The notes under the pieces were generated by a model, which searched no databases, was not told the DNA's origin, and worked only from the letters and a program-made list of their open reading frames with translations. A stretch of 64,000 nt of DNA, taken from the NCBI RefSeq assembly GCF_025822765.1, contig NZ_JACKUK010000017.1, positions 1-64,000 of the forward strand, given 5' to 3'. Shown here one piece after another: positions 1 through 64,000 of the stretch. Each line of letters opens with the position of its first letter. Positions within the stretch are counted from its first letter, which is position 1. Position numbers and translations under genes: made by a program. The stretch is from Mycobacterium barrassiae (GTDB lineage Bacteria; Actinomycetota; Actinomycetes; Mycobacteriales; Mycobacteriaceae).

Positions 1-1
1 G

Positions 2-97
2 GGCATCCTCCACGGCTGCCTGCGCCACCGCACCGCATACGACGAGCAGACAGCATGGTCGCACCGCCAAAACATCCCCACCGCAAAGGCCGCTTGA
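2..97 (+). mobile_element. 3' end of an IS110-like transposase gene (partial, cut by window edge)
   Basis: The open frame entering from the left edge ends in a stop at 95-97 and encodes a tail with the stretches GILHGCLRH and AYDEQTAWSH. Tails of this kind are what I recall from actinobacterial IS110-family transposases (DEDD catalytic domain plus a C-terminal serine domain). Only 31 residues are visible, so intactness cannot be judged. In M. tuberculosis the DUF4177/RidA genes are preceded by the divergent anion-ATPase pair Rv3679-Rv3680, so a transposase here implies an insertion in that intergenic region. Family assignment is from memory of the tail only. Confidence 0.5.
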
Positions 98-123
98 CAA
101 CTTGCGCACTTGGGATGTCTAAC
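94..123 (+). promoter_or_regulatory. Candidate promoter of the DUF4177-RidA operon
   Basis: A perfect -35 hexamer TTGACA at 94-99 overlaps the transposase stop codon. An 18-base spacer leads to TCTAAC at 118-123, which matches four of six -10 positions. Predicted transcription would start near 130, 27 bases before the ATG at 157. An 8-bp inverted repeat (106-113 with 123-130) overlaps the -10 and the start site. The call rests on sequence only. Confidence 0.4.
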
Positions 124-156
124 CAAGTGCCTATCGCGGCCCGTTAAGCTCGGCCC

Positions 157-318
157 ATGAGCGAACCAACCCGCTGGGAGTACGCCACCGTCCCGTTGCT
201 CACGCACGCGACCAAACAGATCCTCGACCAGTGGGGTGAAGACGGCTGGGAGCTGGTCTCCGTCCTGCCGGGGCCGACCGGTGAGCAGCACGTCGCCTAC
301 CTGAAGCGGCCAAAGTGA
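157..318 (+). CDS. DUF4177 family small protein (Rv3678A-like)
   Basis: This 53-residue protein is too short for many gene callers. It opens MSEPTRWEYATVPLL and contains WGEDGWELVSVLP, the aromatic WE-Y ... DGWELV pattern typical of DUF4177 proteins. No signal peptide or membrane segment is present, and the function is unknown. Its stop codon overlaps the GTG start of the RidA gene by four bases (GTGA at 315-318), so the two are almost certainly translationally coupled. Conservation beside RidA in mycobacteria supports it being real. Confidence 0.8.
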   Translation: MSEPTRWEYATVPLLTHATKQILDQWGEDGWELVSVLPGPTGEQHVAYLKRPK

Positions 319-770
319 GCGCCTCGGCCAAACTCGCCGAGCTGGGCATCGAGCTGCCCGACGTGGTGCCGCCCCTGGCGGCCTACGTGCCCGCTGTGCG
401 CACCGGCAACCTGGTGTACACCGCCGGGCAGCTGCCCATGGAGTCGGGCAGCCTGCTGCGCACGGGCAAGGTGGGCGCCGAGGTCAGCCCTGAGGACGGC
501 AAGGCTCTGGCGCGGGTGTGCGCGCTCAATGCGCTGGCCGCGATCAACTCGCTGGTCGGCGTCGACTCGGTGACCCGCGTGGTCAAGGTGGTGGGTTTTG
601 TCGCATCCGCACCGGGCTTCAGCGGGCAACCGGGCGTCATCAACGGTGCGTCGGAGCTGTTCGGTGAGGTGTTCGGCCAGGCCGGAGCCCATGCCCGGTC
701 GGCGGTCGGGGTGTCCGAGTTGCCGTTGGATGCGCCGGTTGAGGTCGAAGTGATCGTTGAAGTCGCGTGA
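315..770 (+). CDS. RidA/YjgF/Rid family protein (Rv3678c-like)
   Basis: The 151-residue product belongs to the YjgF/YER057c/RidA family, whose archetype hydrolyses reactive enamine/imine intermediates released by PLP enzymes in the cytosol. The C-terminal signature HARSAVGVSELP followed by APVEVEVIVEVA is clear and includes the conserved arginine used to bind the substrate carboxylate. It is about 20 residues longer than E. coli RidA at the N-terminus. It starts at a GTG inside the preceding DUF4177 stop, and its TGA overlaps the GTG of the next gene, giving a tight three-gene operon. The exact substrate is not predictable. Confidence 0.85.
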   Translation: MSASAKLAELGIELPDVVPPLAAYVPAVRTGNLVYTAGQLPMESGSLLRTGKVGAEVSPEDGKALARVCALNALAAINSLVGVDSVTRVVKVVGFVASAPGFSGQPGVINGASELFGEVFGQAGAHARSAVGVSELPLDAPVEVEVIVEVA

Positions 771-1546
771 CTCTGGAGCACCCCGCGTACAAGCAACTCC
801 GTCCGGTGACGGAGACCGCGTCGGTGCTGCTGTGCGACAACCCCGGACTGCTGACCCTCGACGGCACCAACACCTGGGTGCTGCAGGGGCGAGGCAGCGA
901 CGAGATGGTGATCGTCGACCCCGGTCCTGAGGAGGATGACGAGCACATCGATCTCATCGCGGGACTCGGCAAGATCCCGCTGGTGCTGATCAGCCACAAA
1001 CACGAGGACCACACGGGTGCCATCGACAAGCTCGTCGACCGCACCGGTGCGGTGGTCCGCTCGGTGGGCAGCGGTTTCCTCCGTGGACTCGGCGGCCCGT
1101 TGACTGACGGCGAGGTCATCGACGCGGCCGGCCTGCGCATCACGGTGATGGCCACGCCCGGCCACACCGTGGACTCGGTTTCCTTTGTGCTCGACGATGC
1201 GGTGCTGACCGCCGATACCGTGCTGGGCCGCGGCACCACCGTCATCGACAAAGAGGACGGCAGCCTGCGGCAGTACCTGGATTCGCTGCAGCGGTTACGC
1301 GGCCTCGGACAGCACACGGTGCTTCCCGGACACGGTCCAGAGCTCCCCGATTTGGCCGCCGTCAGCGACATGTATCTGGCGCATCGCGAGGAGCGACTCG
1401 ACCAGGTGCGTGCAGCACTGAGAGAACTCGGCGACGACGCCACCGTGCGACAGATCGTCGAGCACGTCTATACCGACGTCGACGAAAAACTCTGGGACGC
1501 AGCGGAATGGAGCGTCCAAGCCCAGGTGGATTACCTACGTTCCTGA
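767..1546 (+). CDS. Metallo-beta-lactamase-fold hydrolase (Rv3677c-like)
   Basis: This 259-residue cytosolic protein carries the full metallo-beta-lactamase metal set: HKHEDH (His77, His79, Asp81, His82), His133 in ATPGHTVDS, Asp150 and His189 in PGHGPE. The arrangement is that of glyoxalase II/RNase-like hydrolases (LACTB2-like), and no signal peptide is present, so a role in beta-lactam resistance is unlikely. The substrate is unknown. The GTG start overlaps the RidA stop by four bases. The gene converges on crp, with only a palindrome between them. Confidence 0.85.
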   Translation: MTLEHPAYKQLRPVTETASVLLCDNPGLLTLDGTNTWVLQGRGSDEMVIVDPGPEEDDEHIDLIAGLGKIPLVLISHKHEDHTGAIDKLVDRTGAVVRSVGSGFLRGLGGPLTDGEVIDAAGLRITVMATPGHTVDSVSFVLDDAVLTADTVLGRGTTVIDKEDGSLRQYLDSLQRLRGLGQHTVLPGHGPELPDLAAVSDMYLAHREERLDQVRAALRELGDDATVRQIVEHVYTDVDEKLWDAAEWSVQAQVDYLRS

Positions 1547-1599
1547 GCGATTTGTGTGCATATAGGAGCGCTCACCGCAACACAGCGCACACAAATCGC
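1547..1599. terminator. Palindrome between convergent genes, candidate bidirectional terminator
   Basis: Two perfect 13-base inverted arms (1547-1559, GCGATTTGTGTGC, and 1587-1599) flank a 27-base spacer. The left arm begins at the first base after the stop codon of the upstream gene, and the right arm ends six bases before the crp stop codon. The position between two 3' ends fits a bidirectional terminator or an mRNA 3'-end protector. No U tract follows on either strand. Confidence 0.5.
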
Positions 1600-1604
1600 A
1601 AGGA

Positions 1605-2279
1605 TCAGCGGGCGCGACGGGCCAGGCGCTCGCTGTCGGAGATGAGAACGCTCTTGCCCTCCAGCCGAATCCACCCGCGATGGGCGAAATCGGCCAGCGC
1701 CTTGTTGACGGTCTCGCGCGAGGCGCCGACGAGCTGAGCGATCTCCTCCTGGGTCAGGTCGTGGGTGACCCGCAGCGCGCCGCCCTCCTGCGTGCCGAAG
1801 CGCTGAGCCAGCTGCAGCAGCTGCTTGGCCACGCGGCCGGGCACGTCGGTGAAGATCAGGTCGGCCAGGTTGTTGTTGGTGCGCCGCAGTCGGCGGGCCA
1901 ACACGCGCAGCAGCTGTTCGGCGATCTCGGGACGATCGGAGATCCAGGCACGCAGCGCGTCGCGGTCCATCGAAACTGCGCGCACGTCGGTGATGGTCGT
2001 GGCGCTGGACGTCCGCGGCCCGGGATCGAAGATCGACAGTTCGCCGAACATGTCCGACGGGCCCATGATCGTCAGCAGATTCTCGCGGCCGTCCGGTGAG
2101 CGGCGGCCGATTTTGACCTTGCCGGAAACGATGATGTAGAGCCTGTCGCCGGGTTCACCTTCCGCGAACACGGTGTGCCCACGGGGGAAGTCGACGGGCT
2201 GTAATTGCTTGGTCAGCGCTGAAACGGCGCTGGGTTCGACTCCCTGGAAGATTCCGGCCCTCGCCAGGATCTCGTCCAC
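1605..2279 (-). CDS. crp: cAMP receptor protein, CRP/FNR family transcription regulator
   Basis: The 224-residue protein is nearly identical to M. tuberculosis Rv3676 as I remember it. Residues 1-115 form the cyclic-nucleotide domain with the phosphate cassette around [15 protein letters not shown] (Glu80, Arg89). A long dimer helix follows, then a winged helix-turn-helix at about 175-205 ([20 protein letters not shown]). I chose the GTG at 2279 because it gives the family length and has AGAGGGG upstream; the open frame runs further but without similarity. It binds TGTGA-N6-TCACA-type operators, and candidates occur in this window at acs and the Ms1-like RNA. Confidence 0.97.
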
Positions 2280-2407
2280 GTTGCCCCTCTTAAGCTGTTG
2301 GGTGATATGACATGCGCAGGCCGACCTCTGTTTGGTTAGCGAAAACAGTCTAGAGGTAACCCCCGCCGACGTTGTCGGCATTACGCCTCCAGCGTGACCA
2401 GCCCACG

Positions 2408-2740
2408 CTACACACGATTCGGTTGCCGAGTCGCCCGAAACTCCGGATTGACCGCGCTGTGGACATAGACCCGCGTCGGCAAACCGGTGGACTCGGCGAG
2501 CGCGGCTCGCGCGCTCGGCACCGCCCCCTGCGCGTTCAGGCGTCGGTGCTGGGAGTCCATGGCGCGGCTCATACCGTCTCGCGCAAGTGTGTTGACGTCG
2601 ACCGCCTCGGCCTGATCTAGAAATGCCGCGACGTCGCTCGCAGAGACCGTGTCGTGGCGAAGAGTCGCTTCGACTCGATCCAACGCGAACGTTGCCATCA
2701 TCAGCAACCCCGGGATCAGCGCCACGAGCAACCACGACAC
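2408..2740 (-). CDS. Small membrane protein (Rv3675-like)
   Basis: This is a 110-residue protein with one N-terminal hydrophobic segment ([19 protein letters not shown]) followed by a polar, partly helical region rich in Ala, Asp and Glu. The topology suggests a single-pass or signal-anchored protein. It sits between crp and nth exactly where Rv3675 lies in M. tuberculosis, which is the main support for it. It is transcribed toward crp, 128 bases upstream, and diverges from nth. No function is known. Confidence 0.65.
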
Positions 2741-2844
2741 AAGGGTGAAGTAAACACGGCCAAGGTCTCATCGGGATCACGAATTGTCACCGGTCCGCAC
2801 CGGTTCGGTCGGGGCCTGTCGGCGATCCTCAGTACGCTGATTCT

Positions 2845-3597
2845 GTGACTGTCCCCAAGCGCGCCCGCAAAAGAGACGGCGAGACCCGCCTCGGCCTCAT
2901 CCGCCGCGCCCGGCGAATGAATCGCGCGCTGTCACAGGCCTTTCCACATGTGTACTGCGAGCTGAACTTCACCAATCCACTCGAACTGACCGTCGCGACC
3001 ATTCTGTCGGCCCAAAGCACCGACAAGGGGGTCAACCTCACCACCCCCGCGCTGTTCAAGAAGTACCGGACCGCGTTGGACTACGCGCAGGCCGACCGCA
3101 CCGAACTAGAGCAGATGGTCCGCCCGACCGGCTTCTATCGAAACAAGGCCAACGCGTTGATGCGGCTGGGCGCCGAACTCGTCGAGCGGTTCGACGGCCA
3201 GGTGCCCAAGACGATGGAGGAGCTCGTCACGCTGCCGGGCGTCGGCCGCAAGACCGCCAACGTCATCCTGGGAAACGCCTTCGGCATTCCCGGCATCACC
3301 GTCGACACCCACTTCGGCCGCCTCGTCCGGCGCTGGAACTGGACGCAGGAAGAGGACCCGGTGAAGGTCGAGCACGCGGTCGGTGAACTCATCGAGCGCA
3401 GGGAATGGACCGACCTCAGCCATCGGGTGATCTTCCACGGCCGACGCGTATGCCACGCGCGAAAGCCCGCCTGCGGCGTGTGTGTCCTCGCCAAGGACTG
3501 CCCGTCGTTCGGCACCGGCCCGACCGACCCGTTGATCGCTGCCCCGCTGGTCAAAGGCCCCGAAACCGACCACCTGCTGGCACTGGCCGGCCTCTGA
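2845..3597 (+). CDS. nth: Endonuclease III, DNA glycosylase/AP lyase
   Basis: This 250-residue base-excision repair enzyme removes oxidised pyrimidines and cleaves at abasic sites. The helix-hairpin-helix [11 protein letters not shown] holds the catalytic Lys136, and Asp154 follows in VDTHFGRL. The [4Fe-4S] ligands Cys203, Cys210, Cys213 and Cys219 show the classical C-x6-C-x2-C-x5-C spacing. The start is a GTG. The downstream gene begins 21 bases after the stop, so nth probably heads the operon running to marP. Confidence 0.96.
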
Positions 3598-3618
3598 CCC
3601 GCCGTCCCGCCAGTTCCG

Positions 3619-4266
3619 ATGCACACCTCGACTCGATGGACCGTGGCGGTATTGGTCGTCGTCGTGGCTCTCGGGGTAGCCCTGTGGTCCCAGCTCGGGG
3701 ATGACGAGTCCGCACCGGGCTCGACCGGACCCGGCGCATCGCGCGACCGGCGTGACGCCGACACCGCCGAAGCCCTGGCGGGCCCCCGGACCCGCGCCGA
3801 CCTGGCACCATGCCCGCCGCCCGGCCTCGGCGACGGGCCGGCGGCGTTACGCGGCATCGTGCTGGAATGCGCGGGTGACGGGTCGAGCGTCGACGTCGCC
3901 AAGGCTCTCGCCGGGCGGACGGTGGTGCTGAACCTGTGGGCCTACTGGTGTGCGCCGTGCACTCAGGAGCTGCCCGCGATGGCGGAGTACCAGAAGCGGG
4001 TCGGGTCCAAGGTGACCGTGTTGACGGTGCACCAGGATGAGAACGAGACCGCGGGGTTGTTGCGACTGGCTGAACTGGGGGTACACCTGCCGATGTTGCA
4101 GGACGGCCGACGTCGCATCGCGGCGGCGCTGAAGGTGCCCAACGTGATGCCAGCGACGGTTGTGCTGCGTTCGGACGGTAGCGTGGCCGCAATCCTGCCG
4201 CGGTCCTTCGCCAACGCCGACGAGATCGCGGCCGCGGTCGGGCCGCAGATAGGAGAGGCGGGGTGA
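3619..4266 (+). CDS. Membrane-anchored TlpA/thioredoxin-like protein (Rv3673c-like)
   Basis: The 215-residue product has an N-terminal membrane anchor (WTVAVLVVVVALGVALW), a low-complexity linker, and a thioredoxin fold with the redox motif WCAPC after LNLWAY. The PNVMPATVV stretch has the position of the cis-Pro loop of TlpA/ResA proteins. It should face the periplasmic side and reduce or isomerise cysteines or support cytochrome maturation; the partner is unknown. The ATGA/GTGA-type overlap with the Nudix gene and closeness to nth indicate an operon. Confidence 0.85.
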   Translation: MHTSTRWTVAVLVVVVALGVALWSQLGDDESAPGSTGPGASRDRRDADTAEALAGPRTRADLAPCPPPGLGDGPAALRGIVLECAGDGSSVDVAKALAGRTVVLNLWAYWCAPCTQELPAMAEYQKRVGSKVTVLTVHQDENETAGLLRLAELGVHLPMLQDGRRRIAAALKVPNVMPATVVLRSDGSVAAILPRSFANADEIAAAVGPQIGEAG

Positions 4267-5045
4267 GCTGGGCCAGCGAGGGGAGTGAACTCGCACCCCT
4301 CAACGCCGAAGCCGCCCCCACCTGGCTCAAACCCCTGGTCGACAACGCCAAGGACATCAAGCGCGCTTATCGGCGGCGGGTGTCGCCCGAGGTGCTGGCG
4401 ATGCTGACCGCCGCGAACACCAAGGCCGCAGTCGCCGGAGAACGGCGCGACGCCGCGGTGCTGGTGCTGTTCTCCGGCCCGCAGGAGCCCCGCTCTGGCA
4501 GCGGGCTCGCCGAGGCCGATCTGCTGGTGACGGTGCGCGCGTCCACCCTGCGCCACCACGCCGGACAGGCCGCCTTCCCAGGTGGGGCCGCCGATCCGGG
4601 CGATGCCGACCCCGTGCACACCGCCCTGCGTGAGGCCAATGAGGAGACGGGCATCGATGTGGGACGGTTGCAGCCGTTGACCACCCTCGAGCGGATGTTC
4701 ATTCCGCCGTCGGGCTTCCATGTGGTGCCGGTGCTGGCCTATTCGCCTGATCCGGGGCCCGTGGCGGTGGTCGACGAGTCCGAAACAGCGGTCGTGGCCC
4801 GTGTGCCGCTACGCGCGTTCGTCAACCCCGAGAACCGAATCATGGTGTACCGCAAGGAGAATACGCGTCGCAGTGCCGGACCGGCGTTCCTGCTCAACGA
4901 AATGTTGGTGTGGGGATTCACCGGACAGGTGGTTTCGGCGATGCTCGACGTCGCCGGTTGGACGCAGCCGTGGAACACCGACGACGTTCTTGAACTCGAG
5001 GACGCGATGGCTCTGGTCGGACACGGCCGCGACGCTGCCGGTTAG
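4263..5045 (+). CDS. Nudix hydrolase of the CoA-pyrophosphatase type (Rv3672c-like)
   Basis: This 260-residue protein shows LRHHAGQAAFPGG followed by the Nudix box core REANEETG. The LRxHxGQ-AFPGG signature is characteristic of the UPF0035/NudL branch whose members hydrolyse CoA and its derivatives to phosphopantetheine and 3',5'-ADP. The conserved Glu eight residues before the REANEE arginine is not obvious, as in other members of this branch. Activity on CoA is an inference. It overlaps the thioredoxin-like gene by four bases and precedes marP by 13 bases. Confidence 0.8.
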   Translation: MSWASEGSELAPLNAEAAPTWLKPLVDNAKDIKRAYRRRVSPEVLAMLTAANTKAAVAGERRDAAVLVLFSGPQEPRSGSGLAEADLLVTVRASTLRHHAGQAAFPGGAADPGDADPVHTALREANEETGIDVGRLQPLTTLERMFIPPSGFHVVPVLAYSPDPGPVAVVDESETAVVARVPLRAFVNPENRIMVYRKENTRRSAGPAFLLNEMLVWGFTGQVVSAMLDVAGWTQPWNTDDVLELEDAMALVGHGRDAAG

Positions 5046-5058
5046 GGTAGGCCCAACC

Positions 5059-6246
5059 ATGACATCGTCCCAGTGGCTCGACCTCGCCGTCCTCGCGGTC
5101 GCTTTCATCGCCGCTATCTCGGGCTGGCGCTCGGGTGCGCTGGGATCACTGCTGTCCTTCGTCGGCGTGGTGCTCGGCGCGGTGGCCGGCGTGCTGCTGG
5201 CACCACACGTCGTCGCCAATATCGAAGGCCCCCGGACCAAACTGTTCGTCACGTTGTTCCTGATCCTCGCCCTGGTGGTCGTCGGTGAGATCGCGGGCGT
5301 GGTGCTGGGCCGGGCGGTGCGCGGCGCAATCCGCAGCCCCGGAATGCGCACCCTCGATTCGACGATCGGGGTGGCGCTGCAGATCGTCGCGGTTCTGGTC
5401 GCGGCGTGGATGCTCACCTATCCGTTGCAGACCTCGGACCAGCCCAACCTCGCCGCGGCCGTGCGCGGGTCGGTCGTGCTCAAGGAAGTCGACGACGTTG
5501 CGCCCCCGTGGCTGAGGTCTGTGCCAAGACGGCTGTCGGCGCTGTTGGACACCTCCGGCCTGCCCGACGTCCTGCAACCGTTCGGACGCACGCCGATCGT
5601 GGCTGTCGACGCCCCCGATGCAGCACTCGCCGCCGACCCCGTCGTCGCGGCGACACGGCCCAGCGTGGTGAAGATCCGTGGCGTCGCGCCCGGATGCCAG
5701 AAAGTGCTCGAGGGCACCGGATTCGTCGTCGCGCCCAACCGGGTGATGTCGAATGCGCACGTCGTCGCGGGCGCGGAGAGCGCCACCGTCGAGGTCGACG
5801 GCCGGACATACGACGCATACGTCGTGTCGTACGACCCCCAGGCGGACATCTCGATACTCGATGTGCCTGGCCTGGACGCCGCGCCGCTGCAGTTCGCCCA
5901 GGGCGAGGCCGCAACCGGCACCGACGCCGTCGTGATGGGGTATCCCGGTGGCGGTGATTTCGCCGCCACCCCGGCCCGTATCCGGGAGACCATCGAGCTC
6001 AACGGCCCCGACATCTACCGCAGCACTACGGTGACGCGCCAGGTGTACACCATCAGAGGCAGTGTGCGACAAGGCAATTCAGGTGGACCGATGATCGACC
6101 GCAGCGGCCAGGTGCTCGGTGTGGTGTTCGGGGCGGCGGTCGACGACGCCGACACCGGTTTCGTGCTGACCGGCGAGGAGGTCGCGCGTCAGCTCGACAA
6201 GCTGGGCAACACCGAACGCGTGGCGACGGGCGCCTGCGTCACGTAG
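5059..6246 (+). CDS. marP: Periplasmic serine protease MarP, acid-resistance protease
   Basis: This 395-residue protein has four membrane segments within residues 1-125 (CvpA-like domain) and a chymotrypsin-like protease domain outside the cytosol. The catalytic triad is visible as His234 (SNAHVVAG), Asp263 (QADISILD) and the serine of QGNSGGP near residue 341. Cys213 and Cys393 correspond to the redox-sensitive disulfide described for M. tuberculosis MarP (Rv3671c). That enzyme keeps cytoplasmic pH in acid and cleaves the peptidoglycan hydrolase RipA. I chose the ATG at 5059 over the longer open frame because it matches the 397-residue homologue and gives the TM start. Confidence 0.95.
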   Translation: MTSSQWLDLAVLAVAFIAAISGWRSGALGSLLSFVGVVLGAVAGVLLAPHVVANIEGPRTKLFVTLFLILALVVVGEIAGVVLGRAVRGAIRSPGMRTLDSTIGVALQIVAVLVAAWMLTYPLQTSDQPNLAAAVRGSVVLKEVDDVAPPWLRSVPRRLSALLDTSGLPDVLQPFGRTPIVAVDAPDAALAADPVVAATRPSVVKIRGVAPGCQKVLEGTGFVVAPNRVMSNAHVVAGAESATVEVDGRTYDAYVVSYDPQADISILDVPGLDAAPLQFAQGEAATGTDAVVMGYPGGGDFAATPARIRETIELNGPDIYRSTTVTRQVYTIRGSVRQGNSGGPMIDRSGQVLGVVFGAAVDDADTGFVLTGEEVARQLDKLGNTERVATGACVT

Positions 6247-7203
6247 TCACGCGCCGTACACCTGTGTGAGGAACCGCTGCAGCTGGGCGTTGACGGCCAC
6301 GGGTGCTTCCTCATGCGCGAAATGCCCTGCGCCATCGATGGACACGTAGCGGCCGTGCGGCGCATAGTGCTGGGTCCGGTAGACCGGATCGGTGAGGACG
6401 TACGGGTCGGCGTCGCCGCGGAGGTGCAGCACGGGAACGTTGATGGGTCGACGCGTCGAGCGCATGAACCGACGGCCCTCGCCGCGGAACTGGCTTCGGA
6501 CCGCCCAGCGCTGATATTCCAGCGCCGAGTGCGCCGCCGAGGGGATCTGGACCGCACGACGCATGTGCGCGATCGTCTCGGAGAAGTCCTCGGAGGCAAG
6601 CCATTTGGCGCTCGCTCGACTGCGAACCAGTCGTTCCAGTTCGGCACCGCCGCGGCGCGTCAACGCGCGCTCGGGCCACATCGGCACCTGGTAGCGCAGC
6701 ATCCACGGGAGCAGTGCCAGCCCCTGGTCCCGTCTCGTCAGCGCAGAGGCACGCAGCGCGTTCGGATGCGGTGAGCTGACGAGCGCGATCGCCCGGACCG
6801 CCCGCGGGTGCAGCACGGTCGTCGCCCAACAGACCAGTCCGCCGTCGGCGTGGCCCACCAGAGTCGCGGTCTTGTGGCCGAGCGCGCGTACCAGCCCGGC
6901 GGTGTCGCCGGCCAGGGTCCAACCGTCGTAACCGCGGGGCGGTTTGTCGCTGCCGCCGTACCCGCGCAGGTCGACGGCGACCACGCGAGCTCCGGTCAGG
7001 CCCCGCAGCTGGTGGCGCCACGACCACCAGAACGATCCGAATCCGTGCAGCAGGATGACCAGCGGCCGCTGCGTCAACGGGATGGGCGCGTTCCGGGATT
7101 CCTGGTGGTCCGCTTCCACCACATGAAATCGAATCCCGTTGGCGTGTACGTCCAGATGACGCCACGGGCCGTCGATGCGAACGACCGACGGGTCTGGTGG
7201 CAT
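6247..7203 (-). CDS. ephE: Alpha/beta hydrolase, EphE-like (Rv3670)
   Basis: The 318-residue alpha/beta hydrolase has the oxyanion motif HGFGSFWWSW, the nucleophile elbow GHADGG (Asp rather than Ser, as in epoxide hydrolases and dehalogenases) and a late DGAGHFAHEE histidine. It is the neighbour of marP in M. tuberculosis, where it is named EphE. Its stop codon directly abuts the marP stop in convergent orientation. Its ATG overlaps the stop of the upstream holin-like gene by one base (TAATG), so the two are co-translated. Epoxide hydrolase activity is assigned by family only. Confidence 0.85.
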   Translation of the reverse strand: MPPDPSVVRIDGPWRHLDVHANGIRFHVVEADHQESRNAPIPLTQRPLVILLHGFGSFWWSWRHQLRGLTGARVVAVDLRGYGGSDKPPRGYDGWTLAGDTAGLVRALGHKTATLVGHADGGLVCWATTVLHPRAVRAIALVSSPHPNALRASALTRRDQGLALLPWMLRYQVPMWPERALTRRGGAELERLVRSRASAKWLASEDFSETIAHMRRAVQIPSAAHSALEYQRWAVRSQFRGEGRRFMRSTRRPINVPVLHLRGDADPYVLTDPVYRTQHYAPHGRYVSIDGAGHFAHEEAPVAVNAQLQRFLTQVYGA

Positions 7204-7751
7204 TACCAGCCTGAGGGGTCAGAGGTCGAGGCCGGCTTGCCGCCGTCGCTCGACTCCACGGCCACCGCCTTGTCGTGGCCAGGGGTCAGGGCCTCGGGGA
7301 GCTCTCTGACCGATTCGATGGTCTGCCGCGGGCCCCTGATCCGGCGCACCTTGAGGTAGCCGAGCAGAGCGAAGATCGCGGTCACCACGACCATCACCCC
7401 GAAGACGATCAGGAACGCCGCCCAGCGCCACAGCCAGGTGTCGAGCAATTCGGCGGCGAAGAAGAAGAAAAAGAAGGTGGAGTAGAACAGCACCACCAGC
7501 GCGAGAATGAAGTAGACGCTGCCGGTGAGACCCTTCTTGACGTCACGGGTGATCTCGGCCTTGGCCAGCTCCACCTCGGCGCGGACCAGCGTGGAGACCT
7601 GTGCGGTGGCGTCCTTGACGAGATCGCCGATGGAGGGGTCGGGCTTGGGCGCATGAGGGTCGACCAGTGGTATCGAGGTCACGGTGGTCGGCACGCCATT
7701 CCTGCGATCACTCACTGACAGTCCTCCCGCATTGATCGGTGTGCGGTTCAT
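7203..7751 (-). CDS. Phage holin-superfamily (Actinobacteria-type) membrane protein, Rv3669-like
   Basis: This 182-residue protein has a cytosolic N-terminal helix (SIGDLVKDATAQVSTLVRAE) followed by two hydrophobic segments (VYFILALVVLFYSTFFFFFF and the AAFLIVFGVMVVVTAIFALL region). That is the DUF1469/Phage_holin_3_6 layout. The name reflects fold similarity; lytic activity is not implied. It is the first gene of the pair with ephE and diverges from the serine protease gene. Confidence 0.8.
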   Translation of the reverse strand: MNRTPINAGGLSVSDRRNGVPTTVTSIPLVDPHAPKPDPSIGDLVKDATAQVSTLVRAEVELAKAEITRDVKKGLTGSVYFILALVVLFYSTFFFFFFAAELLDTWLWRWAAFLIVFGVMVVVTAIFALLGYLKVRRIRGPRQTIESVRELPEALTPGHDKAVAVESSDGGKPASTSDPSGW

Positions 7752-7847
7752 GTTGCCATGTGGCGTGCCGCTAAACGATTCCGGCCGACGTTAGACTGAC
7801 AGGGTCGAATGGAACGCAGGTCGGGGCACGTCGAGGAGGTTTTCCGG

Positions 7848-8561
7848 TTGAGGAGCAGCGGCCGCTGCCTGCGGATTCCAGTGATCGTCGCGACCTTGCT
7901 CGCGGTGCTGTTCTCGACGTCCGCGCTCGCGCATGCCCAGGAGCCCGTCACGCTGGGCGGCGGCTCGGGTCTGGTCGTCAACGGTGAGACGTTGTGCACG
8001 CTGACCACCATCGGCTACGACAATCGCGGGAACCTGGTCGGATTCACGTCCGCGCACTGCGGTGGACCCGGCGCGAAGGTGGCCGCCGAGGGGGCGGAGC
8101 GCGCCGGGGTACTGGGCACGATGGTCGCGGGTAACGACGCCCTCGATTACGCCGTCATTCAGTTCGACCCGCAGAAGGTGCGGCCGGTCAACAACATCGA
8201 CGGATTTCAGATCGACGGCCTGGGGCCCGATCCCGTCGCCGGCGACATCGCGTGCAAATTGGGCCGCACCACCGGTTATTCCTGCGGGATCACGTGGGGT
8301 CCGGGCGAGGAACCCGGCACCTTCATCAACCAGGTATGCGGTCAGCCGGGCGATTCGGGCGCTCCGGTGACGGTCAACAACCGGCTGGTGGGCATGATCC
8401 ACGGGGCGTTCTCAGAAGAACTGCCCACGTGCATCATCAAGTACATCCCGCTGCACACGCCCGCGGTGAACATGTCGTTCAACACGCAACTGGCTGACAT
8501 CGTCGCCAAGAACCGGCCGGGCTCGGGCTTCGTCCCGATCGGCACCGCCCCGGCAGCCTGA
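7848..8561 (+). CDS. Secreted trypsin-like serine protease (Rv3668c-like)
   Basis: The product has a signal peptide (VIVATLLAVLFSTSALAHAQ) and a compact S1 protease domain. The triad residues are visible in FTSAHCG (His), LDYAVIQF (Asp) and CGQPGDSGAPV (Ser). Paired cysteines fit the alpha-lytic protease/streptogrisin fold, but there is no obvious pro-domain. An ATG at 7809 would add 13 residues. I prefer the TTG at 7848 because GAGGAGG lies eight bases upstream and the signal peptide then starts directly with a basic stretch. The stop codon abuts the convergent acs stop. Confidence 0.85.
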   Translation: MRSSGRCLRIPVIVATLLAVLFSTSALAHAQEPVTLGGGSGLVVNGETLCTLTTIGYDNRGNLVGFTSAHCGGPGAKVAAEGAERAGVLGTMVAGNDALDYAVIQFDPQKVRPVNNIDGFQIDGLGPDPVAGDIACKLGRTTGYSCGITWGPGEEPGTFINQVCGQPGDSGAPVTVNNRLVGMIHGAFSEELPTCIIKYIPLHTPAVNMSFNTQLADIVAKNRPGSGFVPIGTAPAA

Positions 8562-10523
<1,962 letters not shown>

Positions 10524-10526
10524 GTC

Positions 10527-10542
10527 TGTGAGCGTAGTCACC
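10527..10542. promoter_or_regulatory. CRP-type operator at the acs start
   Basis: TGTGAGCGTAGTCACC matches the CRP consensus TGTGA-N6-TCACA in nine of ten defined positions. It lies four bases upstream of the preferred acs ATG. CRP binding at acs promoters is known for mycobacteria. A site this close to the start would act as a roadblock/repressor for any promoter upstream, or regulate the divergent gene at 10650. Confidence 0.6.
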
Positions 10543-10649
10543 GATGCTGATGATCAGGTCATCAAGTCACAGTGAGCTCCGCGGGCGGCGGATCGGACGC
10601 GCCGAACGTCGTGGCAGACGGGTCCAGCGGTCGGCTAGCGTGTGCTGCC

Positions 10650-11432
10650 GTGACCGCCGCCGACCCGTTGGCCCCACTGGCAGAGCTGCCAGGGGTGGCC
10701 GAAGCGAGCGCGGAAGCCGGCGAGGCGCTGGGGCGCGCGCACCGGCACCGCGCCAATCTCCGCGGGTGGCCGGCGAACGCCGCCGAGGCCGCTCTGCGGA
10801 CGGCGCGGGCGTCCTCGGTTCTCGACGGCGGCGCGCTGCAGTTGTCCGAGGCGGGTCCCGATCCGATCCTCGCCGGTGCCCTGCGGGTATCGGAAGCGCT
10901 CGAGGGTGGCGCGACGTCTCTCGTCGGCGTCTGGCAACGCGCGCCCCTGCAAGCCATCGCGAGGCTGCACGCGTTGGCGGCGGCCGATATCGCCGACGAC
11001 GACCACCTCGGCAGGCCCCGCACCGATCCCGACGTCGGCCGCCGCCTGGAACTACTGGCCGACATCGTGACCGGCGGGACCCGGGTGCCCGCGCCGGTGC
11101 TCGCCGCCGTGGTGCACGGTGAACTCCTGACCCTGGCGCCCTTCGGCAGCGCCGACGGCGTGGTGGCACGGGCCGTCGGGCGGCTGGTGACGATTGCCAG
11201 CGGGCTGGATCCGCACGGTCTCGGCGTGCCGGAGGTGTACTGGATGCGCCAGTCCGGCGACTATCGGGCCGCCGCGCGCGGGTTCTCATCCGGCACGCCC
11301 GACGGACTCACCGCCTGGTTGCTGATGAGTTGCCAAGGGCTGCGGGCCGGGGCGCGAGAGGCGCTCGCCATCGCCGCGGGCAGCGTCGGGGAGGGCGTCC
11401 AGCAAAGTAAAGCGGGCGACGCTCCGAACTAA
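10650..11432 (+). CDS. Rv3662c-like protein with a degenerate Fic fold
   Basis: This 260-residue cytosolic protein is conserved opposite acs in mycobacteria. The stretch ARASSVLDGG resembles the ASS-x-IEG motif of Fic proteins. Further on, HGELLTLAPFGSADGVVAR lines up with the Fic core H-x-x-[LF]-x-x-I-HPF-x-x-GNGR-x-x-R, but the catalytic His is Ala and GNGR is ADGV. The C-terminal part resembles the Fic tail helices. If the alignment is right, it cannot AMPylate by the normal mechanism. I chose the GTG at 10650 from the 256-residue homologue length; the open frame starts at 10572. Confidence 0.7.
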   Translation: MTAADPLAPLAELPGVAEASAEAGEALGRAHRHRANLRGWPANAAEAALRTARASSVLDGGALQLSEAGPDPILAGALRVSEALEGGATSLVGVWQRAPLQAIARLHALAAADIADDDHLGRPRTDPDVGRRLELLADIVTGGTRVPAPVLAAVVHGELLTLAPFGSADGVVARAVGRLVTIASGLDPHGLGVPEVYWMRQSGDYRAAARGFSSGTPDGLTAWLLMSCQGLRAGAREALAIAAGSVGEGVQQSKAGDAPN

Positions 11433-11450
11433 TTCGGCTCGCCGCCCGCT
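11404..11450 (-). terminator. Intrinsic terminator of the Ms1-like RNA
   Basis: On the minus strand, arms at 11450-11443 and 11418-11411 (AGCGGGCG with CGCCCGCT) pair perfectly. An inner CCGAA/TTCGG stem continues the hairpin, and TTTACTTT follows. The structure overlaps the last codons of the convergent Rv3662c-like gene. Confidence 0.75.
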
Positions 11451-11706
11451 AGCACGGACACCGGTTACCATGCGTGCTCCGGTGGGTTGCGTGGGTGGCC
11501 TCGGCGTCTTGTCGATGCGCTTCGACTGCAACCCCACCCAAGGGGCCGTCGTGGCCGTCCGCTATCGCAACTACGCAGGCCCGCAACACTTTTGCCTATT
11601 CCGCGGCATGTGCTCCGCGTGGGTGCCGGGATCCGTGCTGGGGAACCTGATTCGGGAGAGCCGAGCCTTCTCTTCCGGCTCGGTCTTGGCCTAACCAGGC
11701 TTCCGT
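11404..11706 (-). ncRNA. Ms1/MTS2823-type small RNA
   Basis: The 350-base gap between the Rv3662c-like and Rv3661-like genes is where M. tuberculosis encodes MTS2823, and M. smegmatis Ms1, an abundant stationary-phase RNA that binds RNA polymerase core. On the minus strand a promoter ends at 11713, which predicts a start near 11706. A strong hairpin followed by TTTACTTT ends near 11404. The resulting length of about 303 bases agrees with the roughly 300 bases known for Ms1. The identification is by position, orientation, length and signals, not by alignment. Confidence 0.85.
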
Positions 11707-11712
11707 GACTCC

Positions 11713-11741
11713 TTTGTACTCCGTGACCGCGGTCACATCAA
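11713..11741 (-). promoter_or_regulatory. Promoter of the Ms1-like RNA
   Basis: Read on the minus strand, TTGATG (11741-11736) and TACAAA (11718-11713) are separated by exactly 17 bases. The start predicted seven bases downstream fits the expected RNA length. The spacer is filled by the palindrome listed separately. Confidence 0.65.
11722..11737. promoter_or_regulatory. CRP-like palindrome inside the Ms1-like promoter spacer
   Basis: The site reads CGTGACCGCGGTCACA: a perfect 14-bp palindrome (11723-11736) with the GTGA-N6-TCAC core of mycobacterial CRP operators. Because it lies between -35 and -10, a bound protein should block RNA polymerase. Binding by CRP or its paralogue Cmr is inferred from the motif. 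Confidence 0.6.
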
Positions 11742-11782
11742 GGGGCAAATTCCGCGTGACTCCAGATCGTTACGCGTACGAC

Positions 11783-12640
11783 TCAGAAGGCGAACCGACG
11801 TAACAGCGAGTAGGTCAACGCGCCGGCGGCGAGCGCGCTCACACCGACCGCTGCCGTCGTTGCCATCGCCGCCCCGGACGGCGCCGGGATGCGATCACGC
11901 AGCGACACCGGCCGCGAGAACGTCAGTACCGGCCAGCCGCGCGCCGCGGCTTCTTTGCGCAACGCACGATCCGGGTTTACCACGGTTGGATGCCCAACCA
12001 TCTCGAGCATGGGTATATCGGTGATCGAATCGGAGTACGCATAGCAGTGCTCGAGCGCGTATCGCTCACGGGCGGCGAGTTCGCGGATGGCCTCCGCCTT
12101 GCCCTCCCCGAAGCAGTAGAAGGCGATCTCTCCGGTGTACTTGCCGTCCTCGACGACCATCCGGGTGGCCATCGCGTGAGTGGCTCCGAGCGCACGGGCG
12201 ATCGGCGCGACAATCTCCTCGCCAGATGCGGAAACCACGACCACGTCGCGGCCACACAGCTTGTGATCGGCGATGAGTTCGGCGGCCTCTGCGAAGACCA
12301 GTGGGTTGACGATGTCGTGCAGTGTCTCGCCGACGATCGACTTCACCTGTTCGACGTCCCACCCGGTGCACATGTTGGTCAGGTACGAGCGCATCCGGTC
12401 CATCTGGTCGTGATCAGCGCCCGACATGAGGAACAGGAATTGCGCATAGGCGGACTTCAAAACCGTCCGCCGATTGATTAGCCCTTGATCGAAGAAAGGT
12501 TTGCTGAAAGCCAATGTGCTCGATTTGGCGATGACCGTTTTATCAAGATCAAAGAAGGCTGCGGTGCGGACCGGGCCAGGGGGCGAAGCCATTGTTTGCC
12601 GAACACTGGATTCTTCTGCCCCGGGGTGCGGTGCGTCCAC
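11783..12640 (-). CDS. HAD-IB family hydrolase, SerB-like phosphatase (Rv3661-like)
   Basis: The 285-residue protein has the HAD nucleophile motif FFDLDKT (Asp31, Asp33), VVVSASG (motif II), a lysine in FGEGKA and the YSDSITDIPML acid motif. This is the layout of HAD-IB phosphoserine phosphatase-like enzymes. The C-terminus carries a short hydrophobic segment (ATTAAVGVSALAAGALTYSLL) before RRFAF. The GTG at 12640 gives the length of Rv3661 (287); the open frame upstream shows no similarity. The substrate is unknown. It diverges from the 6C RNA and the ssd-tad cluster. Confidence 0.85.
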   Translation of the reverse strand: MDAPHPGAEESSVRQTMASPPGPVRTAAFFDLDKTVIAKSSTLAFSKPFFDQGLINRRTVLKSAYAQFLFLMSGADHDQMDRMRSYLTNMCTGWDVEQVKSIVGETLHDIVNPLVFAEAAELIADHKLCGRDVVVVSASGEEIVAPIARALGATHAMATRMVVEDGKYTGEIAFYCFGEGKAEAIRELAARERYALEHCYAYSDSITDIPMLEMVGHPTVVNPDRALRKEAAARGWPVLTFSRPVSLRDRIPAPSGAAMATTAAVGVSALAAGALTYSLLRRFAF

Positions 12641-12762
12641 GACACCAGCATAGGGGCGCCGGTCCGACGCGAGGCGGGAGAGTCTACGAAATGACAGTGG
12701 CCGACAGGTGTCGGTGACTGCATTTTTCCTGCTCCAGCGGTGCTTTGCATCACACGCAAGAC

Positions 12763-12793
12763 TTGCGCCCATCCATGGCCGCGTGTGTATAGT
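12763..12793 (+). promoter_or_regulatory. Candidate promoter of the 6C RNA
   Basis: TATAGT at 12788-12793 is a good -10. The best -35 upstream is TTGCGC at 12763-12768 with a 19-base spacer, so the -10 carries most of the signal. Transcription is predicted to start near 12800. Confidence 0.45.
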
Positions 12794-12799
12794 GAGTGT

Positions 12800-12897
12800 C
12801 ACTCGGCGTACGCCGGGTGTGCATCAGCCCGACCCCCCGGGGCTGATACACGACGACCTCCGCCTCCTCCCCCCCCCTGGCGGGGGTCGTCCCTTTT
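12800..12897 (+). ncRNA. 6C RNA (B11-type small RNA)
   Basis: Two hairpins follow the predicted start, and each shows a long C run in its loop. The first pairs 12823-12830 with 12840-12847 around a C6 loop, with an outer GTGT/ACAC stem. The second pairs 12853-12864 with 12879-12890 around a loop holding nine Cs, then TTTTC. Paired C-rich loops are the defining trait of the actinobacterial 6C RNA motif. In M. tuberculosis the 93-base B11 lies in the same place, between Rv3660c and Rv3661, in the same relative orientation. These C-rich loops are proposed to pair with G-rich ribosome binding sites. Confidence 0.88.
12853..12897 (+). terminator. Terminator hairpin of the 6C RNA
   Basis: A 12-bp stem (one G-T pair) is followed by CCCTTTTCTC. 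It forms the 3' hairpin of the 6C RNA and separates that transcript from ssd, whose ATG lies 217 bases downstream. Confidence 0.7.
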
Positions 12898-13113
12898 CTC
12901 GGGTCATTCTTCGTCTCTCGGATAAGCGCTTCCTTGCGGCCATCGCCGGACCCCTGCGACTGCGATTCGTCATTCGGATAGGTGATCGCTGCTGCAGTAG
13001 TTGCGGAATGTGATTTTCGCGATGCGTTGCCGGTCCATCCCCACATTCACGTTCATCCACAGAGCGCGCGCCGACGATGGCGCGGTGTCGGCGCGACACC
13101 GCATGGTTGGCGC

Positions 13114-14187
13114 ATGGGAGCCACCGCCGGAATTCTCGCCCTGATCGGCGACGCCGATCTGCGTGAGGATGTCGATCGCATCACCGCCGCCGCCGGCGTC
13201 CAGGTGGTGCATGCCAGCGAGCCGTCCGGTCGCAATGTGTGGACGGGGGCGGTCGCCATACTGCTCGACCGCGATGCGGCCCACCGCTGTGCACGCAGAG
13301 CCTTGCCGCGGCGGAGCCGGGTCATCCTGCTGGCTGCGGCGCAGCCCGGCCCCGCCGAATTCCAGGCGGCCATCGCGATCGGCGCACAACACGTCCTGGT
13401 CCTGCCTGCCCAGGAAGCCGAGTTGATGGCGGAGTTGTCGGAGGCGGCCGAAGCCGTTTCGACCGCCGGTCCCCGCGGCGCGGTGGTCGCGGCTCTCGCC
13501 GGACGGGGCGGTGCGGGTGCTTCGGTGTTCGCGACGGCGCTGGCCCAAACGGCTTCGCAGACGACTGATGCCTTGCTCATCGACGCCGACCCGTGGAGCG
13601 GCGGTATCGACCTGCTTCTGGGTATCGAGGCCGACCCGGGGGTGCGCTGGCACGATCTCGCACTGCAGGGCGGCCGGTTGCACTACACCGCGCTGCGCGA
13701 CTCACTGCCGCGACACCACGGCGTCTCTGTCCTCTCGGGCGGCCGCGGCGACGTCGAAATCGACGCAGCACCGTTGGGTGCCGTCATCGACGCCGGCAGT
13801 CGCGGCGGCGCCACGGTGGTCTGCGACGTGCCGAGGCGTGCGACCGCGGCCACCGAGACCGCACTCGAATCGGCCGATCTCGTCGTCGTCATCACGCCCG
13901 CCGACGTGCGCTCCTGCGCGGCGACCGAGAGGGTCGCGCGTTGGGTGTCGACCGTCAATCCGAACGTGGGCGTCGTCGTGCGCGGGCCGGCACCGGGTGG
14001 GTTGAGGTCGCGCGACGTGGCAGCGATCGTGGGGCTTCCGCTGCTTGCCGCGATGCGACCGCAGCCCGGTATCGCGGCGATGCTCGAGCGCGGCGGTCTG
14101 CGGCTGCCGCGCAGGTCTCCACTCGGAGCCGCCGCGCGCCGGGTGATGGCAGTTCTGCAGCAGCATCCGGCGACGAGCGTCGCATGA
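13114..14187 (+). CDS. ssd: Septum-site-determining protein Ssd, CpaE/MinD-like ATPase homologue
   Basis: This 357-residue protein has an N-terminal receiver-like region without an obvious phosphorylation site and a C-terminal SIMIBI P-loop fold. The Walker A is deviant: GRGGAGAS replaces KGGxGKS, so the signature lysines are absent. LLIDADPWSGGIDLLLG and the VVITPADV segment match the CpaE/Ssd family. M. tuberculosis Ssd (Rv3660c) affects septation and dormancy genes. The CpaE family places Tad pilus machines, which fits the tad genes behind it. The ATG at 13114 gives the family length of about 350. Its stop overlaps tadA by four bases. Confidence 0.88.
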   Translation: MGATAGILALIGDADLREDVDRITAAAGVQVVHASEPSGRNVWTGAVAILLDRDAAHRCARRALPRRSRVILLAAAQPGPAEFQAAIAIGAQHVLVLPAQEAELMAELSEAAEAVSTAGPRGAVVAALAGRGGAGASVFATALAQTASQTTDALLIDADPWSGGIDLLLGIEADPGVRWHDLALQGGRLHYTALRDSLPRHHGVSVLSGGRGDVEIDAAPLGAVIDAGSRGGATVVCDVPRRATAATETALESADLVVVITPADVRSCAATERVARWVSTVNPNVGVVVRGPAPGGLRSRDVAAIVGLPLLAAMRPQPGIAAMLERGGLRLPRRSPLGAAARRVMAVLQQHPATSVA

Positions 14188-15350
14188 GCGCATCGCTGAT
14201 CGACCGCGTCCGCGAGCGGTTGGCTGCCGAGTCGGCGCCGCTCCGGCCGTCGGCGGTCGCCGCGGCGATCCGCGCGGAATCCGGCGGGGTGTTGGGGGAC
14301 GCCGAGGTCCTCACCGGCCTGCGGGTGTTGCAGACCGAACTCACCGGCGCCGGAGTCCTCGACCCGTTGCTGCGCGCGGAGGGGACCACCGACGTTCTGG
14401 TCACCGCTCCCGACGCGGTGTGGGTCGACGACGGCAGCGGGCTGCGCCGGACACCGATCCGGTTCGCCGACGACGATGCCGTCCGGCGGTTGGCCCAACG
14501 GCTGGCGCTGGCGGCCGGGCGCCGGCTGGACGAGGCGCAACCCTGGGTCGACGGGCAGCTGACCGGACTGGCGAGTGGGCAGTGCACCGTCCGGCTCCAC
14601 GCCGTGTTGCCTCCGATCGCCCCCGCCGGCACGTGTCTGTCGCTGCGGGTGCTGCGCCCTGCCACCCAGGACCTCGCCGCCCTGATCCAGACGGGCACCA
14701 TCGACGCGTCGGCCGCTGCGCTGCTCGACGACATCATCGCCGCGCGTCTTGCCTTCCTGATTTCTGGCGGCACCGGCGCCGGTAAGACGACCTTGCTGGC
14801 CGCGGTCCTCGGTGCGGTTCCGCCGCACGAACGCATCGTCTGCGTGGAGGACGCCGCCGAACTGGAACCGGCACACCCGCATCTGGTGAAACTCGTCGCG
14901 CGGTGCGCCAACGTCGAAGGCGTCGGGGAAGTGACCGTCCGGGACCTGGTCAGGCAGGCGCTGCGGATGCGACCGGACCGGATCGTGGTCGGTGAGGTCC
15001 GCGGCGCCGAGGTGGTCGATCTGCTCGCTGCGCTCAACACCGGGCACGACGGCGGGGCGGGGACCGTGCACGCCAACAACCCGGCGGAGGTGCCGGCCCG
15101 GCTCGAGGCCCTCGCTGCGGTCGGCGGGCTGGACCGCGGTGCGCTGCACAGTCAGCTCGCTGCCGCGGTGCAGGTACTCGTGCACGTCACCCGCGACGGC
15201 GTCGGCGCGCGCCGGCTCAGCGAGATTGCGGTCCTTCGCCCGGCCGCGGACGGTCGTGTCCGCGCCGAGACCGCCTGGCGCATCGGTAGCGGATTCGATC
15301 GCGGCGCCGAACATCTCCGCAGCCTCGTGCATGAGCGGCGACCGACATGA
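14184..15350 (+). CDS. tadA: Tad-type secretion ATPase TadA/CpaF-like
   Basis: The 388-residue protein is the hexameric ATPase expected to drive assembly of Flp-type pili. It shows the Walker A SGGTGAGKTT, the Asp box around RIVCVEDAAELE, a Walker B-like RPDRIVVGEVRGAE and the His box GHDGGAGTVHANNP. It acts at the cytosolic face of the membrane with TadB and TadC. It overlaps ssd upstream and tadB downstream by four bases each. The corresponding M. tuberculosis gene is Rv3659c. Confidence 0.93.
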   Translation: MSASLIDRVRERLAAESAPLRPSAVAAAIRAESGGVLGDAEVLTGLRVLQTELTGAGVLDPLLRAEGTTDVLVTAPDAVWVDDGSGLRRTPIRFADDDAVRRLAQRLALAAGRRLDEAQPWVDGQLTGLASGQCTVRLHAVLPPIAPAGTCLSLRVLRPATQDLAALIQTGTIDASAAALLDDIIAARLAFLISGGTGAGKTTLLAAVLGAVPPHERIVCVEDAAELEPAHPHLVKLVARCANVEGVGEVTVRDLVRQALRMRPDRIVVGEVRGAEVVDLLAALNTGHDGGAGTVHANNPAEVPARLEALAAVGGLDRGALHSQLAAAVQVLVHVTRDGVGARRLSEIAVLRPAADGRVRAETAWRIGSGFDRGAEHLRSLVHERRPT

Positions 15351-16144
15351 CGGGTGCGGCTATGGCACTGGCTCTCGCGCTGCTGGCGGCGCCGCGCCCA
15401 TCCCGACACCGGCTGCGTGCGCGTGGACCCGTCCCGTCGAGACGGCGCGTCACCGCACGACGCGCGGCAGTGGTTCCTGCAGGCGTCCTGGTGGCGCTCC
15501 TGTTGGCATCCTTCACGTCTGCCGGGGTCGTCGTCGCCGCGGCGATCGTCGGCGGGACAGTCGAGATCCGTCGACGCGGTCGGCAGCGGCGCCGCGCCCG
15601 CGCAGCCGAAGCGGCCGCGCTGCAGGCGGCGCTGGACATCCTCGTCGGGGAGTTGCGCGTCGGGGCCCACCCCGTCGCGGCATTCGCGGTCGCCGCCGCC
15701 GACGTCGACGGTTTGGTCGCTACTGGGTTGCGGACCATCGGGGCACGGGCGCGATTGGGTGCCGACGTCGCGGCGGGCATGCGCAGCGTGGCGCGCTGCT
15801 CGTTGTTGCCCGGGCAGTGGGAGAGGCTCGCGGCAGGCTGGCAGCTCGCGCAGAACCACGGCCTCGCCATCGGAACTCTGATGCAAACCGCGCAGCGGGA
15901 CCTCGTGGAGCGGGAACGATTCTCAGCCCGCGTCGACGCGGGGATGGCCGGAGCGCGTGCCACCGCCGCGGTGCTGGCGGGGCTTCCCGTCGTCGGCGTC
16001 GGACTCGGCCAGCTGATCGGTGCCGATCCGCTGAGCTTCCTGCTCTCCGAGGGTTTCGGTGGATGGTTGTTGATCATCGGGGTGTCACTCGCCTGTGCCG
16101 GCCTGCTGTGGTGCGACCGGATCACCAGTCAGGTGCTGAGATGA
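15347..16144 (+). CDS. tadB: TadB-like inner-membrane platform protein (T2SSF domain)
   Basis: This 265-residue protein has two hydrophobic segments near residues 35-60 and two near the C-terminus (LAGLPVVGVGLGQLIG and GGWLLIIGVSLACAGLLW), with a soluble T2SSF-like helical region between (DILVGELRVGAHPVAAFAVA). That is the topology of the TadB/TadC platform proteins. The start overlaps tadA and the stop overlaps tadC, four bases each. M. tuberculosis counterpart: Rv3658c. Confidence 0.85.
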   Translation: MTGAAMALALALLAAPRPSRHRLRARGPVPSRRRVTARRAAVVPAGVLVALLLASFTSAGVVVAAAIVGGTVEIRRRGRQRRRARAAEAAALQAALDILVGELRVGAHPVAAFAVAAADVDGLVATGLRTIGARARLGADVAAGMRSVARCSLLPGQWERLAAGWQLAQNHGLAIGTLMQTAQRDLVERERFSARVDAGMAGARATAAVLAGLPVVGVGLGQLIGADPLSFLLSEGFGGWLLIIGVSLACAGLLWCDRITSQVLR

Positions 16145-16719
16145 TCTGCGCCGCAGTGCTGTTGGCCGCCGCGGTGCTGCTCGGTCCGGCCGGGTCCCGA
16201 GCGCGCGTGCGTACGTGGACCGGTCTCGGGGTGCGGACGTCGAGGCGTCCGGCGGTCCCTGCGGCCGATCCGCTCGCCACAGCGTCGGCCCTCGAGGTGT
16301 TGGCCGCATGCCTGCGCTCGGGAATGGCGGTATCGACAGCCGCGGCGGCGACGGTGCCGTCCGCGCCACCACACCTGGCCGGGATCTTGACTAGGGCGTC
16401 CGACCTACTCGCACTGGGCGCCGATCCGGCAACGGCGTGGACGGATCCGGCCCAGGCCACGGATGAGCACGCCAAAGCGCTGCTGCGACTGGCTCGTCGC
16501 TCGGCGTCCTCAGGCGCCGCTCTGGCCCAGGGGGTGTCCGAGTTGGCCTGCCAGGCTCGCGCCGACGCCGCAGACACCGCCCGCGCCGCGGCCGAACGGG
16601 CGGGCGTCTTGATCGCGGGGCCGCTGGGGCTGTGCTACCTGCCCGCATTTGTGTGCCTCGGCATCGTGCCCGTCATCGCCGGGCTGGCCACCGATGTGCT
16701 GCGTACCGGTGTGTTGTGA
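16141..16719 (+). CDS. tadC: TadC-like membrane protein (T2SSF domain)
   Basis: This 192-residue protein contains the T2SSF-type signature LEVLAACLRSGMAVSTAAAA and a C-terminal pair of hydrophobic stretches (GPLGLCYLPAFVCLGIVPVI). It should dimerise with TadB to form the platform that transmits TadA strokes to pilin. It starts at the ATG at 16141 inside the tadB stop. It is shorter than gamma-proteobacterial TadC, as is usual in actinobacteria. Rv3657c is the counterpart. Confidence 0.82.
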   Translation: MICAAVLLAAAVLLGPAGSRARVRTWTGLGVRTSRRPAVPAADPLATASALEVLAACLRSGMAVSTAAAATVPSAPPHLAGILTRASDLLALGADPATAWTDPAQATDEHAKALLRLARRSASSGAALAQGVSELACQARADAADTARAAAERAGVLIAGPLGLCYLPAFVCLGIVPVIAGLATDVLRTGVL

Positions 16720-16741
16720 AAAGTGATGGGGAGGAAATCGA

Positions 16742-16945
16742 TTGATAAGCAACTGGATTCGCGCAACACAGGCGAAACTGAGTCTGTTGATCGTGGACGA
16801 GAGGGGTATGTCCACGGTCGAATACGCCATCGGCACCATCGCCGCGGCGGCGTTCGGCGCCATCCTTTACACGGTGGTGACGGGCGACTCGATCGTCAGC
16901 GCATTGACCAACATCATCAACCGCGCACTCAACACCAACGTCTAG
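16742..16945 (+). CDS. Flp-like pilin subunit, DUF4244 (Rv3656c-like)
   Basis: The 67-residue peptide has a short basic leader, then ERGMSTVEYAIGTIAAAAFGAILYTVV. This is a class III/Flp leader with a Gly before the cleavage site, Glu at +5 of the mature end and a single hydrophobic assembly helix. It is the likely main pilin of the cluster. I chose the TTG at 16742 because GGGGAGG lies a few bases upstream; an ATG at 16808 would remove the leader. The prepilin peptidase is not encoded nearby and must lie elsewhere. Confidence 0.85.
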   Translation: MISNWIRATQAKLSLLIVDERGMSTVEYAIGTIAAAAFGAILYTVVTGDSIVSALTNIINRALNTNV

Positions 16946-17271
16946 GCGGCGAGGGCGGCGGTGCGACGGTCGAGGCGGCGATCGGCATCGCGGGCCTGGT
17001 CGTCGTGCTGCTGGTGTGCGTGTCGAGCCTCACCGCGGTATCGATGCACATCCGATGTGTCGACGCGGCCAGGGAGGCGGCACGTTTGGCGGCGCGAGGC
17101 GACGACGGATCGCCCGCCGCCCGCGCCATCGCGCCGGAAGGAGCGGCGATACAACTGCGCCGCGACGGTGAACACGTCGTCGTCACCGTCTCGGCGCGGT
17201 CGGCGTTCCTCCCGGGCATCACCGTCGCGGGGCGCGCTGTCGCCGCCATGGAGCCGGGTCAGGACGGATGA
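16945..17271 (+). CDS. TadE-like minor pseudopilin (Rv3655c-like); start codon unclear
   Basis: About 100 residues are coded in the frame ending at 17271. The stretch GGGATVEAAIGIAGLVVVLLVCV is the expected leader/cleavage/TM region, followed by CVDAAREAARLAARGD typical of TadE-like proteins. No ATG, GTG or TTG exists in this frame near that point. The frame is open back to a GTG at 16723, but upstream it only shadows the pilin gene. I therefore gave the first codon after the pilin stop region as the left limit. A non-canonical start, a frameshift from the pilin gene, or a sequence error are all possible. Confidence 0.65.
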   Translation, partial: GGEGGGATVEAAIGIAGLVVVLLVCVSSLTAVSMHIRCVDAAREAARLAARGDDGSPAARAIAPEGAAIQLRRDGEHVVVTVSARSAFLPGITVAGRAVAAMEPGQDG

Positions 17272-17602
17272 CGGCGCAGCGACCCTCGTCGCCGTCGCGA
17301 TGATGGCCGTGCTCATGGCGATCACCGTTGCGTGCGTGTACCTCGGCGCGGCGGTGACGGCGCGGCACCGCGCCCAAGCCGCGGCCGATCTCGCCGCGCT
17401 GGCCGCAGCCGGACGGCTCGCGCAGGGTGAGGGCGCGGCATGTGGACACGCCGTCGAGCTGGCCGAGGCGATGGGCACCAGGGTCGTCGATTGCACCGTG
17501 ACGGGACTCGATGCCGTTGTCGCCGTTGAGGTCGCCGTGGCGCTGGGCCGGTTGGGCATCGGAACGGCGCGAGCCGTCGCACGCGCCGGGCCGGTCGAAT
17601 GA
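17168..17602 (+). CDS. TadE/TadG-like pseudopilin (Rv3654c-like); start uncertain
   Basis: The recognisable part begins near 17262 with DDGAATLVAVAMMAVLMAITVA, a pseudopilin/TadG-type N-terminal helix. RHRAQAAADLAALAAAGRLAQGEG follows, typical of the Rv3654c family (secretion/TadE-like). As in the preceding gene, no normal start codon lies close to the conserved N-terminus. The nearest in-frame one is the GTG at 17168, which would add about 30 basic residues inside the TadE frame. The gene closes the tad cluster and converges on the PAS-like gene, with five bases between stops. Confidence 0.7.
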   Translation: MNTSSSPSRRGRRSSRASPSRGALSPPWSRVRTDDGAATLVAVAMMAVLMAITVACVYLGAAVTARHRAQAAADLAALAAAGRLAQGEGAACGHAVELAEAMGTRVVDCTVTGLDAVVAVEVAVALGRLGIGTARAVARAGPVE

Positions 17603-17607
17603 CGCGA

Positions 17608-18597
17608 CTAGCCCTCTGCCTGACGAAGTGTGGCCAACCCGGCGTACACCCCGTCGTCGAGCTCGACGCGGTTGATCGTCACGTGCACCGGCGTCCACCC
17701 GCCGTCGTTGTCCACCAACCTCAACGTGGCCGAGGTACCGCCGGTGTCGAATTCCGCCGCCATCCTTGCCAATTCGGGTCGATCCGAGGGATGGACCAGA
17801 TGCTCACCGGCCAAGCTCGCGCGCCAGTCGAAGAACGGGGCCGGATCGTCGAGCCACTTCAGCAATGTCCAGTTGGTCGGATCGACGAGCGCACGGTGAG
17901 CGCCGGGCTGCGCCAGTCCCTTCAGAATGCGCTGCGCCAGAACGTCGCGTCGATCCGCGCCGCCCTCGGATTCGCCGCGCCAGTTCATCGCCCGAAGCAC
18001 CAATCGCTGGCTGCCGTCGTCCTCCTCCTCGGCCAGCACCCTGGCGACGAAGCCGATCGTGATCGGTTCGCCGCGATAATCCGTCACGTCCCACGAATTG
18101 CAGAGGGTATGGCCGGGCTCGCGCTTGATCGTCATCGAGAGGACCTCGGCCTCACTCGGATTGAGGTCGCGCTTGGGCAGGTCCTCGGCGAACGCCCTGC
18201 CGTGCGTCACCTGACTGTCCGGAGCCCATCCGCTGTTGAACAACGACTCCTTGGTGTCGGTGGCGGTCCCGTTGGTCAGGTCCCAGATGAGTGGCCCCGG
18301 AATCGGCCGGTCCGGCGGCTCCATATCGGGTGGGCCGATCCACACATGCACGCCGTGAATTCGGCCGTCCGACATCTGAATCACTTCGGTGCGGATCACG
18401 CGGTCGTTTTTCGGCGTGATGCTGCTCAGCCCCTGGCCGGCGCGCACGGTCTCGCCGATCGCCGTCTGGATCGCCATCAGATGCGGATTTCGCCTCAGAA
18501 ACGCACTGACAGGGACCAGATTCTTCGTTCGGCGCCCTTGTGCGACCACGGCAGGTTCGCTGCCCAATGTCTCCACGAGCAGCCAGTCGTGGTTCAT
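17608..18597 (-). CDS. PAS-like sensor-domain protein (Rv3651-like)
   Basis: This 329-residue soluble protein opens MNHDWLLVETLGSEPAVVAQG and contains repeated alpha/beta segments such as HGVHVWIGPPDMEPPDRPIP and NSWDVTDYRGEPITIGFVAR. It corresponds to M. tuberculosis Rv3651 (345 residues), for which a structure with tandem PAS-like sensor domains has been described. No output domain or membrane segment is visible, and the ligand is unknown. I chose the ATG at 18597, where conservation begins; the open frame extends to 18642. Confidence 0.8.
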   Translation of the reverse strand: MNHDWLLVETLGSEPAVVAQGRRTKNLVPVSAFLRRNPHLMAIQTAIGETVRAGQGLSSITPKNDRVIRTEVIQMSDGRIHGVHVWIGPPDMEPPDRPIPGPLIWDLTNGTATDTKESLFNSGWAPDSQVTHGRAFAEDLPKRDLNPSEAEVLSMTIKREPGHTLCNSWDVTDYRGEPITIGFVARVLAEEEDDGSQRLVLRAMNWRGESEGGADRRDVLAQRILKGLAQPGAHRALVDPTNWTLLKWLDDPAPFFDWRASLAGEHLVHPSDRPELARMAAEFDTGGTSATLRLVDNDGGWTPVHVTINRVELDDGVYAGLATLRQAEG

Positions 18598-18905
18598 GAG
18601 GGGCATTTTAGGGCGGGGTCTTGGACCCTCCGCAGCCAGCATTTGGATACGGAATCCGTGGTCGTTTGCCGTGAGTGCGGTGCGCGGGGAGATTTTTCGC
18701 GTGCGTCAGTTAACTTGTCAAAGTTGCGGAACCGTCATTAACAAGGTAGTTTTCGACTGCACCCAGCTATATCGGGATAGGGAACGGATCGAGTTGTCCG
18801 ACCGTTCGTTCGCAACCGCGGTACCAGGGCTTTCGACCTGACTGGCATGGTCCGCGGAGCTGCGGGGGCGACCGTACGAGGGGTCGGTCGCCCCTTGCGG
18901 CGGAT
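18598..18905 (-). other. Intergenic region upstream of the PAS-like gene
   Basis: These 308 bases lie between the helicase stop and the PAS-like start. They contain the perfect hairpin listed separately, and TTGACA on the minus strand (18721-18716) inside the inverted repeat AACTT-GTCA-AAGTT. No convincing -10 stands at 17 bases. No open frame with coding character is apparent. Confidence 0.4.
18865..18894 (-). terminator. Perfect 10-bp hairpin downstream of the helicase gene
   Basis: GGGGCGACCG at 18865-18874 pairs perfectly with 18885-18894 around a 10-base loop, just 11 bases beyond the helicase stop. There is no U tract, which is common for mycobacterial terminators. Confidence 0.55.
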
Positions 18906-21245
18906 TCATGGCGTGGTGCCGCCGAGCTCCTTCAGAACCAGCCGCAGCAACCTGATTGCACCCTCCTTGTCGAGGGGGTCGTTTCCGTTGCCGCATTTGG
19001 GCGACTGCACGCACGACGGGCACCCGGCGGGGCACTCGCAGGCCTCGATCGCCGCCGCCGTCGCTCCCCACCAGGTGTCGATCTTTTCGAAACCGCGGTC
19101 AGCGAAGCCCGCGCCGCCGGGATAGCCGTCGTACACGAAGATCGTCGGCAGGCCGTCGACAGGGCCGACCGCCGTGGAAACCCCGCCGATGTCGCCGCGG
19201 TCGCAGCTGGCGACCAGCGGCAGCAACCCGATCGCCGCATGTTCGGCCGCGTGTAGCGAGCCGGGTACCCGTAACGGCTCTATCCCGTTGTCCTGCAACG
19301 CCTCTGGAGTGAGCGTGCACATCACCGCGGAGGTCTCGAGGGTGCGCGTCGGCATCTCGAGTTCGACGAAGTCGATGACCTCTCCGGTCATCTCCCGCCG
19401 CAGATAGCCGATGACGGTGTTGGTCACCGATACCGGTACGAGCCCAACGGTCACCGGCCCGTAGGTCTTTCGTACCCCCTCGCCGGTGACGACGATGTCG
19501 GTCAGTTCACGGGCGAATGTGGTGTACCCCGGATCCTCGGCGTGCACGAACGCGACACCGTCCTCGAAATCGAGCGAGTCGACCACGTAGCTCTCACCCT
19601 GATGCAGATAGACGGCCCCGGGATGCACCGAGGCGGGCGCCTGGCCGGCGCCCGCGGTGCCCAGCAACCGTCCGGTCCCCGCCTCCAGGATCGCGATCTG
19701 ACCGCCCGACGAGCCGCGGATGTCCACCGCCGGATGCGGATCCACACCGGGTGTCGCGAAGTAACCGGTGGGACGGCGGCGCAGCAGACCATCGTCGACG
19801 AGGGACTCCGCGACCGCCTCGGCGTTCCACATCCGCACCTCCGCCTCGGTGAGTGGAAGTTCGGTGGCGGCGCAGAGTAGCTGCGGGCCAAGGACATACG
19901 GGTTGGACGGGTCGATGACGACGCGTTCGATCGGTTTGTCGAGCAGCGCCGCCGGATGGTGCACGAGGTACGTGTCCAGTGGGTCGTCACGCGCGATCAA
20001 CACGATCAGCGCGCTCTGACCCCGGCGGCCGGCACGACCTGCCTGCTGCCAGAAGGACGTCACCGTGCCGGGAAACCCGGCCAGCACGACGGCGTCCAGG
20101 CCGGCGATGTCGACGCCGAGTTCCAAGGCATTGGTGGTCGCCAGGCCAAGCAGTTCGCCGTCGGCCAGCGCGCGTTCCAGTGCGCGCCGGTCTTCGGCGA
20201 GATAACCCGCCCGATACGACGCGACGCGGTCGGCGAGATCCGGTGCGAGTTCCTCCAGCCTGGCGCGCGCTCCGAGGGCGGTGAGCTCGGCACCGCGACG
20301 CGAACGCACGAACGTCAACGTGCGAGCGCCCTCGGCGATCAGATCGCCCATCACCCGGGCGGCATCCGCGCCCGCCGAACGACGAACCGGAGCACCGTTT
20401 TCACCGACGAGGTCATCCAGCAGTGCCGGCTCCCACAAGGCGACTGTGCGGGCGCCCTGCGGTGAACCGTCCTCGGTGACCTCGGCGACCGTCTGCCCGA
20501 TGAGTTCCGACGCGGTGCGCGCGGGGGACGCGGTGGTGGCACTGGCGAAGATCACCGTGGGGCCAGCGGATTCCGATCCGGCGCCCGAGTAGCGGGTGGC
20601 CAACCGCAGCAGGCGGCGCAGCACCATGGCCACGTTCGACCCGAAAACCCCTCGGTAGTAATGGCATTCATCCACGACGACGTAACGCAGGTTCCGTAGG
20701 AACACCGCCCAGCGGGCGTGGTTGCGCAGCAGCGACAGGTGAATCATGTCGGGGTTGGAGAAAATCCAGCGCGACCGTTCCCTGGCGAAGCGTCGCACTT
20801 CGGTCGGGCTGTCGCCGTCGTACGGGCTCGGGGCGACGTCTCGCAGCGCGGGCACGGTTTCCGTCAACGCGACTGCGGCGCGCAACTGGTCGTGGCCGAG
20901 CGCCTTGGTGGGCGACAGATAGAGGACGCGGGCGCGCGAATCAGCTTTCAGCGCCGTCAAAATCGGCAACTGGTACGCCAACGACTTGCCCGACGCCGTC
21001 CCGGTGCTCAGTACGACGTGACGCCCGGCATGGGCAAGGTCGGCTGTGGCGAGCTGATGCGACCACGGCGTCTCGATGCCGCGATCAACGAACGCCTGCA
21101 CCACTTCTGGGTCGGCCCACTCCGGCCAGCCTTGTCGGCGTCCCTGCCGCGGCGGGAGATCGGCGACATGGCGCAGCGGATCGTGCCCTCCGACACGGGC
21201 GCCGTCGACCGCGCTAGCGAGCAGCTCGCGGCCGAAATCTGCCAT
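18906..21245 (-). CDS. DEAD/DEAH-box helicase with DUF1998 domain (Rv3649/MrfA/YprA-like)
   Basis: The 779-residue protein has the Q-motif region, Walker A STGTASGKS, Walker B VVDECHYYRG, FASATTASP (motif III), and QAAGRAGRRGQ-type motif VI (WQQAGRAGRRGQ). The C-terminal DUF1998/MZB region carries four cysteines in CECPAGCPSCVQSPKCG. The Bacillus relative MrfA is a 3'-5' helicase that repairs mitomycin damage, so a role in interstrand or alkylation damage repair is plausible. The ATG at 21245 matches the 771-residue homologue; the open frame continues upstream without similarity. It diverges from cspA. Confidence 0.92.
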   Translation of the reverse strand: MADFGRELLASAVDGARVGGHDPLRHVADLPPRQGRRQGWPEWADPEVVQAFVDRGIETPWSHQLATADLAHAGRHVVLSTGTASGKSLAYQLPILTALKADSRARVLYLSPTKALGHDQLRAAVALTETVPALRDVAPSPYDGDSPTEVRRFARERSRWIFSNPDMIHLSLLRNHARWAVFLRNLRYVVVDECHYYRGVFGSNVAMVLRRLLRLATRYSGAGSESAGPTVIFASATTASPARTASELIGQTVAEVTEDGSPQGARTVALWEPALLDDLVGENGAPVRRSAGADAARVMGDLIAEGARTLTFVRSRRGAELTALGARARLEELAPDLADRVASYRAGYLAEDRRALERALADGELLGLATTNALELGVDIAGLDAVVLAGFPGTVTSFWQQAGRAGRRGQSALIVLIARDDPLDTYLVHHPAALLDKPIERVVIDPSNPYVLGPQLLCAATELPLTEAEVRMWNAEAVAESLVDDGLLRRRPTGYFATPGVDPHPAVDIRGSSGGQIAILEAGTGRLLGTAGAGQAPASVHPGAVYLHQGESYVVDSLDFEDGVAFVHAEDPGYTTFARELTDIVVTGEGVRKTYGPVTVGLVPVSVTNTVIGYLRREMTGEVIDFVELEMPTRTLETSAVMCTLTPEALQDNGIEPLRVPGSLHAAEHAAIGLLPLVASCDRGDIGGVSTAVGPVDGLPTIFVYDGYPGGAGFADRGFEKIDTWWGATAAAIEACECPAGCPSCVQSPKCGNGNDPLDKEGAIRLLRLVLKELGGTTP

Positions 21246-21530
21246 ACCGAACCTTTCCTGGCCCTCCTGAGCCCCTTCGTACGTGAATTGTTCCCCAATC
21301 GATCGCGTCTCCACTGTCGCCGCAGCCCAGAACGTGATTGACTGATCGCGGTCGCAGCTTCTGTGTTCGTGTATTCGCACTCGCAGGATCGACGTTGCGA
21401 TCGCGGTTCCTGCGAGGGTTGTAGGTCGGGTCGAGTTCCGAGCACTCCACGAAGGTATGGCGGTCGGAACGGGCCCGGTGCACCGAAACGGTGGACCGCA
21501 CCCGGTATGAAGAGAAGGAAAGTACGAAAG
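21246..21530 (+). promoter_or_regulatory. Divergent promoter region with long cspA leader
   Basis: These 285 bases separate the helicase and cspA starts. They hold no coding frame of their own. Cold-shock genes usually have long structured 5' leaders, and the space here allows one. GAGAAGGAA lies 11 to 19 bases before the cspA ATG as a ribosome binding site. I could not place the promoter hexamers with confidence. Confidence 0.35.
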
Positions 21531-21734
21531 ATGCCACAGGGAACTGTGAAGTGGTTCAACGCGGAAAAGGGTTTCGGGTTCATCGCGCCCGAGGACGGTT
21601 CTGCCGATGTGTTCGTCCACTACACGGAGATTCAAGGAAGCGGCTTCCGCACCCTTGAGGAGAACCAGAAGGTTGAGTTCGAGGTTGGCCAGAGCCCCAA
21701 GGGCCCGCAGGCCACGGGCGTTCGCGCCGTCTAA
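21531..21734 (+). CDS. cspA: Cold-shock protein, single CSD domain
   Basis: This 67-residue OB-fold nucleic-acid chaperone contains both RNA-binding motifs, [11 protein letters not shown] (RNP1) and DVFVHYTEI (RNP2), after [11 protein letters not shown]. The ATG at 21531 gives exact family length. It sits beside topA and Rv3647c, as in M. tuberculosis (Rv3648c). A strong terminator follows at once, so it is monocistronic and likely highly expressed. Confidence 0.97.
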
Positions 21735-21754
21735 CTGACGCACCCAGAGGAAAC

Positions 21755-21795
21755 CCCCCGCACAGCTCCGACAACGGACATGGCGGGGGTGTTTT
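21755..21795 (+). terminator. Intrinsic terminator of cspA
   Basis: CCCCCGC at 21755-21761 pairs with GCGGGGG at 21783-21789, and GTGTTTT follows. It lies 20 bases beyond the cspA stop and just before the Rv3647c-like start. Confidence 0.8.
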
Positions 21796-21858
21796 CGTTT
21801 ATGGGGTGCCCGGCCCGGCAGCACCTCGGGTGGGCGGTCCTGGCTTAATGTCGAACGT

Positions 21859-22449
21859 GTGAGCCAGCTGTCCTTCTTTTCGGCCGAGTCGGTGCCGCCT
21901 GCGGTCGCCGACTTGACCGGGATGCTCGCCGCACCTGGACAGGTGGTGCTGGTCGGTTCCGGCTCACAGGTTGGGGCGCGGCTGTCGGTGGTGGTGGACC
22001 AGCTGTGGCGGGCTCATGCCTTGGCCGAGATGATCGTCGAGTCCGGACTGGAGCCCGAGATCTCCCGCACCGACGAGAACACCCCACTGGTCCGCACGGC
22101 CGTCGACGAACGTCTGGTCGGCATCGCCACCGAGTGGACCCGCGGCGCCGTGAAGACCGTCCCGCCGCAATGGCTACCGGGTCCACGGCAGTTACGGGCC
22201 TGGACGCTGGCCGCAGGAACTCCGGAAGCCGACCGCTACCTACTTGGTCTGGACCCGCACGCGCCCGACACGCATTCCCCGCTGGCATCGGCGATGATGC
22301 GGGTGGGGATAGCTCCGACACTTATCGGCACCCGAGGGTCCCGTCCGGCCCTGCGGATCAGCGGTCGCCGGCGGCTATCGCGCCTGGTAGAGAACGTGGG
22401 GGAACCCCCCGCGGATGTGGACGCGTTTGCTCAATGGCCCCGCGTCTGA
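21859..22449 (+). CDS. Conserved hypothetical protein (Rv3647c-like)
   Basis: This 196-residue protein is predicted to be soluble. It has regular features such as APGQVVLVGSGSQVGARLSVVVDQLWRAH reading as alternating strand and helix, and TEWTRGAVKTVPPQWLPGPRQLRAW. I recognise it only by position: the M. tuberculosis counterpart lies between cspA and topA. It starts at a GTG right after the cspA terminator and ends 134 bases before topA. No catalytic motif is evident. Confidence 0.75.
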   Translation: MSQLSFFSAESVPPAVADLTGMLAAPGQVVLVGSGSQVGARLSVVVDQLWRAHALAEMIVESGLEPEISRTDENTPLVRTAVDERLVGIATEWTRGAVKTVPPQWLPGPRQLRAWTLAAGTPEADRYLLGLDPHAPDTHSPLASAMMRVGIAPTLIGTRGSRPALRISGRRRLSRLVENVGEPPADVDAFAQWPRV

Positions 22450-22555
22450 CGGCTCGGAATAGGGGGTCGGTTTGCGTCGGGTCGAACAGAATGCGAAATT
22501 GTCAGGTGCCGACGAGGCCTTACCGGACGCACAGCGCGGTATCGGGCGTTGTAGG

Positions 22556-22583
22556 CACCAGAAGAAGTGGAGCGTAGGCACTG

Positions 22584-22586
<3 letters not shown>
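22556..22586 (+). promoter_or_regulatory. Small hairpin overlapping the topA start codon
   Basis: CACCAG at 22556-22561 can pair with CTGGTG at 22581-22586, which contains the GTG start (22584). The direct repeat GTAGGCAC (22551-22558 and 22574-22581) overlaps both arms. This could modulate translation start; it is a weak signal. Confidence 0.3.
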
Positions 22587-25403
<2,817 letters not shown>

Positions 25404-25407
25404 AAGG

Positions 25408-27027
25408 TCAGGCCTTCTCCTCCACAACCGGTTCGGGCTCAGATTGGGGCGCGGAAGCCGCGTCCTCCGGTGACACCAGGTTCAGCGGCCTCGCCAATTG
25501 TGTGGGGGCCACCCGCCCGCGCAGTTCGACGATCTCGCCGACGTCCCAGCACAGTGCCTCCGCGTCCAGCGCCCCGCTGACCGCGATGGCCGACGCGAGC
25601 ACATGCCCCGGCTCGAGCTTGGCCAACTCGGTCAGCCGCGCGGCCTCGTTGACCGGGTCGCCGATGACGGTGTACTCGAATCGGGCCTGCGCACCGATGT
25701 GTCCGGCGATCGCGCGGCCGGCCGACACCCCGATGCCGAATTCGGTCTGGCCCAGCACCTGGATCAGTTCGTCGTGCAGCTCGCGCGACGCGGCCAGCGC
25801 AGCGCCACACGCGTCGGGGTGCTCGATCGGTGCGCCGAAGATGGCCAGCGCCGCATCGCCCTGGAACTTGTTGACGAAGCCGCCATGGCGGTTGACCGTG
25901 TCGACGACCACCCGGAAGAAGTCGTTGAGCAGGTTCACGACCTCGCCGGCCGGGATTGTGGCCGCCAGCTGTGTCGACCCGACGAGGTCGACGAACAGCA
26001 CGGCCACATCGCGCTCCTGGCCACCGAGCTCGGTGCCGCGTTCCAGCGCCCGCCGGGCGACGTCCTCGCCGACGTAGCGGCCGAACAGGTCGCGTAGCCG
26101 CTGTCGTTCGGCGAGGTCACGCACCATGTCGTTGAAGCCCGCCTGCAGCAGGCCCAGCTCGCTGGCGTCGTAGATCTGCATGTGGGCGTTGTAGTTGCCG
26201 CGCTGCACCTCGCCCAGCGCCCACCGCAGCTGGCGCAGCGGGTCGGCGATCGACATCGCGACCAGCACCGTGCCGAACAGCCCGATGACCAATGCCGCGA
26301 TGGCCAGCAGCAGGATCGGCGTGGTCAGCTTGTCCGCAGGCGCGGTGAGCACCTCGAACTTGCTCGCCACCAGCGCCAGCACGATCGCCAGGATCGGCAC
26401 GCCGGTGGACAGCACCCACGTCATCACCTGGCGCTGGATCACCCCGGGGGCGCGGAAGTTCTCGGGCACCCCGCCACGCAGCGCGGCGACGGCGACGGGC
26501 CGCAACACCCGCTCCGACTGCAGATATCCGATGATCGCCGTCGCCGTGGCGCCCAGCCCGCTGGCGACGAACACGACCGGCGCCGACTTGCTGGCCACCG
26601 GCCAGCTGGCGACGATGAACACGACCGACCCCAGCAGCCAGTTCGCGACGTTGATCATGGTGCGGTAGTAGGGCATCTTCAGCGCGCGGACGCGGGCCAG
26701 CTCGGTCACGGCCGGGTCGGTTTCGGTGAGCAGCGTGTCGCGGCGCTGCCAGCGGATCACAGGGATCAGCAGCCGCAGGCTCATATACGAGGCCGTCGTG
26801 AACGAGATGAAGAGGAAACCCAGGAACACCGCGAGGTTGAACGCCGGTAGATCCTGCAGCTGGATGCGGTCCTCGGGCGGCAGTCCGAACCGTAGGAAGC
26901 TCAGGACCAGCAGGGCGCCGATGATGTCGGCCTGCAGCATCCCGAGGGTGAACACCGGCCACGGCGTACGCGCGACCCAGCGGACGAATGCACCGATTCG
27001 TCTGATGGGGATGGCCGAATTGGTCAC
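25408..27027 (-). CDS. Membrane adenylate cyclase with HAMP domain (Rv3645-like)
   Basis: The 539-residue protein has six hydrophobic segments (residues about 20-270), a HAMP linker (MSIADPLRQLRWALGEVQRGNY) and a class III cyclase domain. FVDLVGSTQLA carries the first metal-binding Asp, NKFQGDAALAIFG the lysine/aspartate region, and YTVIGDPVNEAARL the base and ribose contacts. Rv3645, the homologue, is reported as a major source of cAMP in M. tuberculosis and is linked to fatty-acid sensing. Together with crp, the window therefore encodes both ends of a cAMP pathway. Confidence 0.93.
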   Translation of the reverse strand: MTNSAIPIRRIGAFVRWVARTPWPVFTLGMLQADIIGALLVLSFLRFGLPPEDRIQLQDLPAFNLAVFLGFLFISFTTASYMSLRLLIPVIRWQRRDTLLTETDPAVTELARVRALKMPYYRTMINVANWLLGSVVFIVASWPVASKSAPVVFVASGLGATATAIIGYLQSERVLRPVAVAALRGGVPENFRAPGVIQRQVMTWVLSTGVPILAIVLALVASKFEVLTAPADKLTTPILLLAIAALVIGLFGTVLVAMSIADPLRQLRWALGEVQRGNYNAHMQIYDASELGLLQAGFNDMVRDLAERQRLRDLFGRYVGEDVARRALERGTELGGQERDVAVLFVDLVGSTQLAATIPAGEVVNLLNDFFRVVVDTVNRHGGFVNKFQGDAALAIFGAPIEHPDACGAALAASRELHDELIQVLGQTEFGIGVSAGRAIAGHIGAQARFEYTVIGDPVNEAARLTELAKLEPGHVLASAIAVSGALDAEALCWDVGEIVELRGRVAPTQLARPLNLVSPEDAASAPQSEPEPVVEEKA

Positions 27028-27119
27028 TGGTCAACCGTATCGGTCGGCGCGGACTCGAAAAGGCGCAAACGAGCCCTGTGGGGCTGACGTGTCGCTTCGC
27101 AGCACTACTGTTATCTGCG

Positions 27120-28337
27120 ATGACCGGTGTTTTTTCACGTCTGGTGGGCCAGCAGGCAGTAGAAGCGGAATTGGTGGCAGCTGCACAGGCCGCCCGGGGT
27201 GATTCGTCTCACACTTCTGGGTCCGACTCCGCCGGGCACACCATGACCCACGCCTGGCTGATCACCGGGCCGCCCGGATCGGGCCGATCGATCGCGGCGC
27301 TGTGCTTCGCCGCCGCGCTGCAGTGCACCAGCGACGGGGTGCCCGGCTGCGGTGAGTGCCGCGCCTGCTCGACGGCGATGGCGGGCACCCACGCCGACGT
27401 GCGGCGCATCGTCCCCGAAGGCCTGTCCATCGGGGTCGACGAGATGCGCACCATCGTGCAGATCGCGTCGAGACGGCCGAGCACCGGACGCTGGCAGATC
27501 GTCGTGATCGAGGACGCCGACCGATTGACCGAGGGCGCGGCAAATGCGCTGCTGAAGGTCGTTGAGGAGCCGCCGCCGTCGACGGTGTTCCTGCTGTGCG
27601 CACCGTCGGTCGACCCCGAGGACATCGCGATCACCCTGCGGTCGCGCTGCAGGCATGTCGCGCTGGTGACGCCGCCGGTCGATGCCATCGCTCAGGTCCT
27701 GATCGACACCGACGGGCTGGCGCCCGACGAGGCCCGCTGGGCGGCGTCGGTCAGCGGCGGCCATGTCGGGCGGGCGCGACGACTGGCCGTCGACGACGAG
27801 GCCCGTGAGCGCAGGCAGCGGGCCCTGGCGCTGGCCCGTGACGCGGCGACCCCGTCGCGCGCGTATGCGGCCGCCGAGGAGCTGGTCGCCACCGCCGAGG
27901 CGGAGGCGGTGTCGCTGACGGTCGACCGCAACGAGCTCGAGACGGAGGAGTTGCGCACCGCGCTCGGTGCCGGCGGCACCGGCAAGGGCACTGCTGGCAC
28001 GATGCGCGGTGCGGCGGGGGCGCTCAAAGATCTTGAGCGACGGCAGAAGTCGCGTAAGACGCGGGCGTCACGCGACGCGCTGGACCGGGCGCTGATCGAC
28101 CTGGCCACGTACTTCCGGGATGCACTGCTGGTGTCCGCCGGCGCCGACACCATCGCCCCGAACCACCCCGACATGAGTGAGCGGGTCGCCGCGATAGCCG
28201 CGCACGCGTCACCGGAGAAGCTGCTGCGCTGCATCGAGGCGGTGCTGGACTGCCGCGAGGCGCTGGATATGAACGTGAAGCCGAAGTTCGCGGTCGACGC
28301 GATGGTGGCCACCGTCGGCCGTGCTCTGCGTGACTGA
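27120..28337 (+). CDS. holB: DNA polymerase III subunit delta'
   Basis: This 405-residue clamp-loader subunit is the counterpart of Rv3644c. It has the AAA+ fold with GPPGSGRS in place of Walker A (Arg for Lys, usual in delta'), the zinc-module cysteines in CTSDGVPGCGECRAC and the arginine-finger motif LRSRCRHV. It works with DnaX and HolA to load the sliding clamp. A Gly-rich insert (GAGGTGKGTAGTMRGAAG) is found in the collar region. The ATG at 27120 is taken because MTGVFSRLVGQ is the normal N-terminus; the open frame begins 42 bases earlier. Confidence 0.93.
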   Translation: MTGVFSRLVGQQAVEAELVAAAQAARGDSSHTSGSDSAGHTMTHAWLITGPPGSGRSIAALCFAAALQCTSDGVPGCGECRACSTAMAGTHADVRRIVPEGLSIGVDEMRTIVQIASRRPSTGRWQIVVIEDADRLTEGAANALLKVVEEPPPSTVFLLCAPSVDPEDIAITLRSRCRHVALVTPPVDAIAQVLIDTDGLAPDEARWAASVSGGHVGRARRLAVDDEARERRQRALALARDAATPSRAYAAAEELVATAEAEAVSLTVDRNELETEELRTALGAGGTGKGTAGTMRGAAGALKDLERRQKSRKTRASRDALDRALIDLATYFRDALLVSAGADTIAPNHPDMSERVAAIAAHASPEKLLRCIEAVLDCREALDMNVKPKFAVDAMVATVGRALRD

Positions 28338-28390
28338 GTTGGGCCCTCGGTGTGCCCTGTCGTAGACTCGTGCCGCCCCGAAACGGGCAC

Positions 28391-28466
28391 GCCACCTTAG
28401 CTCAGTCGGTAGAGCGATTCACTCGTAATGAATAGGTCAGGAGTTCGATTCTCCTAGGTGGCTCCA
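28391..28466 (+). tRNA. tRNA-Thr, anticodon CGU
   Basis: A full cloverleaf can be drawn. The acceptor stem is GCCACCT with AGGTGGC, the D-arm GCTC...GAGC, the anticodon stem ATTCA/TGAAT with loop CTCGTAA, and the T-arm AGGAG-TTCGATT-CTCCT. Discriminator T at 28463 is followed by an encoded CCA. The anticodon CGT reads ACG threonine codons. It lies 53 bases after holB on the same strand. Confidence 0.97.
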
Positions 28467-28485
28467 GCTACCAGCGGCGCGTCCG

Positions 28486-28860
28486 TCAGCTCTTGGCGCC
28501 GAACAGCTCACCCGCCACCCGCAGGGCTGAGTTGGCCGCCGGGAATCCGGCATAGCCCGTCGAGTGGTAGATCACCTCGGCGATCTCGTTTTCGGTCAGG
28601 CCGTTGTTGCGCGCGATCTGGACGTGAATCTGCAGCTCGTCGGTCGCCCGCGACGCGATGAGGATGCCGAGCGTGACAAGGCTGCGGTCGCGCCGGCTCA
28701 GCCCGTCGCGGGTCCACAACCTGCCGAAGACGTTGTCCATCACCAGCGGCAGCATCTCGCTTCCGAATGACCCTTCCGGGATCTCGACGTCGCCCTCCGG
28801 CAGCACGCCGGGAAGCAGCTCGCGGAAAACCTCGAATCCTTGCTCACGCACATCTGTCAT
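28486..28860 (-). CDS. Carboxymuconolactone decarboxylase family protein
   Basis: This 124-residue all-helical protein has the CMD signature RDRSLVTLGILIASRATDELQIHVQIARNNGLTENEIAEV. The second-helix CxxC of AhpD-type members is missing, so it resembles PcaC (gamma-carboxymuconolactone decarboxylase) rather than a peroxidase. No other aromatic-degradation genes are nearby, so the substrate is open. It lies on the opposite strand to the tRNA and downstream of a divergent-free gap of 25 bases from the next gene. Confidence 0.85.
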   Translation of the reverse strand: MTDVREQGFEVFRELLPGVLPEGDVEIPEGSFGSEMLPLVMDNVFGRLWTRDGLSRRDRSLVTLGILIASRATDELQIHVQIARNNGLTENEIAEVIYHSTGYAGFPAANSALRVAGELFGAKS

Positions 28861-28885
28861 GGGGGACAGCGTGACACGCGGCGGC

Positions 28886-30670
28886 CTATCTGGGAGCGAC
28901 GAACCCGACCGGTCCCGGCGAGATGCACACCGACAACGCCGCGGTGTTGGCCCGGACGTCGATCGCGTCGCCGGCGCCTGGGAGCCGGACGAAGACCCGG
29001 TTCAGGCCTGGCCGCACCGGCACCTTCACCTCGACCCCCTCCGTAAGCGACATCGTCAGCGATCCATCGCTGTTGGCCAGGTAGTTGATCTCCGCGGTCC
29101 AATCGGCGGGCAGCAGCGGGCCGTCCAACGGCATCCGCACCGGGAAGTCCGGTTGCACCAGGTAGCCGCATTGCGGCTCGGGGCCGTCGACGATGCTGCG
29201 GACCCAGGTGACCTTCGCATCCACCAATCGACCGGAACTGTCCAGCATGCGCAAGTCCGTTGTGGCCGAGGCGAACTCGGGCCGGTGGCGCAGCAGGGCG
29301 AACATGTGGCTGGCCCGGTTTTCGGGTCCGACCACGCGCTGCAACACCAGCGGGTCGACCTCCTGGTCGAGCATCGCAGCGCTGGATTCCAACGACGCGG
29401 CGGCCAGTCCCGCTACGGCATTCTGCAGGTAGGGCTGGGCCGGGTTGTCCCGCCAGCTCGTCAGGAACGTCATCGTCGAGTACAAGCTGCTCGCCATGAA
29501 TGCGGTTGTCGCGACGACGATTACGGCCGTCCTGGCGCGTGATGCGTCAAGCCACTCCGCACCCTCGCGGTTGGGTGCGCACAGACCGACGGCCGCCAGC
29601 AGTGCCAGCACGATCACGAGATCGGGCAGGTACCGCAGGGTCTGCGCCAACTCGAGGGCGGTGTACTGCGACGACCGCATCAGGTAGATCGGTATCTGGC
29701 ATGCCACCGCGTAGCCGACCGCGACGAGCCACACCGGGCCGATGCGCCGCTTGCGCGCAACCGTCACCGCCACCACGACCGCCAGGGCCACCCAGCCCAG
29801 AACCATCACGGTCAGCGGCGGTGTACCCCAAGGCGACGCCGGCGCCCAGCGTTGCCAATCCCACGGCCCGCCATCGAGTCCTGGCACGATGCCGTGCGTC
29901 ACCGAGCGACTCAACAGATCCCAGGTCATCGACCAGTCGAGGGTCCACCGTTTCTGGTCGACGACGGCGAGATAGACGGCGATCCACGCCGCGGTGACCG
30001 CGAGGGCCGAGACCCACAGTCGAATCCCGCGACGCCACACCGTCGTCAGTGATCCGGTGCCCGTGACGTGCGCGAGCAGAGCGACGATCGCGAACGCGAC
30101 AAAGGGGATGACGGCCGCCTTCTCGAAGAACAACAGACCGCCGAAATAGACCAGCAGACCCGACACGGCATAGCGTTGATTTCCGGTGCGCACCAACAGA
30201 ACAGCGTCCCCGCACACCCAGGCCAGCGCCGCCAGCATCGGCAGCGAGTTCAACGCGGCAGCCCACCAGGCGAAGCCGGGTACGGCCAACGGGGTGAACA
30301 GCGCGAAGGTCAGCGGAATGAGCAACACGGGCCGCCAGCCCAGGATCACGTGCAGCGCCCGCAGCAGCGCCAGCGACGCCAGCAGCTGCAGCACGATCAG
30401 GCTGATCGCCGGTAGGAACCACTGCAGCGGGGCGACCCGGGTGATGGCGCCGGCGACCAGGAACGCGCCGGGCATGACGTGACCGTCGTGGTCGTCGAAC
30501 AGATAGTTCACGGACAGCAGGTTCTGGGTGCCCGCACGGCCGATGAGGATCAGGTCGTCCCAGTAGAAATAGCCGTTGAAGGCGAGCACCGCGCGGATGA
30601 CCAGTTGCACCGCGATCAGCGCGGCTGCGGTGCGGGCGACCCAGTTGGCTTGGCTCGTAGTGCTTTTCAC
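28886..30670 (-). CDS. Polytopic membrane protein, possible glycosyltransferase-like (Rv3635-like)
   Basis: The 594-residue protein has about ten to eleven membrane segments followed by a roughly 150-residue extracytoplasmic C-terminal domain. The early loop FNGYFYWDDLILIGRAG has the acidic residues that GT-C-type transferases carry in their first loop. It corresponds to Rv3635, next to galE1 in M. tuberculosis. I chose the GTG at 30670, which overlaps the galE stop by four bases (GTGA), so it is translationally coupled to galE. A sugar-transfer role is inferred from the loop and the neighbour. Confidence 0.78.
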   Translation of the reverse strand: MKSTTSQANWVARTAAALIAVQLVIRAVLAFNGYFYWDDLILIGRAGTQNLLSVNYLFDDHDGHVMPGAFLVAGAITRVAPLQWFLPAISLIVLQLLASLALLRALHVILGWRPVLLIPLTFALFTPLAVPGFAWWAAALNSLPMLAALAWVCGDAVLLVRTGNQRYAVSGLLVYFGGLLFFEKAAVIPFVAFAIVALLAHVTGTGSLTTVWRRGIRLWVSALAVTAAWIAVYLAVVDQKRWTLDWSMTWDLLSRSVTHGIVPGLDGGPWDWQRWAPASPWGTPPLTVMVLGWVALAVVVAVTVARKRRIGPVWLVAVGYAVACQIPIYLMRSSQYTALELAQTLRYLPDLVIVLALLAAVGLCAPNREGAEWLDASRARTAVIVVATTAFMASSLYSTMTFLTSWRDNPAQPYLQNAVAGLAAASLESSAAMLDQEVDPLVLQRVVGPENRASHMFALLRHRPEFASATTDLRMLDSSGRLVDAKVTWVRSIVDGPEPQCGYLVQPDFPVRMPLDGPLLPADWTAEINYLANSDGSLTMSLTEGVEVKVPVRPGLNRVFVRLPGAGDAIDVRANTAALSVCISPGPVGFVAPR

Positions 30671-31644
30671 GCGGGATAGTTGTCGCCGGCCCGGCTGCGC
30701 GCCTCCCACGCCGAGGCCACCATCTCGCGCAGCGAATGCCGCATCTGCCAGTCCAGGTCACGCTTGGCCAGGTCGCCCGACGCGACGATGCGGGCCGGGT
30801 CTCCCGGCCGCCTGGGTTTGATCGTCGGTTCGAAGTCGATCCCGGTGACGTCCCGGATCGCCGTCATGATCTGGCGCACCGACGTGCCGTCCCCGCTGCC
30901 GAGGTTGTACACCGGCTCGACCGGCTCGTTGGCGACGAGCCGTACCGCGGCGGCGACGTGAGCCAGCGAAAGGTCGGTGACGTGGATGTAGTCGCGCACG
31001 CATGTCCCGTCCGGTGTCGGGTAGTCGTCACCGTTGATGTGTGGCGTCTCGCCCCGGAAGAGCGCGTTGAACACCAACGGAAACAGGTTGTGCGGACTGG
31101 CGTCGAACAGTTCGTCCGAACCGGAGCCGACCACGTTGAAGTAGCGCAGGCTGGTGTGCCGCAGACCAGAGGCGCGGCCGGCGTCGCGCAGCAGCCACTC
31201 GCCGATCAGTTTGGTCTCACCGTAGGGCGACTCCGGTCGCGTCGGGGTGTTCTCGGTGACGATGTCGACATCCGGGGTGCCGAAGGTGGCCGCGCTGGAC
31301 GAGAACACCATCTTGTCGACGCCCGTGGCCTCCATCGCCTTGAGCAGCGTCACCATTGCCGAGACGTTCTGCTCGTAGGTGTGCAGTGGCCGCTGGACCG
31401 ACACTCCGGCGTACTTGAACCCGGCGATGTGAATGACGCCGTCGACGTGGTGGTCGCGCAGGGTCTGCGTGACGAGGTCCCCGTCCAGCAGGGTGCCGCG
31501 CACGAACGGCACCGATGCGGGGACGAACTGCTCCAGCCCCGTGGACAGGTCGTCGATGACAACCACCTGGATGTCGGCGTCCATCAGGGCGCGGACCACG
31601 TGGGAGCCGATGTAGCCAGCTCCGCCAGTCACCATCCACGTCAT
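30667..31644 (-). CDS. galE: UDP-glucose 4-epimerase
   Basis: The 325-residue short-chain dehydrogenase-type enzyme shows the NAD-binding TGGAGYIGS near the N-terminus, the catalytic Ser region FSSSAATFG and Tyr141-x3-Lys145 in SPYGETK. NLGSGDGTSVRQ and KPRRPGDPARIVAS are typical late GalE motifs. It supplies UDP-galactose for arabinogalactan synthesis. The ATG at 31644 is preferred over a GTG four codons earlier. The downstream membrane protein overlaps it by four bases. Confidence 0.93.
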   Translation of the reverse strand: MTWMVTGGAGYIGSHVVRALMDADIQVVVIDDLSTGLEQFVPASVPFVRGTLLDGDLVTQTLRDHHVDGVIHIAGFKYAGVSVQRPLHTYEQNVSAMVTLLKAMEATGVDKMVFSSSAATFGTPDVDIVTENTPTRPESPYGETKLIGEWLLRDAGRASGLRHTSLRYFNVVGSGSDELFDASPHNLFPLVFNALFRGETPHINGDDYPTPDGTCVRDYIHVTDLSLAHVAAAVRLVANEPVEPVYNLGSGDGTSVRQIMTAIRDVTGIDFEPTIKPRRPGDPARIVASGDLAKRDLDWQMRHSLREMVASAWEARSRAGDNYPA

Positions 31645-31730
31645 CGGAGCCGCCACCGGGGTGAGTCTAGTAAGCGGCGCGCGGCTGCTCGCGGTGTCGT
31701 CCTGCCTGCGGGTACTTTCAAAGGCAAGAA

Positions 31731-31752
31731 AGATTGTGAGTACTTACTTTCT
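31731..31752. promoter_or_regulatory. Imperfect 22-bp palindrome, candidate TetR operator
   Basis: Around the centre AGTACT (31739-31744), 16 of 22 positions are symmetric; the half-site reads AGAxxGTxAGT. It lies 18 bases upstream of the amidohydrolase ATG, where a promoter would sit. The gene after the amidohydrolase is a TetR regulator, which is the natural candidate to bind it. Confidence 0.45.
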
Positions 31753-31769
31753 GTTGTAAGGTCGCCGTC

Positions 31770-33551
31770 ATGACCTACGACGTGATCGTTCGCAACGGCC
31801 TCTGGTTCGACGGGACCGGTGCCGCCCCGCAAGTCCGCACCCTGGGCATCCGCGACGGAATCGTGGCGACCGTGTCGGCCGGCCCCCTCGACGAGACGGG
31901 CTGCCCCGACGTGATCGATGCGACGGGCAAGTGGATCGTGCCCGGCTTCATCGACGTGCACACGCACTATGACGCCGAGGTGTTGCTCGATCCGGGCCTG
32001 CGCGAGTCGGTCCGTCACGGCGTGACGACGGTGCTGCTCGGCAACTGCTCGCTGTCGACGGTCTATGCCGATGCCGATGACGCCGCCGACCTTTTCAGCC
32101 GCGTGGAGGCGGTGCCGCGCAAGTTCGTCCACGGCGCCCTCGAAGCCAAGAAGACGTGGTCCGACCCCGCCGAGTACGTGCGTGCACTCGACGAACTTCC
32201 GCTGGGTCCGAACATCGGCTCGATGCTCGGCCATTCCGACCTTCGCACCAGCGTCCTCGGGCTGGACCGCGCGACGACCGAGGGTGTCAAGCCGACACCT
32301 GCCGAGCTGGACCGGATGGCGGCGATGCTCGAGAAGGCGTTGGACGCAGGGCTTCTCGGGTTGTCGGGCATGGATGCACCGATCGACAAACTCGACGGCG
32401 ATCGTTATCGGTCACGGGCACTGCCGTCGACGTTCGCCACCTGGCGTGAGCGACGCAAGCTGATCTCGGTGCTGCGCAAGCACCGTCGCATTCTGCAGAG
32501 TGCGCCGAACACCGTGAAACCGATGTCGGCGCTGATGTTCTTCCTCACCAGCAGCGGGTGGTTCGGTCGTCGTCCCGGTGTCCGGGTGAGCCTGCTGGTG
32601 TCGGCGGACGCCAAGTCCGCGACGGGAGCGGTGCACGTACTGGGGCCCGGCGTCAGGCTTCTCAACAAAGTGCTGGACTCGTTCGTGCGTTTTCAGCATC
32701 TGCCCGTTCCGTTCGAGCTGTACTCCGACGGTATCGACCTGCCGGTGTTCGAGGAGTTCGGTGCCGGCACCGCCGCACTGCATCTGCGTGACCAGATCGA
32801 GCGCAACGAACTACTGGCCGACACCGAGTACCGGCGCCGGTTCCGCCGCTCCTTCGACAAGAAGAAGCTCGGACCGTCGTTGTGGCACCGGGACTTCCAT
32901 GACGCGACCATCGTCGAGTGCCCGGACAAGTCGCTGATCGGGAAGAGCTTCGGTCAGATCGCCGACGAGCGCGGGTTGCATCCGCTCGACGCATTCCTCG
33001 ACGTACTCGTCGAGAACGGTGAGCGCAACGTGCGGTGGACGACGATCGTGGCGAACCACCGGCCCAAGTATCTCGACCGGCTCGCCGCCGACCCGTCCGT
33101 CCACATGGGGTTCTCCGACGCCGGTGCCCACCTGCGCAACATGGCGTTCTACAACTTTCCGTTGCGTCTGCTCAAGCGCGTTCGTGACGCCGAGCTGGCG
33201 GGTCGCCCGTTCCTGTCGGTGCAGCGGGCGGTGTACCGGCTCAGCGCCGAGGTGGCCGAATGGTTCGGCCTTGCCGCAGGCACTCTCCGTGAGGGTGAAC
33301 GTGCCGACTTCGTCGTCATCGATCCCGAACACCTCGACGACTCGGTGAACGGCTACCACGAAGAGAGCGTGCCGTTCTACGGCGGGCTGAGCCGCATGGT
33401 CAATCGCAACGATTCCACCGTGGTGGCGACCGCCGTCGGCGGCAAGGTCGTGTTCCGCGAGGGTGAGTTCTGCGAGGGTTACGGCATGACGGTGAAGTCC
33501 GGCCACTTCCTGCGAGCGGGCACCACTTCGCACGCGAAAGCGCTTGCCTGA
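31770..33551 (+). CDS. Amidohydrolase family protein, N-acyl-D-amino-acid deacylase type
   Basis: The 593-residue metal-dependent hydrolase opens YDVIVRNGLWFDGTG and has the metal motif GFIDVHTHYDAE, followed by the NCSLST segment and a late GFSDAGAHLRNM with the active-site Asp. The YDVxIRNGxxxDGTG start and HTHYD motif are those of D-aminoacylase/amidohydrolase 3 proteins. The physiological substrate is unknown. One base separates it from the following TetR gene. A palindrome in its promoter suggests regulation by that protein. Confidence 0.88.
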   Translation: MTYDVIVRNGLWFDGTGAAPQVRTLGIRDGIVATVSAGPLDETGCPDVIDATGKWIVPGFIDVHTHYDAEVLLDPGLRESVRHGVTTVLLGNCSLSTVYADADDAADLFSRVEAVPRKFVHGALEAKKTWSDPAEYVRALDELPLGPNIGSMLGHSDLRTSVLGLDRATTEGVKPTPAELDRMAAMLEKALDAGLLGLSGMDAPIDKLDGDRYRSRALPSTFATWRERRKLISVLRKHRRILQSAPNTVKPMSALMFFLTSSGWFGRRPGVRVSLLVSADAKSATGAVHVLGPGVRLLNKVLDSFVRFQHLPVPFELYSDGIDLPVFEEFGAGTAALHLRDQIERNELLADTEYRRRFRRSFDKKKLGPSLWHRDFHDATIVECPDKSLIGKSFGQIADERGLHPLDAFLDVLVENGERNVRWTTIVANHRPKYLDRLAADPSVHMGFSDAGAHLRNMAFYNFPLRLLKRVRDAELAGRPFLSVQRAVYRLSAEVAEWFGLAAGTLREGERADFVVIDPEHLDDSVNGYHEESVPFYGGLSRMVNRNDSTVVATAVGGKVVFREGEFCEGYGMTVKSGHFLRAGTTSHAKALA

Positions 33552-33552
33552 C

Positions 33553-34155
33553 ATGGCACGAACTCAGCAGCAACGTCGGGAGGAAACGATCGCGCGGCTG
33601 CTCGACGCCAGCATCGACACCATTGTCGATGTCGGATACGCACGGGCGTCGGCGGCGATGATCGCCAAGCGCGCCAACGTATCCGACGGTGCGCTGTTCC
33701 GCCACTTCCCGACCATGGGTGACTTCATGGCCGCCACCGCCCAGGAGGTGATGCGACGGCAACTGGGACTGTTCTCGAAGCGGGTGGCCGAGATACCGGC
33801 CAACGAGCCGGCGTTGGAGGCCGCGCTCACCATCCTGCGCGACGTCACCGGTAACGCCACCAACACCGTCATGTATGAGCTGATGGTCGCGGCGCGCACG
33901 GACGAAAAGCTCAGGGGCACTCTGAGAGAGGTGCTCGCCGAATATGCGGCGAACATCTACGAGGCCGCAAGGGCGCTTCCCGGCGCCGAGCAGATTCCGG
34001 ACGAGACCTTCATCGCATTGGTGGCGATACTCACCAACGCCTTCGACGGCGCGGCGATCGTGCGTGCGGTGCTGCCGCAGCCTGAACTCGAGGACAAGCG
34101 AATCGAGCTGCTGGCGGCGCTGCTCAGCGGGACGTCACCGACGCTACGGGCGTAA
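33553..34155 (+). CDS. TetR family transcription regulator
   Basis: The 200-residue protein has a TetR N-terminal helix-turn-helix (IVDVGYARASAAMIAKRANVSDGALFRHFPTMGDF) and a helical ligand-binding domain. It lies one base after the amidohydrolase stop, so the two are co-transcribed, and it probably regulates that gene through the palindrome at 31731-31752. I took the ATG at 33553; a TTG three codons earlier is possible. Its last 12 bases overlap the 3' end of the convergent membrane gene. Confidence 0.9.
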   Translation: MARTQQQRREETIARLLDASIDTIVDVGYARASAAMIAKRANVSDGALFRHFPTMGDFMAATAQEVMRRQLGLFSKRVAEIPANEPALEAALTILRDVTGNATNTVMYELMVAARTDEKLRGTLREVLAEYAANIYEAARALPGAEQIPDETFIALVAILTNAFDGAAIVRAVLPQPELEDKRIELLAALLSGTSPTLRA

Positions 34156-35397
34156 CCCATCTGAAGCCCTAGCGAGCGCGGCGAGGTGCACCGCGATCCC
34201 CACCAGTGGCCCGCATGTCAGCGCGACCACGGTGCGCGTCTCGAGGCTCATCGGCAGGAGGAGAAGCGCCGCTGCCGCGACGGTCGCCGAGACCCAGCCC
34301 AGCGAGTACGCCCGGTGCAGTGCCGCCGCCACCGTCGCGGCGCCGGTCAGGGTCAGCAGTGCGATGACGATTGCCGCTGCGGTCAACCACGCCAACAGTG
34401 ACCCGGTGGCGACGTAGTCGGCACCGAATGCGCTGCGGAGCAACCACGGTCCGAAGATTCCTGCGGCCAGCACGCCGAGCAGCCCGACCGCCAACACCAC
34501 TGCGGTAGGTGTGATGAGCGCCCGCAGCCGGCGCGTGCGCTGGTCGACGAAATAGGCGATCAGGTTGCCCTGCATCGCGGTGAGCGGTACCAGCAGCGGG
34601 GCGCGCGTAAGCGTCACGGCCAGAATGACGACCCCACCCGTCGCACCCAGATCACCGGATGTCGCCTTGAGTAACACCGGGAAGCCCATCACCAGGACAG
34701 CGCTGGCGCCTGCTGCGGCGATCGAGTGCGCCGTCCCGCGCAGGAACGCGGCCGTGCCGCCGGGTGTCATCAGGTTCGCCGCGGTTCTGGTGGCCGGGGA
34801 GACGATCAACATGATCAGCCAGGCGATCGAGCCCGCCACCGTCGCCCACAGGTATCCGATCAACCCCCAACCCACCAAAAACGTTGTCGTGGCCACGATC
34901 ACCCGCAGCACAGCGTCGGTCACCATCAGCGAGCCGTACGCCGTCCACCGGTTCAGCCCCGCGAGCACGCCCATCAGCGTGGTGTGAAGGCAGAAGCCCG
35001 CGAGGCCGACGGCCAGCAGCGCAACCGACGGCCACCGCTCGTCGGCGAACACATATCCCGACCACAGCGGTGAGCTGCCCGCGATCACGACCGCAGCGGC
35101 GACTCCGACGAGCGCGGCCACCCGCATGGGATGGGCCTGCGGGCCGGTGACGACCTCGCTGTAGTCGGCCGAGCGCACCTCACGCGTCGTCTCCTGCAAC
35201 AGACCGAACGCGGCACCGGTGGCGAGGCCGAACGCCCCCCAGAAGACACCGAATGCCGCGAACCCGGCCGGTTCGAGGTCGCGCGCGGCGAGGTAGAGCA
35301 CGGCGTAGCCGCACAGCGCGGTCAGCGCGGTGGCGGCGCCGACCCGGGCAACGCTCGCTCGCGCGGCGGGACCGGCCGGGGTGCCTGCGTCTGTCAC
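34144..35397 (-). CDS. Flippase-like polytopic membrane protein (possibly Rv3630-like)
   Basis: The 417-residue protein has about twelve to fourteen hydrophobic helices and almost no loops, resembling polysaccharide/lipid flippases of the MOP superfamily (Wzx-like). It is the third gene of the NRPS operon: the GTG at 35397 overlaps the aminopeptidase stop (GTGA). It may export the product of the Pls-type synthetase or a lipid-linked intermediate; that is inference. It could be homologous to Rv3630 of M. tuberculosis, judged from position and size. Confidence 0.75.
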   Translation of the reverse strand: MTDAGTPAGPAARASVARVGAATALTALCGYAVLYLAARDLEPAGFAAFGVFWGAFGLATGAAFGLLQETTREVRSADYSEVVTGPQAHPMRVAALVGVAAAVVIAGSSPLWSGYVFADERWPSVALLAVGLAGFCLHTTLMGVLAGLNRWTAYGSLMVTDAVLRVIVATTTFLVGWGLIGYLWATVAGSIAWLIMLIVSPATRTAANLMTPGGTAAFLRGTAHSIAAAGASAVLVMGFPVLLKATSGDLGATGGVVILAVTLTRAPLLVPLTAMQGNLIAYFVDQRTRRLRALITPTAVVLAVGLLGVLAAGIFGPWLLRSAFGADYVATGSLLAWLTAAAIVIALLTLTGAATVAAALHRAYSLGWVSATVAAAALLLLPMSLETRTVVALTCGPLVGIAVHLAALARASDGLRP

Positions 35398-36731
35398 GAC
35401 GAGACATCCAGGGCGGGTAGCTCGGGGGAGTAGAGCCACGCTGCCCACAGCGGCCTCAGGGAGTCGTTGGTGTAGTTCGACGCCAGCCCGGTGAAGTCGT
35501 CGGTGACCACGGTGCTGTGCCGGTGTCGTGCCGTCCAATCACGAAGCAGGGCAAAGAAGTTGTCGTCACCGAGGCGCCGCCGCAGCACGTGCAGGGTGAG
35601 CGCACCGCGCTTGTACACGCGGTCGTCGAACATGTCGCGCGCGCCCGGGTCCGCCAGGATGAGGTTCTGCGGCGAATCCGCCAGTCGCTGGTAGTAGTGC
35701 TGCGCCCATTCGTCGGCGCTGCGACCGCCCGAGTGCTCCGACCACAACCACTCGGCGTAGCAGGCGAAGCCCTCGTGCAGCCAGATGTGGCGCCAACGCT
35801 GGGCGGTCACCGAATTGCCGAACCACTGGTGTGCGAGTTCATGGGCGATCAATCGCTCGGCGCTGCCATTGCCGTCGCAGTGATTCGCCCCGAAAATCGA
35901 GATACCTTGCGCCTCAAGCGGTATCTCCAAGTCGTCGTCGGTGACCACGACGGTGTAGCCGGTCGCCAGGGGATAGGGTCCGAACAACTTGACGAACAGC
36001 TTCATCATCTTCGGCTGATCGGCGAAGTCACGATCGAAATTGTGCCGCAACCGATCCGGCAGGACCGCGTGCATCTGGACGCCGTTTTTCGCCATACGGT
36101 GACGGTTGTACATCCCGATCTGCAGCGTCACCAGATAGGTCGACGTAGGCTCAGCCTGTTCGTATGTCCAGGTCGTCATGCCCGCCCGCGCGCGCCGCGA
36201 CACCAGCTCACCGTTGGCCAGTGCGTAGTACGGGCTCTCGGTGCTGATGCGGATGGCGAAGATCGCCTTTGCGCTGGGGTGGTCGTCGCAGGGGAACCAC
36301 GAGGCCGCACCGTTGGGCTGCCCAGCCACCAGGACGCCCTCGGTCAGTTCTTCGAAACCGACCTCCCCCCAAAGGGAGTGGATCGGCTTGGGAGTGCCGC
36401 CATACCGCACGACGATCGACATCGCCGCGCCGGCGGGCAGGGCCTCTGACAGGCCGATGTGCAGCTTGTTCTGCGACGACCTGAACCGCTCCGGCCGTCG
36501 GCCATTGACGGTCACCTTCGTGACCGTGAACGCATGCGACAGGTCGAGGGTGAAAGTGCGCAGTGCGGCCAGCGTTACCGCGGTGATGGTGGCCGTCCCG
36601 GTGAGCCGGTTGATCGCCACCTTGTACTCGAGGTCGAGTTCGTAGCGCGACACTCGGTAGCCGAAGTTGCCGTTGGCCGGGAGGTAAGGGTCGATGACCG
36701 GTGGGTTGCCCTTCTTCTTGCTCCCGGTCAC
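35394..36731 (-). CDS. M1 family zinc aminopeptidase
   Basis: The 445-residue metallopeptidase has an N-terminal beta domain (YELDLEYKVAINRLTGTATI), a GAMEN-like strand region, and the zinc signature HELAHQWFG with the third ligand Glu 18 residues on in HEGFACYAEW. It is short for an M1 enzyme because the C-terminal helical repeat domain is missing. No signal peptide is visible. The GTG start overlaps the NRPS stop by four bases and its stop overlaps the flippase-like gene. Fixed coupling to the synthetase suggests it processes that product. Confidence 0.9.
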   Translation of the reverse strand: MTGSKKKGNPPVIDPYLPANGNFGYRVSRYELDLEYKVAINRLTGTATITAVTLAALRTFTLDLSHAFTVTKVTVNGRRPERFRSSQNKLHIGLSEALPAGAAMSIVVRYGGTPKPIHSLWGEVGFEELTEGVLVAGQPNGAASWFPCDDHPSAKAIFAIRISTESPYYALANGELVSRRARAGMTTWTYEQAEPTSTYLVTLQIGMYNRHRMAKNGVQMHAVLPDRLRHNFDRDFADQPKMMKLFVKLFGPYPLATGYTVVVTDDDLEIPLEAQGISIFGANHCDGNGSAERLIAHELAHQWFGNSVTAQRWRHIWLHEGFACYAEWLWSEHSGGRSADEWAQHYYQRLADSPQNLILADPGARDMFDDRVYKRGALTLHVLRRRLGDDNFFALLRDWTARHRHSTVVTDDFTGLASNYTNDSLRPLWAAWLYSPELPALDVSS

Positions 36732-39700
36732 GCGGCGGCGTCTTCTGCCGTCTTGGGCGTGGTGACACCGCTGTCCTTCTTGCGGAACAGATTCCACGGC
36801 GCGATCGGATTGCCCAACCAGCGCGTCGATGGTGGTACCTCGTCACCACGCATCACCAGCGAGGCCGGGCCGACCGTCGCACCCGCGCCGATCCGGGCCG
36901 CGGGCAACGCGACACAGTGCGGACCCAGAGTCGAACCCTCCTCAAGCACCACGGTGTCCATCCGCATGATGCGGTCGTGGAACAGGTGCGTCTGGACCAC
37001 ACAGCCGCGGTTGACGGTCGAGCCATCACCGAGGGTGACCAGATCGGCCTCGGGCAGCCAGTACGTCTCGCACCACACGCCGCGGCCGATGGACGCGCCG
37101 AGCGCCCGCAGCCACAGGTTCATCACCGGTGTGCCGGTCGCGGCGCGGGCGAACCACGGCGCTGCGACGGTCTCGACGAACGTGTCCGACACCTCGTTGC
37201 GCCACACGAACGCTGACCACAACGGGTGCTCGATCGCGCGGATACGGCCCACCACAAGCCATTTCGCTATCACCGCGACAGTGCCTGCGATCGCACCCGC
37301 CACCAACAGGACGACGCCGCCCGTCAGCGCCGGCCACAGCCAGCCGAAGGTCGCCGCCAGCCACTGAAGCGTCAGCAGCACGGCGACACCGATCGCGAAG
37401 GTGACGATGAGCGGAACGAGCCGGCAGGTCTCGACCAGTCCGCGCAGGATCTTCAGCCGCCCCGAGGGATGGAAAGTGCGCAGCGTGTCGGCCGCGGTCG
37501 GCTTGCGCCGCAACCGAACCGGCGGGCTACCGAGCCACGACGACCCCGCCTTCGCCTTGTGCGGTGTGGCCGACAGTACGGCGACGAGCCCGTCGTCGGG
37601 CACTTTGCGGCCCGGTTGGGTGATGCCGGAGTTACCGAGGAACGCGCGCTTGCCGATGGTCGCCTGCGCGACATGAATCCAGCCGCCTCCCAGTTCATAG
37701 GAGGCGACCATGGTGTCGTCGGCCAGGAAAGCACTGTCCTCGATGACCGTGAACTTCGGCGTCAGTAGCGCCGTCGAAATCTCAGTACCCCGGCCCACTT
37801 TCGCTCCGAGCGCGCGCAGCCACCACGGGGTCAACAGGCTGGCATACAGCGGGAAGAGGTAGTTCCGCGCGGCATCCATCAGTCGTTCGGTCGCCCATAT
37901 CTGCCAGCCGACGCGACTGCGCACGGGATGATAGCCCTCGCTCAGCCACAGCGAGAGCACCCGCACCCCGATCACCGTCAGCAGTGCGTACGTCAACACG
38001 GCGGCCACCGTCGCCACCGGGGTCCACAGCGCGGCGGGTGCGATGGCCTCCGACACCGTCTTCGCGTCACGCACGCCCCAACCGATGACGGCGAGGCCGA
38101 CGCCCAGCGCCAGCAGTGGAAGGGCACCGAGCAGCAGAGACGTCACGCCGTAGACGGCCACCCACAGCGGTGCCCGTGGCGGGCGGTGATCCGGCCACGG
38201 ATGGCGGGCCTTGCCCGACTTCACCGCGGGCGAGCCCTTCCAGTATTGGCCGTTCTTGACCTTGCCGACCACGCCGGAACCCGGGGCGACGTCCGCGTTC
38301 TTGCCGACGACCGAGCCGGGCAGCAGGGTGGTGCGGGCACCGACGGTGGCGTCGTTGCCGATGGTGATGCGACCGACGTGGAAGTTGTCTCCGTCGATCC
38401 AGTGTCCCGACAGATCGACCTCGGGCTCCACGGAACTGCGGTGGCCGAGCTTCAGCATGCCGGTCACCGGAGGAGCCGAGTGCAGGTCGACGCCCTTGCC
38501 CACCTTGTTGCCGAGCGCGCGGGCGTAGTACACCAGCCACGGCGCCCCGGCCAGGTTCTCCGCCCCACTTGCCTCCGCGAGACGTTCGGCGAACCACACC
38601 CGCAGGTGCACCGCGCCGCCACGAGGGTAGGTGCCGGGTTCCAGCCCGGACAGCAGCATCCGCGCGAAGAGCGCCGCGATGCCCATCCGGCCTAGTGGTG
38701 TGACGAACACCAGGAAGCCCGCAGCGACCCACCACCAGCCAAGCGGCCTCGCCCACGGCACGAGGTCCAGTTCGGCCGCGACATTGTTGGCAAGGGCGAG
38801 CCAGACGACCCATTGCAGCGCGGTCAGCGTGGCCAGTGGCAGCGACAGGGCCATCTGAACGGCTTGGGCGAGCCGCGGCGTCGGTTTGACCACACGTGTC
38901 TGTACCCGCGGCGGTGGTTTCAACTCGTCGAGGTAGGTGGCCAGCGATCCGAGGCGGGGATGGTCGTAGAGGTCGGCGACCGTCACCTGGGGATATCGCT
39001 GACGCAGCGCGGCCACCAGCTGCGCGGCGGACAGCGATCCGCCGCCGAGCGCGAAGAAGTCGGCTTCGGGCCCCTCGATCGGCGCGGCGAGGACGTCCCG
39101 CCACAGGCTGGCCACCCAGCCCATCGTCCCTGCAAGGTCGGAGGCGTCCTCGGCCACGGGTTCGCCGGGAGGTGGCCACGGCAGTGCGTCGCGGTCGACC
39201 TTCCCCGACGTGCGGGTGGGCAGTTCGGCCACGAGCACCAGGCGCGGGACCAGGGCTGCGGGCAGCGCTTCGGCCAGCCTCGCGCGGGCCGCGGCGAGGT
39301 CGAACGACGGGTCAGTGCTGGCGATATAGCCCACCAGCAGTGGGGTGCCGCTGGCCGTGCGGCGCACCGCCGCCGCCCCGCCGCTGACGCCCGGGAGGTT
39401 GACCAGCGCCGAGTCGACTTCGCCGAGCTCGATCCGGCGGCCGCCGACCTTGACCTGGTCGTCGGCGCGGCCCTGGAAGTAGAGGCCGTCGCTCTCCAGG
39501 CGAACCAGGTCACCGCTTCGGTAGCAGCGATCCCACCCCAACGTGGGCATCGGGGCGTACTTCTCGGCGTCCTTCTCCGGATCCAGATAGCGGGCCAACC
39601 CGACGCCGCCGATGACGAGTTCACCGACCTCGCCATACGACACCGGCACGCCGTCGCGGTCCACCACCGCCAGATCCCACCCGGGCAGCGGCAGCCCGAT

Positions 39701-40648
39701 GCTCACCGGACCCCAGGCGCGCAGCCGCGCCGCGCACGCCACGACCGTCGTCTCGGTGGGGCCGTAGGTGTTCCACACCTCGCGACCCTCGACCGCAAGA
39801 CGCTCCGCCAACTCGAGAGGGCAGGCCTCACCGCCGAAGATCAGCAGCCGCACCGACTCGAGCGCCTCGGCAGGCCACAACGCCGCGAGCGTCGGCACCG
39901 TCGACACCACCGTGATGTCCCGCGACACCAGCCACGGACCCAGATCCATACCGCTGCGCACCAGCGATCGTGGTGCGGGCACCAGGCACGCGCCGTTCCG
40001 CCACGCCAGCCACATCTCCTCACACGACGCGTCGAACGCAACGGACAGACCGGCGAGCACCCGGTCGCCGGGACCGATCGGGTTGTCCTGCAGGAACATT
40101 CGTGCTTCCGCATCGACAAACGCCGCCGCACTGCGGTGCGTGACCGCCACCCCTTTCGGGGTGCCGGTGGAACCGGAGGTGAAGATGATCCAGGCGTCGT
40201 CGCGTCCGAGGGGAGATGCCGCGCGCCACCCGCGTGAGGAGCCCTGCGCGCGGATCAGTCCGGCCTCGGTGATGATGGCGACCACCCCGGCCTCGCTGAA
40301 CACCAGGTCGGCCCGTTCGTCGGGGTCGTCCGCGTCGACGGGAACGTAGGCGGCACCCGTGGCCAGGGTCGCGAGGATCGCCACGTACAGCGCGTAGCTG
40401 CCCGACGGCATCCGGATCCCGATGCGGTCGCCGCGCCCGATGCCCCTGGCGGCCAGCCAGTCGACGCTCTCCTCGATGTCGGAGATCATCTCCGCGTAGG
40501 TCAGCTGGACCTCGCCGTCGTCGATGGCCGGCGCGTCGGGATGACGGGCCGCCGTGTCGTAGAGGATGTCGATCAGTGTGCGGGGCTCGGGTGCGTGCCG
40601 GGACCGCTCGTACTGCGCGGGTATCGCGCGTGAAAAGGCCCCAGTCAC
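36728..40648 (-). CDS. Pls/PosA-type single-module NRPS with membrane-bound tandem transferase domains
   Basis: The 1306-residue protein starts with an adenylation domain (about 25-515; FTSGSTGTPKG, NTYGPTETT, YRSGDL, GRADDQVKVGGRRIELGE, RTSGKVDRD). A carrier domain follows with phosphopantetheine Ser538 in LGGGSL. The remaining 700 residues hold three left-handed beta-helix transferase-like repeats (for example GRITIGNDATVGARTTLLPG) divided by pairs of membrane helices. This is the layout of epsilon-poly-lysine synthetase (Pls) and PosA, which make homopoly(amino acids) or isopeptides. There is no condensation or thioesterase domain. The GTG at 40648 is chosen because the A-domain lead region begins there. 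Confidence 0.9.
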   Translation of the reverse strand: MTGAFSRAIPAQYERSRHAPEPRTLIDILYDTAARHPDAPAIDDGEVQLTYAEMISDIEESVDWLAARGIGRGDRIGIRMPSGSYALYVAILATLATGAAYVPVDADDPDERADLVFSEAGVVAIITEAGLIRAQGSSRGWRAASPLGRDDAWIIFTSGSTGTPKGVAVTHRSAAAFVDAEARMFLQDNPIGPGDRVLAGLSVAFDASCEEMWLAWRNGACLVPAPRSLVRSGMDLGPWLVSRDITVVSTVPTLAALWPAEALESVRLLIFGGEACPLELAERLAVEGREVWNTYGPTETTVVACAARLRAWGPVSIGLPLPGWDLAVVDRDGVPVSYGEVGELVIGGVGLARYLDPEKDAEKYAPMPTLGWDRCYRSGDLVRLESDGLYFQGRADDQVKVGGRRIELGEVDSALVNLPGVSGGAAAVRRTASGTPLLVGYIASTDPSFDLAAARARLAEALPAALVPRLVLVAELPTRTSGKVDRDALPWPPPGEPVAEDASDLAGTMGWVASLWRDVLAAPIEGPEADFFALGGGSLSAAQLVAALRQRYPQVTVADLYDHPRLGSLATYLDELKPPPRVQTRVVKPTPRLAQAVQMALSLPLATLTALQWVVWLALANNVAAELDLVPWARPLGWWWVAAGFLVFVTPLGRMGIAALFARMLLSGLEPGTYPRGGAVHLRVWFAERLAEASGAENLAGAPWLVYYARALGNKVGKGVDLHSAPPVTGMLKLGHRSSVEPEVDLSGHWIDGDNFHVGRITIGNDATVGARTTLLPGSVVGKNADVAPGSGVVGKVKNGQYWKGSPAVKSGKARHPWPDHRPPRAPLWVAVYGVTSLLLGALPLLALGVGLAVIGWGVRDAKTVSEAIAPAALWTPVATVAAVLTYALLTVIGVRVLSLWLSEGYHPVRSRVGWQIWATERLMDAARNYLFPLYASLLTPWWLRALGAKVGRGTEISTALLTPKFTVIEDSAFLADDTMVASYELGGGWIHVAQATIGKRAFLGNSGITQPGRKVPDDGLVAVLSATPHKAKAGSSWLGSPPVRLRRKPTAADTLRTFHPSGRLKILRGLVETCRLVPLIVTFAIGVAVLLTLQWLAATFGWLWPALTGGVVLLVAGAIAGTVAVIAKWLVVGRIRAIEHPLWSAFVWRNEVSDTFVETVAAPWFARAATGTPVMNLWLRALGASIGRGVWCETYWLPEADLVTLGDGSTVNRGCVVQTHLFHDRIMRMDTVVLEEGSTLGPHCVALPAARIGAGATVGPASLVMRGDEVPPSTRWLGNPIAPWNLFRKKDSGVTTPKTAEDAAA

Positions 40649-40751
40649 GGCTACAAAACTACTAAGCGGCGCCGGTCCCGCATACGCGCCGCACGCACCG
40701 TGTTTCGATTCCGGGATTTCGGTCAATCGCGGTTACCTGGCAGAATCAGAT

Positions 40752-40880
40752 GCGGAGGGGAGTATTCCTTCGCCGTAGCGTCGTCATCACGTCGACCTCC
40801 ATCGGACGACCGGTGCTGCGGACCGCGCGGTCGTCGCGGTGGAAGAGACCTCCGGCGTTTTGACGACCGGAGGCTTTGTG
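40752..40880 (+). promoter_or_regulatory. yybP-ykoY manganese riboswitch controlling terC
   Basis: Upstream of terC lie the hallmarks of this class: GGAGGGGAGTA (40754-40764), GTCGTCATCACG (40780-40791) and GAAGAGACCTCC (40842-40853). GGAGG pairs with CCTCC to form P1. The 3' P1 strand extended, CCTCCGG (40849-40855), can instead pair perfectly with CCGGAGG (40867-40873), which is the terC ribosome binding site. Mn2+ binding would stabilise P1 and free the site, switching translation on. The class and its Mn2+ ligand are established; this assignment is by eye. Confidence 0.85.
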
Positions 40881-41915
40881 AACGTTTCTCAACTCGAGTG
40901 GATCATCACGCTGGGCGTGACGATCGCGATCCTGGTGTTCGACGTGATCGTGATCGGGCGTCGTCCGCACGAACCGACGAAACGTGAAACCGGGACCTAC
41001 CTGACGATCTACATCACGCTCGCGGTGGCCTTCGGGGTGTGGGTGTGGTTCTTCCACGGCGCACAGTTCGGCCTCGAGTTCTTTGCGGGGTGGCTCACCG
41101 AATACAGCCTGTCGGTGGACAACCTGTTCATCTTCCTGATCATCATGGCCAGCTTCAACGTGCCGAGGAAATTCCAGCAGCAGGCGCTGCTCGTCGGCAT
41201 CATCCTGGCGTTGATCTTCCGCGGCATCTTCATCGCGCTCGGCGCGGTCGCGATCAACCAGTTCTCCTGGATCTTCTACGCATTCGGCGCCTTTTTGGTT
41301 TACACCGCCATCAACCTGGTGCGCGACACCGACCACGACGACGACGCCGACAACTTCGTGGTGCGCTTCGCGCGCAAGCACCTCAGCCTCACCGATGAGT
41401 GGCACGGCCTGAAGATGTGGATCAAGGAAAACGGCAAGCGGCTGATGACGCCGATGTTCCTCGTGATCGTCGCGCTCGGCACCACAGACCTGCTCTTCGC
41501 GCTGGACTCGATACCCGCGATCTACGGCCTGACCCGCGAGCCCTACCTGGTCTTCGCGGCGAACGTGTTCGCCCTGATGGGTCTGCGCCAGCTGTACTTC
41601 CTGCTGGGTGATCTGCTGCGCCGCCTGGTCTACCTGTCGCAGGGGCTGGCCATCATCCTCGCGTTCATCGGTGTGAAGCTGATCCTGCACGCGCTGCACG
41701 AGAACGAGCTGCCGTTCATCAACGGCGGCGAGCATGTGCCGGTGCCGGAGATCCCGACGCTGGCCAGCCTCGGCGTGATCATTGTGACGTTGCTCATAAC
41801 CACCGCGGCGAGCCTGTACAAAACGCGCGTGCACGACGTGAAAAACGGCAGGCAGACGCCTGAAAATGAGGCTGAGAAGCCCGAGGGGTCCGCAGAGCAC
41901 TTGGACTCGCACTGA
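40878..41915 (+). CDS. TerC family membrane protein, probable manganese exporter
   Basis: The 345-residue protein has about nine membrane segments with the conserved acidic residues of TerC proteins (LVFDVIVIG, YSLSVDNLFIFLII, TDLLFALDSIPAI). Members of this family export Mn2+ and are often under yybP-ykoY riboswitches, as here. I chose the GTG at 40878 with GGAGG four bases upstream. The open frame continues to 40839, but that start would lie inside the riboswitch. It diverges from the NRPS operon. Confidence 0.92.
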   Translation: MNVSQLEWIITLGVTIAILVFDVIVIGRRPHEPTKRETGTYLTIYITLAVAFGVWVWFFHGAQFGLEFFAGWLTEYSLSVDNLFIFLIIMASFNVPRKFQQQALLVGIILALIFRGIFIALGAVAINQFSWIFYAFGAFLVYTAINLVRDTDHDDDADNFVVRFARKHLSLTDEWHGLKMWIKENGKRLMTPMFLVIVALGTTDLLFALDSIPAIYGLTREPYLVFAANVFALMGLRQLYFLLGDLLRRLVYLSQGLAIILAFIGVKLILHALHENELPFINGGEHVPVPEIPTLASLGVIIVTLLITTAASLYKTRVHDVKNGRQTPENEAEKPEGSAEHLDSH

Positions 41916-41959
41916 TCGCAAGGATCGACGGCGATCCTGGCCGCGCCTAGCGTGACAGT

Positions 41960-42355
41960 GTGCGGCTTTTCGTGGCGGACGGCGCTGACGGACACTGGAG
42001 TGAGTTGACCGACGGTGTCGAGCCGGCTGTGCGCGTCGTCGCCGACGACCTGCTGCAGGCGAAGCGGGCTCGCAACCGGATCCGGGCCGATTCCGACGAC
42101 GTCGCCGTCATCCTCGACCTCACTGTTGCGGTGGCAGCCGACTTCCGTTCGGCGCGAACCGAACTCGAATCGACCGACGGCGTTCGCTACGCGGGCACTG
42201 TCGACGGCCTGGCCGGGTTGATCGCCGATATCAAAACGGCAGGCGTGGCCGACGGTGTCACGCTGATTGCGGCGTCACCGCATCAGGATCTCCGCGCACT
42301 GGGTCTGGACGTGCTCGACTGGCTGGCCATCCGGGGTCAGGCGAGGGCCTCGTAG
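41960..42355 (+). CDS. Hypothetical protein, resembles a luciferase-like C-terminal segment
   Basis: The 131-residue product opens [16 protein letters not shown]. Its C-terminal half ([31 protein letters not shown]) resembles the end of flavin-dependent luciferase-family monooxygenases, but the flavin-binding barrel is absent. It could be a relic or a small stand-alone protein. Its start is a GTG 44 bases after terC, and its end overlaps the 3' end of the convergent serine hydrolase by 19 bases. Function unknown. Confidence 0.6.
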
Positions 42356-43482
42356 ATCAGCCTGAAGTAGCGGTCGGTGCGCGCCGACCCCTCGATGCCC
42401 GGCCCCATCTTGTTCATCACGTAGGCGACGGTGGTACGACGGTCGGGGTTCATGGTCTCCCACGATCCGCCCCAACCGCCCCAGAAACAGATCCGTCCTT
42501 CGGGGACGAACGGGATCGATTCCGGTTGCGGGAGCCCGAAGCCCAGCCCGAATCTCAGCGGGTGATTGAGCAGAACGAGATCCGTTCCGTCGGACTGGAC
42601 TTCGAAAATCCTGTCGATGGTCTGCGGGCGCAGTAGCTCGACGCCGTCCACCGTGCCGCCCAGCGAGATCGCCGACAGGATGCGGGCCAGTGACCGGGCG
42701 TTGCCATGGCCATTGGCGCCGCCGATGTCTGCAGCCCGCCACCCATCGGTGTTGGCCACGGCGGGATCCGGCGCCGGCCCTGTGAAGGTCTTCAGCATCG
42801 GGGCCGGCCACTGATCCATCGGCGGCAGGTCGAGCGGGTCGGTCGCGGGGATGATCTCCGCGATCCGGTCGGCATCAGCGGGCGTCGCGCCGATCTGGAA
42901 GTCGGCACCGAGCGGACCTGCGATCTCGTCGCGCACGAACTCCTTCAACGGCTTTCCGGTCACCCGGCGCAGCACCTCGCCGATGAGGTGTCCGTAGTTC
43001 AGGGCGTGATACCCGGACGCGGTCCCCGGCTCCCACCACGGCGCCTGGGCGGCCAGCGCGGCCGTCGACTTCGCCCAGTCGAAGACGTCCTCGACGACGA
43101 CCGGCTGGTCCCAGCCGGAAACACCCGATGTGTGCGACATCAGATGACGAAACTCGATGTGCTGCTTGCCGTTCGCTGCGAACTCGGGCCAATACGTCGC
43201 CACCGGGGCATCGGGTTCGACCAGACCCCGGTCGATCAGCATCAGCGCAGCGAGCGCCGTGACCGTCTTGGTCGACGACCACACGTTGACGATCGTGTCC
43301 CGCGTCCATGGCACGGTTTTGGCGGCGTCGGAGTGTCCGCCCCACATGTCGACGACGAGTTCGCCGTCGATGTCGATCGCGATCGCGGCACCGACCTCCT
43401 CACCGCGGGTGATCTCTTCGGCGAGCGCCTCGGCGACCTTGTCGAACCCTGGATCCCAGTGCCCGTGCAGTAGCTCATGCAT
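42337..43482 (-). CDS. Serine hydrolase, beta-lactamase/esterase EstB-like
   Basis: The 381-residue protein has the class C-type Ser69-x-x-Lys72 (WSSTKTV), the [12 protein letters not shown] tyrosine motif and a C-terminal [14 protein letters not shown] region. Many mycobacterial LipE-like esterases look the same. No signal peptide is found, so it is more likely a cytosolic esterase than a penicillinase. It diverges from the two small secreted-protein genes. Confidence 0.85.
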
Positions 43483-43594
43483 CGGACCATCATGCTGCGG
43501 GACACGACGCTTTGTTCCGGCAATTGGGAAGTGGTTTCAGCGTCGGCGCGGTACCTTCTGCATGACCCGGTGTCAATGTCGCAGAGGAGCACCT

Positions 43595-43828
43595 ATGCAC
43601 AAACTCACGATGGCGGTCGCGGCGGCCGCACTCATGGCGGGACCGATTCTGACAGCGCCGACAGCAGCGGCGGGATCGGTCCAGGACACGACCTACACCT
43701 CACCTTCACTTCCCGCTGTTCCCAAGGTGGTCGCACTCGACTGCGAAGGCACCACGGGCAACATGGGCTGTGGTCCCGGCTGGTTCTGGCGCGATGGCTG
43801 GCGCGGATGGGCGTGCTACCCATGCTGA
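43595..43828 (+). CDS. Small secreted Cys/Trp-rich protein
   Basis: The 77-residue product has a clean signal peptide (LTMAVAAAALMAGPILTAPTAAA) with cleavage near residue 26. The mature part is about 51 residues, ending in CGPGWFWRDGWRGWACYPC. Four cysteines could form two disulfides, and five aromatic residues cluster in the last 20. AGAGGAG lies about seven bases before the ATG. I do not recognise a family. Its end overlaps the next secreted-protein gene by seven bases. Confidence 0.72.
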   Translation: MHKLTMAVAAAALMAGPILTAPTAAAGSVQDTTYTSPSLPAVPKVVALDCEGTTGNMGCGPGWFWRDGWRGWACYPC

Positions 43829-44361
43829 CGACGAAGAGGTATGCGAAGGCGGCAGGAGCGTTCGCCGCCATGGCCGTTGCGGCGACGATCGGCGGGTTGG
43901 GTTCTGCCGCAGCGCAATCCAACGATCTCAGCACGCTGCCGGTGGACCCGAACCTCCTCACGGATTCGCTGGCGTACAGCGCGGCGCCGTTCGTCATCAA
44001 TCCGAACGGCCAGCAAGGCATTCAGGCCGAGTACACCCACCGCGAAGGCGGCACCCGTTCGATCACCACCACGATCCTGCTCTATCCCAACGAGGAGGCA
44101 GCGGCTGCATCGCTTTCGGCCGCAGCGGATCAGGTGGCGGCGCCGAGGAAGGTGGCCGCCGGGGTGGGCGCCAACGGGAATCTGTTCTCGGGGACGACGC
44201 TCGACGGCACGCAGTCGACGAGCGTGCTGACGTTCACTCAGGGCAACGCGGCCACGACGATTCAGTTCGACGGTCCGCTAAACGATCCTGCGCCAGAGGA
44301 ATTCGTGATCGACCTCGGCAAGAAGCAGGACACGGCGATTCTGGACTGGCAGGGGGTTTAG
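43822..44361 (+). CDS. Secreted protein of unknown function
   Basis: The 179-residue protein has a signal peptide (YAKAAGAFAAMAVAATIGGLGSAAA, cleavage before QSND) and no lipobox cysteine. The mature domain of about 147 residues reads as an alpha/beta fold (YTHREGGTRSITTTILLYPNEEAAAASLSAAADQV) and has no cysteine. It starts inside the end of the Cys/Trp-rich gene, so both are made from one mRNA. I do not recognise the family; mycobacterial DUF-type secreted proteins of this size are common. Confidence 0.72.
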   Translation: MLTTKRYAKAAGAFAAMAVAATIGGLGSAAAQSNDLSTLPVDPNLLTDSLAYSAAPFVINPNGQQGIQAEYTHREGGTRSITTTILLYPNEEAAAASLSAAADQVAAPRKVAAGVGANGNLFSGTTLDGTQSTSVLTFTQGNAATTIQFDGPLNDPAPEEFVIDLGKKQDTAILDWQGV

Positions 44362-44367
44362 CCCCCC

Positions 44368-44883
44368 TCACCAGTTGTCGTAACCGCCCTCGGGGCCCAG
44401 CATGCGTTCGAGGCGGGTGCGGTTGATCCGCGCGAGTTCGTTGCGCACGACCTTGCGCTCGGTCTCGGTGTCGTTGTGCAGACGGTCGGACATCGTCGCA
44501 AGCACGTCCTGTGCGGTGTAGCCGTTGATGAACATGACGAAGCCGAAGCCGAAGTGCTCCAGATAGCGCTTCGACGCCTGGCCCAGTTGATCCATCACGT
44601 CGGGCTGATCGCACCAGATGGCGCACTGCTCCGCGGCCGACTTCTCGCTGCCGGGCCTGCGACCGATGTCGGGGTAGGCCTGCAGGATCGTGTCGATCGA
44701 CTCCTCGGCGAGCCCGAACAGCAGCGCGTCGGCCGCTCGGAAGAGTTCGTCGTGGTTGGCGAACGGCCGACTGCGGCACAGATCGGCTGCCAGCGGGACG
44801 CTGTAGCAGCATTCGAAGATGGCGTGCACCGCTCGCCGCATCGGCATTGCGTTGAACGCCTCGAGGCCGATCCCCTGATGCAT
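44368..44883 (-). CDS. uraD: OHCU decarboxylase
   Basis: The 171-residue all-helical protein has FNAMPMRRAVHAIFECCYS at the N-terminus, SRPFANHDELFRAADAL, and the C-terminal signature FGFVMFINGYTAQDVLATMSDRLHNDTETE. These are typical of 2-oxo-4-hydroxy-4-carboxy-5-ureidoimidazoline decarboxylase, which gives (S)-allantoin in urate breakdown. No other urate or allantoin gene lies in the window, so it is isolated here. I chose the ATG at 44883; TTG and GTG codons lie directly before it. Confidence 0.88.
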   Translation of the reverse strand: MHQGIGLEAFNAMPMRRAVHAIFECCYSVPLAADLCRSRPFANHDELFRAADALLFGLAEESIDTILQAYPDIGRRPGSEKSAAEQCAIWCDQPDVMDQLGQASKRYLEHFGFGFVMFINGYTAQDVLATMSDRLHNDTETERKVVRNELARINRTRLERMLGPEGGYDNW

Positions 44884-44944
44884 CAACACGCCGTCATCAT
44901 CGAAGGCGCAGGGTACGCCCGCGTTACCGAATGTTACGGCGATG

Positions 44945-44974
44945 AAAAATCACGGCCCGAAAGGAGCCGGGCCG
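44945..44974 (-). terminator. Intrinsic terminator of ppa
   Basis: On the minus strand CGGCCCG (44974-44968) pairs perfectly with CGGGCCG (44959-44953) around an eight-base loop, followed by TGATTTTTC. It lies just beyond the ppa stop and before uraD. Confidence 0.85.
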
Positions 44975-44988
44975 GCAACAGCGGGGGG

Positions 44989-45477
44989 TCAGTGACCGGC
45001 GTTCTTGAACCGCTCGATCGAGGCCTGAAGTTCGGCCTCGGCCTTCTCGCGACCCACCCAGTCCGCGGCCTTGACGTACTTGCCGGGCTCGAGGTCCTTG
45101 TAGTGCACGAAGAAGTGCTTGATCGCGTCGAGTTCGTAGGCAGGTACGTCTTCGAGGTCCTGGATGTGGTCCCAGCGTCCGTCGCCGGCAGGCACGCACA
45201 GCAGCTTGTCGTCGCCGCCGGCCTCGTCGGTCATCTGGAACATCGCGACCGGACGTGCCTCGACGATGCAGCCCGGGAACACGGACTCCGGCAGCAGGAC
45301 CAGCGCGTCGAGCGGATCGCCGTCCTCGCCGAGCGTGTTCTCGAAAAAGCCGTAATCGGTCGGGTAGCCCATCGCGGTGTAGAGGTAGCGGTCCAGCTTC
45401 ACCCGGCCGGTGTCGTGGTCCACCTCGTACTTGTTCCGCGAACCCTTCGGGATCTCGATGACTACGTCGAACTCCAC
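44989..45477 (-). CDS. ppa: Inorganic pyrophosphatase (family I)
   Basis: The 162-residue enzyme hydrolyses pyrophosphate. Active-site residues are seen in [15 protein letters not shown], the core signature around [21 protein letters not shown], and [19 protein letters not shown]. Family I enzymes are Mg2+-dependent hexamers in mycobacteria (Rv3628). A strong terminator follows. It diverges from the membrane protein gene at 45566. Confidence 0.97.
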
Positions 45478-45565
45478 GGCGGTGCCTTCCTGCCCTGTAC
45501 TGAGGTATTGGGGACGGCATCACCCTAATCTGCCTACGATTCTCGCCACCTACTCGGGAGGCGCC

Positions 45566-46420
45566 ATGGGCAGAATCTCTACCGGCTGGGCTCTGACGAA
45601 GCAGAGCTGGGCTGTTCTGAAGAACGACCGGTCGCTGGTGATCTTCCCGATCCTGTCGGCGGTGTTCGCGAGCATCGCGGTCGTCGTGATCATGGTTCCG
45701 GCGGCGTTCGCCGACGCCATGGTGCAGGGCGGGGCGAACAACCAGGAAGGCATCATCGCTGCCGTCGGCGCGGCCGTGACCATCTATGTGTCCACGTTCT
45801 TCGCCATTTTCTTCAATGTGGCGCTGGCCGCATGTGCTGCGCGCTCGCTGCGGGGTGAGGACACCAAGGTTGGTGAAGGTATCTCGGCTGCGATGCGCCA
45901 ACTCGGGCCGATCCTGGGATGGACCGTCGTCGCGGGGACCGTCGGGGTGATCCTGCGGGTTCTGGAGAACCGCTTGCCGCTCCTGGGGCAGATCGCGACG
46001 GCGATAGCCGGGGCCGCGTGGTCGGTCGCAACGTTCTTCGTCGTTCCCGTGATCGCGATGGAGGGCACGGGACCGTTTGCCTCGTTGAAGCGGTCGGTGC
46101 AGGTCATCAAGGCCAAATGGGGTGAGGGTGCGACCGGGCAGATCGCGATCTCTGCGGCGACGGGGTTGATCGTGTTCGCGATCGTGTTCGGCGGTGGCGG
46201 AATCGCCGCTGCCCTGGTCGCCATCAAACTGCAACCGGTCGCCATCGCGGTCGGGGTCGTCACGGTGGCCGCCGTGATCATCGTCGCGGTCGTCTCCAGC
46301 GCGATGAACTCGATCTTCCGCGTCGCCGTCTACCAGTACGCGATCACCGGTCAGACGCCTGTCGCGTTCGACCCCCAGTTGGTGCAGGCGACGTTCGGTG
46401 CACGCGGCCGACGGGCGTGA
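45566..46420 (+). CDS. DUF6159-type polytopic membrane protein
   Basis: The 284-residue protein opens MGRISTGWALTKQSWAVLKNDRSLVIFPILSA and has six hydrophobic segments. The GWALTKxSWxVLKxDRxL start is typical of this conserved bacterial family of unknown function. The ATG at 45566 is preceded by GGGAGG. It lies 25 bases before dacB on the same strand, so they may be co-transcribed. The open frame extends upstream without similarity. Confidence 0.82.
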   Translation: MGRISTGWALTKQSWAVLKNDRSLVIFPILSAVFASIAVVVIMVPAAFADAMVQGGANNQEGIIAAVGAAVTIYVSTFFAIFFNVALAACAARSLRGEDTKVGEGISAAMRQLGPILGWTVVAGTVGVILRVLENRLPLLGQIATAIAGAAWSVATFFVVPVIAMEGTGPFASLKRSVQVIKAKWGEGATGQIAISAATGLIVFAIVFGGGGIAAALVAIKLQPVAIAVGVVTVAAVIIVAVVSSAMNSIFRVAVYQYAITGQTPVAFDPQLVQATFGARGRRA

Positions 46421-46445
46421 TCGGGGTCAACGGATACCCTGAGCT

Positions 46446-47825
46446 ATGCGGCCAACCAGATGGGGGCGTTCCACCCATGCGTTGATCGCGGTGGCGGTGC
46501 TGGTGCTGGTCGCCGCCGTCGTCGCGGTTTCGGCCATGGTCACGGGCGGCGGCTCCCCCGATGCGGCGGCGGTCAAGCCGCCACCCCCGGCGGCGACGGC
46601 GAACCCGGGCATCGTGCCGGTTTCCGACTCAGCCCCCAAGCCCACCAAGGACCGGCTGGCCGCCGTGCTGGCGCCCGTGCTCGCCGATCCCAATCTCGGC
46701 AAGTTCACCGGTCGCATCACCGACGCGATCACCGGCGCGGAGCTCTGGTCGCAGGGCGCCGACGTGCCGATGCAACCCGCGTCGACCAACAAGACGCTGA
46801 CCGCCGCCGCGGCACTGTTTACCCTCGACCGGGACGCCCGGCTGACCACCCGGGTGTTCAGCACCGACAAACCGGGTGTGGTGGTCCTCAAGGGCGGCGG
46901 TGACCAGACGCTGTCGGCGGCCAAGCCCGGCGATGCCACCTGGTACCGCGATGCGGCGCGTATCAGCGATCTGGCCGAGCAGGTGGAGGCCGCCGGGATC
47001 GACCCCACCGCCGTGCAGGTCGATGTGAGCCAGTACAGCGGCCCGACGATGGCGCACGGCTGGGATCCGGCCGACATCGACGGCGGTGACATCGCACCGA
47101 TGGAATCGGTGATGCTCGATGGCGGCCGCACCCAGCCCGTCAGTGTCGACTCCACGCGATCCAAGACACCGGCGCTCGACGCCGGCCGCGCGCTGGCCGT
47201 CGCGCTCGGCGTCGACCCTGCCAAGGTGACCGTCGTGCCGGGGGCCGCTCGCGGTGGCCAGGAGATCGGGTCGGTGCAGTCGCCGCCGCTGATCGATCGG
47301 CTGCGCGACATGATGAACGCCTCGGACAACGTGATGGCCGAGTCGATCGGCCGCGAGGTGGCCGCCAAACTCGGCCTCCCGCAGAGCTTCGACGGCGCGG
47401 TGCGGGCGGTCCTGCGCCAGCTCGAAGCCGCCAAGATCGACACGACGAACGCCAGGCTCTTCGATGCCAGCGGGTTGTCCGTCGATGACCGGCTCACCGC
47501 GGAGACCCTCGACGAAGTCGTCAACGCCGCCGCGGGCAACGACCAGCCCAAGCTGCGTCCGCTGGTCGAACTGCTGCCGATCGCCGGTGGTAGCGGCACG
47601 CTGTCCAATCGCTACCTCGGCACCGATGCCCACCGGGCCGCTGCCGGTTTCCTGCGGGCCAAGACCGGATCGCTCACCGGAACCAACTCGCTGGCCGGCA
47701 TCATCACCGATGCGAGCGGACGCGTCCTCACCTTCGCGTTCATCTCCAACGACGCGGGGCCGACAGGTCTGATCGCCCTGGACAACTTCGCCGCCACACT
47801 GCGGTCGTGCGGATGCAGCGCATGA
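46446..47825 (+). CDS. dacB: D-alanyl-D-alanine carboxypeptidase/endopeptidase, PBP4 type
   Basis: The 459-residue protein has an N-terminal membrane anchor (ALIAVAVLVLVAAVVAVSAMV), a Pro/Ala linker and a peptidase S13 domain. Its motifs are Ser113-x-x-Lys116 (STNK), Ser293-Asp-Asn and Lys406-Thr-Gly. It trims or cleaves peptidoglycan cross-links on the outer face of the membrane. It is the counterpart of Rv3627c. Its stop overlaps the ATG of the zinc protease gene by four bases, an arrangement conserved through tilS and hpt. Confidence 0.94.
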   Translation: MRPTRWGRSTHALIAVAVLVLVAAVVAVSAMVTGGGSPDAAAVKPPPPAATANPGIVPVSDSAPKPTKDRLAAVLAPVLADPNLGKFTGRITDAITGAELWSQGADVPMQPASTNKTLTAAAALFTLDRDARLTTRVFSTDKPGVVVLKGGGDQTLSAAKPGDATWYRDAARISDLAEQVEAAGIDPTAVQVDVSQYSGPTMAHGWDPADIDGGDIAPMESVMLDGGRTQPVSVDSTRSKTPALDAGRALAVALGVDPAKVTVVPGAARGGQEIGSVQSPPLIDRLRDMMNASDNVMAESIGREVAAKLGLPQSFDGAVRAVLRQLEAAKIDTTNARLFDASGLSVDDRLTAETLDEVVNAAAGNDQPKLRPLVELLPIAGGSGTLSNRYLGTDAHRAAAGFLRAKTGSLTGTNSLAGIITDASGRVLTFAFISNDAGPTGLIALDNFAATLRSCGCSA

Positions 47826-48883
47826 GTTCAGAAACCGTGACTGCGCCCAACGTCGGCCGCGCCGTCGATTGGAAGTTCGCCACCGAGGTCGGCGAGAAGC
47901 TGGTGCGACCTGGTCCGGCAGCTTCCGACTACACCCGTTGTCAGGTCATCGAGCAACTGCCGGAGGCGTCCCGGCAGGCCGAGGTGCCGGTGCGCGAGGT
48001 CACCGGTCTCAACGAAGGCGGCGAGATCCCCGAAGCACGAATCGTCGACCGCCCGCAGTGGATTCACGCGGCGGCGCAGTCGATGCGGGTGATGACCGGC
48101 GGCACCGACAAGCCGAAGGGTTTCATCAGCGGGCGGATCGCGGGCGCGCAGACCGGCGCCGTGCTCGCGTTCGTCTCGCAGGGGATCCTCGGACAGTACG
48201 ATCCGTTTGGCCGCCAGGGCGGTGAACTCCTGCTGGTGTATCCGAACGTGATCGGTGTCGAGCGCCAATTGCGGGTCCAGCCAAGCGATTTCCGGCTCTG
48301 GGTCTGTCTGCACGAGGTCACCCACCGGGTTCAGTTCCGGGCCAATCCGTGGCTGGCCGAACATATGTCGCAGTCGCTGGCGGTGCTCACCCAGGACGCC
48401 GGGGACGACGTCGCCCAGATGGTGGGCCGGCTCGCGGCGTTCATCCGCAGCCGTCGCGACTATGTCATCGACGCTGACACGGAACCGAATTCGACGGGAA
48501 TGATCGGTCTGATGAGGGCCGTGCAGGCCGAACCGCAGCGTAAGGCGCTGGACCAACTGCTGGTCTTGGGCACGCTCCTGGAAGGCCACGCGGACCACGT
48601 GATGGATGCCGTCGGACCCAAGGTGGTGCCGTCGGTGGCGACGATCCGCAAACGCTTCGACGAACGGCGCCAACGCAAGCAGCCTCCCCTGCAGCGAATC
48701 ATGCGGGCGCTGCTCGGGATCGACGCCAAACTGCTCCAGTACACGCGCGGCAAGGCGTTCGTCGACCACGTGGTGTCACGGGTCGGGATGACGCGGTTCA
48801 ACGCTGTCTGGTCCAGCCCCGAAACCCTGCCCCTGCCAACGGAAATCGACAAGCCGCAACGGTGGATCGACAGAGTCCTGTAG
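47822..48883 (+). CDS. Zinc-dependent metalloprotease-like protein (Rv3626c-like, DUF2342)
   Basis: The 353-residue protein carries an HExxH motif in LWVCLHEVTHRVQF, and EGHADHVMDAVGP further on could supply the third ligand. It belongs to the actinobacterial DUF2342 family of putative zinc metalloproteases, sometimes annotated as F420-biosynthesis-associated. No signal peptide is present, and the substrate is unknown. The ATG at 47822 overlaps the dacB stop. The tilS gene begins 22 bases before its end. Confidence 0.85.
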   Translation: MSSETVTAPNVGRAVDWKFATEVGEKLVRPGPAASDYTRCQVIEQLPEASRQAEVPVREVTGLNEGGEIPEARIVDRPQWIHAAAQSMRVMTGGTDKPKGFISGRIAGAQTGAVLAFVSQGILGQYDPFGRQGGELLLVYPNVIGVERQLRVQPSDFRLWVCLHEVTHRVQFRANPWLAEHMSQSLAVLTQDAGDDVAQMVGRLAAFIRSRRDYVIDADTEPNSTGMIGLMRAVQAEPQRKALDQLLVLGTLLEGHADHVMDAVGPKVVPSVATIRKRFDERRQRKQPPLQRIMRALLGIDAKLLQYTRGKAFVDHVVSRVGMTRFNAVWSSPETLPLPTEIDKPQRWIDRVL

Positions 48884-49824
48884 CCGCACTGCGGGCGGCC
48901 CTCAAGGCGTTCGTACGCGAGTACGGCGATACCGATTCGCGGTGGTGCGTCGCGCTGTCCGGGGGACCCGACTCGCTGGCGTTGACCGCGGTGGCGGCCG
49001 AGGTGAAACCGACGACCGCCCTGATCGTCGACCATCGCCTCCAGGCCGGCTCCGACCAGGTGGCTGCGACCGCGCGTGAACAGGCACTCGTGTTGGGATG
49101 TGTTGATGCTCAAGTGCTTTGCGTCGATGTCGGCACCGAGGGCGGTCCCGAGGCCGCTGCACGTACCGCCCGCTACCGGGCGCTGGAGGCCGCGCGTGGC
49201 GAGGCGCCGGTGCTGCTCGCACACACCCTCGACGACCAGGCCGAGACGGTGCTCCTCGGCCTTGGCCGCGGCTCGGGCGCACGCTCCATCGCGGGTATGC
49301 GCCCGCACGATCCGCCGTGGTACCGGCCGCTGCTCGGCGTCCGGCGCGCGGTGACGCACGCGGCGTGCGAGGAGTTGAACCTCACACCGTGGCACGACCC
49401 GCACAACACCGACCGCCGGTTCACCCGGACCCGGCTGCGCACCGAGGTACTCCCGCTGCTGGAAGACGTGCTCGGCGGCGGTGTCGCCGAGGCGCTGGCC
49501 CGCACCGCCGCTGCGCTGCGCGAGGACAGCGAGACGCTCGACGAGCTGGCGGCCCGCGAACTCGCCGAGGTGTCCGTCGCCGACGGCCTGGACACCGCGC
49601 GACTGGTCAAGCTGCCGGATGCCGTCCGGCGCAGGGTGATTCGAGGCTGGCTGTTGGCCGGCGGCGCCAGCGCCCTGACCGACAAGCAGATCCGCGGCGT
49701 GGACACCTTGGTGACGGCGTGGCGCGGGCAGGGCGGTGTCGCGGTCGGTTCGCCGTTGCGCAGCAGGCGGCTGATCGCGGGTCGCCGCGGCGGGATGCTG
49801 ACCCTGCACACCGAGCCGGTGTGA
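48862..49824 (+). CDS. tilS: tRNA(Ile)-lysidine synthase
   Basis: The 320-residue PP-loop ATPase modifies C34 of tRNA-Ile(CAU) to lysidine, so that it reads AUA. The P-loop SGGPDS is at residues 33-38. [19 protein letters not shown] and [15 protein letters not shown] are the other TilS signatures. It overlaps the upstream metalloprotease gene by 22 bases. The gene is essential in most bacteria and sits beside hpt as in B. subtilis and M. tuberculosis. Confidence 0.95.
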
Positions 49825-49838
49825 AAACATGGCACGCT

Positions 49839-50429
49839 GTGCACGTGGCCGCGGAATCCACCGACATGTACCCCGGTGATATCAAGTCGGTGCTCCTGTC
49901 GTCGGACGAGATCCAGGCGAAAGTCGCCGAGCTGGGACATCAGCTGGGCGAGGACTACCGCGACGCCATCGTCGGGGGCACCCAGGACCTGCTGCTGATC
50001 ACGGTCCTGAAGGGCGCTGTCTTCTTCGTGACCGACCTGGCCAGGGCGATCCCGCTGCCGACGCAGCTCGAGTTCATGGCGGTCAGCTCCTACGGGTCGT
50101 CGACATCCTCCTCGGGCGTGGTGCGCATCCTCAAGGACCTCGACCGCGACATCAACGATCGCGACGTGCTGATCGTCGAGGACATCGTCGACTCCGGGTT
50201 GACGCTGTCATGGCTGCTGCGCAACCTCGCGACCCGGCATCCGCGGTCGTTACGGGTCTGCACGCTGATGCGCAAACCCGAGGCCGTCCGCGCCGACGTC
50301 GACATCGCCTACGTCGGGTTCGACATCCCCAACGAGTTCGTCGTCGGGTACGGCCTCGACTACGCCGAGCGCTATCGCGACCTGCCTTACATCGGCACTC
50401 TGGACCCAAAGGTGTACGAGCAGGCGTAA
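49839..50429 (+). CDS. hpt: Hypoxanthine(-guanine) phosphoribosyltransferase
   Basis: The 196-residue purine-salvage enzyme has the PRPP-binding motif [17 protein letters not shown], the flexible loop around [11 protein letters not shown], and the [27 protein letters not shown] tail. I chose the GTG at 49839, giving the N-terminus MHVAAES like the M. tuberculosis enzyme. It follows tilS by 14 bases. Confidence 0.95.
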
Positions 50430-50448
50430 TCGGCGCACGATGTTGGGC

Positions 50449-52668
50449 ATGACGCATACAGCCCTGCGGATCTGCCCCCTGTGCGAGGCCACCTGCGGCC
50501 TTACCCTGACGATCGACGACGGCCGGCTGACCGGTGCGCGCGGCGACCGCGACGACGTGTTCAGCCACGGCTTCATCTGCCCCAAGGGGGCGAGCTTCGC
50601 CGAGCTCGACAACGATCCCGACCGGTTGGCGCGGCCGCTGGTCCGGCGTGACGGCGTGCTGACCGAGGCGAGCTGGGACGAGGCGTTCGCCGCGGTCGCC
50701 GAGGGCCTCGGTGCCGTCGTCGCCGAGCACGGCGGCACGTCGGTCGGGGTGTACCTCGGCAACCCCAATGCGCACACCGTTGCGGGCGCGCTGTATCCGC
50801 CGGTCATCATCCGCGCACTCGGCACCCGGCAGGTGTTCAGCGCGAGCACGCTCGACCAGATGCCCAAGCACGTCGCGCTCGGCCTGATGTTCGGCAGCCC
50901 GGTCGCGTTCACCGTGCCCGATCTCGACCGCACGGACTACCTCGTCGTCATCGGCGCGAATCCCCTTGTGTCCAACGGCAGTCTGGCGACCGCACCCGAT
51001 TTCGGGGGCAAGCTGCGGGCCCTGCGCAAGCGCGGCGGCAAGCTCGTCGTCATCGATCCCGCCCGCACGCGCACCGCCGAGCTCGCCGACCGTCACCTCG
51101 CCCCCCGGCCGGGCACCGATCCCGCGCTGATGCTCGCCGTCGTGCACGTGCTGTTCGACGAGGGCCTGGTCGACCTCGGCACTGTCGCCGATCACGTCAA
51201 CGGTGTCGACGATGTCCGCGCGGTCGCGGCCGACTTCGGACCGGACGCCGTGACCGAGTACTGCGGAGTCGCCGCGGACGACATCCGCGTGCTGGCCCGC
51301 GAGCTCGCCGCAGCGCCGACCGCCGCCGTGTACGGGCGGATCGGCACCTCCACGGTCGAATTCGGGACGTTGGGCAGCTGGCTGGTGGACGTCATCAACG
51401 TGCTGACGGGCAATCTCGACCGGCTGGGCGGCGCGATGTTCCCGCTCGGTGCGACGGCGCCCGCGCCCCGCCCGCCGAAAGCCGGCCGCGGATTCGGCGT
51501 CGGCCGCTGGCACAGCCGGGTCTCGGGCTACCCCGAAGCGCTGTCCGAATTTCCGGCGGCCGCGCTCGCCGAGGAGATCGACACCCCCGGCGACGGGCAG
51601 ATCAAGGCGATGATCACGATCGCCGGAAACCCCGTACTGTCCGCCCCCGACGGCGACCGCCTCGGCCGTGCGCTCGCAGGCGTCGAGTTCATGGTGAGCA
51701 TCGACCCGTACCTGAACGAGACGACCCGCCACGCCGACGTCATCCTGCCGCCACCGCCGCCGTCACAGAGCCCCCACTTCGACTTCGCCCTCAACAATCT
51801 CGCGGTGCGCAACAACGTCCGCTATTCGCCGCCCGTGCTGCCGACAGAAGGTCGGCCCGACGAGGCGGAGATCCTGTCGCGGATCGCGCTCGTGCTGTTC
51901 GGTGCCGGCGTCGACGGTGATCCCTCCGTCGTCGACGAACAGGTCATCGCAATGACGTTGGCGAAGGAGACCTCCGATCCCGGCTCACCGGTCGCCGGTC
52001 GCCCCGTCGCCGAACTGACCGCGATGCTGCCTGCGGGTCCGGGGTACGAGCGCCGCCTCGACATGATGCTGCGGCTCGGCGCCTACGGCGACGCGTTCGG
52101 CGCCAAGCCGGACGGCCTCACGCTGCAGCGAGTCAAGGAGTCCCCGCACGGCATCGACCTCGGCCCGCTGCGGCCGCGGCTACTGGAGGTCCTGCGAACA
52201 CCAACGGGCAGAATCGAACTCGCGCCGCCGCCCCTGCTCGAGGAGGCGGCGCGACTGCGGGACGCGCTGGACCGTCGGGCGGATCGGTTCGTGCTGATCG
52301 GGCGACGTCACCTGCGCTCCAACAACAGCTGGATGCACAACGTGCCCGCATTGGCAGGCGGCACCAACCGCTGCACACTGCGCATCCATCCCGACGACGC
52401 CGCCGAACTCGGCCTCACCGACACCGCGGTCGTGAAGGGCCCCGGCGGCGAGCTGCTGGCTCCGATCGAAATCACCGACGGCATGCGGCGCGGTGTGGTG
52501 TCGCTGCCGCACGGCTGGGGTCACGACCGCGACGGCACCGGCCAGGAACTCGCTTCGCGTAATCCCGGGGTCAACGTCAATCAGCTCAACGCAGGCAATC
52601 AGCTCGACCCGTTGTCCGGCACGGCGGTGCTGAACGGAATCCCGGTCGACATCGCGCCCGCGGGCTGA
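50449..52668 (+). CDS. Molybdopterin-dependent oxidoreductase (DMSO reductase superfamily)
   Basis: The 739-residue enzyme has an N-terminal [4Fe-4S] motif (CPLCEATCG, then ICPKG), the bis-MGD-binding domains and the C-terminal molybdopterin dinucleotide domain (DAAELGLTDTAVVKGPGG, VSLPHGWGH). No Tat signal is seen, so it is cytosolic, like assimilatory nitrate reductases or formate dehydrogenase-like proteins. No redox partner genes lie nearby, so the substrate cannot be named. I preferred the ATG at 50449; one three codons earlier is equally open. A long inverted repeat follows the stop. Confidence 0.88.
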   Translation: MTHTALRICPLCEATCGLTLTIDDGRLTGARGDRDDVFSHGFICPKGASFAELDNDPDRLARPLVRRDGVLTEASWDEAFAAVAEGLGAVVAEHGGTSVGVYLGNPNAHTVAGALYPPVIIRALGTRQVFSASTLDQMPKHVALGLMFGSPVAFTVPDLDRTDYLVVIGANPLVSNGSLATAPDFGGKLRALRKRGGKLVVIDPARTRTAELADRHLAPRPGTDPALMLAVVHVLFDEGLVDLGTVADHVNGVDDVRAVAADFGPDAVTEYCGVAADDIRVLARELAAAPTAAVYGRIGTSTVEFGTLGSWLVDVINVLTGNLDRLGGAMFPLGATAPAPRPPKAGRGFGVGRWHSRVSGYPEALSEFPAAALAEEIDTPGDGQIKAMITIAGNPVLSAPDGDRLGRALAGVEFMVSIDPYLNETTRHADVILPPPPPSQSPHFDFALNNLAVRNNVRYSPPVLPTEGRPDEAEILSRIALVLFGAGVDGDPSVVDEQVIAMTLAKETSDPGSPVAGRPVAELTAMLPAGPGYERRLDMMLRLGAYGDAFGAKPDGLTLQRVKESPHGIDLGPLRPRLLEVLRTPTGRIELAPPPLLEEAARLRDALDRRADRFVLIGRRHLRSNNSWMHNVPALAGGTNRCTLRIHPDDAAELGLTDTAVVKGPGGELLAPIEITDGMRRGVVSLPHGWGHDRDGTGQELASRNPGVNVNQLNAGNQLDPLSGTAVLNGIPVDIAPAG

Positions 52669-52677
52669 TTTTCTTCC

Positions 52678-52741
52678 CGCGAGCAGACGTGAAAACCCCC
52701 AATTTCCGTGCAAAAAAGGGGGGTTTTCGCGTCTGCTCGCG
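52678..52741. terminator. Long inverted repeat between convergent genes, candidate bidirectional terminator
   Basis: Arms of 23 bases (52678-52700 and 52719-52741) are complementary throughout, apart from one G-T pair, around an 18-base loop. The left arm begins CGCGAGCAGACG and ends AAAACCCCC. The element lies 10 bases after one stop and 5 before the other. The T4 to T5-like runs within the arms can act as release signals on either strand. Confidence 0.7.
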
Positions 52742-52745
52742 AGGG

Positions 52746-53498
52746 CTAGGTGAGCTCCCAGATCACCGTCACGTTGAACCCGACGGTCTGCTGGCCAGGT
52801 TGGAGCGGCACCGGTGCGGCGGCCATGTCGGCGCGTGGACTCTGAAACGGGACGGGCGGCTGGGTGCCCGCGACCTCCGAAATCGAGATCACGCTGCCAA
52901 GGGTGAGTCCGGACAGTTGGGCGTACTGCTCGGCGCGTTCCTTGGCGTCGCCGAAGGCGCGGCTGCGGGCGTCGCGGACGAGTTGCGAGTCGTCCTCGAT
53001 CGAATAGCTCACGTTGTTGATCCGGGTGGCATTGCCGCCGGTGCTGATGATCAGCGCGAGGGCCTGCGAGGCCGCGTCGAGCTGGCGGATCTTCACGTCG
53101 ATCGTGTTGCTCGCGCGGTAGCCGACGATCGTGGTGCTGTCGGTGGTCGCGAACTGCGGCTGCAGGCTCACCTCGGTGGTGCTGATGTCGTCGCGGTCGA
53201 CGCCGGCGTCGACCAGTGCGTTGATCACCCCTAGCTGACGATCGCTGACCTGGTTCATCGCGCCGGTCACATCAGGGGCGGTGAATTCGATCGACGCGCT
53301 GACGTTCAACGTGTCCGGAGTGCCCTTGACTTCACCTGAACCCACGACGGTGACCTGCCGGACTTGCGGCTCGGCGGCCGTGGTCGGGGCCGCGATCGGA
53401 CCCGACGAGGCGTCGCAACCCGACAGTGTGACAACGAGTCCCGCGGCGGCGAGAACGAGGAGCCGGATGGGAAACTTCGCACTCGCTGCGATCGACAT
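52746..53498 (-). CDS. lpqG: SIMPL-domain lipoprotein LpqG
   Basis: The 250-residue protein has a lipobox signal (RLLVLAAAGLVVTLSGC) with the lipid-bearing Cys near residue 28, and a SIMPL/DUF541 domain (TVVGSGEVKGTPDTLNVSASIEF). Lipoprotein attachment places it on the outer face of the membrane. SIMPL proteins have diverse and mostly unknown roles. M. tuberculosis LpqG (Rv3623) lies next to hpt, as this one nearly does. I chose the ATG at 53498 as the best lipoprotein start. Confidence 0.86.
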   Translation of the reverse strand: MSIAASAKFPIRLLVLAAAGLVVTLSGCDASSGPIAAPTTAAEPQVRQVTVVGSGEVKGTPDTLNVSASIEFTAPDVTGAMNQVSDRQLGVINALVDAGVDRDDISTTEVSLQPQFATTDSTTIVGYRASNTIDVKIRQLDAASQALALIISTGGNATRINNVSYSIEDDSQLVRDARSRAFGDAKERAEQYAQLSGLTLGSVISISEVAGTQPPVPFQSPRADMAAAPVPLQPGQQTVGFNVTVIWELT

Positions 53499-53549
53499 GT
53501 GAGGCACCATACCGTCAGCCAGCATCAAGATCGTGCAGTGCGCGTCGGG

Positions 53550-54458
53550 CTAGGCTCGGGTCTCCACTTCGCGCAGGAACGCCAACAGGATTCGGTTGAC
53601 CTCCTCGGGCCGCTCCTGCTGGACCCAGTGCCCGGCACCGTCGATCCACGTTTCGGTGTACGGCCCCGCGACGACCTCACGCGCGCGGGCGGGATTCATC
53701 GTCGGGCCCACCGGATCGGCCGTACCTCCGACGAACAGCGCGGGCACCGTGGTCTGCGCACCGGCCAGGTGTGGCGTCGTCTCCCAGTTGCGGTCGTAAT
53801 TGCGGTACCAGTTCAGGGCGCCGGTGAAGCCGGTCCTGCCGAACTCTGCGACGTAGTGGTCGAACTCGTCGGAGCCGATCCAGTCGGGCAGCGGCGCGTC
53901 TCCCTCGAGCAGACCGGCGAACATTCCCCGCATCGTGACGGCCACATCGGCGGCCATCTCGGCGTCGGCGACCCCAGGTTCCTGGAACCGCAGCATGTAG
54001 AAGTCCTCGCCGAACTTCTCCCGCCAACGCTCGGTGGGACGGGACCTGGCCCGCGGGATCGGTGGCACGCTGAGCCCGGCGGCTGCGCGGACCCGGTCGG
54101 GGTGCAGCAGCGTGGTGTGCCATACGACCATCGCGCCCCAGTCGTGGCCGATGAACACCGCCTGCTCGACGCCGGCGCCGACTTCCGAGTCGAGCAGGCC
54201 CACGAGGTCGCCGGTCAGCGCGTGGATGTCGTAGTCCTCGACGGCAGCGGGCCGGCTGGAACCGCCGTACCCGCGCTGATCGGGGGCCAGCACGTGGTAG
54301 CCGGCCTCCGCCAGCACCGGGATCTGGTGGCGCCACGAGTAGGCCAGTTCGGGGAAGCCGTGGGCCAGCACCACCAGCGGTGCATCGCGGTCGCCGGCCT
54401 CGATGACCCGAAGAGCCACCCCGTTCGTCTCAACCAGCCGCACGGTCGTCGTGAGCAC
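53550..54458 (-). CDS. ephA: Epoxide hydrolase, EphA-like
   Basis: The 302-residue alpha/beta hydrolase has HGFPELAYSWRHQ (oxyanion), GHDWGAMVVW (nucleophile Asp) and DGAGHWVQQERP (His). The lid tyrosines that polarise the epoxide are likely those in FDHYVAEF and ALNWYRNYDRNWE. It closely resembles M. tuberculosis EphA (Rv3617), but about 15 residues of the lid are missing. Known substrates of the relative are lipid epoxides. It diverges from ftsH. Confidence 0.9.
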   Translation of the reverse strand: MLTTTVRLVETNGVALRVIEAGDRDAPLVVLAHGFPELAYSWRHQIPVLAEAGYHVLAPDQRGYGGSSRPAAVEDYDIHALTGDLVGLLDSEVGAGVEQAVFIGHDWGAMVVWHTTLLHPDRVRAAAGLSVPPIPRARSRPTERWREKFGEDFYMLRFQEPGVADAEMAADVAVTMRGMFAGLLEGDAPLPDWIGSDEFDHYVAEFGRTGFTGALNWYRNYDRNWETTPHLAGAQTTVPALFVGGTADPVGPTMNPARAREVVAGPYTETWIDGAGHWVQQERPEEVNRILLAFLREVETRA

Positions 54459-54621
54459 AGCACGAGCCTATCCAGCGTCGACTGCGCGATCGGTGCACGC
54501 CATCGGGGAGATCTGCTGGCTGGGCGGGAACCTTAGTTCGTTGGTCTAGCGGTAGCCTTGAGGTTTCTGACTGCGCTCAACAGGAAGTCGACGACGGACA
54601 TTTGATGAACCGGACTCACGT

Positions 54622-56943
<2,322 letters not shown>

Positions 56944-56971
56944 TTGGCGTGCAGGCTCACAGGAGGCTTCA

Positions 56972-57580
56972 ATGACGCAGTCGCAGAACAACTCTGTGAA
57001 ATTCCAACCGGTGGAGTTCGACCAGGCGCGCGCGGAAGCCGCCGTGCGCGAGCTGCTGATCGCGGTGGGGGAGGACCCCGATCGCCACGGTCTCGAAGAC
57101 ACGCCCGCCCGGGTGGCGCGCGCGTACCGGGAGTTGTTCGCCGGTCTGTACACCGACCCGGACACGGTGCTCAACACCACCTTCGACGAGCAGCACGACG
57201 AACTGGTGTTGGTCAAACAGATCCCGATGTACTCGACGTGCGAACACCACCTCGTGTCATTCCACGGGGTGGCACACGTCGGCTACATCCCCGGCGAGGA
57301 CGGCCGGGTCACCGGTCTCTCGAAGATCGCGCGGCTGGTGGATCTGTACGCCAAACGGCCGCAGGTGCAGGAACGGCTGACCGCGCAGATCGCAGATGCG
57401 TTGATGCGCAAGCTCAATCCGCGCGGCGTCATCGTCGTGGTCGAGGCCGAGCACCTCTGCATGTCAATGCGCGGCGTCCGCAAACCCGGTGCGGTGACGA
57501 CGACGTCGGCGGTGCGTGGACAGTTCAAGACCGACAACGCATCCAGGTCGGAAGCACTGGACCTCATCCTGCGCAAGTGA
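56972..57580 (+). CDS. folE: GTP cyclohydrolase I
   Basis: The 202-residue enzyme makes 7,8-dihydroneopterin triphosphate, the first step of folate synthesis. Zinc and active-site residues are seen in [14 protein letters not shown] and [24 protein letters not shown] lies six to eleven bases before the ATG. Its stop overlaps the GTG of folP by four bases. It is the head of the folE-folP-folB-folK group. Confidence 0.97.
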
Positions 57581-58395
57581 GCCCACCCAGCGTGCAGGTC
57601 ATGGGGGTTGTGAACGTCACCGACGACTCCTTCTCCGACGGTGGGCTTTTCCTCGACCGCGACCGTGCCGTCGCCCACGGTCTCGCGCTGGCCGCCGAAG
57701 GAGCGGCGATCATCGACGTCGGCGGGGAGTCGACACGGCCCGGCGCGACGCGTATCGACCCGCAGGTGGAGACTTCGCGAGTGGTTCCGGTGATCAAAGA
57801 GCTTGCCGGACAAGGGCTTACGGTGAGCATCGATACGATGCACGCCGCGGTCGCGCAGGCCGCACTGGAAAGCGGCGCACGGATCGTCAACGACGTCTCC
57901 GGTGGTCGTGCCGATCCGGCGATGGCCCCGCTGCTCGCGGACGCCAAGGTGCCGTGGGTGCTGATGCACTGGCGCTCAGTCGGTGCGGCCCGCCCGCACG
58001 ACGTGCCCGCCTACCGCGACGTGGTCGCCGAAGTCCGCGACGAACTCATGGAGAGTGTCGACAGCGCGGTGGCCGCAGGCGTTGATCCGGCGAACGTGAT
58101 CGTCGACCCGGGCCTGGGTTTCGCCAAGACAGCGGAGCACAACTGGGCGCTGTTGCGGGCGCTGCCCGAGTTCGTCGGCACCGGAATCCCCGTACTGGTC
58201 GGCGCATCCCGTAAACGCTTCCTCGGCTCGCTGCTCGCGGATGCGGACGGTGAACCGCGCCCGCCCGACGGCAGGGAGACCGCGACCGCGGTGATCTCCG
58301 CGCTCGCCGGCTTGCACGGCGCGTGGGGGGTCCGGGTGCACGACGTGCGGGCGTCGGTCGATGCGCTCAAGGTGCTCGGGGCCTGGACCGGTTGA
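57577..58395 (+). CDS. folP: Dihydropteroate synthase
   Basis: The 272-residue TIM-barrel enzyme condenses dihydropterin pyrophosphate with p-aminobenzoate and is the sulfonamide target. Motifs are [46 protein letters not shown] and GASRKRFLG. The GTG at 57577 lies in the folE stop. FolB follows two bases after the stop. Confidence 0.96.
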
Positions 58396-58397
58396 GC

Positions 58398-58778
58398 ATG
58401 ACTGATCGAATCGAGTTGCGCGGGTTGACCGTTCGCGGTCACCACGGTGTGTTCGAGCACGAGCGGCGCGACGGGCAGGACTTCGTCGTCGACATCACGG
58501 TGTGGCTCGACCTCGACGTCGCGGCGGCGAGCGACGACCTTGCCGACACCCTCGACTACGGCACACTGGCGCTGCGCGCCGCCGACATCGTTGCGGGTCC
58601 GCCGCGCAACCTGATCGAGACTGTGGCCGGTGAGATCGCCGACGACGTCATGTCCGATGAACGCGTGCACGCCGTCGAGGTGGTGGTGCACAAACCGTCC
58701 GCGCCGATACCGCTGAGCTTCAGCGACGTCTCGGTGGTGGCGCGTCGGTCGCGGCGAGGCGGACGGGGCAACCCGTGA
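58398..58778 (+). CDS. folB: Dihydroneopterin aldolase
   Basis: The 126-residue enzyme cleaves 7,8-dihydroneopterin to hydroxymethyl-dihydropterin and glycolaldehyde. It has [19 protein letters not shown] with the catalytic-site residues, [22 protein letters not shown] and a late [15 protein letters not shown] lysine. It lies between folP and folK, and its stop overlaps the folK GTG by four bases. Confidence 0.96.
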
Positions 58779-59287
58779 CGAGCGTGGTGCTGTCCATCGG
58801 GTCGAACCTCGGCGATCGGCTGGCGCGACTGCAGTCTGTCGTCGACGGCCTCGGTGGTGCCGTACGCGCGGTGTCGCCGGTGTACGAGACCGATCCGTGG
58901 GGTGGCGTCGAGCAGGGCGCGTTCCTCAACGCCGTGCTGCTCGCCGACGACCCCGCCCTCGATGCTCGTGGATGGCTGCGCCGAGCGCAGGAGCTGGAGC
59001 GGGCGGCCGACCGGGTGCGCGAACAGCGGTGGGGTCCGCGCACCCTCGACGTCGACCTCGTCATGTGCAGCGAGGACGGTCGCGAGGTCACCTCCGGCGA
59101 CGAAGAGCTGACGTTGCCGCATCCGCGGGCCCATGAGCGCGCATTCGTACTCGTGCCGTGGCTCGCCGTCGATCCCGCTGCGGTCCTGACCGTCGCCGGT
59201 GAGCGGCGCTCCGTCGAGAAGCTGCTCGCCGAACTCGATCCTGCCGAGCGCGACGGCGTCCGGTTGACCGACTCGGTGCTGCGCTGA
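58775..59287 (+). CDS. folK: 6-hydroxymethyl-7,8-dihydropterin pyrophosphokinase
   Basis: The 170-residue kinase transfers pyrophosphate from ATP to hydroxymethyl-dihydropterin, making the FolP substrate. It shows [41 protein letters not shown] and [16 protein letters not shown]. The GTG start overlaps folB, and the last base overlaps the DUF3180 gene. Confidence 0.96.
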
Positions 59288-59763
59288 TGGGTCCGACCCG
59301 CAAACGCGACCTCGCCGCCGCGACCCTCCTTGCCGCTGTCGTGGGCTACCTGCTCGTGGTGGTGCTGTACCGCTACTTTCCGCCCATCACGCTGCTGTCG
59401 GGGGTGTCGCTGTTGGCGGTCGCCATCGTGGAGGCGGGCTGGGCCTTCTACGTGCGGTCCAAGATCAACGACGGGCAGATCGGTGACGGCCCCGGCTGGC
59501 TGCATCCGCTCGCCGTCGCCAGATCCGTGTTGATCGCCAAGGCCTCGGCGTGGGTCGGGGCGCTGGTGCTCGGCTGGTGGCTCGGCGTGCTCGGCTACCT
59601 CTTGCCGCGGCGCTCGACGTTGCGTGTCGCGGGCGAAGACACCCCCGGCGTCGTGGTGGCCGCCGCGTGCGCGCTGGCGCTCGTCGTCGCCGCGTTATGG
59701 CTCCAGCATTGCTGCAAGTCTCCGCCGGAACCGCCCGACAACCCTGACGGCGCAACGGAGTAA
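59287..59763 (+). CDS. DUF3180 membrane protein (Rv3605c-like)
   Basis: The 158-residue protein has four hydrophobic segments (AATLLAAVVGYLLVVVLY, LLSGVSLLAVAIVEAGW, ASAWVGALVLGWWLGVLGYL and VVVAAACALALVVAALWL). The family is conserved next to folK in actinobacteria, with no known function. The ATG at 59287 overlaps the folK stop by one base. The link to folate synthesis is positional only. Confidence 0.88.
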   Translation: MGPTRKRDLAAATLLAAVVGYLLVVVLYRYFPPITLLSGVSLLAVAIVEAGWAFYVRSKINDGQIGDGPGWLHPLAVARSVLIAKASAWVGALVLGWWLGVLGYLLPRRSTLRVAGEDTPGVVVAAACALALVVAALWLQHCCKSPPEPPDNPDGATE

Positions 59764-59839
59764 CTGGTTCGACCGTCGCGCGGCCGAATCGCCGCCTAGG
59801 ACGACACGCGGAGTGACCAGTGACGGGTACAGTCGCCCC

Positions 59840-61126
59840 ATGACCGAACCGACCCGCAGCGCCAGGCCTCGGCGCAGTGCGCGTCGGCCCGGTTGGGTGC
59901 TGCTGACGGTGTTGCTGGTACTCGCAATCGGATCCAGTTCTGCCCTTGTGTTCACCAATCGGGTCGAGTTGCTGAAACTCGCCGTCATCCTTGCGCTCTG
60001 GGCGGCTGTGGTGGCGGCGTTCGTATCGGTCATCTATCGCAGACAGAGCGACATCGACCAGGCGAAGGTGCGCGACCTGAAACTGGTCTACGACCTCCAG
60101 TTGGATCGCGAGATCTCCGCGCGCCGCGAGTACGAGCTGTCGGTGGAGACGCAACTGCGTCGCGAACTGGTGTCCGAACTGCGCGCCCAGGCGGCCGACG
60201 AGGTGGCCGGCCTGCGGGCCGAACTCGCCGCGCTGCGCGCCAACCTGGAGATCCTGTTCGACGCCGACCTCTCGCACCGGCCTGCGCTGGAAACCGACCG
60301 GGACGCCGCCCGATCCTACGACGGTTGGGCGCCCACCCCCGAACCCGCAGGCCGGGTCACCGCCAGCCGCATCGACACCGAAGATCACGTCGACACCGAC
60401 TTCCACACAGACGAAAGCCCGATCATCGACGTGCCGGAGGAACCGCATCCGCCCGAGTACGAGTGGGTGCCGCCGGCCAGCGCGGGAGGTGCGCACCGCA
60501 GGGCGGGCGAGGCGGAACGGGAAGCCGCGCACTATGTGTCCACGCCGCCGGTCCCGCCGCCCACCGACAACGAGCGGACCACCCAATTCTCCTGGCCGCC
60601 AGGGCAAGAACCCCCGAAGGCGCCCGAGCCGGCGCCTCCGCCGGCGCCTGAGCCCGCGCCTCCGCCGGCACCGGAGCCCGCCCCGGTTTCCGACTGGCAG
60701 CCCGCGCCGGCCGAGGGCCGCTGGATTCCAGCGGGCGCACCGGGCAGCAACTGGGTGGCGCCCGCGGAAAAGCCCACCGACAACGGATCCGCCGAGGAGT
60801 ACGTCGGCAGGCGACGCGCCCCCGCACCGGAGGACCATCCACAACCGGCGATGTCGACACCGCCGCCCGAGCCACCCCGCCGCGGCAGGCATTCGGTGGG
60901 CCCCGAGGTCGTCGATCCGGGCAGACCCACCCCGCCGCCGACCCTGGCCACCGAATCGGCCCAGCCACCGCCTCACGCGGAGCCTGAACCGCCCGAGGAG
61001 CCGCCCAGGTCACGACACCGCAGTGCCGACGACGAGGGCAGCGGTGGACAGACGGTGGCCGAGCTCCTGGCGCGGCTGCAGGCCACCCCCTCCGGGGGCG
61101 GGCGTCGTCGCCGTCGCGAAGAGTGA
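59840..61126 (+). CDS. DUF6779-type membrane protein with Pro-rich tail (Rv3604c-like)
   Basis: The 428-residue protein has two membrane helices within residues 18-65 (GWVLLTVLLVLAIGSSSALVF, LAVILALWAAVVAAFVSVIY). A predicted coiled coil (about 75-150, rich in Arg, Glu and Leu) follows, then a long disordered tail rich in Pro, Ala and Glu with a PEPAPPPA repeat. The ATG at 59840 fits the conserved start MTEPTRSARPRRSARRPGW; the open frame begins 216 bases earlier in shadow sequence. Function unknown. Confidence 0.83.
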   Translation: MTEPTRSARPRRSARRPGWVLLTVLLVLAIGSSSALVFTNRVELLKLAVILALWAAVVAAFVSVIYRRQSDIDQAKVRDLKLVYDLQLDREISARREYELSVETQLRRELVSELRAQAADEVAGLRAELAALRANLEILFDADLSHRPALETDRDAARSYDGWAPTPEPAGRVTASRIDTEDHVDTDFHTDESPIIDVPEEPHPPEYEWVPPASAGGAHRRAGEAEREAAHYVSTPPVPPPTDNERTTQFSWPPGQEPPKAPEPAPPPAPEPAPPPAPEPAPVSDWQPAPAEGRWIPAGAPGSNWVAPAEKPTDNGSAEEYVGRRRAPAPEDHPQPAMSTPPPEPPRRGRHSVGPEVVDPGRPTPPPTLATESAQPPPHAEPEPPEEPPRSRHRSADDEGSGGQTVAELLARLQATPSGGGRRRRREE

Positions 61127-61215
61127 GCTAGGCTTCGGTGACCGTCCGGTACCCGCATTGCAGGACCGGAACGAAGAAACTTTCGACATTCAGCGAGGTC
61201 GTCTGCGTGGTTTCG

Positions 61216-62139
61216 ATGGGGACCCCCTCTGACGGATTCCGCCCGGCGCGGCTCACGATCGGCATCGTTTCCGCTGGTCGCGTGGGTACTGCGCTCGGTG
61301 TGGCATTGGAGCGCGCCGAACACGTCGTCGTCGCGTGCAGCGCCATCTCGCATGCGTCGCGCGAGCGTGCGCAGCGCCGCCTGCCCGACACCGCGGTGCT
61401 ACCGGTTGACGAGGTCGCAGGCCGCGCCGAACTGCTTCTGCTGGCCGTGCCCGACGCCGCGCTGCCCGCACTGGTCTCGGGGCTCGCGGCCACCGGCGCG
61501 GTACGTCCGGGGACGATCATGGCGCACACCTCGGGGGCCAACGGCATCGGGGTGCTGGCGCCGCTGACCGAACAGGGGTGCATACCGCTGGCGATTCACC
61601 CCGCCATGACCTTCACCGGCGGCGACGAGGACATCGACCGCCTGTCCGAAACCTGCTTCGGGGTCACGGCGGCCGACGAAGTCGGATACGCGATCGCACA
61701 GTCGCTGGTGCTGGAGATCGGCGGCGAACCGTTCCGCATCCGCGAAGACGCGAGGACGCTGTATCACGCTGCCCTGGCGCATGCGAGCAACCACGTCGTC
61801 ACCGTGCTGCTCGACGCGGTCGAGGCGCTGCGTTCCGCGCTGTGGGGTCAGGAACTGCTCGGACAGGAGATCGTCGGCGACGCACCGGGAGGCATCGCCG
61901 AACGGGTCATCGGTCCGCTGGCGCGGGCGTCGCTGGAGAACGCGCTCGTGCGCGGTCAGAGCGCGCTGACCGGTCCGGTCGCCCGCGGTGACGCCGACGC
62001 GATCGCACGGCACCTGGAAGCGCTGACCGAGGTCGATCCTCAACTCGCACAGGCATATCGGACGAACTCGTTGCGTACCGCCCAACGTGCGCACGCTCCC
62101 GACGAGGTGTTCGCGGTGCTCACCGAGGCGGCACGATGA
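61216..62139 (+). CDS. Rossmann-like/DUF2520 domain protein (Rv3603c-like)
   Basis: The 307-residue protein starts with a Rossmann nucleotide-binding region ([22 protein letters not shown]) and ends in a helical DUF2520 domain ([22 protein letters not shown]). The HTSGANG and HPAMTFTGG segments resemble 6-phosphogluconate dehydrogenase-like enzymes. It is conserved directly upstream of panC in actinobacteria, and a ketopantoate reductase-like role has been considered for such proteins. I chose the ATG at 61216; the open frame starts at 61138. It overlaps panC by four bases. Confidence 0.86.
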
Positions 62140-63071
62140 TCACCGCCGCCAAGCCTCAGTTCAATGCGGGCGAGCTGAACGTCTACTCCGCCCCGCGGGA
62201 CGTCTCGAACGTCGCGAGAGCGCTTCGTGCGACGGGTCGCAGGGTGATGCTGGTGCCGACGATGGGTGCCTTGCACGAGGGTCATCTGACGCTGATCCGG
62301 TCGGCCAAACGGGTCCAGGGCGCGGTCGTGGTGGTGTCGATCTTCGTGAACCCGTTGCAGTTCGGCGTCAACGAAGACCTCGACGCATATCCGCGCACCC
62401 TCGAGGAGGACCTCGCCGCGCTGCGGGAAGAACGGGTCGAGATCGCCTTCACCCCGACCGTCGCCGACATGTACCCGCAGGGCACACGCACGTCGGTACA
62501 TCCGGGCGCCCTTGGTGAAGAGCTCGAAGGAGCTTCGCGGCCAACGCATTTCGCCGGTGTGCTCACCGTCGTACTCAAACTGCTGAACATCGTCCACCCC
62601 GACCGCGCGTTCTTCGGCGAGAAGGACTACCAGCAGTTGACGCTGATCCGGCAGATGGTCGCCGACCTCGACATCGACACGCAGATCGTCGGAGTGCCGA
62701 TCGTCCGCGAAGCCGACGGCCTGGCGATGTCGTCGCGCAACCGCTACCTCGACGACGTCGAACGTGAACAGGCCGGGGCGCTGTCGGCGGCGCTGCTCGC
62801 GGGAATGTACGCGGCGGGTGAGGGTCCGGCCGCCGCGCTGGACGCCGCCCGCGCGGTGCTCGACGAGGTTTCGGCCATCGATGTGGACTACCTGGAGGTG
62901 CGCGACCCGATGCTGGGGCCCGCACCCTCCGAGGGCGCTGCGCGCATGCTCGTCGCCGCGCGGCTCGGGGGAACCCGACTGCTGGACAACATCGCCATCG
63001 ACATCGGAGTGCCATCCGGACCAGGGCCCCATGTCGAGTATGACGAGCACGAACTACCTTGGAGGAACTGA
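62136..63071 (+). CDS. panC: Pantothenate synthetase
   Basis: The 311-residue enzyme ligates pantoate and beta-alanine. It shows the nucleotidyltransferase motifs [15 protein letters not shown] (HxGH) and [21 protein letters not shown] (KMSKS-like), plus [16 protein letters not shown]. The ATG overlaps the upstream gene by four bases and the stop shares one base with the panD start (TGATG). It provides the product for coaX after panD supplies beta-alanine. Confidence 0.97.
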
Positions 63072-63478
63072 TGTTACGGACCATGCTCAAGTCGAAGATC
63101 CACCGTGCGAGGGTGACTCAGGCCGATCTGCACTACGTCGGCTCGGTGACCATCGACGCCGATCTGATGGACGCTGCCGATCTGCTCGAGGGCGAGCAGG
63201 TCACGATCGTGGACATCGACAACGGTGCGCGACTTGTGACTTATGCAATCACCGGCGAACGCGGCAGCGGAGTCATCGGGATCAACGGTGCGGCAGCGCA
63301 TCTGGTGCATCCCGGCGATCTGGTTATCCTGATCGCCTACGGTTCGATGGACGACGCCGAGGCGCGCAGGCACCAGCCGCGAGTGGTGTTCGTCGACGCC
63401 GACAACAAGCAGATCGACCTCGGTCACGATCCCGCGCATGTGCCCGCGGATGCGGCCGAGCTGATGTCGCCGCGGTGA
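63071..63478 (+). CDS. panD: Aspartate 1-decarboxylase (pro-enzyme)
   Basis: The 135-residue protein makes beta-alanine from aspartate. It is self-cleaved at Gly24-Ser25 ([10 protein letters not shown]) to form the pyruvoyl cofactor. Other signatures are [20 protein letters not shown] and [23 protein letters not shown] stands about eight bases upstream, within the panC 3' end. PanD is a target of pyrazinoic acid in M. tuberculosis. Confidence 0.97.
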
Positions 63479-63481
63479 TTC

Positions 63482-64000
63482 ATGCTGCTCGCAATCGACG
63501 TTCGTAACACCCACACCGTCGTCGGACTGGTGTCGGGTTCGGGTGATCACGCAAAGGTCGTGCACCACTGGCGGATTCGCACCGAATCCGAAGTCACCGC
63601 CGACGAGCTGGCGCTGACCATTGACGGCCTCATCGGCGACGACGCCGAACGGCTGACCGGAGCCGCCGGACTGTCGACGGTGCCGTCGGTGCTGCACGAG
63701 GTGCGGCTGATGCTCGAGCAGTACTGGCCGTCGGTGCCGCACGTGCTTATCGAGCCCGGCGTGCGCACCGGCATCCCCCTGCTGGTCGACAACCCCAAGG
63801 AGGTCGGCGCAGACCGAATCGTCAACTGCCTCGCCGCCTACCACAAGTACGGCACCGCGGCGATCGTCGTCGACTTCGGCTCCTCGATCTGTGTCGACGT
63901 GGTTTCGGCCAAGGGTGAATTCCTCGGCGGCGCAATCGCTCCCGGTGTGCAGGTGTCCTCCGACGCGGCAGCCGCGCGGTCGGCGGCGTTGCGCCGCGTC
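63482..64000 (+). CDS. coaX: Type III pantothenate kinase (partial, runs off the window)
   Basis: The first 173 codons are present. [16 protein letters not shown] is the phosphate-1 motif of the ASKHA fold, and [24 protein letters not shown] and [17 protein letters not shown] are CoaX signatures. The enzyme phosphorylates pantothenate but does not bind feedback CoA. It follows panD by three bases, completing panC-panD-coaX. In M. tuberculosis the essential kinase is CoaA, and coaX (Rv3600c) is dispensable. Confidence 0.95.

What the first reader, a model, noticed from the sequence alone, without database searches (positions are those of the whole stretch)
34144..40648. Pls/PosA-type synthetase fused by overlaps to an M1 aminopeptidase and a flippase-like protein
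Three genes share GTGA overlaps: a single-module NRPS with A and T domains plus three membrane-bound LbH transferase repeats, a zinc aminopeptidase, and a polytopic exporter-like protein. Pls enzymes make poly-amino acids. Fixed coupling to a peptidase and a flippase suggests a mycobacterial system that makes, trims and exports a poly- or isopeptide, or attaches amino acids to a lipid or cell-wall carrier. I know of no described product for this gene set.
Basis: inference. Interest (0 to 1): 0.78.

Follow-up and report, generated by a model that had tools for sequence, protein, structure and literature searches.

The report
Polylysine synthesis genes beside cell-wall flippase
Two of the three genes look like a known polylysine-making enzyme and its matching peptidase, while the third is a general mycobacterial membrane transporter that belongs with a neighbouring group of cell-wall sugar genes.

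Summary
The three genes are real, intact and overlap by GTGA at both junctions. Genes 1 and 2 match the known epsilon-poly-L-lysine pair: a Pls-type synthetase (TIGR02353, 754 bits; lysine code DAESIGTVVK as in PDB 7wew) and a PldII-type M1 peptidase, so a product is described for this pair. It is widespread: Pls passes its cut-off in 293 of 396 genus genomes, and M1 lies downstream in 149 of 158 distinct loci.

Gene 3 is the ortholog of M. tuberculosis Rv3630, a MOP-superfamily flippase. It is not tied to Pls: it occurs in 389 of 396 genus genomes, including 30 of 30 tested Pls-lacking ones (one copy decayed). There it usually heads PpgS-DUF2304, which load GalNAc on a lipid carrier for arabinogalactan. 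In 30 of 158 Pls loci (Mycobacterium, Williamsia, Speluncibacter, unnamed genera) the order is Pls-M1-flippase-PpgS-DUF2304; the window's clade has lost PpgS.

So the trio is two adjoining modules rather than one fixed make-trim-export pathway. The new, testable point is the gene-order link between polylysine synthesis and arabinogalactan aminosugar decoration, with the Rv3630 family as a candidate for the unidentified lipid-sugar flippase.

The parts
36728..40648 (-). Pls-type synthetase, 1306 aa, GTG start, stop codon included
   Evidence: TIGR02353 754.5 bits, cut-off 423.1; AMP-binding and PP-binding; 643 bits to PDB 7wew, epsilon-poly-L-lysine synthase
39383..40558 (-). Adenylation domain core, residues 31-422; 10-residue code DAESIGTVVK
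   Evidence: code; same residues in the printed alignment to 7wew
38930..39118 (-). Thiolation domain, residues 511-573, GGGS at 535-538
   Evidence: PF00550, motif
36803..38860 (-). C-terminal polymerising domain: six membrane helices in three pairs with left-handed beta-helix segments
   Evidence: TIGR02353 positions 2-695; Hexapep 761-793; helix windows at 601, 643, 838, 877, 1077, 1110; three beta-helices by analogy to the PosA model (PMC10522769, passages)
36728..36731 (-). GTGA overlap, synthetase stop / peptidase start
   Evidence: same offset in 96 of 151 loci
35394..36731 (-). PldII-type M1 peptidase, 445 aa, HELAHQW + E, PLEAQ at the place of GxMEN
   Evidence: PF01433, PF17900; motifs
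35394..35397 (-). GTGA overlap, peptidase stop / flippase start
   Evidence: same offset in 44 of 50 loci
34144..35397 (-). Rv3630-type MOP-superfamily flippase, 417 aa, 11 hydrophobic windows
   Evidence: Rv3630 peptide 19 of 20; hhalign to PF01943 proteins 97.7%, E 1.8e-12, TerC control 0.2%
40839..41915 (+). TerC/Alx-type membrane protein, divergent neighbour
   Evidence: TIGR03718 371 bits; directly beside the flippase in 5 of 30 Pls-lacking genomes
30667..31656 (-). GalE-type epimerase, 31% identical to the epimerase of the PpgS locus L225
   Evidence: TIGR01179 321.7 bits, cut-off 262.3
28886..30709 (-). Rv3635-like protein, 607 aa (name by position and recall); also present in the PpgS locus of relatives
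   Evidence: 74% identical to the gene in L225; no Pfam match

Best explanation
The trio is two modules in one apparent operon. Module 1 (Pls + M1) makes and controls epsilon-poly-L-lysine or a short version of it: the A domain activates L-lysine, the T domain carries it, and the membrane LbH domain joins lysines through side-chain amino groups and releases the chain outwards; the PldII-type peptidase cuts the polymer from its N-terminus, for self-protection and chain-length control. Module 2 is the Rv3630-type MOP flippase of the neighbouring locus for aminosugar decoration of arabinogalactan (flippase-PpgS-DUF2304-epimerase-Rv3635-like), where it most likely moves a polyprenyl-phosphate sugar across the membrane. 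The modules adjoined each other in an ancestor of mycobacteria and some relatives. The window's clade later lost PpgS and DUF2304, leaving the flippase beside Pls-M1. Shown by sequence: domains, code, overlaps, orthology, gene order, absence of PpgS. Inferred: product, peptidase role, flippase substrate, ancestral order.
For: Lysine code the same in the window, in 155 of 159 aligned loci and in 7wew. Pls and M1 same-strand in order in 149 of 158 distinct loci, matching the described pls-pldII pair. Flippase in 389 of 396 genus genomes and 30 of 30 Pls-lacking ones; PpgS near it in 27 of those 30. Five-gene order in 30 of 158 loci, with PpgS 8-128 bases after the flippase match in 22 of them. 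The window and 9 other genomes of its clade were searched whole and lack PpgS. Window-type TerC directly beside the flippase in 5 of 30 Pls-lacking genomes, as if Pls-M1 had been cut out. Profile match of the flippase to Polysacc_synt proteins.
Against: No product has been measured from a mycobacterial gene in anything I read. C. variabile and a C. glutamicum strain with its gene made no detectable epsilon-PL, S. coelicolor did. 27 of 76 Pls-bearing genomes lack PpgS yet have the flippase, as do three that lack both, so PpgS product cannot be its only substrate. C. glutamicum carries a GalN decoration but the one g200 genome tested, probably Corynebacterium, has no flippase match. PldII is reported at the outer face of the membrane, whereas this M1 protein has no predicted helix or signal. 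No transcript evidence.
Confidence: 0.6

Rival explanations
1. A functional link: lysine isopeptide and arabinogalactan aminosugars are two parts of one cationic envelope-decoration system expressed together, with the Rv3630-type protein flipping the lipid-linked component.
For: Between Mycolicibacterium septicum, Williamsia sp. 1135 and Speluncibacter there are 4-7 matching positions downstream of M1 and none upstream of Pls; conserved overlaps; RmlA/RmlC (rhamnose) genes beside Pls-M1 in Tsukamurella, a Williamsia MAG and unnamed genera.
Against: 97 of 158 loci are Pls-M1 with neither flippase nor PpgS in reach, among them the Rhodococcus, Nocardia and Streptomyces-like loci. The one-sided pattern is reversed in other pairs: Williamsia sp. 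1135 against a Williamsia MAG 7 up / 0 down, Nocardia brasiliensis against Rhodococcus UNC23 5 / 0. The modules are apart in slow growers that keep both. Losses of Pls and PpgS show no significant relation in independent pairs.
Confidence: 0.2
2. One reading: one pathway that makes, trims and exports a polymer, the flippase being the polymer's exporter.
For: Coupling of all three genes, conserved in 44 of 50 linked loci.
Against: Flippase present without Pls and Pls without flippase; Pls is described as synthesising and excreting its product itself.
Confidence: 0.1
3. The synthetase has drifted to a new reaction: single lysines or very short chains put on a lipid or wall acceptor.
For: Presence in 28 of 31 sampled genera of the family, small genomes included, is unusual for an antibiotic; no mycobacterial polylysine is known to me.
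Against: Invariant A code; 33 polar or aromatic positions of the C-terminal part are the same in at least 154 of 155 rows, Streptomyces-like loci included.
Confidence: 0.1

Closest known systems
Streptomyces pls-pldII (epsilon-poly-L-lysine synthetase and degrading enzyme II)
   Same: Domain order, 10-residue code, M1 peptidase gene directly after and coupled
   Different: About 60% (Pls) and 50% (M1) identity to Streptomyces-like loci L067-L070 (that these are pls-pldII is my inference); a flippase gene follows here
Corynebacterium variabile pls-peptidase operon (PMC8117764, parts 1 and 2 of 4 read)
   Same: Product shown to be epsilon-PL in S. coelicolor; operon with a peptidase gene
   Different: No flippase mentioned in what I read; survey of cheese and skin isolates, no Mycobacterium named in those parts
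PosA, delta-poly-L-ornithine synthetase of Acinetobacter (PMC10522769, passages)
   Same: Same family and predicted fold of the C-terminal domain
   Different: Code DMEHNGTVSK, ornithine, single-gene operon
M. tuberculosis Rv3630-Rv3631(PpgS)-Rv3632 locus (gene order partly recalled; PMC6487176 and PMC8562490, passages)
   Same: Gene 3 is the Rv3630 ortholog; an Rv3635-like gene is also near
   Different: PpgS, DUF2304 and that locus's epimerase are missing at the window; Pls-M1 lies upstream

Membership tests
Pls/PosA cationic poly-amino acid synthetases | TIGR02353 domain over cut-off | tested here: met
   754.5 against 423.1 bits
Pls/PosA cationic poly-amino acid synthetases | Single A and T, no condensation or thioesterase domain | tested here: met
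   Pfam lists AMP-binding, PP-binding and Hexapep only, at E 0.001
Pls/PosA cationic poly-amino acid synthetases | Six transmembrane helices in three pairs | tested here: met
   hydropathy only
Pls/PosA cationic poly-amino acid synthetases | Lysine code of epsilon-PL synthetases | tested here: met
   DAESIGTVVK, as in 7wew
Pls/PosA cationic poly-amino acid synthetases | Makes epsilon-poly-L-lysine | not testable with these tools
   needs expression
PldII-type peptidases | M1 zinc site HExxH...E | tested here: met
   152 of 152 rows keep HExxH and the third E
PldII-type peptidases | Coupled to pls by start/stop overlap | tested here: met
PldII-type peptidases | Outer face of the membrane | tested here: inconclusive
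   no helix or signal seen
PldII-type peptidases | Hydrolyses epsilon-PL | not testable with these tools
   needs assay
MOP-superfamily flippases | Profile similarity to known members | tested here: met
   97.7%, E 1.8e-12 to 29 PF01943 proteins, control 0.2%; alone it passes no Pfam cut-off
MOP-superfamily flippases | Flips a lipid-linked sugar | not testable with these tools
   needs assay
Rv3630 orthologs | Published Rv3630 peptide conserved; one copy in the genome | tested here: met
   19 of 20 in the window, 20 of 20 in 54 of 85 rows; a second peptide is weaker, best 15 of 20 in any row; one copy
Arabinogalactan GalN-decoration locus | PpgS present | tested here: not met
   no PpgS ortholog in G000
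Arabinogalactan GalN-decoration locus | Rv3635-like neighbour | tested here: met
   28886-30709, 74% to L225

The most novel reading that the evidence does not exclude
In mycobacteria and near relatives epsilon-oligo/polylysine is an envelope component made from the same ancestral operon that decorates arabinogalactan with a positively charged aminosugar, and the Rv3630 family is the unidentified flippase of polyprenyl-phosphate aminosugars, serving a different lipid-linked sugar where PpgS has been lost.
Probability: 0.2. Interest if true: 0.8.

Novelty: new variant of a known kind. Interest (0 to 1): 0.5.

Why it matters
It moves polylysine synthesis from a Streptomyces antibiotic to a gene pair kept in most of the mycobacterial family (Pls over the cut-off in 227 of 251 sampled genomes), and ties it by gene order to a wall decoration whose flippase is stated to be unidentified (PMC9671496). 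Both points can be tested by gene removal in environmental strains.

Tried and rejected
Rejected: the fixed-trio idea.

Not supported: a trade-off between Pls and PpgS. PpgS is present in 35 of 38 Pls-lacking and 49 of 76 Pls-bearing genomes. On a flippase tree, PpgS status known in 93 of 104 rows, PpgS changes at least 6 times and Pls at least 7, but only 4 supported independent pairs exist and the sign test gives p 1; it has no power.

Corrected while checking: I first read the PpgS loss among Pls-bearing genomes as one event from an 85-row tree. With 20 more rows it is several events, one of them in the window's 15-row clade. I also found two duplicate pairs among the 160 loci (L062 = L155, L043 = L164), hence 158 distinct.

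A first flippase profile made in a script was spoiled by shadow reading frames over M1 and dropped; A1 replaced it. Two ORFs first taken for neighbour genes (29547-30761 minus, 30736-31773 plus) are shadow frames of the Rv3635-like and epimerase genes.

Led nowhere: Pfam, NCBIfam, PHROGs and PDB by sequence for the flippase; structure prediction; Pfam on the insert of about 600 bases between Pls and M1 in other genera (a GNAT in Tsukamurella, a DoxX frame on the other strand in L034, nothing in the other four inserts given).

Rows dropped before a count: L071 (161 bits) from the code count; L104 and L040 (short) from the trees; 11 of 104 tree rows without a genome-wide PpgS status. Only the 12 commonest variants of the M1 exopeptidase motif were printed (130 of 152 rows, all with EAQ).
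Full report
Observation. The window's minus strand carries three intact genes, 40648-36728, 36731-35394 and 35397-34144, joined by GTGA overlaps. Protein 1 has AMP-binding, PP-binding and Hexapep matches and TIGR02353, the Pls/PosA terminal domain, at 754.5 bits against a cut-off of 423.1. Protein 2 has Peptidase_M1 and its N-terminal domain; its nearest solved relatives are short zinc metalloproteases, 6a8z and 6iff (Deinococcus by recall). Protein 3 has 11 hydrophobic windows and no family match alone. All three genes are under purifying selection.

Genes 1 and 2. The best solved relative of protein 1 is 7wew, the adenylation domain of an epsilon-poly-L-lysine synthase (643 bits). The ten specificity residues, placed by the recalled PheA numbering, are DAESIGTVVK in the window and, read off the printed alignment, in 7wew. 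They are the same in 155 of 159 other loci; three of the other four are cut contigs that agree where present, one (L080) reads DFECLSAVTK. The sample leans towards relatives, since 80 loci came from a search with the window protein. Of 158 distinct loci, M1 is downstream of Pls on the same strand in 149, directly or, in about 15, after an insert of 0.6-4 kb; the nine without it include L119, cut by its contig end. In print: the C. variabile gene makes epsilon-PL of 26-35 residues in S. [quoted passage not shown] PldII is translationally coupled to pls, degrades epsilon-PL and affects chain length and tolerance (PMC9223678, passages). The zinc site is kept in 152 of 152 rows; the usual GxMEN (recalled) is replaced by P(L/I/V)EAQ in the 130 rows whose variant was printed.

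Distribution. TIGR02353 passes its cut-off in 293 of 396 genomes of the genus, 227 of 251 of the family, with 28 of 31 genera matching at 1e-60, 87 of 345 of the class and 14 of 296 of the phylum. C. glutamicum, a control, also passes.

Gene 3. A profile of 30 relatives (A1) finds the gene in 389 of 396 genus genomes, 360 of 361 good ones. All 30 Pls-lacking genomes tried have it, one of them (G114) decayed. Of 20 Mycobacterium Pls loci, 5 lack it; in those five genomes it lies 190-225 kb away (positions). Of 17 Pls-bearing genomes outside the genus, 14 had no match, two a weak one and one (G692) a strong one. The published Rv3630 peptide LTRAPLLVPLTAMQGNLIAH (PMC2891697, passages) matches the window at 19 of 20 and 54 of 85 rows at 20 of 20; a second published peptide reaches 15 of 20 at best. 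With the gene order below I take the family as Rv3630 orthologs. Rv3630 was matched to MATE structures by others (PMC8562490, passages). Here, comparison of the flippase profile with 29 PF01943 proteins gave 97.7% and E 1.8e-12, with TerC as control at 0.2%.

Neighbourhood. In slow-growing and Pls-lacking genomes the flippase gene is followed by a glycosyltransferase that passes the PpgS model (412 against 370 bits) and by DUF2304: in reach in 27 of 30 Pls-lacking genomes (26 in the short loci, one 2.7 kb off). [quoted passage not shown] Classes among 158 distinct Pls loci: Pls-M1 97, Pls-M1-flippase-PpgS-DUF2304 30, Pls-M1-flippase 19, Pls alone 9, PpgS-DUF2304 upstream of Pls-M1 2, five-gene order cut before DUF2304 1. 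PpgS starts 8-128 bases after the flippase match in 22 of the 30; in the other 8 a gene of 0.9-1.9 kb lies between, in the Williamsia, Speluncibacter and unnamed non-mycobacterial loci a GT2-like gene on the other strand. L099, L108, L110 and L139 show TerC, Pls, M1, flippase, PpgS, DUF2304, TetR, amidohydrolase, epimerase, Rv3635-like; the window is the same without PpgS, DUF2304 and that epimerase, with a different GalE instead. G000 has no PpgS. In 5 of 30 Pls-lacking genomes the window-type TerC lies directly beside the flippase (L195, L201, L207, L213, L221); most others have a DUF475 protein there.

Is the linkage more than inheritance? Between Mycolicibacterium septicum, Williamsia sp. 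1135 and Speluncibacter, 4-7 positions match downstream of M1 and none upstream of Pls. Other pairs go the other way (Williamsia sp. 1135 against a Williamsia MAG 7 up / 0 down; Nocardia brasiliensis against Rhodococcus UNC23 5 / 0), so the test is suggestive only. On an 85-row flippase tree linkage to Pls needs 2 changes; on 104 rows PpgS status changes at least 6 times and Pls at least 7 among 93 rows of known status. This fits an ancestral cluster that has come apart several times, by separation in the slow-growing clade and by repeated loss of Pls or PpgS. It does not prove joint function. Trees were quick ones with several long branches.

Literature check. No paper in the held library has both 'poly-L-lysine synthetase' and 'arabinogalactan'. 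Three have Rv3630 and arabinogalactan; the passages I read in them do not tie Rv3630 to Pls. A search for NAPAA with mycobacterial names listed 12 of 656 papers, none by its title or abstract start on this linkage (listing only). Subscription papers are mostly not held.

Verdict. A known pair plus a core flippase. The gene-order link to arabinogalactan decoration is, as far as these searches show, not described, and it is testable.

Noticed in passing
L135: A contig titled Bifidobacterium breve MAG carries the mycobacterial five-gene cluster (Pls 79% identical); probably a wrong bin or label.
   Followed up: no
L224 / L233 (genome G114, contig of 3,268,203 bases): The flippase gene is decayed while PpgS-like and DUF2304-like matches beside it remain; Pls shows only a weak remnant match (E 1.4e-8).
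   Followed up: partly
L033-L035, L040-L041, L150, L062/L155: A GT2-like gene lies between flippase and PpgS, and rml genes follow in L033-L035 and L155; it may correspond to C. glutamicum Cgp_0396 of PMC9671496 (not tested).
   Followed up: partly
L034, L041, L046, L048, L150, L153: About 600 bases are inserted between Pls and M1 in several genera; in Tsukamurella (L153) it is a GNAT acetyltransferase.
   Followed up: partly
L061: A second Pls copy without an M1 gene in a genome of the family (G864).
   Followed up: no
L026 / L071 (genome G1064): The best TIGR02353 match of the class search (886 bits) has only 161 bits to the window's Pls: a clearly different poly-amino acid synthetase.
   Followed up: no
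window 33544-34155: A TetR gene on the plus strand overlaps the 3' end of the flippase gene by 12 bases; in L099, L108, L110 and L139 it lies beyond DUF2304.
   Followed up: yes
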